Shown here one piece after another: positions 1 through 64,000 of a stretch of 64,000 nt of DNA. The stretch spans positions 40,505,693-40,569,692 of the forward strand of contig OX439045.1 of NCBI GenBank assembly GCA_949317995.1. Reading direction: 5' to 3'. The stretch is from Acholoe squamosa (Eukaryota; Annelida; Polychaeta; Phyllodocida; Polynoidae). Below the pieces are notes generated by a model. The model did no database searches. It saw nothing but the letters and a program-made list of their open reading frames with translations, and had not been told where the DNA came from. The position numbers and the translations under genes are program-made. Position 1 is the first letter of the stretch. Each line of letters starts with the position of its first letter.

Positions 1-111
1 CGTGTACGATCATGTATCATCATGTACTGAGACCATGATGTACCATGATGTACAGTGATGTACAGTGATGTATCATCATGTACCGTGATGTACCATCATG
101 TACCATCAGGA
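1..111. repeat. 10-bp tandem repeat (CRTSATGTAC-like)
   Basis: Degenerate head-to-tail units such as catgatgtac, agtgatgtac and catcatgtac repeat every 10 bp from the window edge to about 111, so the array probably extends leftwards. No coding potential is seen. Confidence 0.8.
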
Positions 112-129
112 ATATGGATCTACAAATTT

Positions 130-245
130 TAAAAATGGAATCGGCATGGTTGAAAACTTGATATATTACAGTTTGAAATCTGTTGATAAACTACAGAGAA
201 AAGTGCATTGATTCATTTGTGCATCATGCCCTGATAAGCATGATG
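130..245 (+). repeat. Dispersed repeat, copy 1 (partner at 2217-2330)
   Basis: About 115 bp beginning aaaaatggaatcggcatggt is repeated with few mismatches at 2217-2330. Both copies run through the segment containing gaaatctgttgataaact and then diverge after ttgtgcatcatg. This is a dispersed repeat or old duplication with no gene. Confidence 0.75.
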
Positions 246-1006
246 CACTCTAGGGATCATCCATAAATTATGTACAAACTAATTAAGGGGGTGGGGGGTT
301 AAGCTAAATACGTAGAGGTGCGTACAGGGGGAAGGGGGGGGGGTCTGGGTCATTCTGGCATATGCAGTGTAGAAGCAGGGGGGTACTTTAGATGGCAAAT
401 TTAGGATTATTCAGGGCCATTTTAGGGGTCGTTTTACAGGGGCATAAACTGTTCCAATTATATTTTCATTATGATTTTCTGGGGAGAGGAGCAACAGACT
501 CTGTGGTTGAAATTCTCAAAAGAAAAGTAAGTAGTCAATTTTTTTTTGGATTTTTTTTTTTTAGTTACAAATGTGTCAAGAATTGTGAAAAGTAATAGAA
601 AACGAAGCACAACATGTGAATCTAAATTTAAAAACTGTGGAAATTTGGTTATCTTAAGCTAACAGCATTCGTTAGACCGTGGGCTTTAATATGATACCAA
701 ACATGCCAATGTATTGACATTTCCTAACATTTTGGCTGGATTTTGGGTCATTTTTATAAAAAATATTCTAAAAAACAATTTAAAAAAAATTAGGGTCGGG
801 CCAAAAAAATAGGGAAGGTCGGGATACCTGAACACAACTTCTTTTTTTTTAGGCCTAACCAGTGTTCATTGGTCAATCCAAGGTGTTTCACACCTTGGGT
901 TGCCCACTTGAGGCACTGGTTATACCTTGTAACCTACACAACTGTGGGTTAACTGGCTTAAACCTCGGTTACATAAAATAACCGAAGCTTATTTCCTTTG
1001 TTCTAA
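246..1006. other. Gene-free stretch
   Basis: Low-complexity G-runs and A/T-rich sequence. I see no supported exon, RNA or clear element here. A short open frame at 392-595 is poly-Phe from a T-run. Confidence 0.5.
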
Positions 1007-1964
1007 GGGGGTGATCATTTTTTAACAACAGGGGGGGCTGATGGGTTTGAGGTGGGGGTCAGAATTTTTCCAATACCTCTGATGGGGGGGTCAAAATAAT
1101 TTCACCTGTTTTCAGTGGAAAACCCAGCGCATTACTATAGGCTAAAACAGGTTCTGTAAAACCCCAAAAATTATCCTGGGTGAAAAATGACCCAGGGTGA
1201 ACAATGACCCTGCTCTGTCTGCTATGGAAAAAGCAATTTTAATTTGCTTTTTGGGGCCACTTTTCTTTATCTATCCATCATAAAACCATCATATATGAAA
1301 AGAGGAGGATTGATATTGGTACTCTAGAATACCAAACTACTTTTTAGCCATCTTATTTTGCATTCTGTTTTCATTATTGCAGTGGGTATGAGGGAAAATA
1401 GCTCTCTTGGCTCACAATAATGCAAATGATAAGTTTGTATCACATTTGAGATTGATCAATCATACATCGCTGGAAAGACCAATATGTATCCTAGTTAAAT
1501 CTAAAATAACTTTTGGATATGAACTATAGCAGTTGAGAAAACACAATTTGAAACTTAATCTGCTGCCCATTCATAACTGAAAGTCAGTATAGGGGAGAGG
1601 CCACTTATCTAGGTCAACTGATAAGGCAGAGAGAGGGGGAAGGGGAGGGGTGGGGGACAGGGTCATAAATGACTCTGGGTCAAAAATGACCCAGGGTCAA
1701 AAATGACTCTGGGGTGAAAATTCTTCAAGTAGGGTAAGTGGGGGGATGTGGGGGCAGGGTCAAAAATGACTCAGGGTCAAAAATCACCCAGGGTCATTTC
1801 TATACTTTAGCTTAGACCTGTAAAAGGGGACGTCCGAGCGCGATTATTGTCCCTTATGGGGGGGTCGAAAAAATTTTCCCCCCTTGAGAGAGGGGTGGAA
1901 ATTTTTTTCGCGCGTCCGCACGCAAACCCACCAGCCCCCCTGTTGTTAAAAAATGATCATTCCC
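1007..1964. mobile_element. MITE with TAA target duplication, copy 1, carrying a nested insertion
   Basis: Terminal inverted repeats gtgatcattttttaacaaca (left) and tgttgttaaaaaatgatcat (right) are flanked by TAA at 1004-1006 and 1965-1967. Ends and G-rich subterminal parts match the 317-bp copy at 3430-3746. Relative to that copy, about 670 bp are inserted between about 1141 and 1815, a block that includes the GGGTCAAAAATGAC array. A 3-bp TWA target duplication is typical of PIF/Harbinger-type elements; no transposase is present. Confidence 0.75.
1658..1800 (+). repeat. GGGTCAAAAATGAC short repeat array
   Basis: At least five near-identical units (gggtcaaaaatgacycag, including gggtcataaatgac) lie in 1658-1718 and 1756-1800. 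Related units occur at about 1173-1212 at the other end of the same nested insertion. The half-palindromic GGGTCA..TGACC layout resembles a paired nuclear-receptor half-site, but no function can be inferred from this. Confidence 0.7.
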
Positions 1965-2216
1965 TAAGGTGCCAACATGGTTTAAATGACTATTATATGT
2001 ATGTACATTCTTCATGTCCCACCTCAATCTCAACCTACCTCTGGGGGGGGGGGTCAAGAAGGTCTGATTGTGTACACATGGGGGGGGGGGGTAGTCCCAA
2101 TGCACACATGGTGCAATAGGGGGGGTGGGGGGGTCAATTTCCGGCCAAAAAATGTGTATGTAATTAATGGATGGTCCCCTATCTCAGCAACCATCAAAGA
2201 TATGGGGCTATAAGAG

Positions 2217-2330
2217 TGAAAAATGGAATCAGCATGGTTGAAAACTTAAATTGATACATTACACTTTGAAATCTGTTGATAAACTGCAGAGAAAAGTGCA
2301 TTGATTCATTTGTGCATCATGACCAGATTG
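2217..2330 (+). repeat. Dispersed repeat, copy 2 (partner at 130-245)
   Basis: Near-duplicate of 130-245, as described there. Copies diverge where this one continues into a CA/CCA-rich tract. Confidence 0.75.
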
Positions 2331-3429
2331 GTGGCGATGGCCAAGGGTGTGGTTATGGGGCCATCCCAGCAGCACAGCCACCACCACCGTTCAGTGACCA
2401 GGATTCACCACCAGCACACCCAATACCATCACCACACTACTCCCACCCCTCACACACATTCCTAATTTGCATATTTCAAACCAGGTATAGGTATATTCCA
2501 TACTTTACCTGTGGGACAGAATTATACATGGAGAGCACGCAAAAAATAACATTCATGGGCATGTCTTGAATTGCATGATGCAATCTCAGCAAATTTGATC
2601 TTAATATGAATCCGCACAGCATTACAGCATTGCTGTGCATTACTCTGTAGATAATACGGTATAAATTTCTAATGCTAAAACGCACAGCAAATAAACTGCA
2701 TTTAGATTCCATATTCAAATCATGATAATTTATCCTAAAATTTAGATCTGAAATCATAATATCTTGATCATAGATCTTAGATCCTAAATTTTCAATTGAA
2801 TCCTTAACATAATCTCCTAACCATTGACCCCTTGTCTATAAACGCATTTAAAACAGCACAAAAAAACTTGGCTCATTGGAACACAGCTCATTATGATACA
2901 GTGTACATCAAATAGAGTAGGGGTAGACAAACAACTAGGTGCAGTATATAAAGCAGGCCTAGTTATCTGTGAGCCAGCAAGCAGACATGGGGGTAGACTG
3001 ACTAGTTGCCTGCGTGTACCGAGTATACTCTCTGCGAGACGACCAAGATTTCCAGGTTAACAAGGGGGTTCCTGCGAGATGTAGTACCTGATTTGGCCAT
3101 CAGAGAGCCCCACTATGGGATAGAATAGGAAAAAATATGCCTAAAACTTCTACAGAGTACTTTTTGTTGGAGGATACAATGGTTTTTGATAAAACATTCT
3201 ATTTTGGATGGGAAGGTTCCAAATTCGGCATGTAAAAAGAATGTTTTGGGGCATAAATAGGCATTTTTGTTGATTGCTGTTGCCATGGAAACATGATTTT
3301 CAATCAAAAAAGGAAAAATCAATGATCCCATTTAAAGGAACGTTCCACTGGGTTTACTATGGTAAAGAAAAGTATGGAAATACCATTTATAGCCCAAAGG
3401 TTATGGGCAAAAGAATAAAAAATATATTA
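2331..3429. other. Gene-free stretch
   Basis: A CCA-rich tract (2370-2460) followed by AT-rich unique sequence. No exon or RNA gene supported. Confidence 0.45.
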
Positions 3430-3746
3430 GGGAGTGATCATTTTTTAACAACAGGGGGCGGGCAGTGGGTTTGAGGGGGGTTAGAATTTTTTCAACCCCT
3501 TGCCCGGGGGGGTCAGAATTTTTTCAATACCTCTGATGAGGGGGGGTCAAAATAATTTCACCTGTTTTCAGTGGAAAACCCCACGCGTTACTATAGGCTA
3601 AAAGGGGACGTTCGCGCGCGATTTTTGTCCCTTATGGGGGGGTCGAAAAATTTTTATCCCCTTGAGAGGGGGGGTCGAAATTTTTTCCGTGCGTCCGCGC
3701 GCAAACCCACCAGCCCCCCCCCTGTTGTTAAAAAATGATCACTCCC
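3430..3746. mobile_element. MITE with TTA target duplication, copy 2 (reference copy)
   Basis: 317-bp element with inverted ends starting gggagtgatcattttttaac and ending in its reverse complement, flanked by TTA at 3427-3429 and 3747-3749. The interior has two G-rich blocks containing gtcgaaaaatttt. Non-autonomous; PIF/Harbinger-like by target-site size. Confidence 0.85.
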
Positions 3747-3749
3747 TTA

Positions 3750-5500
3750 GCAAAGGTTCACGAGTGGGAGTCTGTGGCAGGGCGGGGTGCAATGCGGCAC
3801 CCAAGCTTCAAGTGTGGTAACCCTCTGACAGACTTCCATGAGTGCTCCTTTGCGTTTATCTCATGGTGACATCATCTACCTACATCATCTGGCATGATAA
3901 CATCATCTTTTCACTCTGGAATTTAGGCCTACCACACAGGAATTGTTTACGTCGCCATTTTGAAGCTATGACGTCATGAAAGAGTCACGTGACCTCAGCA
4001 TGAAGTACGCTCCCTACGTACTTCACGGATCCCGTGAAGTACTGGGCCCCCAAGGGGTCCCCCCCCCTGATGTCACAATGTCGCCAAAATTCAAGTCTTC
4101 AGGTCACATGTCACTTTTTAAGGAATGGACATGTCATGAGCACATGTCACTTTTTATGTTTAACTGAAATGTAGGCCTATAGGCCTCTGCTGGAAATTAT
4201 ATATGCTAGAAATCCATAATCCATGATTATGAGAAGGGGGGTGCCCATTTTGGCCACAAGTATGTACCGTAGCTAAACAGTGAAGATAACTAGGAACAAT
4301 TAAGTGCAGTTAATTCACAAGCAAGGTGAATTAGCCTACCATTAATCCCAGCATATAAGATGTCACTCTTGTGAAGGACACACGTGGGGTCAAATTTTGG
4401 TCACTATAGTACTAGGTATTCCATAGTGACACCTCCTGATTAAGACGCACCGTGGGGTTGGGTTGGCTAAAGTTCTATAGGATGCAGATGCTGTAAAGCT
4501 TGTGTATACTTAATAGGTAAGCTGCAGCTTATATGTGATGAGTTACGGTAATTATCGATGGGAGTCTGGGGCATACTTCCCAGGAAGAATTTCTTTTATT
4601 CTAGAGGGTGAATCAGGTATCCATGTGCATCTTGAGGTCTATAGGCCTACTTACTAAAAAAAAATGTACCAGCAAAATTTTGAAATCTAGAATTTCTAAC
4701 CGTCTGGACCCTATGGACAGAATTATCAGCCCTGCAGTGCTCTTACCCCATGCCCGGCGGGGGGGGGGGGCGCTGACTCCTTGAAGGTCACCTTCAACTG
4801 CCACCCTATCTATCAGCAACCTTGAAATCTGACTGCCCTGATTGAATCGGTAAGCTGGACTTTGACCGACCCCCTTTTTCCAAAAACTCAAATAGTGCCT
4901 GGACTGCCCCACCTCCAAACCTCCACCCTCAACCAAGCTCTCTATTGTCCTCATTCATTTGTATAAATCAGATCTTTTTATTGACCAGCAATATGTTTTT
5001 GAGGGCTTTTTAGGCCCTCATATGTACAGTCCATAAACAATACACTCTGGTGGAATGCCACAGCCCTGCTGTTAGGGATCGCATAGGAATCCAGCGCCCT
5101 ACCTTTTTGGGACCTAGTGGAAATCCACCGCCACCGCTCCCTGGAGTCGGGCTGCAGTTGGTATCCAACTCATAGTCAAGTGCCCCCTCCCCTCTGGGCT
5201 CCACGCCCTAGGAGCTGAATTCTCGGCACTGTAAGGGCCGATTTCTCAGCCATACATACAGTGCTGTGCTAAATTTACGCTCTATGCCTGACAAAATTGT
5301 CTATGACCACGATTCTTTCAGTATGGATTCAAAACATATGGCCTGATATATTGTCAGATTTTCAACCCAAAGAGGTAGATATTACAGCTACAGCAGGCTG
5401 ATACAAAAACATCAATTTTCCTTCCCGTATTTACTCCATTGTTTAAACTTAAGTGGTACTCATACAGATGCAGGTAGCCTACATGTGTACTTCTATACAG
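3750..5500. other. Gene-free stretch with ATGTCAC-type repeats
   Basis: 4070-4160 carries the cacatgtcactttttaa dispersed motif also seen at 5775-5930, about 60080-60170 (inverted) and the window's right edge. The rest is G-rich low-complexity and unique sequence. No coding exon supported. Confidence 0.5.
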
Positions 5501-5750
5501 GGGTGTATCCAGAATTTTCAAAAAGGGGGCGTGGTTCTTCCCATGGGCATTAATGAGAGGTGTGCGTTACAAGTGAAACACAAGTACTGTCGCAAGCGTG
5601 GCTCAACAACCTTGTCAGTCATAGCCCTGGGGCATGCCCCCCTCCAGGAAAATTTTGAAATTTACAATGAAAATAGTAGATTTTGGTGGTTTCTAAGTCT
5701 CCCTAGTCTCATATACCCTTGGACCCACCCTGAGCCCCGAATATCATGAA
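5495..5750 (+). mobile_element. Probable MITE/foldback fragment (ggggtgtatccagaattttc end)
   Basis: Starts near caggggtgtatccagaattt and contains a complementary-looking segment gcatgccccc-ctccaggaaaattttg at about 5632-5660. The two G/C-rich ends resemble the tips of small inverted-repeat transposons. No autonomous coding sequence is present and the outer boundary is unclear. Confidence 0.4.
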
Positions 5751-5774
5751 CCCTGTCACCAATCTGACCCTGAA

Positions 5775-5930
5775 ATGTCACACGTCACTTTTTTTGGAAA
5801 TATTGCATGTCTCATGTCGTTTTTATCTTCTATTCTAATGTCACATGTCACTTTTAAAAGGGTACAATGTCAGAATGCCGCCTCAAAATGGCCAGATGTC
5901 GCCATGTCGTTTTTGACCCCTTGTGGGCCA
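5775..5930 (+). repeat. ATGTCACATGTCAC dispersed repeat
   Basis: Repeated atgtcacatgtcactttt units, shared with 4070-4160 and 63760-64000. Confidence 0.55.
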
Positions 5931-8900
5931 CAAGTACGGTGTCCTTATGCAAAGCCTATGACACTGCAGTATTTAAAAGTATTTACTATCCGATAAGCTA
6001 ATTTAGCTAATTGGCATGAATTATGCTCCTCATAGATATATCTTGTGACCAATCAGTCCTAGAGATTATCGTCACACCCACCCATATTTAGCAAGTCATT
6101 TCTCCAAAACTAATTGACAACTTTTATCATGGGATATATCACTGAAAAGCTAGTGATCTGAATTTTGAATTTGCCCCTTAGCACGGAGCATCTAGCGTAG
6201 ATTCTACACTCGTTGTAGAGTTTACTGAGGGCAGTTCCAAAGGAGATAGGTTGGACAGCTGCCGCTTTGATTGGTAGGTTTGATTGAATGCACATCACTA
6301 CACTAGAGTTTATCTTGAGATGATAGAGTGCCTATTGCATTTCTTGTCTAGGATATTTAGAATAAATCTAGGATGTTATTCTGTAAATAATCCTTGGTGT
6401 AAAGACAACATAGACCAGACAGGACAAGGACAATCACATGTACCCAAAGGAGATTTAGAGGGACTCGGTATGAAAAGGAAGAGTATTGTATGGCGACAAA
6501 GGTCCATGGATGTAGAAACAGTGTGGTGGTAATTATAACTACACAAACACCATACTCCCTACTTCAAAACTGTAAAAAGGTATGCCTCCTGAAAACAGAA
6601 TAATTATTATGCGAGTAATGGCTAAACTCTAGTGTGGTGAAAGTGATAGCCTAGTAAAAATGTTGAAAATTTTAGTGTCAAAAGTGACAAGATATATATT
6701 GAACTGGAATCGCTCAATGTGTAGCCTGGATATATATGAGAATAGGACACTGAAACTGTAAAAGAGGATACAATATATTCGGAGCAGCATTTATCTAATT
6801 TCCTTATCGTCTTTCCTTATCCCTTTCAGATATTCCTTCACAGCAAATAACAGTTAAATGATAACAGCTTAAGCAAAATGAGGAAAATTGGTTTACACAT
6901 GTACAACTCTCATCTGGATTAAGTATAGTACCACATAATAGTGTAGGAGTAGGTCTAATATCGATATTGAGTTTGTACACTTTGTATCATGTGTTACATA
7001 TTAATCCTGTAAGCATCTTACGCACCACATGATTAGATCAATACACTCACCGAGGTCCACAGTGGTAGCTGGCGGTTCACAGCGGTAGCTGAGCAGGTAA
7101 ATGCCATGTGTTGTGCTCAATAAACCATTAGTTAGTGATGTGTGAAGCCACAACAGGCCATGATCTAATGGTATGTATATACACATGATTACACTCATCT
7201 TGTTTAGTCAACATGTGTAGATAGTTATGTCAATATTGACCACATACTATTGGCCAAATAAAGTATTGTTTCAGGCTCATGGAAGGTTACACAAGAATAA
7301 GAGAATAAGAAATCTATATTGCATGTAGCCCTATGCCAGAACATGATAGGAATAGTTGTTGTTTGTTGCTGAAGTTTTAACACCCCCCCCCCCTTTTTTA
7401 GGGAGAGCAGGCCCCAAACGTCCACAGGGGGACCGGAACATGATAGGAATATCCCCTGAAACAATGTATAAAGACATCCAACATCTTTTTGATTTTACCT
7501 GATGCATTCATGGAACTAGGGGCTTTTGTTTTGGCCATAGAATGAGAGAGGTATTGCTAATTGGGCTCTATTTCACGGATTGTGGGTTTCATGATAGCTT
7601 TAACAACTTTTGGTTCTAAAGGTTCAAGGACACAACAGAAGAAAAAGAAAAGAAAGAAGGTTCCCACCAAGGAACGCCTATATAAGTGGTGGTATTCCAC
7701 CCTCAGAAACAATAATACACATAACATGTCACTCTACAGCCCCATCCCCTAAATCAACCATATGTTATGGAGGGAAAAGCTTACATGTACATGTGCATCG
7801 TAATTTGTTATATGAACTTAATCATTATGCTTAATCATATTATTGATTTTAGATTGGTGCTGAAAGCTCCAGTCTGAGCATCATTAGGGATAACCTTGTA
7901 CATCTCTCAGGTGGAACATGTCTGTTTGTCTACACATTACAATTTAATGATGAATTATACAAATTTCTCTCTTAGTGAATGGCTCCATGTTAACCACTTC
8001 AACAGGTGATTCACTGTCTATTCATTGTGTACTATGATCTATATCAAGGTGTGCCCAAATAGTCACCTATGCGTGTAGTACTGGGGTAATATTTGCCAGG
8101 CATTGTCACATATCCATATTCGTTGTTATATGATCATTGTATTGGGCACTCTATCGAGACATTGCTCTATAGAGAGACATTGCTTTTATTGTTATTTACA
8201 TTTAGAGATCAATAATGGATCCAAACCATTGTTGTGGCTCATCAATAGGCTCATGCCGCAGTTGTCCTCTGTGTTCTATTTATGCCTGTGCAAGCACTCT
8301 GCAGCCGGTCCAGTCCCTACACCTGAAAATATTAGGAGGGTTCTGTCAAAGAGGAAAAGATAAATGGTGTTTACAACTCAAAAAGTGTGTGTCCCACACA
8401 TTCTGCTGCAAACATATTTGACAATACTATGAAAACGAGGTAGGCCATGCAGCATCTTTTGGCAAGACCCTCCAGATCCATGCATTATAATTTCTGTTAC
8501 AATCCGTCAATGGGGATCAAAATTCAAACACTTCTAGTGTGGATATCTATATATATACCATAGTAGATAGTGGCCTTGGGGCACGTCACCGACCCCTTGA
8601 AAATGGTCATTGCCACTACTTATAACATGTGGCACGGAAATTTGCATGTGCCTTCCCCCTCCCGACCTAACTTCCTACATGTAGCAAGAATAGTATAGGT
8701 TCTATTGAAACTTCTTGCATGTAGTACAGGCTGTACCTACCCTGAGATCACCCGTAGGTACCAGACACTGAATTAGTACTTTTTTTATCCCCCTCACTAC
8801 TTGTATGGGGGGGGGGGAGGAAAGACATGCTGGCAGGGGGCAATCTCAAGAATACTTTGACAATTAATCGAACATTTCATGTCACTCTCATGCCATGGGT

Positions 8901-9900
8901 CCACTTGCAAAACACGGGTATGGGCGTCACAGGTAACACAGCAAAATCCATTGTTCTAGGTGACACAGGTGCGTCAATGGCATGATATTGACATGAAATT
9001 GCTGCGACGTTCACATGAAACTTATGCATACTGTAAACAAAAATAAAAAGAACAAAAGGAAAGCCGTGCTGCATGTAACGCTGCCGCCCCGCGCCGCCTA
9101 ATGGAACTTGGGCTTTAGAAGTTTAGGGAAACGCTAGTCAGCTCGTGCCTGATGGAGGCAAACAGAGCGTAGTTCTGTTACGAACCCAGATAATAGTATT
9201 TCTGGGTTCTGGTCTCAGTAACTGGCTGAGAATTGAGGAGTCTGTAAACTGTGGCTGGTCCCCTTTTCAGTATCTCTCTTTATACTGTTGGCATCTCCAC
9301 ATTCAAATCTAATGCTTGGTATTATCAGATAAATGACCGGTACTACCTTGAATTTACTGGCTGGTCAAAATCCAAGTTGAATCTATCACTTTCCTGACTG
9401 TATTGAATCAACCACCATTTTTGTTTTGCCTGGAAGTGCTTCACTGAGCATGTGCACAAGGAAGTCCCTTTGCTGGTTACTGTCAAGGCCTATTGTCTAC
9501 AGTCTGGTTACCTAAGTTAGAGGAGGTTTGTTATATGATTTCTACTTCCAGTTCCTTGTGGTGGGAACTTTGATGAAGTTTGAAAACCTTTCAGACAATA
9601 TCCGAAAATGACTCAAAGGGATTTATAACATGTGCTTACAATAAGGTAGGGTTGCAGAGAAGTGTTTCAGGAAGTGATATGTGCAAGGTTTATTACATTT
9701 GGTGGCACCATTCCAAAAATAGAAGAGGGTAAAGTGGGGAAGGTGGGCACTTTAACATTATGCTGTATAGAGAAGCTAGGCCTACAATACAGTGTACCAA
9801 ACAGGCCTAAGCAGAGCAATGCAGAGAAAGGATCACAGGAGGACGTAGCGTTTTAATATATGCTTAGCTGGCTAGCGAAACGCCTGAAGTGATATAACTC
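5931..9900. other. Long gene-free stretch
   Basis: Unique AT-rich sequence with short G or C runs at 7380-7395 and 8808-8818. I found no splice-consistent exon chain on either strand, no tRNA and no clear inverted-repeat element. Confidence 0.45.
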
Positions 9901-9907
9901 GTATAGA

Positions 9908-10100
9908 TTCAGAGAGAGAGAGACAGAGAGAGACAGAGACAGAGAGACAGAGAAAGACAGACAGATACAGAGACAGATACAGAGACAGACAGACAGAGAC
10001 AGGCCGAGACAGAGAGACTCAAACAGACATAGAGACAGACAGAGACGCACAGACAATCAGACAGACAGGCAGAGACTGAGAGAAACAGATAGCCTACCCC
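9908..10100 (+). repeat. GACAGA/GAGA microsatellite
   Basis: Imperfect gacagaga / gacagata repeats. On the opposite strand this gives a meaningless Leu/Ser/Val-rich open frame, which I did not annotate. Confidence 0.9.
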
Positions 10101-10674
10101 AGGTCGTCTACAGACGTATGGATAGAGAGAGAGACTGGCAGTCAGCTAGACAGCAACACAGACAAACAGAGCAATACGCCGACTGAGATGTATTAAGATT
10201 AGGTATAGGATTGATATTATGGACCTGCAAGTCATCCTCCCCACCTACCCACTCCTAGTCTACAGCCCCTTGTGCCCCTCCATGACGTCTTCCCTTGACG
10301 TCATACCTTGATGCTCTACTGCCGCCATCTGGATATCGGGGAATCAGGAAACTTCACGTGGTATCTCTGGGGCTTGGTTGGATCTTGTTTTATAGACCCA
10401 GCCCTGGCTGTGTGCTTACCTAGTAATCAATAGTTCTGGATACATGTGTGCTGGTCTTTCCGACAAAGACTTACCTACAGGAGGAGAGAGCCTCTTGGAT
10501 AAAACAGAGGATACACAGGGGTTCACTTGGAGGTGAGGTAAATTGTTAATCACAGGTAGGTGGGTGTACATGTACACATGTACATGTGTTTACAAAGGTG
10601 TAGTTTGTCTCTATCTAAGTAAGAGTGAAAGGATGTAGTGTATATCTCGAGTAGCTACAGAGGGATGATTTAGT

Positions 10675-10806
10675 GAACAAGTAATTAATGGATAATTCAT
10701 TACACGTGTGTGTTAGCAAAAGATAATTACATGAGGGCGCAGCCCGAGTGTTATTTTTCTTTGCTAACACACACAAGTCATGAATTATCCATTGATTACT
10801 TATTTG
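10675..10806. mobile_element. Foldback/palindromic element with ~50-bp arms
   Basis: The left arm (aacaagtaattaatggataa, then cacgtgtgtgttagcaaa) is mirrored by the right arm (tttgctaacacacac, then ttatccattgattacttatt). The loop contains gagggcgcagcccgagtg. The arms pair with few mismatches. It is probably a short inverted-repeat transposon relic. Confidence 0.65.
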
Positions 10807-10869
10807 ATTACACGGTATCAATAGATAATCGATAGAATATCAATAAATTCAAGTTGAAAACAAAAATTG

Positions 10870-11030
10870 TTCCCCTTCCCCAGGACTCGAAGCCTGCCAT
10901 AGTGTGTGTACACTAGGACTCGTCCCACCAACATCTGTTGCAAACCGTGAAAAAGATAACCAGGCCAGGGCTTGAACGCCTACACCTGGGGTTTGGAGTG
11001 CTACTTGCTAGCCACTATACTATTGGCACA
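10870..11030 (-). repeat. Two degenerate tRNA-like (SINE head) modules
   Basis: On the minus strand, gcgttcaagccctgg (10965-10979) and gcttcgagtcctgg (10880-10893) resemble RNA polymerase III B boxes. The former is preceded by an A-box-like tagtggctagcaag. They look like decayed SINE heads or tRNA pseudogenes rather than functional tRNAs. Confidence 0.4.
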
Positions 11031-11235
11031 CACACCTCAGTGCCTGGCAGCCATTGGTTTAGTTTGAACGTGTCCCACAGTCCTCGCGGTTATGATAGCA
11101 GCAGCGACAAAGCTGAGGGGGGGGGGGGGTCACAACCCAGACTGCAGGATATTTTCACACATTGAATGTATACTAGTTATTATGTGAGTGCCCTCCCCAG
11201 GCTTTTTATCATATCAAGACCTGGTTCTAACCAAG

Positions 11236-11320
11236 CATTTCTCGTCTGTCCCTGTGGCGCAATGCATTGGGAGTTGGATTTGGGATCAGGAGACTGCAGG
11301 TTTGACCCCTACCCTGGCAA
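11236..11320 (+). repeat. tRNA-derived SINE head
   Basis: The segment has an A-box-like tggcgcaatgcattgg followed 30-40 nt later by a B-box-like ggtttgacccc, the spacing of a pol III internal promoter. There is no cloverleaf good enough for a functional tRNA, so I call it a SINE head. Confidence 0.45.
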
Positions 11321-11349
11321 TGAAAATTTCGTAGGTTTTCATATGTAAC

Positions 11350-12560
11350 ATATGACATGTGAAGTGTGCATGTTATCCATGGATAACAGCACCGGGTGCC
11401 TCTTATCCTTGGATAACCACACACCTTACAAAAGGCATGATGCATGCATCATGCCATGCAATATAGACAGGTATGTGCATGGGAATATCCAGGAAAAGCA
11501 TCCAAAATCACAGAAGTCGTGTAATAATGAAGAATATGGCTCTAGTGGTGGCAACTTCACCACGCTCACTTTTGTAATAGTCCAGGTTCACCATGTCTAC
11601 GGTTGTACTTAAGAATACATTCTTTCTATCCTGACTCTTCAAAGCTCGATACATATCAGCTGGTGAACATGGCTTGAAAAATCTAAGTCGAACCCAGACC
11701 CCCTCCCCCGAGTCTATTCTCAGATATACCTAAACGAGCCTTTTATAAATTAATTTAGATTAATTCCTGAATGTTCCATTAGGGAGCACCTTTACCAAAT
11801 GACATATTTCTCAATATACTTCTAAGGACCGACCACTCTTTCTAGGTGCACATGTAGGACACTCTTCTTATCTAGACGCCTAACCCCATCTAGACCTGTA
11901 TGCCAGAGTTCATAACTATACTAACACTACTCTCTCTATCCTTAGACCTGGGCTTCCCTAGCCCACTTAAAAGGGTCTACTTCTCATCTTTCCTATCCCC
12001 TCAGGATGTGTGTGGTGCACATATGCGCGGGCACTGACACATTCCTCTGTGAAATTGTGTAATGTCGTTCTCGCCATGAATATGACCTTAGCTGTCGAAA
12101 TGGCGTTAAACATCTATTACTCACTCACTCACTATCCTTAGACCTGTGCTGCCAATATCGTGCATGATATCATGGACTTTAAAGGGGAAGGTTCATGCCA
12201 TGAATAAAGCATCCCCTATTCCTAACAGCCTGGTTGCTACTGTTAACCAGACCACAGCGATGGTTCTATAGGAAATGCCTGGGGCTATGATATGGGGTAA
12301 ATGTGTGCATTCATTGTATTGCTGTGTTGCATTATAGTATCCATTAGGATGAAGCTATAAGCTGCATATCATCAATGGCAATATTATAGCTGAATCACAC
12401 ATACAAAATCACTGTATCTATATAGGAGAATATATTCTGGTAAGGCTTAAACAGAAGTCTGAAAAAAAGACAAGGAAACGCAAAATAGGTCTCACCACTT
12501 AATTCGAACGGCTCCCTGAGAATAAAAACGGATCCCACCGCTTGGACAGCTGCGGTTGTA
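11350..12560. other. Gene-free stretch with a SINE-like 3' end at 12030-12130
   Basis: Around 12085-12130 the sequence ttagctgtcgaaatggcgtt leads into aaac and then a tactcactcactcac simple tail. This resembles the tail of a short interspersed element on the plus strand. No coding exon is supported. Confidence 0.4.
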
Positions 12561-12639
12561 ATTCCTTGTCAGGAAGTTGTATTAGAGAACAATGTGTTTG
12601 AACGAAATGTTTTATATTTCCATTTGAGGCAGCCAATAG

Positions 12640-13870
12640 CACTACCTAAAATTCTGATAAAGCAGGAATACAGTGCAATGGTAAAGCAACAGTGGGATTT
12701 GGAACAACAGGAATTCTTGTAATTTCCTTTGCAAGAAGGACCACCTAGGTGTTGCCATTGACCAACACCTGAGCTTCGCGAATGAGTGGACAAAAAAAAA
12801 CAACTGTACTTCACAAAACATATCTGCTGAAGAGGTTATAGACATGTCACTTGCAGTGCTGCTTTACAAACAGATGATAATCTCCTACCTGAACTATCTA
12901 TAAAAACAGAACATGTCAAGCAAGCAGGCAGGACACTCCATAGCAACCAAAAGGTGCAACTGATTGTCCAGTGTCCAACTGGTGCCCTGTATATTAAGAG
13001 TCCACTCTGGAGGGGTAATACCCTGTCAGACCACCTGGACAAACATATGGCGCAGAGACCTGGCAACCTACAAAACAACAAAAGAAGATAAACACTATAT
13101 TGGACAACATAATAAAAAGAATACTGAGAGTACCGACATCAACCCCAAGAGAAAACTTACACCTAGAAGCAGGAATCCCAGACCCTGAAACCCTCATACA
13201 AAGGAAAAAAAAACTAAACTACTACAAGAAAATCATTGATAGCAAAGACCAACCTAACCTTAAAAAAGTTCTCCAATCAAATGATCCCAAGTCGTGGGCA
13301 AAAACCACTAAAATACTCCTAGAGGAACTAGCACTCACCACAGACACTGAACGGATAAAGATCACAAAGAAAGAACAATGGAACAGATCAGTAAAGACAG
13401 CAACGAGCAATAAACTAATATCCAGGCTCAAGGAGGCTGCCCAGACAAAAAGCAAACCCAGGCATCTATACCACAGAGCCAACAACGAAGAAGGAAAACC
13501 CCAACCCTATATGAACAAACTAACAAGGACCCAAGCCAGTGCTCTATTCCTAGCCAGAAATAGAATGATCTAAATCAAGGAAAATTACAAAAATGAGTAT
13601 AATACAATGATGTGCAAGGGTTGTGGTCAAGAAAAAGAAACAGCCAACCAAATATTGAACAAGTGCACAAAAATACACACTGACAAAACCAAAAAAAAGC
13701 ATAACTAAATGAACTTTTTAATACTGATATAAGCAAACTAAGAAAAACAGCTAACAAACTAATCTACATCAACAGTAAAATAAAAGAATGAAAGGACACA
13801 TAGAAATAAGAACCAGACTTAAGGAAAACACAGTACCCTCACCCAAAACCCACCAACCGTATAGCATAAC
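12640..13870 (+). mobile_element. Decayed non-LTR retrotransposon, 3' part (reverse transcriptase C-terminal region)
   Basis: A plus-strand frame near 12750 reads GVAIDQHLSFANEW, resembling the conserved segment after the reverse transcriptase palm in LINE-type elements. The longest open piece (13100-13573, 157 codons) contains ILRVPTSTPRE and, near its end, MNKLTRTQASALFLARNRM, both typical of the connection region downstream of RT. After a stop the same frame continues with C-x2-C and a spaced H/C, as in the C-terminal zinc knuckle of such ORFs. Several frameshifts and stops separate the pieces, so the copy is dead. The 5' part is absent. The clade was not determined. Confidence 0.7.
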
Positions 13871-14500
13871 CTAAATCATGTGATATATTTTATATTGCAG
13901 CACAACTCATGGGAAAATTCTAACCCCCATTCAGAGCGACCTGGATACCCAGGAAAGTGCACGGAGTAGTAGTAGTAGGTAAACAACAGATTTCAAGCTG
14001 AATATAAACAGAAATTCATGCCATTGGTAATGTGATAAATCAAAATATGATACACTAATGGTGCTAGGCCTTATCCTGATATAAAAAGGGATCTGTACCA
14101 GCTCACCTTGATGTGAATTGTTATCGTTATAGCCTATATGTCTTAGAGGCTTAAATTGCAACACTTCTCAAAGGATAGATCGCATCGTGGAATTCCACGT
14201 ACTACTGTGTATGGAATGTGGGATTCCACCGTCACTGAGTTTTGACTTTCAGGCAACCTATTCTCATCTAGTAACCCCTTCCACCCCATAAGGAAGGATT
14301 TGCACGAAAATCCCATAAAGTAACGGAAATCCAGGGATGAAAGGGTTATTAATTTCACTTTTCATTCTTGGTATACGCCTTTTATTCATAGTACACGTAC
14401 TACTGTGTATGGAATGTGTCAGGGGGTAATGCTCTAGGGTCATGCCCTACTAAGCCTTTTTTACACCTTTACTGGGGGTCATTTATTATTGGTGAGATAA

Positions 14501-14504
<4 letters not shown>
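13870..14504. other. Gene-free stretch
   Basis: Unique sequence. The phrase acgtactactgtgtatggaa occurs twice (about 14198 and 14396), a small dispersed repeat. No gene supported. Confidence 0.4.

Positions 14505-14570
<66 letters not shown>
14505..14570. repeat. (AT)n microsatellite
   Basis: About 33 uninterrupted AT dinucleotides. Confidence 0.97.
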
Positions 14571-14574
<4 letters not shown>

Positions 14575-16590
14575 TTCTGTATGTAGCTTAGCCAGGCTTT
14601 GTATGTCATCAGTGGATTTCAGTTCACTATGATATATACATAAACAATCCCCCATAATTATTATGATAAGACACTCACTCTGTTTCAAACGGTTGAATTT
14701 ATTGCCACTAAATCTGCATAATTCAGCTCTATCATTGTTGATTCAACACCGTAGCCATATATGTGATGAGCCAAAACAATAGATGGGAGGTAACATTACT
14801 CTAACTTTAGACATGGAACTCTAAAATTGAATGGTTCCATTCTAAATTGATTAGAATTAAGCTATTCAGAGTTTCGTGATTAAAGTTAGAATAGGCCACA
14901 TAGCTGAATTCCACAGTGTATCAAGTTTATCATAAAACTTTATGAATTAGCAATTCTGTAGTGCGCTGTCTTAAACGGAACAGCCAACATACCATCCCGG
15001 GAAAAAACTCTTGCATGGCCCTTTCTGAAAAAAAAACAACATGCCCAAATCTGGTGATTAGGCATAATGTTGTTTGCCTATCAGTTAAAGCCAAATTGAC
15101 ATGAGATAACCCTATGTATTAAGTACACGCAGACTTATTTAATCTGAATCCATGTCTATTATACCGCTGAGCACCCCTGCCTGAGTTAAATAGTAGGATA
15201 ACTAGACGAAGGTGAATGTACACAGCTTCATAGACATATTGATATTATGTAGATAATCCCATATGCTAACAGGTCTAGAGACTTGCCAAGGCTCTAAGGA
15301 ACTAAGGGATTAAGGGGGTACCCAGACTCCATGGAGGGGAGGGAGCTAAGTGTGTAAATGCCATCATGTGAGCACATTCCATTAGATACTTGAATATTAA
15401 GTTGTTTTAGCAAACACCTCTACATGGTAAATACACACCAACAGGCTCCTATACATAATCAACATCAAGAAGGCTACAAAGAAAAATGTGAGTGTCAAAC
15501 ATGGTAGACATCTGTAGCTGAAATGACTCTGACAGGCGGATAGACTCTGCACTTAAAGAGCCCATAATGTTACCAGAAACTCTTGTACTCTTCTAAGAGT
15601 GTTCAGCATTGCCTGGCGCCCTTTACAATGGGAGTCTGGTCTCTCAGGGTTTAATCAAAATATTAGATGAGAATGGACTCTATGTAGAAATAGTTGAACA
15701 TTTCTTTGCAATACGTTTTTAGCATTATGACTGCAGTCGGTCCAATATGTGTGCTTGTACATCACCAAGTCATGGCGATACATGATAGGGAATGAATCAA
15801 ACATATAAACGAGTTAGGGACAGTTGATTATGTTGGTACTCGTACAGTTATAGCTTTAGTGAGGACTGGCCCGAATCAACTGGTTCGTGACTGGTTTAGA
15901 ATTCTGGTTTATTGGCAGATACCTTTATAAGGTATCTGCCATTATTACGGCATTACCACCCCTGGAATCTTCCATTTTTAGGCCATGTTTCCCTCTCTCA
16001 GTACTCAGTACAAAAGTGTAGCTGGAGTATGGTTGTAGACCCGTAGAACCTAGAAAACCCATTCAACTGTGGCCCTTCCAACCCAGTAATCCTCATTGCT
16101 GAATAAGGTCTGGCTGAAGAGATTTCCCTACGGCCAGTTATAGTCAACTAATTGTCTCTCCACCACTCTAAGCTGTCCAAATTGGATGTGGCCCGGTAGT
16201 AATTGGTAGACATGCTTATACCTTCTGTCAGGACAACTGGTTGACAAGTACTATATAAATCTATTATTGGAAACCAGAAATGGCATGTGGCAAGTCTAGT
16301 ATCCATGTTGGTGCTCATTTAAATATATGACGTCATGTTGTAAGGACTTCTAAAGGGCAGGTTCCACATTTCATTAATTCACACAAAAATTAAAAGCTTA
16401 GAAATCAATGTTCTTACTACTTTTGGATGTGTCAAGCATTTATGAAGAATAACTTATTTAAACATGATTCTTAGTCGCTAAATTTAAAGATTTGGTATTT
16501 ATATTTGTGCCCATGAACTACTTCATTATATCAAATGTACTTCATGGAACTCCTCCTTAAGGCGTCCAACACAGTGGCGTCCCTCCCCCT
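14571..16590. other. Gene-free stretch with one perfect 12-bp hairpin
   Basis: Mostly unique AT-rich sequence. At 15914-15940 ggcagatacctt and its exact complement enclose a 3-nt loop. No exon supported. Confidence 0.4.
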
Positions 16591-16603
16591 CCCCAGTCGC
16601 TGT

Positions 16604-16690
16604 GATTGGCTGAAACCCCATGTCCCCGTCTTTGATTGGCCGGACGCAGGACGCATTGACTGTGCATCCCAGTCTTTGATTGGCTGATGG
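16604..16690. promoter_or_regulatory. Possible promoter: three ATTGG (inverted CCAAT) boxes
   Basis: gattggctg, gattggccg and gattggctg occur at about 16608, 16634 and 16677, a cluster resembling multiple NF-Y sites. I could not connect it to a downstream exon on either strand, so the call is tentative. Confidence 0.3.
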
Positions 16691-16909
16691 AGTGGCATGA
16701 TCCGTCGTCCGGATGCATGCGTAAACTCTTCTGTATGGACAGCATGTTAGCCATCTCATATGGGCGAGTTATTCAATTTCCAGGTGTCCTGCGATATAAA
16801 CTGATGAGTTGTGACAATAAAACATTATATCTGTGACAATTATGCAGTATTTCAGGCCTAATCCTGGATTAGGTCGCTATGTAAAATAAGGAATGTATAT
16901 GTAGCAAAT

Positions 16910-17345
16910 GGCATATATAGGAAAAACTGGGGCTTGGGGGGAAAAGAAGGTTAAATGGTTCATATAATTTTGTTTTAATAAGTCGCTTAAAGGCAAAGCC
17001 TTATTCAATTGAAGTAAACTATGTTATTCATATTAAGCACTGTGGAAGATTAGGTCGCTATTAGGATCTTTATTACAATAAAAAAAGAATATTGGAAGAA
17101 AAAGCCACTGATTTTTTTACAAACTTACAGAAAGTCATCAAAAAGATTTTTGATTTTTGTTTCTTATCTTCCCATATATACTCCTGCTTTAGGTCACTAA
17201 TATAAGTCGCTGATTGTTTTGGTTTGCCTATCACAGGTGCCTACATACAAATTCATCCATTTGTATGTAATATGAACTATGCAACCTTCTTTCCCCCCCC
17301 CCCAAAAAAAAAAAAAGCCAAGCCCCAGTTTTTCCTATATATGCC
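16910..17345. mobile_element. Inverted-repeat element (~436 bp)
   Basis: Left end ggcatatataggaaaaactg (16910) and right end cagtttttcctatatatgcc (to 17345) are perfect inverted copies. The pairing continues inward through ggggcttgg and gaaggtt, with the right arm expanded by C- and A-runs. Non-autonomous; target duplication not resolved. Confidence 0.7.
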
Positions 17346-17480
17346 CCTTCAAAAGACCCTCTTTTGGGGGGGATCCCTCCCCCTTGGATGATTTAAGTTT
17401 GTTATCTTTCCCTTATATATACTCCTGCTTTAGGTCACTAATATAAGTCGCTGTTTGTTTTGGTTTGACTGTCACAGAGT
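17166..17480 (+). repeat. Direct repeat pair (~75 bp, 241 bp apart)
   Basis: ctcctgctttaggtcactaa followed by tataagtcgctg occurs at about 17179 and again at about 17420, with high identity over roughly 75 bp. One copy lies inside and one outside the inverted-repeat element. Confidence 0.7.
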
Positions 17481-17719
17481 TTACATTTAGCTATGAATGG
17501 GTGATCAATGTGCTGAAGTGACACCATGCTTAATTGTGAGGTTGTACATTGCTGTCTGGGGTCGCTATTCATGGCTATGGCCCGCCCTACCCACTTATAT
17601 CTCGCCTATAGCCCCATAATAGACACCCATTACCCCCCCCCTCTAGGTACATCCACCTGTATGCAACCCCCCCCCCCCATCTCCTCCTAATCACCTCGTA
17701 ATAGTATAGCTGTCAGACC

Positions 17720-18430
17720 CCCCCTGCACCAATATCGCTAGGTTGGTATAATAGACTCTACACATTTTTATTAGTCGAGAGACCCTTGGATCACCTGTCA
17801 TTTTATTCCATAAGGTCAACGTGATGCACCAATGCATTTATTTGTCCTTAAAAGTATCGATAACTTTGTTCCCATTGTGCAGATTTGAAAATAAAGACCG
17901 CCATGACGTTCGCCAGCTCGAGCTACCCTTAATCTATAGGTCACACTATGGGAAACTCCTATCATTAAGGGATTTTTTTTGTAAAACTGCCAGTTCTTGG
18001 ACCTCTCTGCCAGTGCCTGGACTGGCGTCTGCCCCCGCGTCCCAAAAAAACCTTTCTTTCGATCCATTCCTTCCTCAAACCTGGCCTTTTTCACCGCTGA
18101 CACTTAAAACAGATAGGTTTTGGCTGAAGATAGGGCGCAGGTGGAGCGGCTCAGGCCGAAAAGGCCGCTAGTTAAAAAAATTATTTCCCTTATTCTTTTT
18201 ACAAAAAAAAATTTTTTTTCGGGGGGGCATGTTCTTTAGGGGGACAAAACACCCCAGATTCATACTGAACACTCAATATCTGCGCACATTATTTGCATAA
18301 TTAGCATAATTATGCAGTGTCCTGGTACTTTTCAATATAGATATGTTGTATTCCTCCTTTATAGAATTCATATGCTTGCAAGTGTACACTACTGACACCT
18401 AGTGTATAAGTATGGGTTTTGATGGTCCCA
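17720..18430. other. Gene-free stretch
   Basis: Poly-C and poly-T low-complexity runs (to 17730 and 18170-18240) with unique sequence between. No exon supported. Confidence 0.4.
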
Positions 18431-18469
18431 TATGCATATTTTGGGCTCCAGGGGGGTAAAATGTACCCA

Positions 18470-19957
18470 AAATGACCTAAATTATCTGGGCGAAATTGTG
18501 TCTGGGAGAATGACATTTGAGTTACAAGCCATGTTGAAGGCTCAAGTGACCGTCTACCTCAAGGCGTTAGGGTACAAAGTGGTGGAAAAGTACGAATGTC
18601 AGTGGCTGAAACAAAGAGAGAGCGAAGAATTCAAGGTGAAAAAGGAACTGTGGGTCGTAAAAAGACCCCCTTGTTCGGGTAGAAAAAGCGAAGCAGAAAT
18701 TCTCAAAGGTGTGACTGATCGTTCCCTTTTCGGACTGAGTCAGGTCAACATAGAAACACCGGAGGCGTTGAAGGAGAAATTTGTGGAAATGACTCACATT
18801 TTCAAGAACTGTTTAGTGAAAAGGGAAGACATGGGCGAACACATGCAGCACTTTTTAGAAGCCGCGGGTAAGTTGAAACAACCTCAACAACAGCTCATAG
18901 AAAGTTATCATGCTCAGAAAATCCTCTTAGGCACCCCTCTCTTAAAGTGGTACATGGAAAAGGGGTTAGTGGTGACTAAGGTGTATTTAGTGGTGGAATA
19001 CACATCGGAAATAACGTTTCTCTCCTTCATGGAAGAAGTGACCTCGGCTAGGAGAAAGAGCGACAACAACATTGACTGCAAAATTCTTTCAGACCTGTAT
19101 AAACTTCTCGGAAACGGGTCTTATGATAAAACCATATGCAACAAGCAAAATTTTCTTTGCACGCGGTACACGTCTCCCACCAAAGCCAAGTGGTTAGCTT
19201 TACACTGGTCTGTTCAAGAGGTGCTAGACATCAGTGCAAACATGGAACTTTCTTACCTGCTCACCGCCATCACCTACGACCTCCCTGTGCAAATAGGGTT
19301 CATGGTGTATCAGTACGCCAAAAGCTGGCCTTCTACTACGACTTCCTTCTGGAATTCATAGACCAAAGAAACTTTGAAATGTGTGAAATGGACACTGATA
19401 GTTTCTACTTTGCGTTGAACGCGAAAAGTCTAGAGGAAGCTGTCAAACCCGAGAGACGAAGAGCTTTCTTTAGCGAGTGTCATAAATGGTTGCCTTCAGA
19501 CTCGCGTGACAACTCTTATCATCGGGAAAGCTATGTAGAATGTAAAACCCTGGGGTACACTTGGTTCCCTTCACCGTGTTGTAAACAACGTCTGGCATTC
19601 CACAAGAGAACTCCAGGTCTTTTCAAAGTGGAGTGGGAAGGAGATGAGATGACGGCCTTAAACTCCAAATGTTACATAGGAAGTGGAGAAGGGGTGGAAA
19701 AGAAAATGAGCTGCAAAGGAGTGATTCAAAAACAAAACGAATTAACAGCTGAAGACAAAAAGGTGTTGAAAACCGAAAAAAGCACTATGGTGACCAACAA
19801 AGGTTTCAGAGTGGTAAATCATCAAGTCAGTATTTATTCACAAAAGAAACAGGGATTAAGTTATCAGTATATACCAAAAGATGCCTATGTCAAGACGGAG
19901 GAAGCACTTTGCCCTTGGAAATTTGAAAATCTCTCTCTTTTCTGTTGCACACGGTGA
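18470..19957 (+). pseudogene. Family-B DNA polymerase (PolB_2/Polinton-like) fragment, frameshifted
   Basis: Two overlapping plus-strand frames, 18432-19361 and 19136-19957, together cover a palm-domain region of a family-B DNA polymerase of the kind carried by Polinton/Maverick elements and related DNA viruses. The first frame has GYKVVE..ECQW early, then LLGTPLLKWY and a motif-B-like KLLGNGSYDKT at about 19101. The second frame carries the catalytic DTDS (motif C) at 19391-19402. A one-base frame change near 19316-19330 separates them. The exonuclease domain, motif A region and C-terminal thumb are missing or unrecognisable. Motif B deviates from the usual NS-YGKT form. No capsid, integrase or terminal repeats were found nearby, so this is an inactive fragment. 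Whether it came from a transposon or an old viral insertion cannot be decided here. Confidence 0.75.
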
Positions 19958-20258
19958 AATCTTGTGTGTAAAAGTAGCATTTTTGTGAAATTTCCATAAC
20001 ACTTTGGTAAATTTGTAAAATTTTACGGAAATTTTGTAACATTTCAATAGAATGTTGCATTTTTTTTCGTTGCGTGAAAAGAATACATAGGTTAAAGTCG
20101 TGTTGCAAGGTCAAATCTTGTGTGTAAAAGGTGGAATTTCTGTAATATTTAGGTAAATGTGTAAAATCTTTGTAGCATTTCTGGTGAAATAGGGAAAATC
20201 TTGTGTGTGTAAAAAGTAGAAATTTAGGTAAATTTCTATCATTTGTGTAGAAGAACAC
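19958..20258 (+). repeat. Degenerate tandem repeat (tcttgtgtgtaaaa)
   Basis: At least three loosely conserved units with gtgaaatcttgtgtgtaaaa and ggtaaatttgtaaaat segments follow the polymerase fragment directly. Confidence 0.6.
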
Positions 20259-20269
20259 CTAGGTTTAAG

Positions 20270-20288
20270 GTGTGTGTGTGTGTGTGTG

Positions 20289-20327
<39 letters not shown>
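20270..20327 (+). repeat. (GT)n microsatellite
   Basis: Long GT tract interrupted once by aggt. Confidence 0.95.
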
Positions 20328-20329
20328 AT

Positions 20330-21365
20330 AGTGAAAATAAGAAATGAAAAAATCACAAAAAGAAGCCTTTGAGTTGATTTTCACATGTGTAACAACCAAC
20401 TTCAGGACAACTTAGTAAAAACATATGTGCAAGCAGGTCGCTTTGATTCTGTTTTTTTTTTTTGCTGTCTATGAAATAAAATAAAAGAGGGTTCTTAGTG
20501 TTTCACACCAACCATGTGATAAAATCACATGGTCTGTTTTTTTTTTTTTACTTTTATTTGTTGTGATCACATGATCATAGCTCTCAGCCAATCAGAGCTC
20601 AAGAAAGTAGGTCACATGCCCATATATGGTCACTTCCGGTCTCAAAACTAGGTCGCATAAGGTTCGTAAGTAGGTTAAACGGATTTCAGTAGCTGTAGCT
20701 ATGGGCTGAAGTTACCCCTATATACTACTTTTAGATGTAATAATGTTTTCACTTCACTTTGGTGTAACAGTCCTCCTGTGTGTGAGCCATGATGCTGCAG
20801 TCTCCATCAGTCACACTGTTTGAATCTGGAGCTATGTTTAGAACAGGCAATTGCCTTCTTTCTGGGGCAATGATATCCCAACTGCCTTTTCCATGCAGTG
20901 ACTCCTCGAGACTTCACAAGGGAGTTCTGTCATCACCAGTCAGCTAGTCCTGACTCTGTTTGGTCTAAAGGAAATGGAGTCACAGCCTTTGGAAGGGGAT
21001 CGGAGAGACTGTAGAGGGTGTCAGGGTGGGGTTTGACTCCCATTTGGGGACCCAGGACTCTCTTGTGACTTCCTTCATTCTGTCTGTGTTCGGGCTTGTT
21101 TGTTTTTTTACAAGTGGAAGAACCTTTTAAAAACATTCTATGCACGCAGGGATATATGTATATTGTGCATACATAGTACACTTGGGACTTGTGAAAGAGG
21201 GCATTACCTCTCCCCATATACAAGCAGACAATTCACCTCTACTCACGGTTGAAGTTACAGTAGTGAGTTGGCTGAGGGGATGGGTGATCATCTGTTGAGC
21301 AACCTTTTTTGTCAGTCTGATGGCACAGTGGTTTTTGAAGAGGACGGTTGTATAGTTGGCGACCT
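20330..21365. other. Gene-free stretch
   Basis: T-runs at 20450 and 20540, otherwise unique sequence. No splice-consistent exon chain was found. Confidence 0.4.
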
Positions 21366-21367
21366 GC

Positions 21368-21632
21368 AAGGCATTTCTCAAGATGATACGATGCGACCCC
21401 CTTCAAGTCGTAGTGGGATCCCTCAATTAAATGCCATTAAGCCCTGCATCTGGTAGTCACTAATGATTGCACTGGTATGACTGCCCTACCAAACCCTATG
21501 TTATTACTGCCTTAAGTGCTGATCATACACAGTAGTCATAGTGTGTTCCCCATGATAACCCACTCTGATATTGAGGGTTTCAAGTCATACTGGTTTGTCT
21601 AGTCATACCATCTTGAGAAATGCCCTCCTGGT
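21368..21632. mobile_element. Inverted-repeat MITE, copy A (partner at 27950-28212)
   Basis: Ends aaggcatttctcaagatgat and atcttgagaaatgccctcc are inverted copies. The interior (tgcactggtatgactgccct, then accaaaccctatg) matches the second copy in the receptor intron almost base for base. No coding capacity. Confidence 0.8.
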
Positions 21633-21639
21633 ACCAAAC

Positions 21640-22095
21640 TGTTCTTTCTAAAAGTTTCACAGAGGAGAGTCAATGCCTGATCATGGAATAGAGTCGAGAC
21701 GAGCTTATTCGGGAATGGGGCAGCGTCTTAGCCTGTCAGTCTTTCCAGATCTAGACTTGCAATGACAGGGAGTTACCTAAAAGTAAATAAAACTATATCT
21801 AGATTCAGTAACCTGTTTACACAACACATACATGCACAATTTCAAACACTCAAAACATTGATAAATTTGGTCTTTGCATGAGATAATGAACACTGAAAAC
21901 CTATGAGATCCAGAACTCTTCAATAGTGACGACTTTAGGTCCTCAGGTTGACAATACCCAAAACTACAGGGGGTGGTCATAGGGGACGACTTTAGGTCGT
22001 CAGTGACAACCTTAAGTCATCACTATGGCTGTTCTTTATAGCTATATAATCCTGTGGCTGTTCTTTATAGCTATATAATCCTGTGTAGAAACTAC

Positions 22096-22100
<5 letters not shown>
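21640..22100. other. Gene-free stretch
   Basis: Contains the short tandem duplication ctgttctttatagctatata at about 22028 and 22063 and repeated cgactttaggtc phrases. No gene. Confidence 0.4.

Positions 22101-22101
<1 letters not shown>

Positions 22102-22147
<46 letters not shown>
22102..22147. repeat. (TA)n microsatellite
   Basis: About 22 TA units followed by a short GT run. Confidence 0.95.
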
Positions 22148-22304
22148 GTGTGTGTGTGTATAGTATTGTCTCTTACATTTTCCCAATATCATTTCTTTAA
22201 TTATATCTCGTTACCTCATCTACCAATAAAGGGTTTATTGTAGGTATTCCCAACCCACCATCATGGGTTCAGTGGTGCACTGTGAAGTAGTACATTGTGA
22301 GTAC

Positions 22305-22690
22305 TTGCTTGCTTGCTTTGAATTTTAACCTCACCTATGTGCCCTTTGGACACGTCAAGGGTGAGAGGTCCCGTGGCGTGAAACCCGGACCCGTACACTA
22401 GAGGGAGCTAAGGTAGAAATCACGCCCCTACACATTTACCGGGGCAATGGTTCTTTAACATCCGTCACTACATAGGCATAGTGAGAGATGGACAGGCCTG
22501 TTTCAAGTCATTTGTCTGCCATGACCGCCGAGAGACTTTCCAGCACAGCCTAGCCAGAGCAGGGAGGAACTCAAACGACACCTTACGGCGACGTTTGGAA
22601 CCACCACTATGCCCCGGCCGGGCCGGGAACCGAACCCACGACCTTACGGCCTGTGAGCGGACGCGCTACCGACTGCGCCACGCCTCCCGG
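22305..22690 (-). mobile_element. tRNA-derived SINE, full length
   Basis: Read on the minus strand, it begins ggaggcgtggcgcagtcggt (A box) and has the B box ggttcggttcc 40-50 nt further on. After a unique body it ends in a caagcaagcaagcaa-type tail. It is flanked by a perfect 12-bp target duplication, cattgtgagtac, at 22293-22304 and 22691-22702. The clean duplication and intact pol III boxes indicate a fairly recent insertion. Confidence 0.88.
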
Positions 22691-22702
22691 CATTGTGAGT
22701 AC

Positions 22703-24165
22703 ACCCATCTACATGTGATATGCCATAGCCACACTTAAATAAGAGGTCATACTCCAGCAATATCCATGAGAGAGGTGTCATTACCAGAATGATCGATTTT
22801 TTTCTTATCTTTTATTTTCCAGAGGTACATTTGTATCAAACATTGCCATATTTTTATTTTCATAGTAGACTAGACTACAAGAATAATGTAAAGATAAGGG
22901 TCAATATGCATCCGAAGTCACATCATTCGTATCATAGAATTGCATAGTGGTGACCTCTCATGGTACATACCCAGACTAAAGCTAGGGTGGTCAACATGAT
23001 GACTTAGGGTAGTCATAAGGGTCTGTCGACCCTCTGACGACCCTAAAGTCGTCATATATGACGAGTTACCAGTAGCGGCGGGTTTTCAGTGAAGGAAAGG
23101 ACCAAAGCATGACATTGCTGACATCACGTGATCATGTACGAAAGTATGTCCATAATCCTGGGCAAGTCACATTCAGTGAAGAGAGTCTAGACCCATATAC
23201 CTAGTGGGTCCACCATTTTGAATTTCGCTGGTCCTGCTGACGGTGGCAAAACACACTGATAAATTTTAGTCATGGTGGGTACCTTGTCCTGGATAATATC
23301 CACTTCCTGAGCCAAGCTGGTTCTCATCTTATCAGCTTATTAACTTGCACATGTTGCCAGAACCAGCTCCAGTCTCGCTTACACCGATATGTACTTACAC
23401 TTCTTGAGGACCACCTGTCAGGCTAAAATACTATTAACTATCCTTTGATTATTAGTATAGGTATTATAACTAAGTAGGTTAAGGGTCGTTGCTGCACAAA
23501 ACCGAATTAAAAAGATTTTTGTCCTGCCAAGGATCGTTGCTGCATGAAATTCACTGGGAAAGTGTTAAATCTCCATGATGCTTTTAGGTGACGTGAAGTA
23601 ACATCCAGATGACTTGGTCATGGGGTCAAGATGGATATAATAGGCATAAGGATATTTATTAGCAATAAGGATTTATTAGCAATATTGGCAGCAAGCTGCA
23701 TGGGTTCATTTCAATGTATAATCCATGCATAGTGTTGTGCAGTGAACTGTACTGACATTCACATATCATGATCATAGCCTTTGGAATAACCTGTCTTCAT
23801 AACAACTTGTAGTGACCCTGAGAAAGCGGCATGAGCCACATGTATATAGTTGTGTTGTGCATTGGTCAAGCACCAGCCCTATAGCGGACCTTGCCCTTGC
23901 CGCAGCTCCCCCAATTCTGACTAGGTGGTCTGGAGAGGAACCTTCAGTTCAGGCAAAATCCAGGAGAGGGAGAATTGCACGGGGGGCCTTACAGTAGCAT
24001 TTCTATGGAGGTGTCCACCTGGTGTAATGTGATGGAAGTATGGGGGGGCCTGAGGACGAACAGACACACAGCCTAACCCCAATGTCCACTATAGTGAAGG
24101 GGTTAACATCCACGCAAACCACTACACTGATATCCCAGTGGCATTCTATGGAACCTGGTTGCCTT
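22703..24165. other. Gene-free stretch
   Basis: Unique sequence plus gtcgtca-type phrases around 23000-23060. At 23853-23870 the phrase gtgttgtgcattggt recurs from the SINE-like segment at 24186, suggesting a second decayed copy. Confidence 0.4.
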
Positions 24166-24174
24166 GTGCCCGTG

Positions 24175-24300
24175 AGCCATTTGTGTTGTGCATTGGTTAG
24201 GCAGTACATCTCATGAGTTGAAGGACCCAGGTTCATTCCCTCCTGGGGATATATGGACTTACTTTTCCAGGCAGAACACAACAAACAACAAACTCAAGGC
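24175..24300 (+). repeat. SINE-like segment with tRNA-type B box
   Basis: gtgcattggttaggcag (A-box-like) and ggttcattccctcc (B-box-like) have pol III spacing and lead into a cacaacaaacaacaaac tail. Decayed SINE. Confidence 0.5.
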
Positions 24301-24505
24301 AATTGACATAATATGTGACTTGCTTTAATCACGGACTTTAATTGTCAACTGAGGTGTTGCCTATATGATTCTAAATTTCTTCAGTTTTGAACCTGAAAAT
24401 CTTAGATATGACAGATGTAACTTTTTTAACATGAAATGATTAGATAAATGTGATATAAGATAATACTCTAGGGTGGTTAATGTCTTTTTCTTTCTTTCTT
24501 TACAG

Positions 24506-24578
24506 GACCTATGACAGTCTGCATTCAGAAAGGGAGCTTGAACAAACAGGATAGGACCTTTCCTCAGTACAGTGAATT
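24506..24578 (+). other. 5' UTR part of the first coding exon of the receptor gene
   Basis: A pyrimidine tract ending ctttctttacag precedes 24506, so the start-codon exon is probably spliced to an upstream noncoding exon that I did not locate. Confidence 0.55.
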
Positions 24579-27500
24579 ATGACAATGGAGTCTCATGTCC
24601 TGAGAGTAGCTTTATTCTGTGCCATCCTGTATATGGTCTTTGCAAACAAAACAAGTAAGTATCCCCTTCCCTTTGTCAGTGCTTAATTGGGGGAGTTTAA
24701 ATGGTAAAGGTACGCTATTATCAGGCAATCTCAAATTGGATATATAATATCTCTTCTGAAAAAAAAATATTAAGTTGTCATCTTGTTTTTCTACTGAATA
24801 GGCATACCAGTTCATTGTTCACTAGTACAGACCTTGGTGTATGTATCTGGTTGTTTTATCTACCCCCCCCCATCCTTCAATTCTTTTTCTCTGTCTAGTT
24901 TCTCCTATAGCTGTAGGTAAACCCCATACGTAAATAGTGTGCATACAATTTATGGCATTGACACTGAATTAACTGAATTAATTTCTTGAAATTGCATATT
25001 ATTAAACAATTATTGATTCTCTTCAACAAGGAATTCCTCGCCTCTCTTGGAGAGAGAGTTTCCCTGTTACATGCTTAAAGAAACCCCTGATATTGGCCAT
25101 CGGTCATACTGTGTTTAGAGAAAGCATGCTTAAAGGAATCATATTTCTCTACAGGTATAGGCAGTAGATATCTTGGATTCCGTGACAGTCGGCACACACT
25201 GATGTCTGATCTGACAGAGAAGTATGACAATCGGATACTGCCGGTCGTTAATAGGTCACATGCTGTGAACGTCCAATATGAAATGGTGCTCAATCAGATC
25301 ATTGAACTGGTGAGTCATTCAAGAGAATTACAGGATATGTGATGCCCTTGACATCAATTTTACCTCACTTAACCATAAGGATTTTACATTATGCATTATA
25401 GAAGTAGGAAGCTTATTACTTCATTTTTTTCCTCAAGTGATATCTTTTCAAATTAAATGTAATCATATAACTCTAAAATTATGGTTATGCTCATGATCAT
25501 TTACAGTAGAATGCGTTTGACCCATCTCAAAAGGTTCAATGAATATAACTACTTTCAATGAACACTGTTCAAAACTGGACACGAGTATCTCATATCAGGA
25601 ATATCAAAAAGATTAACTGTACATAGATCCTTTTCCTGCGCATAGAAATCTTGGTGAAAATAAATGCACTTCACACTTCTAACATTTTTTGTATCCACAT
25701 ACTTCTGTGGTGAGGTATAGCATCGGTAGAAAAACAGTTTTAACCGTGAACACACAGCCAGCGATTTTTCGCTCTCCTCTCTTGATGAAGATCTGGCTAA
25801 AATTAAAATGAAGAAAAGAAGGCATGTAAATTTATGGAATAGCAGGTGGCAGACGTGTGTTTTTTCTTACATTTAAAAGGTTGAGAAAGAGCAATATTTG
25901 GTTACCAGCACGTGGGCCCGTTTTGTAAGTACACAATTAATGTGATGCCTAATTATAAATGTATTAGTCTGTTAGGTTTTGGATGTATTAAAACCATACG
26001 GAGTGTGTGAAGTGCGATTCATGAAAACATCGGTGCAGTTCTGACTCCATGCAAAGAAGCTTGTGTGGCATGACAAACATTAGCTTGTTTAGCATCTCTA
26101 TTAACATAAGGAAACTGACAAAATTAGAAACAAAGAAATGCTATCAATTAAGTGACTGACAAATAGATTTACGGTACCATAGCGTGCTCATCTGTGGTAC
26201 GCATTTGGCTTTTGTTTGCTCTTCTGGTTGCATGTCTGCAATGATGAATGAACTAAGGATGTGCTTTGGAGTCTGAACTCCATCCGATGAGATGGAATGG
26301 GGCTTGGCATCGTGATCTCACACTCTTTCCTTTCTGCAAGCTAATACGGTTAATATACTTTCATTTTGCACTGTTGTCGTCATCGTGTTAAAAGGACGAA
26401 AAGAACCAAATCTTGAGGATAGTCGTTTGGACGCGAGTTGTGAGTACTTGTTGTGATATTTGCAGGTATCCCTTTCAGATATCTTTTTGCCTGGAAAGAA
26501 GATTTTGATAGCTTTGAACAGTATGCTAAAAGCTTTGTAGATGTATTTTGTTTTCACCTCTAACACATGAATTTACAATGATATTACTCTATTAGCATTC
26601 ATCCCTAACATGTGTAATGTGCATCCTTAGAAATGTTGCTGATCAAAATGATACATATCATACTGGCTTTAACTGGTGATAGCGCTTAGATTGGTTAATA
26701 AAAATAGTTTAGTCTTAGTTCAATACAAACTGTTAGTTAGATTTATATCTCAAGCATAGAATCGTGCTATTGTATTATTGTGTCTTGATATGTGTGGACC
26801 CTCTATGTAATGTACACCATCGTACAGCTGTCATCATTGCATGGATAAAAGAAGTGGAGAAACGAATTTTGCTGTACAAATATTTTATTCCTTGCTTGGT
26901 CAATGTTGCTTATAGACATGTCTTGCTATGTATGTGTGAAATGCGTTTACTGAAATCCATTGTCAAACTTTAAGAATAAATCTCAGCGAAGGGTCTTCAA
27001 GTAGATATTTAAAGTGTATTGAGTAAAGAAAAGGTGTGACCAGGCAAGCAAAAACACCCCTCTGCAGGGAGATTCATTATCAAAGTCCATCTCAAGATCT
27101 CTAAAATGAGACATCATTGGCTTAAATATTCCTAGTAGTTATGTCAAAACCCCACCTTGAACATAGGTCGTTATTCATATCTGAAATCAACAATTAAGCT
27201 CTAAACATATTATAAACCATAATAAAGTCTAAAATCACAATAAATCAGCCTTTTTCGTAAAAAAATAAATAACAATGTGGTGATTCTTATCATAGATTTT
27301 GATCTAGAAGGAATTTTCTATTTCTGTTTTCAGTTTTGGGTTTTGGTGAGTTTCCCCTGAAAATTGGCATAAAAATCTGCAAATTTTGATTATTTGAATG
27401 GTTGCCATGGCAACCAGGAACAGGCACATAGGTTGATTTCTCATGAAAATGTTCATTTTACCATCCAAATTTGGGCGATTTCTACTGAAAATGGTGGATT

Positions 27501-30500
27501 TTAAAATGAGACCATTGGATTCTGCATCAAAAATTAGCTTAACATATTTTTATAATGATTTTAGAGTAATTTTGCAACTCCCCTGGTGGCCAAATGGGGA
27601 ACTAAAAATCCCCCGAGGAGGGGTGTTTTACCTTGATGAGTCACAGGTATTTATTTGATGTTAATCTTCTTTTATGTATTCTATATCTAGAATTAAGCTT
27701 CTTGTGTTTGGAGCGTTCACCATCTACTTTACAATGCTGATTATGCCATGTTTTCAGTACTGGCAAGACGAGTTTTTAACATGGGATCCTGCAGACTATG
27801 ACGGAATAGAGAAGGTCTATTTGAGCGTTGACACAATATGGAGACCCGACGTTGTGCTGTACAACAGGTAGGTCTACAATGAATTGCATACATTTGGATA
27901 AACTATATAAATACATGAACTCACCCTCGGATGCCTAAGTCCCTCAGGAAGGCATTTCTCAAGATGGTATGACTAGACCCACTTCAAGTCGTAGTGAGAT
28001 CTCTCAGTTAAATACCATTACAGCCCTGTATCTAGTTATCGTTAATAATTGCACTGGTATGACTGCCCTACCAAACCCTATGTAATTACTGCCTTAAGTG
28101 CTGATCGTACAGAGTAGGCGTAGTGTGTTACCTACAATCACCCACTCTGATTATGAGGTTTTCAAGTCGCACTGGCTGTGTCTAGTCGTACTTGAGAAAT
28201 TCCCTCCAGGTTGATCAATGTAAATGCAATGATGGTCACCTCTGCCAGTAAAATTACACACTTTTCCCCAATCATAGCTCTACGGTTTGCTCTAAGGACC
28301 ACCTGACTGTTACTGCCAAGTGCTGGTTAGTGTTCCTGGTGAGGCAAAGACTGGCTGTGCCTGTGGGGTGTTTCACAAGTTGGCAATATTTACAACCAGT
28401 CATACCTAGATGTGATAGCAGTTTTAAGATCGGTTGTAGGCTTATACTAGCAGGTGTTTCTACAAAGGTCATCAGTACCGTAATCTCCCGCGTATAAGGC
28501 GCATCCCACGTATAAGGCGCACCCAGAGTTTCAGAATATGGTCAAAAAAATAAAAAAATCATAACTTTTGTTCTAATGAATGGATTTTCAAAATTCAAAA
28601 AGCTATGTGCTGTTTGGACCCCCGTGACCCTCCTGGAACCCAAATGCAGCAGATGAGCTTATATGGTAGTGTAACATATCAAAAGAAAGGTCTTGGTGTC
28701 CCCCTTGTGGATCCAATTAGAACTAAAACCCCCTGTATAAGACGCGCCTTATACGCGGGAGATTACGGTATATTCTAATATATTTCTCTATATGATCTGA
28801 CCAAGATAGGTGTGGTTATAACTTTGTGATAGTCATAATTTGGATTTAGAAATGGATGAATTCTGACTATTATTATCTTTGGCTTGTGAAACACCGCACA
28901 GGACTTGTCTTACTTGTTGACGAGAAGAAGTATCAGGAGGTGTTGTAGGGAAGATTAATGAAATTGTTGTAATCATTCTGCTATATTACCACAACCTCTG
29001 CGTCACTGCAATCAAGGAAACCGCCTAGAATGCAAAGGCCTAAAATGCACATATTTTGACATCTTAGAACATCAAGTGGGATTCTACCATGTCGACCTTG
29101 ACTCAGCTAGCGTGGGCCCCCAAACCACAAACTTCGCATCTGTGAAACAAAGACTTATCAGGCCTTCATTTTTCACGTGTTTTAACAATCACTATGCAGC
29201 AAACCTTTCAACAACCTCTATGCAGCAAACCACCTGCAAAATGTGCGATACTCCATATCCTAATTAGTTTGGTTTTTACCTCTTTACCTGTCCCGAGAAA
29301 AGTATAATTTATGTGTGTTCTGTTCATCTTAGTATTTGGTATTTTGTTCATCTTTGAAGAAGTAAGGTAAAGCTTTAAGAACCCTCTTGTTCAGGGAGCA
29401 GTTATGATGACTGATTGGGTCTACTGCAATGAAATAGGACACATAGTAGCTCACTTTTGATAATTCTGCATAAGCCTCACTGGGCAAAGGTCAACGGTAA
29501 TTTCCATCTGTTTTTCTGACTGCCAGGAAGGACATTTTAATTTGGGGCAACCCCATAAACCCTAACGTATACTCCCACTCCTCCCCCCCCCAAAAAAAAA
29601 AAAAGAAAAAAGAAGGTATTTGTCCACTATGCTGCTCCTGTGCATATGCGACAACCATGACATTTTCAATGCCTACTTGTCATTGCAGTGTGGACGTGGA
29701 GAGGACAGCATTTGAGGTATTCCCTGCTGGTGTTGCAGGAGTCACCCACGAAGGGTATGTGAACTGGTTTGCACCTGTCATCATGCAGAGTCTGTGCAAG
29801 ATCAAAGTGGATGCCTACCCTTTTGACCAACAGGTAAGTGGGGGTGGTATAGATAGAGCCATCAATACAACATACACCATTGTCTTGCAATTGCCTCTCA
29901 ACCTTGGTCAGTGTCTATCGTACTCAATCTCGGGCTGGAGTCATTTATTCCCATGTGCAGAGGGGGGAGGAACTTTTGAAAAAGGGGGGCAAAACTCAAT
30001 AAACCTTTTCATTGGGGCAGGTTAATATGTGTGGTTCAAGACTCACGATACGTCATACCACATATGTATCTAAATTTTATTTTACTCGTTCCTTTTTTTT
30101 GGGGGGGCAGGGTCAGCAAGGAGGGAGCCCAAACTACAAGATATTGATTGAAAAACGGCCATTTCCACACATTTTACAAGAAAAACAGAAGGCCTTTAAA
30201 AGTTAATGTTTAACTTAGATCACAATGATGTCTACTTCCCAAATAAATTCTAATGAAGTCTACATGTATATCGATACTAGATAGTTCCGACAAACATCTA
30301 TAATACAATATTGTACGCTCTATAATTATAAATGAGGTAAAGGCCATTATGAATGTTAGCTACACTGAAACCTTAGCTATTTTGGTTTTGTACTTTTCTA
30401 CTTTCAGTCATGCCCTTTGAAGTTTGGATCATGGAGCTATGATGGCCTTAAGTTGAACCTTACCGCCAAGTATGAAAAAGTGTCACTGGCAAACTATGTT

Positions 30501-33500
30501 ACTAGTGTAGAGTGGATGGTAAACAAAACTTTGTTGCAAAATGAAACATGCTCTCTCAGATATATACTATCTTGACATGGTATATTCATGATGACTATAG
30601 CTCAGGGTCTATATATTCACTGTATCTACAATGAACAACACTTTTATTTTTTTTTCTTACTAAAGTTTATTGATTAAAACTCAACAAATTATATGTTGAT
30701 TTCAGTTGGTTGCTTCATATAGTTATAGCATAGCATGTCATTCTCTACTATACACCACATCTCATTAACAATTTGGTACCTAACCATTGTGTGTGTTCCT
30801 TGTCCCACAGGTGCTAGATACCCCATGTAAGACAAATGTTCTATATTATAACTGCTGCCCAGAGCCATACCCAGATGTGACCTGTGATATTATCATGCGT
30901 AGACGGCCTGCCTTCTACCTTTTTAATTTGGTGCTGCCAACAGTACTGCTGCTGATCATTGGGCTGCTCGTTTTCTGTCTACCCCCCGAGTCTGGGGAAA
31001 AGGTAGTGTGCGGTTTTTAATTTGAGCAGTAATATTATTAACTTTGATTTGATTTATTCCTGAAGTTGAAATTCATTTTTTAGACACAAAGGAAAATAAA
31101 GTTCTACAAAGATAAATCTTAATGATATATGTGATGCCCAATAAAGGCGAAACCACAGCTCTCTTGATGATTGATAAGTAGACATAGTGCTTTGAAAAGT
31201 GATTTCCTCAGATCAAGTATTACTCTTACCAGCAACATTACAAATCAGTAGAATCATTGCCTAGGTATCAAAGGGTGCAGAAATTAAATTCACTTACCAT
31301 AATGTATTCCTTTTCCCTCTTTTCCCAGGTTTCACTGGCCATCACTGTTCTCTTATCAATGTCAGTCTATATGTTGATTGTCATGGACAATGTGCCCCCT
31401 AATGCAGAGGCAATCCCACTACTTGGTATGTTTTTCAAAGATTGGACATAGATCTAACAGATATTCTGTAAAGAATCATTGTATCAACAAGTATGATGAG
31501 TATGGGGGCTGTTTACATAGCATTGAAAAGACTTTGTATCCTCCATCCTAGTATACCCTAGTATATATTGTAGCGGTAGCGCTCCGCTACTGCGGGGCCC
31601 TGCGGGGCTGGTTGGTTCGGCCAGCTGCCACTAGGGGATGTGTTGGCCACGGCCACTATATAACGTGACCGCGGGACAGCGGCCCCTCAGTCGTGACTTA
31701 GGCTCCAAAAGGCACGGGTCGGACCAGCCTACCTCACAGAGCCATGGCTATAGGAAGGACATTGTGCATTGATCCTAGATGCTAACTTGATGACTAATAG
31801 ATGAACAATTGATGTTCAGTGTTTGTTTCACGAGTAGTTGACTCCTTGTACCACTAGTTATTGTTCAGAGAAAAGAAGGGACAGCCGTCTCTGTTGTCAA
31901 CCGTACTCGGGTAGCTGTCTTTCCCCTAGGCAACCACATACCGTTACAATATCATAAGAATCATTGTATCAACATCAAAGTATGATCAGTATGGGGGCAG
32001 TTTACAAATCATTGAAAATACATTGTATTCCCCATCCTAGTATATCCTGGTATAGATCATTGTTGATAAGCAAGCACTTTGGCCTGTATACCATGATGAT
32101 AACAAAATAGGTTTACTCTTACAAGTGAGCAATTTTGGAGTTCAAGGCAAAGTATAGTCCCCCACTATAATTCTATTGAAAAAGAAAATATGATTTTTAA
32201 GTAATATGTGACATATATTTTACCAATCTGCAGAGCTGTTTATTGGTGGCACGGTGGGCATGCTGACTTTGTCTACAGTCATGGCTGTGTTTGTTGTCAA
32301 CTTCCACTTCCGTGGTAGCTACTCACGGCCACCATACTGGATCCGGTGCTGCTGCATGGGCAGATTTCTAGCCACCATCTGCTGCCTTAGGAAGGAGGTC
32401 AAAGACATTGAAGATGGAGATGAAATATTGGTAAGGGTTAGCACGTTCTTTATAGCCTTCTTCATCCACTGGGATCAGTTGTGGAATGTGACCAAAGCAG
32501 ATCATATGAAAATCATAAAGAGTACATCTCATTCAAATGTGGTCCACTCTGCAAATTGGCTGTAGCATATTGCTCTCAAACACCTTTATTATCTTCAGGT
32601 GGCATCTGTATGAAGTTTTCTTGTTTATAAAAGTGACTAAGTTTCTGCATATTACTAAGTTTCCACAGATAAATCTACCTAAACACACCTAGTGGTTTTG
32701 AGAATTTCAGTCTCTGCTTTACTCCACGGTTTTGGAAAAGTTATTATTTCAATAAATTGGTTCTTATTCTGAGCAGCCTCCAAATACTCCTAAACCACCA
32801 ACTACAAACCCTCCCAAACAAAATCAGGTAATAATCTTGCAATCACCATCCGGCGATCTTTATCAAATGGCAACAATGATCATGTGATTTATGTACATTG
32901 TGATTATGTTTTTTACAATATTACCTAACTATCCTTTACCAAAACTTCTTTTGTGTTTATTACTCTACCATACTACTTTGTTGTTACAGATTTTTTTAAT
33001 GTATATAGAATTTATCACCCCCAACGTTATTGGTTAAAAAAAAAGGTTTTTGACACTCATCAGTTCACTGTGTTAAACGACATAAATTACTGTACATAAC
33101 TATACACTTTGAATCATTTTATTTCGTTGCATTTTGTTTATTTGAAATTCTGGTTTGGATGAAGTATTGATTGCTGCGTTTAACTCTGTATTTGATAAAA
33201 TAGTCTACCTTGATCCACATTCTATCATCCTGAAATATTTTTGAGGACAAAGGACAAATTTAAAATAATGATGGTGATGATAGAAATAATAAACATAGGA
33301 ATAAATGTTTTATCTTAAGTTTGCATTAAAAACAGTGGATTTGAATTGCTGGATCAATTAAAGAAACAGAGGGAAAATGTGATAAAATCCCAATTTATCA
33401 TTTCATTTTACCAGGTGACCACCAACAATTCCAACAACTCCTACAATGTTCCCAATAGTGGTGGTGGTGGGGTTTCCCTGATGTCGATGTCGTCAGTGAG

Positions 33501-33780
33501 ACAAAACAATAATGGTTCAACTGGCTCAGTCAACCAGATCAAGATTCAAAGCATTGACACTGGCATAAGGGACCCTTCCAATGACACCTTGCAGCAAATA
33601 CTGGGTGAAGTGCGGCAACAGAGTTGGCGTATGCAGGAGAGGTATCGGGAAAAGAAGATAGACAACGTAGGGGAAGCAGAGTGGCGTGTAGTAGCCATGA
33701 CTCTGGATAGAGTCTTTTTTATGGTCCTTCTAACAGTGAGCCTCATCATGTCCCTGGTTATCTTCAAGGATGTAATCTAA
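24579..33780 (+). CDS. Nicotinic acetylcholine receptor, alpha-type subunit (11 coding exons, 514 aa)
   Basis: Coding exons: 24579-24654, 25155-25309, 25880-25924, 27758-27867, 29689-29833, 30408-30518, 30811-31002, 31329-31425, 32234-32430, 32777-32827 and 33415-33780. All introns are GT-AG and the phases join without a stop. The product is a cation-channel subunit of the pentameric Cys-loop family in the plasma membrane. Residues 1-24 form a signal peptide. Visible are loop A WRPDVVLYN, the Cys-loop C165-C179 with FD, loop B GSWSYDG, and the vicinal pair C229-C230 in YYNCCPEPYPD, which defines an alpha-type (agonist-binding) subunit. M1 is about 247-271, M2 279-298 preceded by GEK (cation-selective), M3 312-336 and M4 482-514. 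The 45-bp and 110-bp exons match the classic nicotinic gene layout. The M3-M4 loop is short and Asn/Ser/Gly-rich. A second Met lies at codon 3. Which alpha subtype it is cannot be told by eye. Confidence 0.96.
27049..27633. mobile_element. Inverted-repeat MITE in receptor intron 3
   Basis: aaaacacccctctgcaggga (27051) mirrors cgaggaggggtgtttt (to 27630), with AT-rich noncoding sequence between. The length is about 585 bp. Exact ends are uncertain. Confidence 0.6.
27950..28212. mobile_element. Inverted-repeat MITE, copy B, in receptor intron 4
   Basis: Same family as 21368-21632. The left end aaggcatttctcaagatggt and right end gtcgtacttgagaaattccc are inverted copies. Confidence 0.8.
28478..28768. 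mobile_element. CCGTAATCTCCCGCGTATAAG MITE with TA target duplication
   Basis: Perfect inverted ends ccgtaatctcccgcgtataa and ttatacgcgggagattacgg are flanked by TA at 28476-28477 and 28769-28770. TA duplication is typical of Tc1/mariner/pogo-type transposition. Related copies lie at 48282-48385, 52643-52850 and 55490-55758, sharing the ggtcttggtgtcccc interior. Confidence 0.9.
31569..31951. mobile_element. Inverted-end element flanked by a ~95-bp direct duplication
   Basis: The ends attgtagcggta and taccgttacaat are inverted copies with one mismatch. The GC-rich interior differs from its surroundings. On both sides lies the same ~95-bp sequence (31471-31570 and 31956-32050, starting aagaatcattgtatcaaca), far longer than a normal target duplication. 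It sits in intron 8 of the receptor gene. Confidence 0.65.
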
Positions 33781-35300
33781 GATATCATAGCTCATATATT
33801 TGTATTGATGATTTTACAAGGGACAGGATGAACCTGTAGGATTCAATGTGCCTTCCTCATGAAAGATGGTCCTTCCCCGCCATATTTGGTTACTGTGGTA
33901 CAACATGTATCAGGCCTGGCTTACCTAAGGATGAACCCATTACTGAACCATATGTGGGATCGTTTGTGGTGCGGCTTATATGCCAGGCTATAGAACAGTG
34001 CTAAAATGACCAAATTGCAGCAACAGCCCTGCCTCATTGGTCTGGTATGAACTAAGGGTGCACCCTATAGGCGAGGTGTGCGGGAGTTGGTTTAGCACAT
34101 AATTCAAGAGACAAGACTACATTCTGGTGGATACAGTGCTTCTTTACCTTTCATACATGTAGAGTATTTTACACCAAGTTTCTTTTTATGTATAAATGCC
34201 ATGAACCATTTTTTTATGTGAACTATGCGTACACCTTGCCACAGGATCCATCCACGTCACATACATCATTTCATAATAAGTGCTACCTAGATACTGCCCC
34301 ACCAATCTCATCTGTGATAAAGAAAATATGTACATATTCTGAACCACACGGTTTGTCAAAGATTTAGACCAGAGCTGTGTTTGATAACTTTGGTAAGAGC
34401 AGTATGCACATGCCTTATGACTTTCGACAGGGAATTTTTAAGTTTTCCTCTTATGGTCCTGACTTCGAACATAGATATTACAGAGCATTTTATATCATTG
34501 AGAATGTATAGTATCAGCGAGCCAACATATTTTAGGTTCGTGTATATACATCCTCAGAAGTGCCATTTCATTATAAAACACCTTTTTAACCTAGATATAA
34601 TCTTATTGTGGCATCAGTTGTCAAATGATATTATGCATTATATGTGTCTCACCGAGGAAGTCTGGACAAGCAAATGTAAATAGAAAAAAAACACATGATA
34701 ATTACCTTGTTTCATACCACTGTGTGGGATATACATGTGTGATTTTATGTATAATTGGAAACACTGTAATATACACATTGCCAGAGGGGTTAAGGGGTTA
34801 TAGCAAGAGACATCAATGGAAGATTTATAAATTTACCAACAAATTATGGTATCGCATGTGGTTACCTGGGTTAGCAGGTGACGTTAGGTATATCCATCTC
34901 AGTTTTGACCAGTATCTGACATAACTATAAACCAAGTGGACAAAGTACACATTTTGATGGGCTAGTTTTAATTGTTTCATTTGCATTGAAAATAATTCTT
35001 TTCAGACTTTTATCAATGCGAGTGTTTTAATGCGAGATGAAAATCTGACGTGCAGTATGTTATATTTAGAATGAAGTGTAGAATATTGTAGATCATCTTT
35101 ATTTATCTTTAGTGTCTCTTTTGTTTTAATACATGCGAACCAATAAGTTATGATGATGTTTGATTTTATGTCATTTGTGTAAACGGATATCTTAACATTT
35201 TAGCCATGGAACCGTCCATGAAATGAATGATGTTGGTTGCTTACCTAGTACTTAGCAGAAGTAACTATGTTGACACATCAAATAATGATTTTGAAATTAT
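33781..35300 (+). other. Receptor 3' UTR and intergenic sequence
   Basis: Unique AT-rich sequence following the receptor stop codon. No canonical AATAAA was clear, so the transcript end was not placed. No other exon supported. Confidence 0.4.
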
Positions 35301-35392
35301 TCGAGACTTACCAGTAGGTTGAGGTATAATTAATTCTTTCCGGCTGCTGTGGCAGGTGGTGTAGGTGGGTGTGGGTTACGCGGGGCACCAAC

Positions 35393-36400
35393 TCAGGGTG
35401 CTGCATTGTAGCCCATTTGAGGGAATATGATGGGCAAACATGGAAAGTTGAGTGTGGGCATAGCCATGCCCATGTGCATGTTACTCGACCTCTTCGGTGG
35501 GTAGGGCTGTCTCTGCCGTGTTTTTTGTGCCGGCTTGGCTTTCCCGGGAGCTGGCTTTGGCTGGGACTTTTCCAGTTTCTCGGCCATCTTGTGTGCCGCA
35601 TCAACCTCCTTTATGGCCTCCTATAAGTTGCCACCGTGTAGGAACTTAGGGTCATTTCCTGCTTACTTTAGCAAGTGCTCCCTGTATTTCCGCATGATGA
35701 CGGGCTTGAGGAGGTCCTTCCGATGTGCTGTAATGGCGTTGATCGTGCAAACGATCAACTGCATTCCGTCAATAAACCACTCACTGCAGTCGTCTAGTTT
35801 TGGATCTCCTGTACCTCTCAAGAACCAAAGGTGAATGACAGGCTGGAATGTCACTATGGCCTACACCAAGTGCGCCTGAAGTTTTTTCAGCGCCTCATCC
35901 CTCTTGAGGTACTCTGAACTGCTGGGCCTGTTCAGGAGCACCGGTAGTGCAGGTTCCAGCTCAGGGGCCACTAATTTAGCTGCGTTGTCTAGTTGTGGGT
36001 ACATACCATGGACTAAGTCAAGGTCAGCCCTTGTTCTTTTCTCAGAGAAGAGGGACTCCAAAAAGTCACTGACCAAGAGTGAAAGGTCCTTTCCCTTCTT
36101 GGATTTCTCCTTCTCCTTGATGATCCTTTCATTCATAAGGTCGTGCAGTTTACCAGGTGGAGGCATCTTGGTAGTGGATGGTTCCGGTTCTTGGACTTTG
36201 TCCGGCTCCTCCTCCTCCTGTGTCCTGGCCTGGGCCTGACCCTGCTGAATCATCTGCAGCATCACAGAGGACAGCATCTGACCCATGAATGCTCCAGAGT
36301 TGGGGTTCTGGAGCATTGTGGAGAAGTCAAACCCTGTTGGCACAGCTGTGTCACCCCCAGTGCCAGTGCCCTGTGTGTCGGTAGTGCCTTCACTGGTGCC
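35393..36400 (-). pseudogene. Gag-like retroelement ORF with in-frame stops
   Basis: One minus-strand frame runs from about 36400 to 35393 and is broken only by stop codons near 35858, 35660 and 35620, so it is a point-mutated single ORF. The N-terminal part is Gln/Glu-rich. Later come LLVSDFLESLFSEKRT and then RKDLLKPVIMRKYREHLL. A Lys/Pro/Gln-rich basic tail follows. This order, and the phrase resembling the R-x-LLKP segment of DIRS/Ngaro-type gag proteins, suggest a retroelement gag remnant. No reverse transcriptase or recombinase is adjacent. Family assignment is tentative; the pseudogene call is firmer. Confidence 0.45.
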
Positions 36401-36459
36401 AGTAATAAGTAATCATAGTAAAACCAAAAACTAAGCCAAAAGAAACAGAATCACTGTCT

Positions 36460-36570
36460 ATAGGCCCCACGGTCAAAGGGCCCCCCGTCACAAGGCCCCC
36501 TGACACAAGGCCCCCCGGGCAAAAGGCCCCACAACCAAAGGGCCCCCCTGTCATTAGGCCTCCCCCCCCC
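36460..36570. repeat. AAGGCCCC-type short repeat
   Basis: Units such as aaagggccccccgtcac and aaggccccccgggc repeat every 17-22 bp, ending in a C-run. Confidence 0.8.
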
Positions 36571-36739
36571 CCCATTTCCCAAATGTACTATACCTATTAC
36601 CTGTTCATTCAAAAGGTAAAATGTAATGTCAATTCGATAGATAACTCGCAGATGGTTAGAACATAGGTAGGTAAATAGATAAACATTATTTCCACTACTT
36701 GTCTGCTAGTTGTTTCAGTTTTGTCCGCTAGTTCTTGTA

Positions 36740-37385
36740 TTTTGTTCGCAATCTGTCGACCGCCACGACCACCCGGTCCGTCAGTATCAGTACATTGTCC
36801 GCTAGTATTAGTACAATGTCCGCTAGGATCAGGTACAGTGTCCGCTAGTATTGACGGACAGTTGACCGCCAGGATCAGGTACTTGTCCGTTAGTATTAGC
36901 ACAGTGTCCGCTAGTACTGACCGACAGTTGACCGGTAGGATCAGTTACTTGTCCGTCAGTACTAGTACAGTGTCCGCTAGTACTAATGGACAGTTGACCG
37001 CCCGGATTTGTGCCCTGTCCGTCAGTATCATTATAATGCCCGCTAGTAATAACGGACAGTTGACCGCCAGGATTTGTTACTTGTCCGTCAGTATCATTAT
37101 AATGCCCGCTAGTAATAACGGACAGTTGACCGCCAGGATTTGTTACTTGTCCGTCAGTATCATTATAATGTCCGCTAGTTCTGGCGGACAGTCGACCGCC
37201 GGGATTTGTTACTTGTCCGTCAGTATCATTATAATGTCCGCTAGTTCTGGCGGACAGTCGACCGCCGGGATTTGTTACTTGTCCGTCAGTATCATTATAA
37301 TGTCCGCTAGTTCTGGCGGACAGTCGACCGCCAGGATTTGTCCCCTATTCGTTAGGATTGGTCACTTGACCGTCAGGGACATGAC
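36740..37385 (+). repeat. 66-bp minisatellite with internal inverted sub-repeats
   Basis: ttgtccgtcagtatcattat recurs at 37081, 37147, 37213 and 37279, exactly 66 bp apart; more degenerate units extend leftwards to about 36740. Each unit contains opposed tgtccg and cggaca blocks, so single strands could fold. Because 66 is divisible by three, an open frame of 222 codons is kept open by periodicity. I do not regard it as a gene. Confidence 0.9.
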
Positions 37386-37560
37386 TTGAGAGGCCAATCC
37401 TCAGGGGTCCATCTCCCACCTTCGTGCCACAAACTCGCTATGTTTTCCATGTATTTTGTGTTTTAATTTTTTTTTGCTCCCCCCCCCAAGGTATATGAAC
37501 TTGTCTTTCCTTGGGGGTTCTTTAGTCAACAACGGGGTGTACGGGGGGGGGGTGGGTTTA

Positions 37561-37838
37561 GGGAGTGGTCATTATTTATCAACAGGGGGGGGAGGGTGGG
37601 TTTGAGGGGCGTAAATTTTTCAGACCCCTCCCGAGGGGGGGGGCTAATAAAATTCACGCTCTTTTTTTAGCAAAACCAGTCAGCGCGCTACTATAGATCA
37701 AAAGAGGGCGCGAAAACTCTCTGCGGGGGGGGGGCGCAAAAAAATTTTGACTGACGTGGAGGGGGGGGGCGTAAAAAATTTCAGCGTGTCCGCGTGAAAA
37801 CCCACCACCCCCCCTGTTGATAAATAATGACCACTCCC
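37561..37838. mobile_element. MITE with TTA target duplication, copy 3 (variant subfamily)
   Basis: Inverted ends gggagtggtcattatttatc and gataaataatgaccactccc are flanked by TTA at 37558-37560 and 37839-37841. Same architecture as 3430-3746 with a different subfamily end sequence. Confidence 0.88.
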
Positions 37839-37841
37839 TTA

Positions 37842-38224
37842 TGCTCGGGGGGGGGGGGCACAGGGATGTGGTGGGACCATCCTGTCACACACACACTTCT
37901 CACAAATCTTCCATTTAGGTTTCTGATGATCTCTTCTGAATGTAATTCAAATTCAGATGAGTTCTGGCATGTTTCCTGCCCCTGAACCCCCTTGTAGGCC
38001 GGGCACCCTGAGAACCGCGGCGGCATCAATATTCGTCTCAAGAAGTGACCCTTTTGCGACAGCGCGTAATCACCAACGCAGTAACCACTAATGTGTATAA
38101 AAAGTCCTCAAAAATATATCTATTTCAGAAACGTGCGGACACAGGATAAATATTGTCGGCATTCCGTTAGAACATTTGAGTCATTCAAATTGTGAGCGTT
38201 AAAAAAGTGCTGGCCAAATACAAC
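37842..38224. other. Gene-free stretch
   Basis: Follows the MITE; short G-run then unique sequence. No exon supported. Confidence 0.4.
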
Positions 38225-38410
38225 CTAGCTTTTCCCGCCATTCCCTCAAGCGAACCCCATTAACTGCGGGACAGTTTCAACTTCAGTGCAGAGCAGAGCG
38301 GGAACTTCCGCTTTTCTCAAACACGTTCAAGAGCTTCAACAGGTTCAACGCATTGTCGGAAAAAGACGTGCAAACGTACACATATACTGTCGTCGTCATA
38401 CATCAGCTAG
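38225..38410 (+). promoter_or_regulatory. Putative promoter and noncoding first exon with E2F-like sites
   Basis: ttttcccgcc (38230-38239) is a full match to the E2F consensus, and gcgggaa (38299-38305) is a second, opposed site. The segment ends at ctag|gtatgt (38410/38411), a good donor. The next plus-strand acceptor on the path to the coding exons is at 42451. I infer that this is the start of the 42.5-48.7 kb gene and that it is cell-cycle regulated. Transcript evidence would be needed to be sure. Confidence 0.4.
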
Positions 38411-38906
38411 GTATGTGATTTAGGTTCCTCTGTAATCTCCTATTCATAAAGAAATGCCTGGTTATGTACTTTTTGCACGAGGTGCCCCTCCGCCTAACGT
38501 ATGCCTTCGCTCACCCAAGGCTCACCCTTCCCTGGGCCGTATGCGGTATGGCGTATCTAGTTGTTTATCTGGGAATTGCACCCTGCCCGTCGCCTTAGTC
38601 CATCTCCTGAACCTTAACAGATATGCGAAAAGTGGAGATGATTCTGATTATCTTTTGGGAACGTAATTCTTTCCTCTCTGCTGGTACGGCTGCTGCATGT
38701 CCATAAACTGCCAATAATAGAGCGATAATAGAGTATTTATACATTACCCCTATTCACGGACAAAAAAGAATTAATCAGCTTTGATATGGCTTAGTAAAAA
38801 TAGTTCACCGAAGGAAGGGGGAGGCCGCGAAACCATAAACCGTCACTTAAAAAAAATCTGCAGTGAATGAATGGAGGGTAGCTTTGAAGTCTAAACTCTC
38901 ATTTCT

Positions 38907-41900
38907 CAGGGCTCGACAAATCAGTTTGGAGACCCTGTGCCCACTGGGCACAAAGGTAAAAAAAAGTTGTGCCCAGCAGGCAAGTTCTGTGCCCGGCACC
39001 TTTGCTTTCTATGTATACACAAAATTACATATTTAGATAAATGAACACACATAGTTTTAAGGTAAAAAAAACAATTTTATTTCATCACATCTTTGGTGAA
39101 ACAACTTCATTTAACATTTTAGAAACCACTATTCTCAGCAGCATAGCATTGTGCTCTTGCAGACTTTATTACTTTGATGGCAAATTGTGACCAGTGACAT
39201 GACGATGCCCAGGAGTGTTTATTAGCCACATATCAATGACTCTGTCTGGGTTGAATTCCTCAAGTGGAGGCCCATCTATGATGATGGTCAGCTGCTCATC
39301 TAAAGCTTTCTGTGAGAGGGAGTTTCGAAGAGCAGTTTTCACCCTGTTCATAGCTGAAAAGCCCCTCTCACACTCAGCTGTACTTGGACTGAGCACAAAC
39401 AGTAACTGCAGGAGGGTTACAATGTGCTCCAACCGAGCAGGTGGGTCTTGCAGCAAACCTGAGTACACATCCATCATAGACGAATCCCTGATGTGAATAG
39501 AAAATATATATCATGTATTTGATGCCTGAAATAAATTTATCTAGATTTTTTCTCCAAAATTTGATGCATAGAGAAAAATATTGAATGAATGGATGTTGTT
39601 CGTCCATTGACTACTTCTTTCATTTAGTGTGATAATTTTAAGGATCTTTCATGAAATATCTAATATTTAGCATACCTGAGTTTCATAATCTGGTTCTTCA
39701 GTGCTGCCCACTCAGTCATTATTTCATTTGCTTCTTCTTCACCACGAAGGACTGGACTGAAGTGATGGAGTAGCCCTTTGATGTCACTGTTTCCAAATGT
39801 GGCAAGCTCATCTGGGGGTAGGTTGAAGGGCCACTGCTTGAAGTTGAAGATATTGAAATGTGCAAGAGGTGGTTTCAGGAAGGTGTTGAATCGTGTCTGC
39901 ACATAGGTTGCTACATCTGAAATGACTTTCTGTAGATCCTTGTCATCAGCAAATGAAACCATTCTCTTTCCAGTGAGGTGAACTCCTGATTCTCCAAATG
40001 TACCATCGTCCTTTTGAGAATCATAGAAGAGAGTCATGTTTCTTCCAGGCACTGTTTTCATTGCTTCTAGATTGAGTGTGAGGTCTTCAATGATGCCTGA
40101 AACTTCCACAAGCAAGAGGTTGTATCTTTGAAAGAGCCTTGATGATTTGCGGACAAGTTCAAGAACATCAAGCAAGAGATGGAGGAATTTCACAAACTTG
40201 TATGATGAAACAGTATTCTTGAGTTTCTTTGATTTGCCACTTTCATCAGCATTCCTGTTCTTTGCAGCTGCATGTTCTAGATGAGTGATGGTAGCCCCGA
40301 GATTTCTCTGAATGGCAGTTAGAGCCCTGGTCTTACTGGCAACCCAGCGCACACTTTTTATTGCACCATATTGGAGAAGATCTTGGTCAAGAACAGATGC
40401 AATTTCCTGTAGTTCCCGTCTTCGCTTTGGAGAGTAGTGATAAAAGTTATAAAGTTTCTTCACGGTAGTTTCAAAGGTCTGCAAGTAGTCTATAGACTTG
40501 ATGGCATCAAGCACACCCAACTCAAGTTTGTGTGCCACACAGTGTATCGAAATCAGCCAAGGCAGGTTATCCTGGAGCTTCTTAGCAACACCACTTTTAT
40601 GGCCCATCATCACAGATGCTCCATCAAAGTTACAGCCAATCAATGTTGTAGGATCTTGAGATGTAACATCAAGTTTCAGGGCAGACAAGCCTGTTTGTAT
40701 CCCCTCTAGGACACCATCACTTGTAGCATTATTTAGACTGACAATGGAGGCAAGGCGTGTTACAGGTTTCCCATGGTCAACAAAACGAACATACACCAAC
40801 TCTTGTTCTATAATTGTTGCATCTGTAGAACCATCTGCAAGCACAGTATAGAAACGTGCCTCGTTAACTTTTTTGGTTGTCTCATCTTTGATTGATTTAG
40901 CAATGTATGATGTGAATTCGGCTGCCTTCTTGTCTGTACTGTAGTTCTCACCAAGATCTAATTTGTTCTTTGATTGAATTGCACACAACAAGGGAAAATC
41001 AGTGTATGGTCGACTATGCTTAGCTAAGCCATAGGCAGTGTTAAAGAAAGATCTAAGGCGATCTCTCTGCTGTCCATGAAGGGCCAATATACCACGACCT
41101 ATGGACGTTTTTGTGCAATCATACTGGCCTGTTTCCTTTTGTTTCTCAAGTATCTCAGCTGACACAGCATCCAGGTGTTCCTTCTTCTTTTCATGTCTTA
41201 CTAATGTCTCTCTCCTAAAAAAATCACTTCCACTGATAAATGGGTTATTATTAGAATGTGATATACATGGCCGACAGTACATCAAATCCTTTTCCTGATC
41301 AAAGAAAAGCCATGAGAAATCCTTGAGCCAGGCCTGCTGAAATCTACGTTCACGCCTGGTTGCTTCATAATTCTTGCTATCAAACTTGCTCTTCTTTTTA
41401 TTTTGTTGACTGTGAGGCTCTCCGGATGACCTCTTGGTGGCACTATTCATCTGTGAATAGAAAAGAAACTATCTAAAAATTTCATTAACAAACCTATATA
41501 ACCTGCCCCCCCCCCAAAAAAAAAAAAAAAATAATAAAAATTCAAGTTACCTGGGGCTACCTAGTAGTACAGGGCATACCATACACAATTTCGGGGCAGT
41601 ATTATGTGCTTGTCTTTTAATTATATTTTGCAGGTCACGTAACTTCAAGCATACAATCTTTTTGGCCCATATCTCTGCCTAGCCTTTTCTTGAAACATAT
41701 TAAGAGCTATGCCCTATATCATTATTTTCCCTTTTCACTGCTTATGGATTCAATCACTGTCGTTCTCCTATGAATGATGATAAATATAGGATTGAAAATC
41801 AAACTCACCAACAGCCACTTTTCCATTTTGAACACAGGATTTAGAAAGACGTTTGCACTTGTGAATTAGTCACAGAACCATATGAGGGGATAATCTCTGA

Positions 41901-42422
41901 AAAATATATAGGCCTACAATTAACTAGAGATTATTTCGCAAATTCATTGCTGAACTCGATAATAATTATCCTTGATGTCAGATGCTTTCACAAATCACAA
42001 ATCAATTCAATGATAAACTTACCTAATCATAGAGGATATTTATCTTAGCAGACAGGCACAAAGACACATGTTTTGGCGGAAATGAGTACCTGTAAAAGTT
42101 GCAACCCTTTGCACATCGTGAGCACTCCTTACAACTTCATTATATTGACACTAGGTGGAAGCATTGAAGTGCTAATTGTGTCAATGCCAGTGCAGAACCG
42201 ATTGGAAAGTTTTATTTAATAAATGGGGACGATAATGGGCCCAAAAGCACTTGGGTATTGTGCAGAAGTGTCATGGATTAAGCATAAAAACCAAACCAAG
42301 TCAATAAACAAAAGTTAGTACCTTTTGGACAGCTGTGCCCATTGGGCACAGTTTGAAATTTTTTTTGTGCCCAGTGAATTTTTTTTGAGTCACGGGCATT
42401 GGGCACAGGGATTTGTCGAGCC
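38907..42422 (-). mobile_element. hAT-superfamily DNA transposon (~3.5 kb), nearly complete
   Basis: The left end cagggctcgacaaatc and right end gatttgtcgagcc are inverted. Inside both ends lie palindromic gtgcccactgggcac-type motifs (38936-38952; 42334-42350) plus half copies, likely transposase binding sites. The transposase is encoded between them. The outermost right bases (expected ctg) are not intact, and no perfect 8-bp target duplication is visible. The element sits in what I infer to be intron 1 of the plus-strand 38.2-48.7 kb gene. Confidence 0.8.
39169..41450 (-). CDS. hAT transposase, TTF-zinc-finger/DUF4371 type (2 exons, 697 aa)
   Basis: Coding exons on the minus strand are 41450-39676 and 39487-39169; the intron of 188 bp is GT-AG and the join is in frame (AG|G, Arg). 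The protein has a Lys-rich N-terminus, then a TTF-type zinc finger with YCRPC and RHEKKKEH (residues about 60-95). A DUF4371/RNase H-like region follows, with LADGSTD and CNFDGASVM acidic residues. The C-terminal hAT dimerisation domain has LSPSTAECERGFS followed by NRVKTALRNSLS. It is uninterrupted, so the copy is recent or under selection. An acceptor ttcacag abuts the ATG, implying a noncoding 5' exon. It resembles the ZMYM/ZNF862-like group of hAT-derived proteins, but the surrounding terminal repeats favour a mobile element over a domesticated gene. Confidence 0.9.
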
Positions 42423-42549
42423 AATAAATTTATAATTTCTGTACTTTCCAGCTTTTTACTGTATCCAGAGGTCTCTAGAGCTACTGTGGTAGCGACATCT
42501 TTGGATAAAATACCAGTAATTGGAAGACTTCTCTGCCAACTTCAAATTC

Positions 42550-45500
42550 ATGGTAAAGCATTAATCTACTGTACAGCTCGGTTTTTACTAGGTTTTTTTT
42601 CGAATGTAATGTTGCAGATGGAGGCTCTAGCCAAGACCGTTCTGTTCGAAAGGCCACCGAATTGCAGGCCGTCTTGCACAGAAGCAGTAATGTTGCGGAG
42701 CATTGGTGTACAGGTGTCTACCATGAGGAGAAGGGCGAGGCCTGCTGTAGTCACAACCGACGATGTGAGTTTTACTTTATGGAAATCCTGTATAAGCAAA
42801 TAATGCCTTTGTTTTTCAATTTTTATTTAAAACAACATTAATCCTCCGTTCCTTAACCTGTTTTTTTTTTATTCACCACAGAATAAATGCTCTTTCAAAC
42901 CCAATATTAAATAAGTCAAAAAAATAAATTTCAATGTGGCCTATGCCGAATACAGGCAGGACCACACTAGCATGAAAAAGGCTAGTAATTTCAATCAATT
43001 CGCCATGAGTATCTGCTCATATATCAGTACAATTACTTGTTTCTTATGACTACAACATCTCCTACTATACCTTCATTGGTTTGCAACCACGTTAGGTAGA
43101 ATGTAAAGAATTTCTAGTAGACTATTTTGGGAATATTATACATTAATTCCCCAATTATTCCATATGTGTCTAAACCCGTCACATGTAATTATCACATTAG
43201 GGTGGAGCCCATAATAGATTTTTTGTATTGTTTTTCCAACAGCGGGACCTGACCGGACCGGCTTTGTGGTCGCAAACATACAGAGCTAAAATGATAGCCG
43301 AAAAAGGAGATGAATGGCGTGATGACCAGCGTGATAAACGCCAGGAGCGCCGAAGAAAGCAAAGGCAGCGAGAAGCCGCAGTAAGTTTTACCCAAATTTA
43401 TACTTGAATAAAACAAGTTTCAAGACAGATGGAAAAATGTATATATAGGTGGCAGATTTACCTATTGAATTTGTAGAGTCTTTAAAGGATGAGATGTAGG
43501 GGTCTTGCAGGAAAAGGTGTTTCAGTACCAACTATTGTAAATTTTGAATAATTGTCTGTATTCTACAGAGTCGGTTGGTTCGCAGCCATAACATACTTTT
43601 AGCCTTCAATATGATATATGATGTTGATCCATGTATCAACTTTTCCGCCTGTTTTGGCAATGCGGTGCAAATAGCGCAGACTTGGTGGGAGTTATGCAAA
43701 TAGTGGCATGGTGGTGCGAATAACATGGGTCAGTAGCATTTGGTCATCCAAGCAGAGATCTTGTGCAAGTACAGGACTATAACACTACTTAACACCTGCT
43801 TTCAGTTGGTACATGTTTGTGTATGGGAGTGCTGATGTCAGACCACAAACTAGACTTGCTCAAGGCTATTGATTTTAATTCTGGAGAAACAATGTTATGG
43901 AAAAGACTATCAGAGCTTTGGGACAGCAGATAGTCTAGCTAATGTAATGTACTGTAACTAACTAATGCAATGTAATGGAAAAGACTATCAAGTATAAAGG
44001 GGCCAGAGCTTAGGGACAGCAGAGACTCTAACTGCAATTACCTTAAATTCTTAATTCTGACAAAATATTTATGTTGTATTTCTTATTCAGTTTGGCGCAA
44101 TGCACATTGCTTCCCCATACTTTATTTCTTAATTCAATGAAGATTATTTTTTGTAACCATGGAAAACGGGGGTTAAAAGTCTCTTAATATTACTCTTATT
44201 TTGCAGGCAAAAAAGCAATTAGATGGGAGTGGAGAGCAAGCTGCCGAATCAGGCAACCGTGAAGGATATGGGCATCATCCCACTCCCAAATCTGACGCCA
44301 CTAAGAAAAGAAATACGGTACAAAAAAGGACAAATGTGCCACAAACCCAAACCTATGGGAAATCCCACAGTGACAGCCAGGGAGGAAAAGATCAGAGCCC
44401 TAGTTCCTCCTGTACTGAAACTCAACCAAATCTAACAAAGCATGTTGTTGCGCACACCCTCACTAACAATAACTCATTGGAGGCACTGCTTATCGAGCCC
44501 CACAACAGCGGCCAGGAAATTACCATGGACACGACAGACTGCAGGGAGGAGCCAGTATATACCTCCAATCTCCGAGGTGGTAACAGAGCCGACTCAAATG
44601 AAGGAAGTTCATGGGCCAGCGTCTCCATGCAAGAAACACAAGTAAAAGCTGGCACCTTCAGCGATCTAATGGAAGGACCTTTTAATGCCTGTGGCAACAC
44701 TTGCACAGGAAAAAACCCAGAATTCCAAGTGAACCTCATGGATGGTCCTATGGTTAAACAGAAGAGTGATGCTGATATGCCTAACTTCGATCTCCCAGGA
44801 GGTTTCATAAGAGAAACCACCGAGTTCATCACTCCCGTAGGAGTTGACAACCAGACCTACTGCAAAGCTGCAGAAGAACCAGGTACGCACCAGGAGAATC
44901 AAACTAGCAGAGAGAAAACAACAGGACTCCAAAGGAACCAGAACAGTCTTGCCCATACGGTTGACCAGTTCAGTGACGCTTATTTTCTTAACCACAACAC
45001 TCACGCTCATATCGTTAAGCAGAACAGTAATGGTCAAATTGTTAATCAGAACAGTCGACCCCTATCGCTTAACCTCCATCTCCCAGGTGGTTTCATAAGA
45101 GAAACTAACGACTTCATGACTGTATTAGGAGATGACTCACCTAATACACTATGCAAGGAGACCTACTGCAATGCAGGAGAAGAAGAACCGGGTACACAGC
45201 AAGGCAATTCTAACTGTCCAAAATACCCCGAAATACCAACCACCAAAGAATCCCCTATTCCAAGTCATACTACGCCTTTCCTTCCAGGCGGTCTCATCAC
45301 AGAAGTAATCGAGTTCAGCAATTTTGTGACTGTCCTCAATGGCACCACACAGTCCAACAGCACAAATATGGACATCCATCAGAATATTTCCACACCAAGC
45401 GACAACGCCCGCAACCATACCTTGGCAAGCAACCCAACACTGGGGCAATCAATTCAGCACTCCCCAAAATCCAACATGAATCCACAGGAGGAATGTGTTC

Positions 45501-48500
45501 AACCTGCTATTGGTGGGCAACTCACACATATGCGAGTAGTCACAATGAACAGTTCCAACGAGTGCATTCAAACCAGAGGATATATGCCAGTGACTCCAGG
45601 GGTGGTTTCAGTTATTGAAAAGGACTCTGCACAGAAGGACTTCCGGGTTATCCTTTCTGACAAGGCGCATAAGAGTACGGTGAATGTGGAAGAACCCTCC
45701 CCACCCAAGCCGTGGTTAACTGAGGTCCAAACCAACTGGGTCCCAATCCCAAGGTCGAACTTAGTGGAATATCCTTCCTCAGATGATGACAGTGAGAACC
45801 CTAGTTCCACACAACAGACTCACGCTGTCATCATTGAGTGCGCCAACCTGCAGACAAATGATGTATTGAATCAAACTCCTGTTAATGTAGTTGAGGAACA
45901 TAAATCCCCAGAGTCAGAGGTCCGACCACTAGTTTCTCCTACTGTAAAGGAAGTTCACAGGACCAGAATGCAAACGAGAGGGCAGGTGAGAACCTCTTGA
46001 GGATTAAAGGGAAACAGTGATATAATCTACTGCTATTATAATACTCCTTAGTGAATAACAGGCAGATGCACGAAATAAGAAAATATCATGGAAACACAAA
46101 TTGTTTTTTAGTTGGTCTTTACTTCACAAAAATGCTCTTATTTGGAGCTTTATTTATGAACTCTAAATAATGCTCCTAAATATTATCTTCCAGCGCCGGA
46201 TGGTGCATGAAATATCAGAATGTTCGGAGACGGAAGACCTGCCTATAAGAAAAAACTCTCTCAGAAAGAAACGATTGGTAAGTTCACGCAAATAAGGAAA
46301 AAAATCAGATAAGGTAGATTAACTCTATGTAAGATTTATAACAACTCTGCTCTCAGAATGGTATGAAAGAGGCCAACAGCTCACAGTCCTCATACCTGAT
46401 GAGAGACAAAACTGGTATTTTTAAACATAGAATATTTATGTCATAATAGGTTGTACATTATGGTATTTTTTTATAGTTAATGTAGTTTTGTTGTTGCTGG
46501 CGGGTGAACTATTGTGTCTTTGGTTCAATCAACAGGGACGCATAGAAGAGAGCGACAGCGAGACTGAGAAAGCTCCGACGCCAAAGAAAAGGAGGCAGGT
46601 GAGTGGTAAGGAGGGCTGTTTGGGGCAAAAAAAAAAAAATCCCAGTGAAAGGTTGTGCTTGATGTGGAACTTTTTGGCAGGCCTATTATCCCCTTATAGT
46701 GCTTACCCTGCACCCTACCCTCATATCTATTATTAATGCTGTGTCAGTTTAGATCAGATTTTCCGTATTTCAGGTAATTCTTGTTTGGCAGTATAGTTTG
46801 CACAGAGTTTCATAATGCTTACATGGCTACAGAAAATGATTAACCTGTCTAATATTATCTAGTTTTAACTTTGTGTGCTGGTGGACAAGGTCAACAGTAC
46901 AAAACATAAATGTTGATTACGTCAATCACTGAATAATTGAACAAATACAAGAAACCATTCCTGTGTCTGCATAAAGACTTAAAGACTATTCTCATTCCTC
47001 CCTTACAGCAAAGAGGACAGGCTTTAACTCACACTCGAAAGTCACCAAGGAAGCCAACCGCACCATCATGCACAGTTTGTCCACATCACAACCAGTCGCC
47101 GGTAAGATCACCAGTAAGAGTAGGGAGGAGGCCCTCACACAGAACTCCTTGTAAGACGGCACTCAGGAATAACAGAATAACTACTGCTCAAAAATCAGTG
47201 AGGAGGGTGAGTGCAATTAATTTCTCCAATTCACTGTCATCGGGAAATACACCTGTATTACAAATATACTAAAAACCATGGAAATGTGCTTTCTGGCTGA
47301 ATATGTTTACTTCACTAAACTCTGGTATATTCGTAGAAAAACCTAACAATTTACATAGAATTTTTCTGTTCCCTTTTTGAGAAATTTGTGACAATTTTTT
47401 TAAATCATTTAGCATCAATTATATCTTATATTTTTTGGAGCAAAATGAGAAGACATTCGAAGTTCTAATTTTTCAATTTGTAACAATTTCAGCCAGTCAA
47501 GGGAAGACTGTCTTTCTCTCCTCTGAAATGCAAAGCTGCTAAAGTTCCTCTTCGGCCGGCCACAACTGAGGTAAGTCCTAGAGGAATGCATTTGGTTCTT
47601 ATGACATTTAATGCGTTGAACTTCTCTGTTATCTTTGTCCAACTACGGACAGCCAAACTCCGAATTCTACCAAGATAAAGCGCATAGTCCTAAATAATGA
47701 TTGCATTGTATATTAAAATTTTTAGTTCATTTTACAGAAAAGTCAGTTCAAGACACCAGGGGGACGGGCGAAAACGACCACTACTGAACGCGAGTCAAGC
47801 CCTCGCCGTGATTCCATTGAAAGCTATAGCAGCTGTGGCAGCAACAGAACGCTCGAGTCAAGTGGCCCGGAATCCAGCGACAACAGCAGACGATCATCTG
47901 ATTTTGATGAATTGTCAACAACTGACAGTGATGCTAGCCGCCGGGACAGCAGTGGGAGTGAAGGGTGTGGCAGGACCTGGTCAGTTCCCCCGAAAGGGAA
48001 ATCCCCCGCGAAAAGAAATGCGCCGAGGAAAGTTTCCACGAACATGGTAGGAAAATATGAACCTATTCTACTAATACAGTACCGCATTGCTATGAAATCT
48101 GCTTTGTTGTGATTTCTTTCACCACTTTGCCTAGTTGTGTAAATGAGTTAGAATTGCCATATGAAATGTATTTCTTTCCGAAATTGAATGAAAAAGTGCT
48201 ATATTTGAGGTTGATTACTTATTCGCTATGTACGGCCCCATGGGGTCTACACGTGTAAGATTAGTACATTTCTATAGTAAAAATACCCCTCGTATAAGAC
48301 GCACCCCAAACTTAAGGGAATCCTATAAGACCCAGTAGGCATTTGTTTGGCATAGAGGATGCGTCTCATACGCGAGAGATTACGGTACTTAGACATTATT
48401 ATATCACACAAAACCAGACAAGGTTTATAGTTTAAATTTTTATTTATGGAGAAAAATGTATTATACAGTTGGTAGTATGATGTTATGTTCAATCTCCAAT

Positions 48501-48720
48501 ATCAAGTTGATCGACTTTTCGGTTAATTAATCAACCTTCTTCAGAAGTGCTCAGACGCTGCTGTCTAAAGTGTACTAACTGGTCAGACCCTGTCTAAAGT
48601 ATACTTAGTACAATTTTTTATATGACAGTAGTTTGTAACGCCTTCTTACAGAGAATCAGACTAAGAAGTGGGTGCTGCGAAAAGGACCAAGGACCTCGCA
48701 AGAGGATGTCAGTGAAATAA
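42550..48720 (+). CDS. Unrecognised ~955-aa basic, Ser-rich, probably nuclear protein (10 coding exons)
   Basis: Exons: 42452-42552 (ends with ATG), 42618-42764, 43243-43380, 44207-45985, 46194-46277, 46536-46598, 47009-47206, 47493-47570, 47738-48046 and 48652-48720 (stop). Every intron is GT-AG and phase 0. I do not recognise the family. Residues 51-96 form a very basic charged helix rich in ER, KR and QR. The large exon (97-689) is low-complexity Thr/Asn/Gln-rich but has three copies of an LPGGFIRETxxF-like motif at about 292, 388 and 455. Residues 690-955 are basic, with KKRRQ-type nuclear signals and at least six S-P-x-K/R sites (for example SPRK, SPVR, SPLK, SPAK), followed by a Ser/Asp-rich acidic patch. 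Together with upstream E2F-like sites this suggests a CDK-phosphorylated nuclear protein, which is inference. The start at 42550 gives Met-Met after splicing; the second ATG at 42618 is equally possible. Confidence 0.75.
48282..48385. mobile_element. CCGTAATC-type MITE, internally deleted copy
   Basis: cctcgtataagacgcacccc on the left and gagagattacggta on the right mirror the 28478-28768 ends, leaving only about 105 bp. It lies in the last intron of the 42.5-48.7 kb gene. Confidence 0.75.
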
Positions 48721-50445
48721 GAGGTGTGTTTATTGTTATTTCTGACGATTGTATCTGACTCTGTTAAGTCAGTAAAATAATAGTGTAGTTGGCCGCTTGC
48801 AATGCTTCTGGGATTCCGGAATCAATTAAATTTGTATTCATGTCTCATAATACATATTTTAATGAAGCCGAAGTATTTCTATTTTGCCTGTATATCGCAA
48901 TCTTACAATTCTTACCAGGGCTTACAATGTGGCTCATCTTTATTCCAAGTTAGGTGGCGGTAGACGGTGTGGAAGACTACCTAGTACAGAATTGTGGAAA
49001 AGGAGCCAAGGCCACCTTATCATCTTACCAGAACACCAGTCTAACACCAGTCTAACAGGAATTTTGTAACTTCATGGAGATGATTTATAGTTTAACTAAG
49101 GACAATGACTCACAGCAGCATTTGCTGTAGAACATAACGTTGTGATTCTCCTTGCCGTTTGGAGATGTTTCTAATATTGATCTTTTTAGTAAGTAATTCA
49201 CCGGAAGCCAACTACCAATAATGAAGAACAGCAGTGTAACAAAAAGTATTTTAATTTTGCACGGTTCGTATATGTTTTGTTTGCTGTACAACATATGTGG
49301 TTATTGTGATAAGTTAAGTGTCATGTCATAATATTCGGTTTTACCCTGCCTGGAAAATAAGGCCGGGCTGCATAAGACAGTACAAGATGTGTAATTGGTC
49401 TGTAGTGTTCTCTTTTGTTATAATTTTTCATGCTCTATTCATTGGAAGTATTTTTTAGCTCTAAAAAACTTAGAAATAACCTAAGCAGGCAGGGCTGCAT
49501 AAACAGCACACAACATGTAGCTGTTTTTTTGGTTGGTGTTCTGTTTTGATTCTTTATACTCTACCCTTAAATGGAATTGAGATCTTTATACTCTACCTTT
49601 AAATGGAAGTGAGAAATATTTATCATTGACCTTGGAAGTCGGAGGAAATATTGGGTTTTAAATTAGGTTTAGGATTTATTTTGTCAGGCATACCTTATGA
49701 CAGTACAATATGTGTTGATTGTTCTTAATATCATTATCTTTGTGTTTATTGGGAGAAGTTCATAACTGTAATAGAGAATGATTAATGATATCAAAATCAA
49801 GGGCCAAAGGAGCGGGACGATGGCTTTTGTAGGAGGAAGTGAAAGAAGTGTATGCTTTCATCTATGTGGTGTATTCAGTTCATTTCCCAATAGATCACTG
49901 CGACCGGGGTTCAACTGTAATACGATTTTTAACATTGAAACAATGGTGAGATTGGATTTGTATATCTCCCAAAATTTCCCCAAATATTTACCTCGAAACA
50001 GTGTAACCAAAAATTTAAAAAATGCATATGGGAGGTATATACCTATATAATGCGCGGCTGATATGCACTTTTCAGCATGGGAAGTGCCAGAATCGTGGTA
50101 TAAAACTGTAAAGCCTCAAACACATTTCACTGATTTAAAACTTGGTTAAAGATGAAACACCAAACTAACTATTAAATCCCAGCTCATTGTAACGGTTCAG
50201 TAAAAATGGTTGTATAACTAACCCTATTTATGTCGATGCCTTGAAAAATTCATTTTTTTGTAAAGTAAAATATCATGTACAAAAGCATCCTGTTTCAATT
50301 TCTTTTCCGTCCATGTGTATATGCAATATTTTAGTTCTGTTACCTCTACATGCACAATTCAAAAATGAGGCTTCACTATTACCTTTCACTCGTAATGACA
50401 TTCATGATGTATCATTTTTTGTCAAATAAACCATTACAAACTCAA
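48721..50445 (+). other. Probable 3' UTR, ending near an AATAAA at 50425
   Basis: No further exon is visible after the stop at 48720. caaataaaccattac at about 50423 is a candidate polyadenylation signal. An open frame at 49778-50050 lacks family resemblance and was not called. Confidence 0.35.
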
Positions 50446-50785
50446 ACTCAAATTGTCGTTCTCTTGTCATATGAGGTGTATTAGGTGGCTCATCTTTATT
50501 CTATCTTTCTATTCCTCTTGTCCATAATACCATAGTAAAATTTCAGTCAATTGCTAGCTATACACAGTTTTCATCGTGGCTTGTCCGGAAAAAATACACA
50601 AAACTGGTACATATGAACATCCTTCAACTCTTGTAGTCTCCCATTCAGTTTAACAGTAGATAACAACTCCTACTAGGAGCGAAAATCAAAAGAGTCCACT
50701 TCTTGATCTATACTGACTAGGTCATATATGTCATCCCATTCTCCACTGACGTAGGGATGTCATTATACACAAAGCAATAGTCAAT

Positions 50786-53700
50786 TTACATCCTGTAGCA
50801 ATTGGCCATCTCCTTCAGGAAGCGCAGGACGATTGCTCTGTTCAGCCGTCCTGTTCCACGAAGGTGGTCGCGATGGTTGGACCATGTTGTGTTGATGACC
50901 TCGTGGTGCCACATCCTACCAGCTGTTCTGTTTGGGGTGACACCTCGGGAAGCATGCAACAAGTTGGTCTGCTGGATGGAGTTCATAGTCCGGAGTTTAT
51001 CAATGAAGGTCCAGAGGGGCGGGTGTTTGGCTCCTACGTGGCGTACAAAGGCATTGTGCCAGCCCTCCATAGAGTTGTTTGTTTTGGGAATGGCATCTAC
51101 AACCCTGTCAGTGACTGACCACATTTCCCGCTTGAACCGAGGTGGTAAATGTCCTGCTCCTGTACGGTAGATAATGAGAGTTAGTTCCACATTTCCCTTC
51201 TAAAATCTTCATACAAAATAGAAGTTAACCGTTTTTCTATTTAATGAAGACTGCATTTGTACAAATTAGTTTCTGGTATTTACCACTTATTTTAATATAA
51301 AAATTTAGCCTTATATGTAGGCTTATAGGAGAGGGATTTGGGTATACTTTTTATATTTAGTGATTGTCTTTACATGCGGTTCCATTCCATGAAGGATATT
51401 CACTTACCAACGTACACTTTTCCAAAGAACTGAACCGTATCCTGCAGCTTAGGGTACTCTCGTGTTCTCCGTACATAGGACCGCAGAATCTTGAAACCCT
51501 GTATTATCTTCTCTGTGACAAAAAAGAGTATTTAAGTTATACATTCTCTCTCTTGGTACCACATCCCAACTTTCAAATTGCCTTTAGCCACTGACATTTT
51601 CCACTTGTCAATTAGGTAGGCGCTAATGTAATTGATTACATTGTTGCCATTTTTCACTTACTTTTTATTTAGGCGTGAAATAGTAGCTTAATACTTTGAA
51701 TGGGCACAATCAATCAGTGGCAACCTTTAACGTCCCCGATTAAGGGCAAAGGAACACATTTTTCCCCACCCTGATACTTACCAGGGGGCAGGAAGGCAAG
51801 GGCAGCTATCATTCGTACGTGTGTGGCGAAGGTGATGTTGCTCCTATAAAGCTTCCTTGTTCCCGGCGTTCTTTGTAGTCGGCGCCAAATCGTCTGCGAC
51901 AGGTGAAAGAAGCATCCCTTCACCTGGGCCCCGGGAAATGCTGCCCGTGCAGCATTCTACAACAGAAAGTTATTGTGAGTCATCTTACAGGAACTTTTTC
52001 TTTTATTAATTATATAATAGATTATGATTATAGAAGGATATAATAATTTTCCAAATCTATATTACTTTCCAAATCTATTTTATGGGTTCTTACAAACTTT
52101 GATGTCCATAATGAACTTAATACCTGCGTATTTAAAACTCTAACACCCATTTAAAAGTGCATTTAAACAAACCTAAAAAAAACAACTTACTATCGCCCCA
52201 ATTTCGAAGTCCATGAGGATGGTCTTAGGGTCCATCAAATCCAGCTCTTGTACTATGTCCATTCTCTTCAGAACTTCGAACACCTGGAGGTATGCCGCTC
52301 TAGTGAACTGCTTTGTCAGCACATACACGCAGGGCACTGTGACCCCGTTGGACAGTGCATGTATACTGTACATCTGTTTGTACATGTTTGGGGCAGTGGA
52401 GAAGGTACCATCGACAAACCAGTGATCTGCCATCGACAGAACTTCCAGTGCAAAATCAGTTGCTGTAATTGAAACAGTTGAACTTAGAACTAATTCGAAT
52501 ATTGTCAGAGTTAGGTATTACTGTGAGATCAAAGCAATAGGTTGTTTACTCTATATCTGAAAAAAAATACAACAAATCTCCTCATTAGACAGTTAAAATA
52601 AAAACTAAATCTGAAACTAAAAGTTACAGTCTTAAGCGACTACCATAATCTCCAGCATATAAGACGCGTTTAATACAAGGGGTTTTACTTCCCCTTAGAT
52701 GCTCAACTGGGGACACCAAGACCTTTCTTTTGATATGTTACATGCCATAATGGTCATAATAGGGCATAAGGGGGTCCAGGGGGGACCAAGCTACACACAG
52801 GTTTTTAAATTTAAAAAAATTCACTCAGTAGAACCAAGGTTATGAATTTTGCAATTTTTTGAGAATTTTTTGTAAATATGAAAACCATCCCCTGTATTCG
52901 AATCCCAATAAAACTTGAAAAAAAAACAGGGATAGGTTGATTTTGACTTTGATTTTAAGTTTGCTTTCACTTGCCGAATAGTAGAGTACGGTTGTCATCC
53001 CCAGAATCCCACCGTAGAAACGGGTCACCCCGTTTGGTTGTAGAGTACCGCGCTGGAAGTGGGTTGGGTATGGATTCGATGGTACCCGGATGTGTAGGGT
53101 GTTTGAAGTGTTTTGCCCTCTTCCGTCGTATAGTTCTTTTGCTGACCTGCAAAAGATAGCCCAAATCTCTGAAAGGTTAACATAGCAGGTGTCGCGGGGG
53201 GTCCCCATGTAAATTGATAAGGTCACCATGTCGATTTCAAGAAATTGTGTATTTCCCATGTTACCTTGCATAGAATAGCCCATTTCACCATCTTAATTTG
53301 AGTGGTACACACCCATAACCCAAATAGTCCAATTTTTTGTGGCTAGACACATCAATATAACTATGCTTGTTGAAATCCCAATAGTGCACCATTTTAACCC
53401 TAAAATTTCAAATCTTTTCAAGGTGGCAGGGATATAACAAATATGGGATATATGAGGCCAAGATCCATATAATACTGACAGAAAGATAATTAAGAAAAGT
53501 CTGTAAAATATGTAGGTCTGTGGTAAGACAGAGGGAAATAGTGTTACAGGTTGCCTGAGAATGCATCATATGGTATCTAAATTTTCAAAGTCTTTTTGTG
53601 GGGAGGGGGCTTCCTTTTTATATATTGTAGATAACCTATAAAATATTATGGCAATCTTCTGATTTTTTCATCTTAGGTCTATAGATTTGGGGGATTCATC

Positions 53701-54646
53701 AGGGCCCAGAGAATACAAATGTACCTTTGTGCCACCTCACTTTTCAAGATTTTCGGGGGATACCCCCCCGACCCCCCCCCCCCACCCTGCTTTCCATCAT
53801 CACAACTATGGTTCCAATACATCCTCCCACCCCCGGCTATCTTGGGGGGGGGGCCTGGGCCAATACCTGACCTTTGCCCCCCCCCCCAACTTTCAAATGG
53901 TTCCCCCGCCCCTGGTCTACACGTTCCAAGGTACCGACCTCTGTAGTAGGCATTCTTGCCTGTGCAGGGATCGAGAGACCATCCACCGCTTGTCCCCACA
54001 CATCGGATGTTGATCCTTGACCTCCTAGCGACTGTTCCCACATGATGGCTTTGGCTTTGGCAACCTCTATGTCCACGTCATCTGGTGTGCATGTGTGTTC
54101 CTGAAGTTCAACTAAGTTTGCTAATCTCTGCAGCCAGGTTATGACAATTACTTTTTTGGTAGAATTTGTCTAACTGATATACTCATAGTCTAACTGATAT
54201 ACTCATAGTAGCTTTGACATGTGACTTACTCCTCAATACATTCAATGTATTTCAAAGGCAAAAAAAAAAAGTAGTGTTACTTCCAACTCCTCTGATTGAA
54301 TCAAGTTACCTTGATTTCCTTAAAATAGCTAATTTTATATCTTGCCATCTGAACAAAGGATCATGTATGTAATAAACAGAAAATGTAATGATTAACATGA
54401 AATACTTACATTGCCCCTAGGTATCCTGGCAACTTTGTCCTGCACATATAACCTGCCACCACATGTGTTCATGGCGCCATCACGCGTAGCACGGTGTTTC
54501 CTGTTTCGACACTCATAGATATCAACTCCACAAGAATGCACTCTTGCCCGGAACTCCTTCCATACGTATAGATGTCCCTCGCATGCAATTAACTTGTGAT
54601 CTCCTCCTCTTTGAGAGAGGATCTTCTCATATACCAGTCCAGCCAT
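50786..54646 (-). CDS. FLYWCH-like zinc finger + MULE transposase protein (7 exons, 507 aa)
   Basis: Minus-strand coding exons: 54646-54410 (exon itself starts 54652), 54127-53939, 53146-52975, 52462-52191, 51956-51782, 51512-51408 and 51159-50786. All phases join to 508 codons including the stop. Exon 1 has a FLYWCH-like finger (YECRNRKHR). Exons 4-7 form a Mutator-type transposase: WFVDGTF (D217), LMDFE (D284), C-x2-H in GCFFHLSQ, and the final acidic motif TNNSMEGWH (E415). Intron 3 uses a GC donor (g|gcaagt), and the intron 2 donor is a weak gtcggt. An acceptor just before the start suggests an upstream exon, so the true N-terminus may be longer. All catalytic residues are kept. Terminal repeats were not found, so it may be an active Mutator-like element or a domesticated gene. 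Confidence 0.85.
52643..52850. mobile_element. CCGTAATC-type MITE, one end truncated, in FLYWCH-MULE intron 3
   Basis: Begins taccataatctccagcatat followed by aagacgcg, and carries the family interior (ggggacaccaagacctttct). The right inverted end is not recognisable. Confidence 0.65.
53580..53930. repeat. Poly-C/poly-G low-complexity block in FLYWCH-MULE intron 2
   Basis: Repeated C-runs (53764-53783, 53879-53887) and G-runs. Apparent reading frames here are compositional. Confidence 0.7.
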
Positions 54647-54652
54647 CGCCTT

Positions 54653-56759
54653 CTGCAAAGGAAATTGTGAATTAAAGTATATAGTACACGGAACTGGATA
54701 CAGTCCTGCGACCCCTATTCCCCATGAAAATTGAGTAATTCCTATACCTATCTAAGGGAGTCACCGTTTTTTAACAACTGCGGAGGCTGTTGGGTTTGAA
54801 CAGAGTGCTTCCTCCTAGTGTGTCTTTATAACTAAACATCTAAACATATTATACACAGAAAAAAAATGATGTTCAAAATCTTAGTCAGATGTTAGTAAAA
54901 AAGGCAAACTTTCTAACCATGGGTCAAAGTGCCCTACTTGCCTTGGCTTCCCTGATTCTGACTAAGATTCCTTGGTGGTTTTGACTAAGCACGCAATCTA
55001 ATACTTTTGGTTTTAATCAAAAGGTGAGTATAAGCTCTATATAGGACCCACATCCCACAAAAAGTTTTAACATCATTTAGGAAGCATGTGAAATGCCTCA
55101 CATCATTTCCATCAGAATCCCTTAGTCTCAAATATATACAGTGCCTGAAAATCACCATCATTTTTACATCGATCAAACAATTGATGGTACAAAGCCCCCA
55201 GAAAAATCCTGTTTCAAACCACACTGTGTAAAGGCAACACTATAAGTCAGTGAACTTAGATAACTATGATAACTTAGCTGATACCTTGTTCAAGATTGTG
55301 CTTGGACTTGTGCTCGACTAAGTTATGTTAGACTGACTAACATGGATTTTTTTTCTGTGTATATGCTCATTACCTGAACACCTGAACAGAAGACTGCTTA
55401 TATAAACATCTAATCATGTTTAGAATTGGTATTTAGGGATTTAGGATAAAAGTGTTTAAATCCCAACGAATGGCCAAGAATGTAACTACTGTAAACTACA
55501 GCGTATAAGGCGCGCTCTATACGACGGTTTTTAGTTCTCATTGGGGGACACCAATACCTTTTCTTTTGCTATCTTACATGCCCCCTTGGTCATAATAGGT
55601 CGTAATGGGGCCCAGGAGGGTCAGGGGTGGCCCAAGCTACCCATGGGTTTTTGATTTTTGTAAATTCATTAAATTATGAAATTTTTTTAAAGAGAATTTT
55701 CCAAAACTCCAGTTGTGCCTTATACGCAGGCTGCTCCTTATACGGGGGAGATTATTCGGACCCCCCCCCCTCCTCAAACCCACCAGCTCCCCCCACCCCA
55801 TGTTGTTATAAAATGATCACTCCCTCATTGGCCTGGGTTTAACAAGCTGTACGAGATGAAAGTGGTAACCTATAGACGCTACGGTTTGGTCAGCTAAGTG
55901 GCGCTAAGTGGCGCTTACAATCAATACTCGAACCAATTGCTCATTCTTTCTACACAATACTTTACAATAGACATTGTTTGCAAGAGGAAAGATAAGGTCC
56001 CAACTCGTTGCTCTTCCATGTGATTGGTACTTAAGGTTGGCTTGATGCTCCGGGATGATGCCACAATCCAGTACGACAAAATAGTTGAACAGCAGCTCAC
56101 TTGTCCGTCATGCCGACCAATTACTTCATCATACCAACCTATAGACCTTAAGCATCATGGCAAGATGACGACCAATGGGCTCGATGCATTAATATACATC
56201 TATATGCAGAGTATATTAGTAATTTACATTGATAAATTCTCTCTGTGCAGGGATCGGGCATATAAGCCGACACCGTAACACAAGGGAAGGGGAGGAGAGG
56301 AATCGGTTTAATCAGTCTAAGAGAAGGCAGTCGATGCACCCCCCCCCCCCTCGAAACTGAGGTCCTATTCCAGGGAGAAGCAGAGTACACTCGTCAATCC
56401 GCCTTACAAAGGTTGAGCACGTACCTTATCCTAAGTTACATGCCTCCTAGGTCATGCAGAATCTTATGCAGTGCAGTCTATCCCTTTAGTGTCCACACTT
56501 CCTTCTCTCTTCTGAGTCCTCCTGGTACGATCGTGATCATGGCGGCCGGCCGACTGCCAAACACGGCCGATATCCGATGTGTGTGGCTTTTCTGGCCGCC
56601 TGGTGGTGTGCCTACCAGGTTTTAGCGCTGAGAGCCTACTGCCAGCGCCGGGTTGACTACACTCTTATCAGGCCGTGGCTGCCAGACCCTTCCAACTGTA
56701 ACTGCAGTTATCGACTCGCCATGGTAGAGGCTGAGTCCAACAGATGTAGACAAAGCCTG
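54653..56759. other. Gene-free stretch with relic MITE ends
   Basis: 54756 (gggagtcaccgttttttaac) and 55780-55824 (ending atgatcactccc) resemble opposite ends of the TWA-target MITE, but without matching duplications. A short ATG frame at 56539 in GC-rich sequence (atggcggccggccgactgcc) could be a gene start, but no exon chain follows. Confidence 0.4.
55490..55758. mobile_element. CCGTAATC-type MITE, diverged copy
   Basis: gcgtataaggcgcgctctat on the left and ccttatacgggggagatta on the right are inverted family ends; the interior has attgggggacaccaatacct. Confidence 0.75.
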
Positions 56760-57269
56760 CACTGTAAAAAAGGGGCTTAGGTTTTAAACATGTTCAGGTC
56801 TAAAAATGTTTAAAGTCTAAACATATAGACTAGTTAAATACATTCTTGGCCACCTGTTTTGGATTTAAACACTTTTATTCTAAATGTCTAAACACCCATG
56901 CTAAACATGTTTAGATGTTTAGATTTTAAGCAGTTCAGGTGTTTAGGATATAAACACATATATGTTTAGGTGTTTAGATATTAAAGACACACTAGGTGGC
57001 AGCACTATGTTCACATGTACTTTCTAAGAGCAGGTATGCTCTCTTATCATCTAAAATCTGATCAAAAAAACTTTGTCAATTAACATTGAGTAATTCTATT
57101 TTCAAGTACATTTACATAAGTAATTCCACATGTTAGATTGCTCACTTGGATCCTATATCATTTGGGTTAAGGAACAATGCCCACCATAGACACCCATAAA
57201 GTGTGTTCAATAACGGGTCAAGAAAGTGTTTAGCATTATGTTTAAAATCTAAGCACATTTTTTACGGTG
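56760..57269. mobile_element. CACTGTAAAAAA-ended inverted-repeat element (510 bp)
   Basis: Left cactgtaaaaaaggggctta and ggttttaaacat mirror right atgtttaaaatctaagcaca then ttttttacggtg. The interior is rich in gtttaga/taaaca phrases. A diverged inverted relative lies at 55360-55480 and a similar taaacac-rich patch at 62230-62380. Confidence 0.7.
56985..57003 (+). promoter_or_regulatory. CTCF-like motif
   Basis: cactaggtggcagcac matches the core of the CTCF consensus (CCASYAGRKGGCRS). It lies inside a transposon. Single motifs occur by chance, so confidence is low. Confidence 0.25.
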
Positions 57270-57430
57270 TGGAGTCATTCAAGCACTGGTATTACATAGA
57301 AATCAGACAGTACTTATTATTTGGTACTTTTTTACTAGGGTAACTGCTTGTGTGTAACTGGGTTTAACTCCTGCTCCTGTCAGATTAAAGGTTCCATGTC
57401 GGGGTTCCATGATAACTTGTTGAAAATGTA

Positions 57431-58067
57431 CAGTGAAACTTGGTTATAACAAACTCCCTTATAACGAAATTTGGATATAACAAACAAAAATGCTTAGTCA
57501 CAAACCTCTCTTATACATTTCTATAGTAGAAAAACTTGGTTATAACAAAGTACTTAAGGCATAAACCTGTTTATAATGAATTAATTTTGACCCCCAAATT
57601 GGGAAAATATGCACTAAATCATTTATTTATATCAATATAACTTGTGTTCATGTCCCCAGATTAGGTATAGATGTCCTTAAACAGGCCTTAACACCTTTTA
57701 GATCTCGGCCACTGCTACAGGTGATGGGGGGGGGTAGATGTCCTTAAACAGGCTCTAACACCTCTTAGATCTTGGCCACTGCTACAGGTGATGGGGGGGG
57801 GGGTAGATGTCCTTAAACAGGCTTTAACACCTCTTAGATCTCGGCCACTGCTACAGGTGACAGGGTGAAGGGGGGGGGGTAGATGTCCTTAAACAGGCCT
57901 TAACACCTCTTGGATCTCGTCCACTGCTACAGGTGATGGGGGGGGGGTAGATGTCCTTAAACAGTCATTAAACCTTTCCAAAGTGCTGAACTTGCTTACA
58001 ACGAAATTTGGTTATAACGAATTTTTTGAGCCTGTAACAACTAGTTCGTTGTAACCAAGTTTTACTG
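57431..58067. mobile_element. pogo/Tigger-like MITE with TA target duplication
   Basis: Ends cagtgaaacttggttataac and gttgtaaccaagttttactg are inverted copies, flanked by TA at 57429-57430 and 58068-58069. Subterminal ttataacgaa repeats are present at both ends. The interior holds a minisatellite. Confidence 0.88.
57668..57970 (+). repeat. 67-76-bp minisatellite inside the pogo-like MITE
   Basis: tagatgtccttaaacaggc begins at 57668, 57735, 57804, 57880 and 57948. Unit length varies with the G-run between units. Confidence 0.92.
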
Positions 58068-58633
58068 TACTACGGTGACTCCCTCTTTTTCAGCCAGGCG
58101 CACCAGTATTAGAGTGCATTGCCTTTATTGGGGACTACAGGGGTCAAGCAAAGGGAGGTACAAAATTTGCAAACCCCCCCCCCCTATTTCCATCTACATC
58201 TTGAACTGCTTCCCATGCCCCTGTAGATATTCACATGTGATCACCCACTCATAAAATAGATAATGGTAGATATGCATTCATGTCATTGATAGATTCTTTA
58301 GCTGATACTCTGCCATGTAGTTTAAAAAATCTAACAACCCTGGGGTGCCATGTGTATATCGGGTATGGGGTATCCCCCTCCTCCTCCCACTGCAAATACT
58401 AACCTCTTTACATCATCTATTTTTATACGAATCAAAATAGGTATTGCATCAATTAGAGTACAGAGGTGGTAGAGCAGAGTAATAGATTTCTTGTTTGGTA
58501 TGAAACTCATAACTATTTTCCTCCTCATGAATGTCCTATGGCATGAAACACCATAGGACCCATTATTGGAGGCTTAGAATACATTCACAGTAGGCAACAA
58601 GAGTATTTCAAGCAACAGAGAAGGCAAAAACTT

Positions 58634-58663
58634 TTGGGAGTATGTGGTGCCCTGAAGAGGGCA
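58634..58663 (-). terminator. Histone-type 3' stem-loop and downstream block, paralogue 1
   Basis: Minus strand reads tgccct-cttc-agggca (58663-58648), a 6-bp stem with 4-nt loop, followed by ccacatactcccaaaagtt. Stem and loop sizes, the pyrimidine-rich 5' arm and the following CCA match the replication-dependent histone mRNA 3' end. The first pair is T-A instead of the usual G-C. Confidence 0.6.
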
Positions 58664-58713
58664 TTGTTTGGTGACCGATTGGTGATGGGTCGGGTCAGAG
58701 ATGGTGTGAGATT

Positions 58714-59049
58714 TCAGTCTTCTTGGTCGCTCTCCTCTTCCATGGCGATAATGAAGTCTACATTCAGGGCGTAGTAATAGCAATATTCAGAGAAGCGGTC
58801 GCGGACGAAGGCCAGTATGTCATGCTGCTGACGCAGCTGCCTAGCGAAGACAAGCTTCCCTCCCTTCATGGCACGGTTGTATCGGACAGTTATATCCCGA
58901 CATTTCCGGTTCAAGGTGTTAAGCTGGGTGTAGGCGCGTTGGAACTTGGCTGATGCACCAAGGATGTCTACTGGGCTGATGGGTGGCAGGCACCGGCAGG
59001 GTGGGGAAAGGGCCTCCATGATGTCGGCGGCGTCGGCAAGCTCAGCCAT
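58714..59049 (-). CDS. Unrecognised 111-aa intronless protein, tandem paralogue 1
   Basis: Single-exon minus-strand gene. I chose the ATG at 59049 because the product then begins MAE exactly like its paralogue at 60324-60665; an upstream in-frame ATG (59160) would add 37 residues and lie upstream of the TATA box. The protein has a CxCL-PI motif near residue 18, AKF-RAY about 34-40, RxxRA, QHD and EYC-YYA, with an acidic tail (EEESDQED). About 41 of some 84 ungapped positions match the paralogue by eye. It is predicted mainly helical, without signal peptide or membrane segment. A TATATAAAG box lies about 85 bp upstream of the ATG and a histone-type hairpin 50 nt after the stop. It is not a histone fold I recognise; function unknown. 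The histone-like 3' end suggests S-phase or poly(A)-independent expression, which is inference. Confidence 0.75.
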   Translation of the reverse strand: MAELADAADIMEALSPPCRCLPPISPVDILGASAKFQRAYTQLNTLNRKCRDITVRYNRAMKGGKLVFARQLRQQHDILAFVRDRFSEYCYYYALNVDFIIAMEEESDQED

Positions 59050-59130
59050 CTTAGATGAGTTGGGGTGGTTAGGACGATCCTTCCAGAGTAGGCGAGTCGG
59101 GGGTAGATGAGGACAGTTGGTTAGTGGTGT

Positions 59131-59139
59131 CTTTATATA
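59131..59139 (-). promoter_or_regulatory. TATA box of paralogue 1
   Basis: tatataaag on the minus strand, about 82 bp upstream of the chosen ATG. Confidence 0.6.
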
Positions 59140-59399
59140 GCCTGCCAGGATGCTTCTCATGAGCCTGAGCAGAGTTATGGTAGCATGTAGCAGACGGCTG
59201 GCGACAAGGTATGGTTATGGGAGCAGTTTCCACCCCACGACCACCCGGGCGTCTATGTGGACAGAGGCGGGGGCTGTTTGTGGTGCTGCCGGTCTCGCGC
59301 CTGGACGTTGCCCTTGTGTTGTGATATTGTCACACCTGTGAATGTTGTTTCGGCACAGACAGGTGCTCTGTAGACTCGGGGCCGCTGCTTGGAAAAACA

Positions 59400-60225
59400 A
59401 ACATGATATTCTCACCCTGATAAGGATGAGAATATAATCCCCATGAAGAGAGCTTTCATAACCATAACACACAGCCCTCGGACATTAAAACTAATTCTGC
59501 ATTCTACAGAACTTAATAAGTTAACACCATAAAATGGGTCTTTACCATGAATTGTAGACGCTGTGGCCACAAGACGATGTGGACAAGACAATGTAGACAT
59601 AGTCGTTGATGATGTGGCCAAACAGGGTGGATGATGTGGCCAATGTTTTGTACGGCTATCGATCATAAGGATGTAGGTCCCTCCCCAAGGGTTCTATAAC
59701 GAACCCATTAACTTACCTGGACAGTTTTTTAACTCTGGCCCATATATATGCACTTTTTTTTTATCCATATTCTAACAAAATCTAATCTAAATTGGTGGAC
59801 CAATGTCTGTGGGTGAAGTGGCCAAAAGACTATGTGGACAATTTTGGCACCATAGTCCAGAAAATTGGCCACATCGTCCTTGGTTTAGCCTCATGTGTGA
59901 TTAATTTCCCAGTCAACTATCAAACATTATTATTCAGAAAGAGTTACCTTATCACACACTGGGTGATCACTACAGAGAACATGCACCTGCATGTCCGACC
60001 AGATCAGAGAGGAGAGGGGTCCCCCTGCCAGAAGAGCATCATCAAAATGATGACCAATATCCATGCAAATATAGAGGGCACTTCTGCAAAAGACAAAATG
60101 ACATGTGACATGTCAAATCCCTAAAAAAAGTGCAACGTAACCTGAAACCTTTAATTTTGGCGACATTGTGACATTCGGGGGGCACCCCTAGGGGGCCCCT
60201 TTATAGCTCTGAGACTGAATAACTT
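59400..60225. other. Spacer between the paralogues
   Basis: gatgtggccaa/ttggccacatc phrases occur in opposite orientation at about 59567-59645 and 59818-59880, suggesting a small inverted-repeat element. 60100-60210 carries an inverted copy of the atgtcac/ggcgacattgtgac repeat. No gene seen. Confidence 0.4.
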
Positions 60226-60255
60226 TTGTGAGTATTTGGTGCCCTGAGAAGGGCA
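60226..60255 (-). terminator. Histone-type 3' stem-loop and downstream block, paralogue 2
   Basis: Minus strand reads tgccct-tctc-agggca (60255-60240), then ccaaatactcacaaaagtt. The stem is identical to that of paralogue 1 and the loop has different bases of the same length. The following ~19 nt differ at only two positions. Confidence 0.6.
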
Positions 60256-60323
60256 TTTTTGTTGGTGCGCAGTTTCTGAGCAGACTGGGGTAGGGTCAGA
60301 CCCAGAGAGCCGATATCCCGTCC

Positions 60324-60665
60324 CTACTCTTCTGTGTCGGGGAGATTGTCATTTTGTATTGCGGTAACAGCATCTATATTAGTGGCATAGTAAGAGCAAT
60401 ACTCGAAGAACATGTTGCGGATCCTGACAAAGACGTCATGCTGCAGCTGGAGGTGGTAGGCGAATTCAACATTTTGGTTTTTATTGGCACGGTAGAATCG
60501 GACTTCGAGGGCTTTTAACTTCCTGTCCAATGCACACACCTGTCTGTATGCACGCTCAAACTTGGCTGTTGCTGCCGCAACGTCTTCAGCAGTGATCGGC
60601 AGCAAGCAGTTGCAGATGGGGGAGATTTCCTCCGCATCAGCACGGTCCTGGTCAGGTTCAGCCAT
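60324..60665 (-). CDS. Unrecognised 113-aa intronless protein, tandem paralogue 2
   Basis: Same orientation and 1.3 kb upstream of paralogue 1. It begins MAE and shares CxCLLPI, AKFERAY, LDRK, VRFYRA, QHD, FFEYC-YYA and N-D, and it ends acidic (DTEE). No intron signals interrupt the frame. A TATA-like gtataatatg (60743-60752) lies about 80 bp before the ATG. A hairpin with the same stem as paralogue 1 lies 68 nt after the stop. Family unrecognised. Conservation of the reading frame between diverged copies, rather than of the flanks, argues that both are selected protein genes. Confidence 0.75.
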   Translation of the reverse strand: MAEPDQDRADAEEISPICNCLLPITAEDVAAATAKFERAYRQVCALDRKLKALEVRFYRANKNQNVEFAYHLQLQHDVFVRIRNMFFEYCSYYATNIDAVTAIQNDNLPDTEE

Positions 60666-60742
60666 CTCTGGATAGTGTTGGTTGAAGTGGGCGTCTGTTG
60701 GAGAGCAGAGTTGAGGGTGATATGATGAGTTGGATGACAGGG

Positions 60743-60752
60743 CATATTATAC
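60743..60752 (-). promoter_or_regulatory. TATA-like box of paralogue 2
   Basis: gtataatatg on the minus strand at nearly the same distance from the ATG as in paralogue 1. Confidence 0.45.
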
Positions 60753-61009
60753 ATGCCCCGATGACGCAATCCCATGTCTAGTGCCGGGTTGGTGTGAGAC
60801 GTCCGCGGCAACAGGGAGCTGTGATTACAGCTGTCCGGCCAACCGGAGCCGCCGGGCGGCGGTGTACACAGCGTCCCGCCGAGGCGAGTGATGAAACCTG
60901 TCTAACAGTCCACCCACCTCTGGTGTACGCCAGGCCAGACTGTGGTCAAAACAACCATGTGCTGACCAAGGCTCAGCGAAAATCTCCACCTATGCCCCCA
61001 TAGGGTTGA

Positions 61010-62779
61010 TCCTGGGTGTATTATGAACACATCAGGTAATTCCCTGTATGTAACAACTGTAGTGTGACAACTGCAAACCATCATGCTGGTTTCTGTCAGT
61101 GCTTAAAATCACACAGGTGTCATGTGTTTAAATACAAACTAGATGTGCAGGATCACTGAAAGAAATTTATTATTTACCAAGACATTTACCATCAATGGAT
61201 TGAATCACATGTCACATGTCATATTTATGGGTGTGTCTCACTGAGAGGAACAAGTAACGTACAAGAGTTATTATGTTATAGACTCGCTAGCACTTCATTA
61301 TTGGGCATAATGCACTCCTGCATCAGCGGCCATTAAAGGTTATGAAGGCCCAGGTGTTTGGGCCTTGTAAACATTGGGTAAAAGTAACGTACTCAACAAT
61401 TGATCAGGGCTGGGCAGCTGTCACCATGTAGCCAAAAAGTGGCGACAATGGGCTTGAAACTGGCGACAACTAATTCAAGATTTATATACAGATTCTAGGC
61501 TTTCCATCAAATATTCCCAATAGTCACCAGAATGCATATTTAACATTTAAAAATTGATTTTTTTTTTCCAAAAAATTGAATCACCCCTCCTTTCTGAAAA
61601 CCCTGCCAACCTGGCTAAACAGTCGCTATCAGACCTCCAGGATTTTCATATATGCCCAGCCCTGTTGATACTGATGTTTGTAGGTCAACTATGGTTTCTT
61701 GTATAAAGGAGGTCATGTACATTTGTACTACTTTCGTTTTTAATGAAAACTTTTAAAATTTTGAAAAATCATAAAAAAAAAAAGTTCTCCTCATAACCGA
61801 ATCGAGTGGTCATTGTTTGTTTATAACAGGAGACATGATGATAGGCGCCGACCACCTAGGCGCCTGCACACTGGTAATTAAAACAAACATACCACTGATA
61901 AAGAAACCCACTTATATCACGTCACACCGGACGCCCACATGCTCCCCACCTACCACTGGTATCTTCTGCAGTATGTTCAACCCCTACCTTCAGAACCTAC
62001 TCTATTTTGAATAGTGCCCTCAGTATACTTTCAGTGGGATTAACAAACTGATCACTCTGTCCATCAAAGTGTTTGGACTCGTTTTGACTAAATCTCAAGA
62101 CTTGTTGGCATCGAACATTGAAAGAATGTTGACGACTGCACGATGATCATGGATAAACCAGCCTTCAACATTGATCCAAAATTCGGAACCTCCCGAGAGA
62201 CATCCTTTGTTCCTGCACACATTGATGATATGAACACTTAAAAGATCTAAACACATCTATCTAAACTGTGATTTTTTCTGAACACATTACTGTCTACACA
62301 CTGTCTACACACCTATACACTTACTAAACACATTTGACATATCAACACTTTCTTTTTGTTTAGGATCGAAACACATTTCTTAAAGTCAATTGTGGGGTAA
62401 ACCAATTTTGAGGCCATATCACCTCTATGGGCGTATTAATTGAGATGCCCTTACTAATAATGACATGAATGGAAATATTACAAGTCGGGTTTTGCAATTT
62501 ACAAGAACATTACATACCCTGTGGTAGGTACTTTCTACAGCTAGTATGACAGAGATTGTGGTTGTGCCCCTCCTTGCTATACTGCTCCCTGATTGGGTGG
62601 TGGGGGATGGTCGGGCCAGAAGGTGCACTCGGCTGACCACAGGAGGCAGCCAGGTAGCGGCGAATCATATCACCCTCAGACGCCGTGCAAAACAGATCGA
62701 ACTTCCCCCAGCAGCACAAGCTTGTACTTCATCTTCGAATTTCATTCATCTGTCGGTCCAACACAAGCTGCATACAGAG
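61010..62779. other. Gene-free stretch
   Basis: gagtggtcattgtttgttta at about 61804 is a relic of the TTA-target MITE end (compare 37561). 62230-62380 is rich in taaacac phrases. No supported exon. Confidence 0.4.
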
Positions 62780-62837
62780 ATGGCGAACATGGATCTCGAC
62801 CAAGCAGGCCTACCCGAGGAAGTTAACGGCAGACCGG
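62780..62837 (+). CDS. Possible first coding exon of a gene
   Basis: atggcgaacatggatctcga starts an acidic 19-codon frame that ends at a donor, ccgg|gtaata. An acceptor at 62900 (gtttgttacag) could continue it, but the reading frame soon meets a stop or depends on a second splice at 62928. I could not build a consistent downstream chain. Confidence 0.25.
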
Positions 62838-63759
62838 GTAATATGCATTTCTGAAAATTATAGCATACATAGAGATATTTTTTTTTTATGTTTGTTACAG
62901 GACCATTTCATGCACGGCATCTAAATGTGTAAGTGGACATTTTTTCCCGGGTCAAAGAGAAAGGTAAGATTTCAGCCCACAAGTTAACTCCTCCCAGCGC
63001 ATATGGCCGATGCAGAGAAGATAAATGTTTTTTCTATGTGTTTTGGCATTCAACATTCAAATTAAAGTGTCTAATAATTGGTGAGTTCACAACACCCCTC
63101 AAGGCTGAGTGTGTCTCTTAAAGATATAGTTATACAGACAGATTTGGTTTAGGAGTAGTCCACACACCGGGTGGGTTTTACCCCAGACGACAATTGATAT
63201 AGGGATTACAGAGTTGATTTAACATAAAAACACAACATACTAACTAATAAACTAATACCTATAGCAACTTTGGCTGCGGTTCATAGACAAGTTATTTTTT
63301 CAGCGAGCATTCCCACCAGCACTTCATTCGTGCATGATGGACAGTATAATGTTTATGATGCACTAATGAAGAGCTGCTGCATTGATTAAGAGTTTCAGTG
63401 ATTAAGTGTTTAAGATGATTACATCAGTCGGTCCCTCCAGCAATTAATTGTTGCATAACCGTCATATGGGATGGCTCTCCCATGCCAGGTGGCCAAGCAC
63501 GCAAATTGTCAGACGTGGGTTTATTGCTTTGATCTATAAAGGTATTTGACTGAGTCTGCCTGTGTTATGACAAGCTAGTCATTGCCACCTTCCCAAAGAA
63601 AGATCTGTAGGGAGATCACTCACATGACCACTACAAGATGACTGAACCATTGTATTTAATCTCTCCCGCTTAAGTGCGCGCCCACCCCCCTCCCCTCCAT
63701 GGGCATGGTGTTGGTTATCCAATGGCAAAACAACGGGGGAAAGGGGGATGGGGGACCCC
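62838..63759. other. Gene-free stretch
   Basis: Unique AT-rich sequence. No exon chain, tRNA or element supported. Confidence 0.35.
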
Positions 63760-64000
63760 CATGTCACATGTCGATTTTAAGAAATGGTCATGTCACATGT
63801 CACTTACATCCCCTTGACCCATGTCACCTCTAAGAACCTATCATTCCAATGTCAAATTTAAGAAACCACCTATGCCATGTCACTAATGTTTCACCTCATG
63901 TCACTAAGGCCCATGTCACATGTCGATTTTAAGAAATGGACATGTCACCATGTCACTTACATACCCATGTCACTAATGTTTCACCTCGTGTCACTGAGGC
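63760..64000 (+). repeat. ATGTCAC-rich tandem repeat (~152-bp unit)
   Basis: catgtcacatgtcgatttta recurs at 63760 and 63912. Internal short units (catgtcactaatgtttcacc) are repeated as well. The array is cut by the window edge and is related to the motifs at 4070 and 5775. Confidence 0.8.

Follow-up and report, generated by a model that had tools for sequence, protein, structure and literature searches.

Tandem non-histone paralogues with putative histone-type mRNA 3′ ends in the annelid Acholoe squamosa

The 64,000-nucleotide stretch of Acholoe squamosa DNA analyzed here—in the following called the window—bears two intact reading frames in tandem on the minus strand, separated by a gap of ~1.3 kb. 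Gene 1 (58714..59049, minus strand) encodes a protein of 111 aa that begins with MAEL, carries an acidic tail, and ends at a TGA stop codon. Gene 2 (60324..60665, minus strand) is the upstream one of the pair and encodes 113 aa up to a TAG stop. Used as a tblastn query on the window, gene 1 finds gene 2 with an E value of 8e-26, and the two proteins show 42% identity over their full length. Identities at codon positions 1, 2, and 3 are 0.65, 0.65, and 0.49, with a GC3 of 0.67 for gene 1 and 0.57 for gene 2. The NG86 estimates of dN 0.47 versus dS 1.30 (dN/dS ~0.36) point to purifying selection acting on the reading frame, and, judged from their sequences, the two genes are most likely genuine paralogues that code for protein and have existed for some time. 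The first-pass annotation of this DNA had described tandem small paralogues sharing about half of their residues: the tandem pair and the kinship hold, while "about half" was slightly too high. Gene 1 also has an alternative longer frame of 148 aa starting upstream; since this frame crosses the TATA motif and since MAE is the start common to both proteins, the MAE start appears preferable. Both genes would be single-exon genes, as suggested by intact ORFs that fit between TATA motif and hairpin.

On the promoter side, the TATA motif of gene 1, TATATAAAGA (59130..59139, minus strand), starts 90 nt before the ATG, and that of gene 2, TATAAT (60746..60751, minus strand), starts 86 nt before it—in agreement with the TATA box at matching distance that had been claimed. 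Both genes thereby seem to combine an uninterrupted short ORF with a nearby promoter, as is typical of histone genes. E2F, octamer, and CCAAT motifs were found nowhere within 260 nt upstream of either gene, which counts against a histone-type reading. The gene 2 TATA motif is enclosed by a perfect inverted repeat, GGGCAT-GTATAAT-ATGCCC (60740-60758, read by eye), one arm of which overlaps the sequence of the 3′ hairpin stem (ATGCCC). Between the two genes lies an AT-rich hairpin of 13 pairs (ATATTCTCATCC..., 59406-59435).

Downstream of the stop codons, both genes carry a histone-like stem-loop on the coding strand: TGCCCT-CTTC-AGGGCA for gene 1 (58648..58663, minus strand), 50 nt after the stop, and TGCCCT-TCTC-AGGGCA for gene 2 (60240..60255, minus strand), 68 nt after the stop. 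Folding reproduces both hairpins as drawn, and the hairpin with an identical 6-bp stem and a 4-nt loop at 50-70 nt from the stop is thus present as first described. A 6-bp stem with a 4-nt loop on the coding strand and less than ~80 nt from the stop is also the layout of the RF00032 type. The hairpin by itself means little, since perfect 6-bp/4-nt hairpins, irrespective of sequence, number 123 in the window, nine of them with at least four G/C in the arm. More specific is a motif consisting of an AA flank, an N-G-Y-Y-C-T stem arm, a T at the third loop position, and full pairing with G-U allowed. It occurs twice in the window, namely in the hairpins of genes 1 and 2, whereas dinucleotide shuffles yielded one copy in 1/300 cases and two copies in 0/300. 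Chance formation of the hairpins was rejected on these 300 shuffles with a motif that is post hoc: it was composed from the histone consensus and the present sequences after both hairpins were known, and, hence, the Rfam Histone3 model (RF00032) serves as the independent test.

This covariance model aligns with both genes on the coding strand over model positions 1-46 of 46. For gene 2, the match (60260-60215) scores 24.1 bits, with an E value of 0.0017 in 4.5 kb and of 0.024 in 64 kb over 4227 families; the latter corresponds, by our own arithmetic, to ~6e-6 for the Histone3 family by itself. For gene 1, the match (58668-58625) scores 16.6 bits with an E value of 1 (4.5 kb, 4227 families) and is absent from the 64-kb scan at E<=10. 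Such a score is non-significant in a blind scan and counts against the histone-type reading, as does the Rfam gathering cut-off of 34 bits, which neither gene reaches. The scan with this model, which had been proposed as a check, thus gives a divided answer: both genes score on the right strand and in the right place, and both stay below the curated cut-off. Two details of the hairpins count against as well. The first stem pair is U-A in both genes instead of the G-C of the Rfam consensus—the cmscan alignment of gene 1 leaves this pair open—and the base directly after the 6-bp stem is C in both genes instead of A. Alternatively, the stem can be read as 5 bp followed by ACCA; a single flanking adenine on the 3′ side of the stem is counted as part of the minimum binding site of SLBP (PMC10388802). 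A histone cluster in the window was considered and rejected, as the 64-kb scan gave no further Histone3 match at E<=10 besides that of gene 2; the Pfam search covered 14 ORFs of the window in addition to the pair, and the histone check is therefore confined to these. Read on the plus strand, the gene 2 hairpin is followed by T as in a bacterial-type terminator. This reading was rejected on account of the animal-type genes in the window (ion-channel exons) and because no gene on the plus strand was seen to terminate at the hairpin.

The stem-loops are followed by a conserved block, CCACATACTCCCAAAAGTTTTT in gene 1 (58626..58647, minus strand) and CCAAATACTCACAAAAGTTATT in gene 2 (60218..60239, minus strand), which by position and conservation is a candidate for the cleavage site and the histone downstream element (HDE). 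A blastn comparison of the 3′ sides of the two genes at E<=1e-3 returns a single match of 48 columns with 85% identity (E 5e-8). Without gaps, 17/20 positions agree directly after the stem end, followed by 5/20 and again 5/20; ahead of the stem, the agreement is 5/10, then 3/10, 1/10, and 2/10. Kept between the paralogues are hence the stem-loop together with a few A-rich bases that precede it and ~22 nt that follow it, with chance level beyond. This is to be set against a dS of 1.3 and third codon positions that are only 49% identical, compared with the 85% of the 48-column block. The points at which this conservation starts and stops provide, at the level of sequence, the strongest evidence for a putative histone-type end. 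The candidate HDE reads CAAAAGTT, and its placement resembles that of the element in histone genes.

For histones, the sequence past the cut is described to contain the HDE, which pairs with the 5′ end of the U7 snRNA (PMC7026596). As post-cut bases would be absent from the mature mRNA in such a model, their conservation points to a processing signal of the pre-mRNA, and the conserved block after the hairpin thus favors histone-type cleavage over a generic 3′UTR hairpin. The earlier claim of histone-type mRNA 3′ ends hence gains support from the covariance matches of both genes and from the block at the HDE position—with the scores below the gathering cut-off weighing on the other side. Some 20 nt beyond the conserved 3′ block of gene 2 begins one copy of an inverted repeat (60106-60198 and 4044-4136; 95 columns, 81% identity).

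With metazoan replication-dependent histone genes (RF00032), the gene pair shares the small uninterrupted ORF, the TATA motif, the short 3′UTR, and the 6-bp/4-nt stem-loop, and the conserved block sits where those genes have their HDE. It differs from them in the protein, which is non-histone by Pfam and model, and from RF00032 in the U-A first pair, the sub-gathering score, and the lack of any other Histone3 match in the window. Invertebrate histone genes offer closer parallels. In bdelloids, the stem-loop is reported to lie 40-80 bp after the stop with a putative HDE 4-12 bp past it (PMC2642717), a stop-to-hairpin spacing and a close downstream element that genes 1 and 2 match (50 and 68 nt). 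The loop of gene 1 (CTTC) is C-first, like the normal C. elegans histone loop, given as CTTT (PMC1924863), and like loops that also occur in bdelloids (PMC2642717). As described in these sources, both systems resemble the gene pair in having a non-vertebrate putative downstream element. They differ in belonging to histone genes and in the element itself—an AATCC core in C. elegans and an AT-rich one in bdelloids. Histone mRNAs are described as the sole known metazoan messages with such an end (PMC6303110; PMC10388802), and among the titles and abstract openings listed from the open-licence literature, no report of non-histone mRNAs with a histone-type end was found.

Overall, the two genes probably represent a non-histone paralogue family with mRNA ends like those of replication-dependent histones, formed via SLBP and U7. 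The main rival is another conserved 3′UTR element, inherited from the common ancestor of the two genes and histone-like by convergence, in mRNAs that are normally polyadenylated. Both Histone3 scores below the Rfam cut-off and the non-canonical first pair and 3′ flank would fit such an element, and so would possible poly(A) signals. Of AATAAA, the 900-nt stretches downstream of the two stops hold a single copy, 585 nt past the stop of gene 1, and this scarcity counts for the histone-type reading. TATAAA lies 287 nt after the gene 1 stop, and TATAAA and ATTAAA lie 119 and 169 nt after the gene 2 stop; the TATAAA and ATTAAA sites count against the histone-type reading. Downstream poly(A) signals are also reported for genuine histone genes (PMC1924863). 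Furthermore, there is a second conserved stretch, which suggests that further regulatory elements may reside in the UTR: 13 nt of the form TCTGACCC[G/T]ACCC, present as TCTGACCCGACCC in gene 1 (58687..58699, minus strand) and as TCTGACCCTACCC in gene 2 (60288..60300, minus strand), with 12/13 positions in common, 15 and 24 nt after the respective stops. Its distance to the hairpin differs between the genes, such that the gapped alignment shows it and the ungapped count misses it, and the match was equalled in 1/400 shuffles of both UTRs. This stretch is outside the histone signal and is a shared element that the histone model leaves unexplained; as it concerns the UTR ahead of the hairpin and not the block after it, it leaves the standing of the histone-type reading unchanged. 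Against convergence speaks the joint fit of the AA flank, the G-Y-Y-C-U stem, the third-loop U, the stop spacing, and the conserved downstream block to the histone signal, which makes this explanation unlikely.

The surroundings of the gene pair are of mixed content. An ORF of 602 aa (39660-41468, minus strand) carries a C17orf113 zinc finger, and its relatives are named zinc finger protein 862-like; 1/45 relatives is named hAT, and named relatives are found in hemichordates, molluscs, a fish, and a newt. From its sequence, this ORF is likely a transposase. On the plus strand, ORFs at 29501-30025 and 33319-33780 match a neurotransmitter-gated ion channel in its ligand-binding and transmembrane parts and are probably exons of one gene. 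Two overlapping plus-strand ORFs at 18423-19957 match no Pfam family; by their motif, we take them to resemble a broken family-B DNA polymerase. An open frame of 607 aa (44177-46000, plus strand) has no Pfam match at E<=0.001. Two minisatellites were noted: 7.6 copies of 66 bp at 36839-37341, which are open on both strands and give rise to long repetitive ORFs, and 4.4 copies of 69 bp at 57668-57975.

A repeat-rich window with a transposase-like ORF raises the thought that the gene pair belongs to a mobile element or an endogenous virus that captured a histone-type 3′ end from its host—all the more since the pair matches no known family. The signs expected of such an element did not turn up where they were sought. 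Neither ORF matches any Pfam transposon family; membership in a known transposon had been named in the first-pass annotation as a possible refutation. A blastn comparison confined to the window reveals no long repeat ends common to both genes; scans of viral contigs gave no relative, and BFVD no fold match at E<=0.001. With the dN/dS of ~0.36 also standing against it, we regard this origin as quite improbable.

As far as Pfam and the structural models tell, the two products are neither core nor linker histones: neither protein has a Pfam histone match at E<=1, and the predicted structures consist of two long antiparallel helices forming a helical hairpin (mean pLDDT 71.6 and 79.5). The products had been described as not looking like histones, and both lines of evidence agree with this. 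For the protein as a whole, the prediction is a hairpin of two helices; its N-terminus, which bears Cys-x-Cys, is poorly predicted, and its end is acidic. In the searches made, no relatives of either protein were found and no known family was matched, and the gene family is possibly lineage-restricted. The ESCRT-III Snf7 core, the ING dimerisation domain, and prefoldin show a likeness in fold only, at 4 to 12% identity or so among the matches listed; as the same Z score is reached by many unrelated folds, this likeness says nothing about function. A reading of the two proteins as histones or linker histones that have diverged to an extreme degree, which would make the 3′ end an ordinary one, is very improbable in view of these Pfam results and models and of isoelectric points of 5.4 and 4.8, even with a size of ~110 aa, an uninterrupted frame, a TATA motif, and a 3′ end that are all histone-like.

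For the preferred reading of SLBP- and U7-dependent ends, the following course of events can be proposed. SLBP would bind the stem-loop of both mRNAs, and base pairing with the U7 snRNP would involve the conserved stretch ~10-20 nt beyond it. Cleavage would fall between the stem-loop and the U7-paired stretch and would be carried out by the histone endonuclease, which most accounts give as CPSF73. MBLAC1 has been proposed as another endonuclease for histone ends (PMC6303110) and is thus a second candidate for the cutter. The product would be a short mRNA devoid of a poly(A) tail, and, in parallel with the histones, the protein would then be synthesized chiefly during S phase or kept as a maternal store.

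The protein may act with histones or chromatin as a partner coupled to replication, whereby a role in chromatin is a guess. For the chromatin, S-phase, or germline role suggested in the first-pass annotation, the sole pointer is what the 3′ end would imply. We see an even balance of arguments for the wider proposal that the output of a non-histone animal gene family is tied to DNA replication via SLBP and U7, which would add a second type of cargo to a pathway that is described as histone-only. Such a family could escape annotation, as poly(A)-selected RNA would be devoid of its messages. If true, this would break the rule of histone-only ends and would allow for a direct test of what makes messages SLBP-dependent. 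Other genes of this kind may be hidden as well, since annotation based on poly(A) would tend to miss messages that bear no tail.
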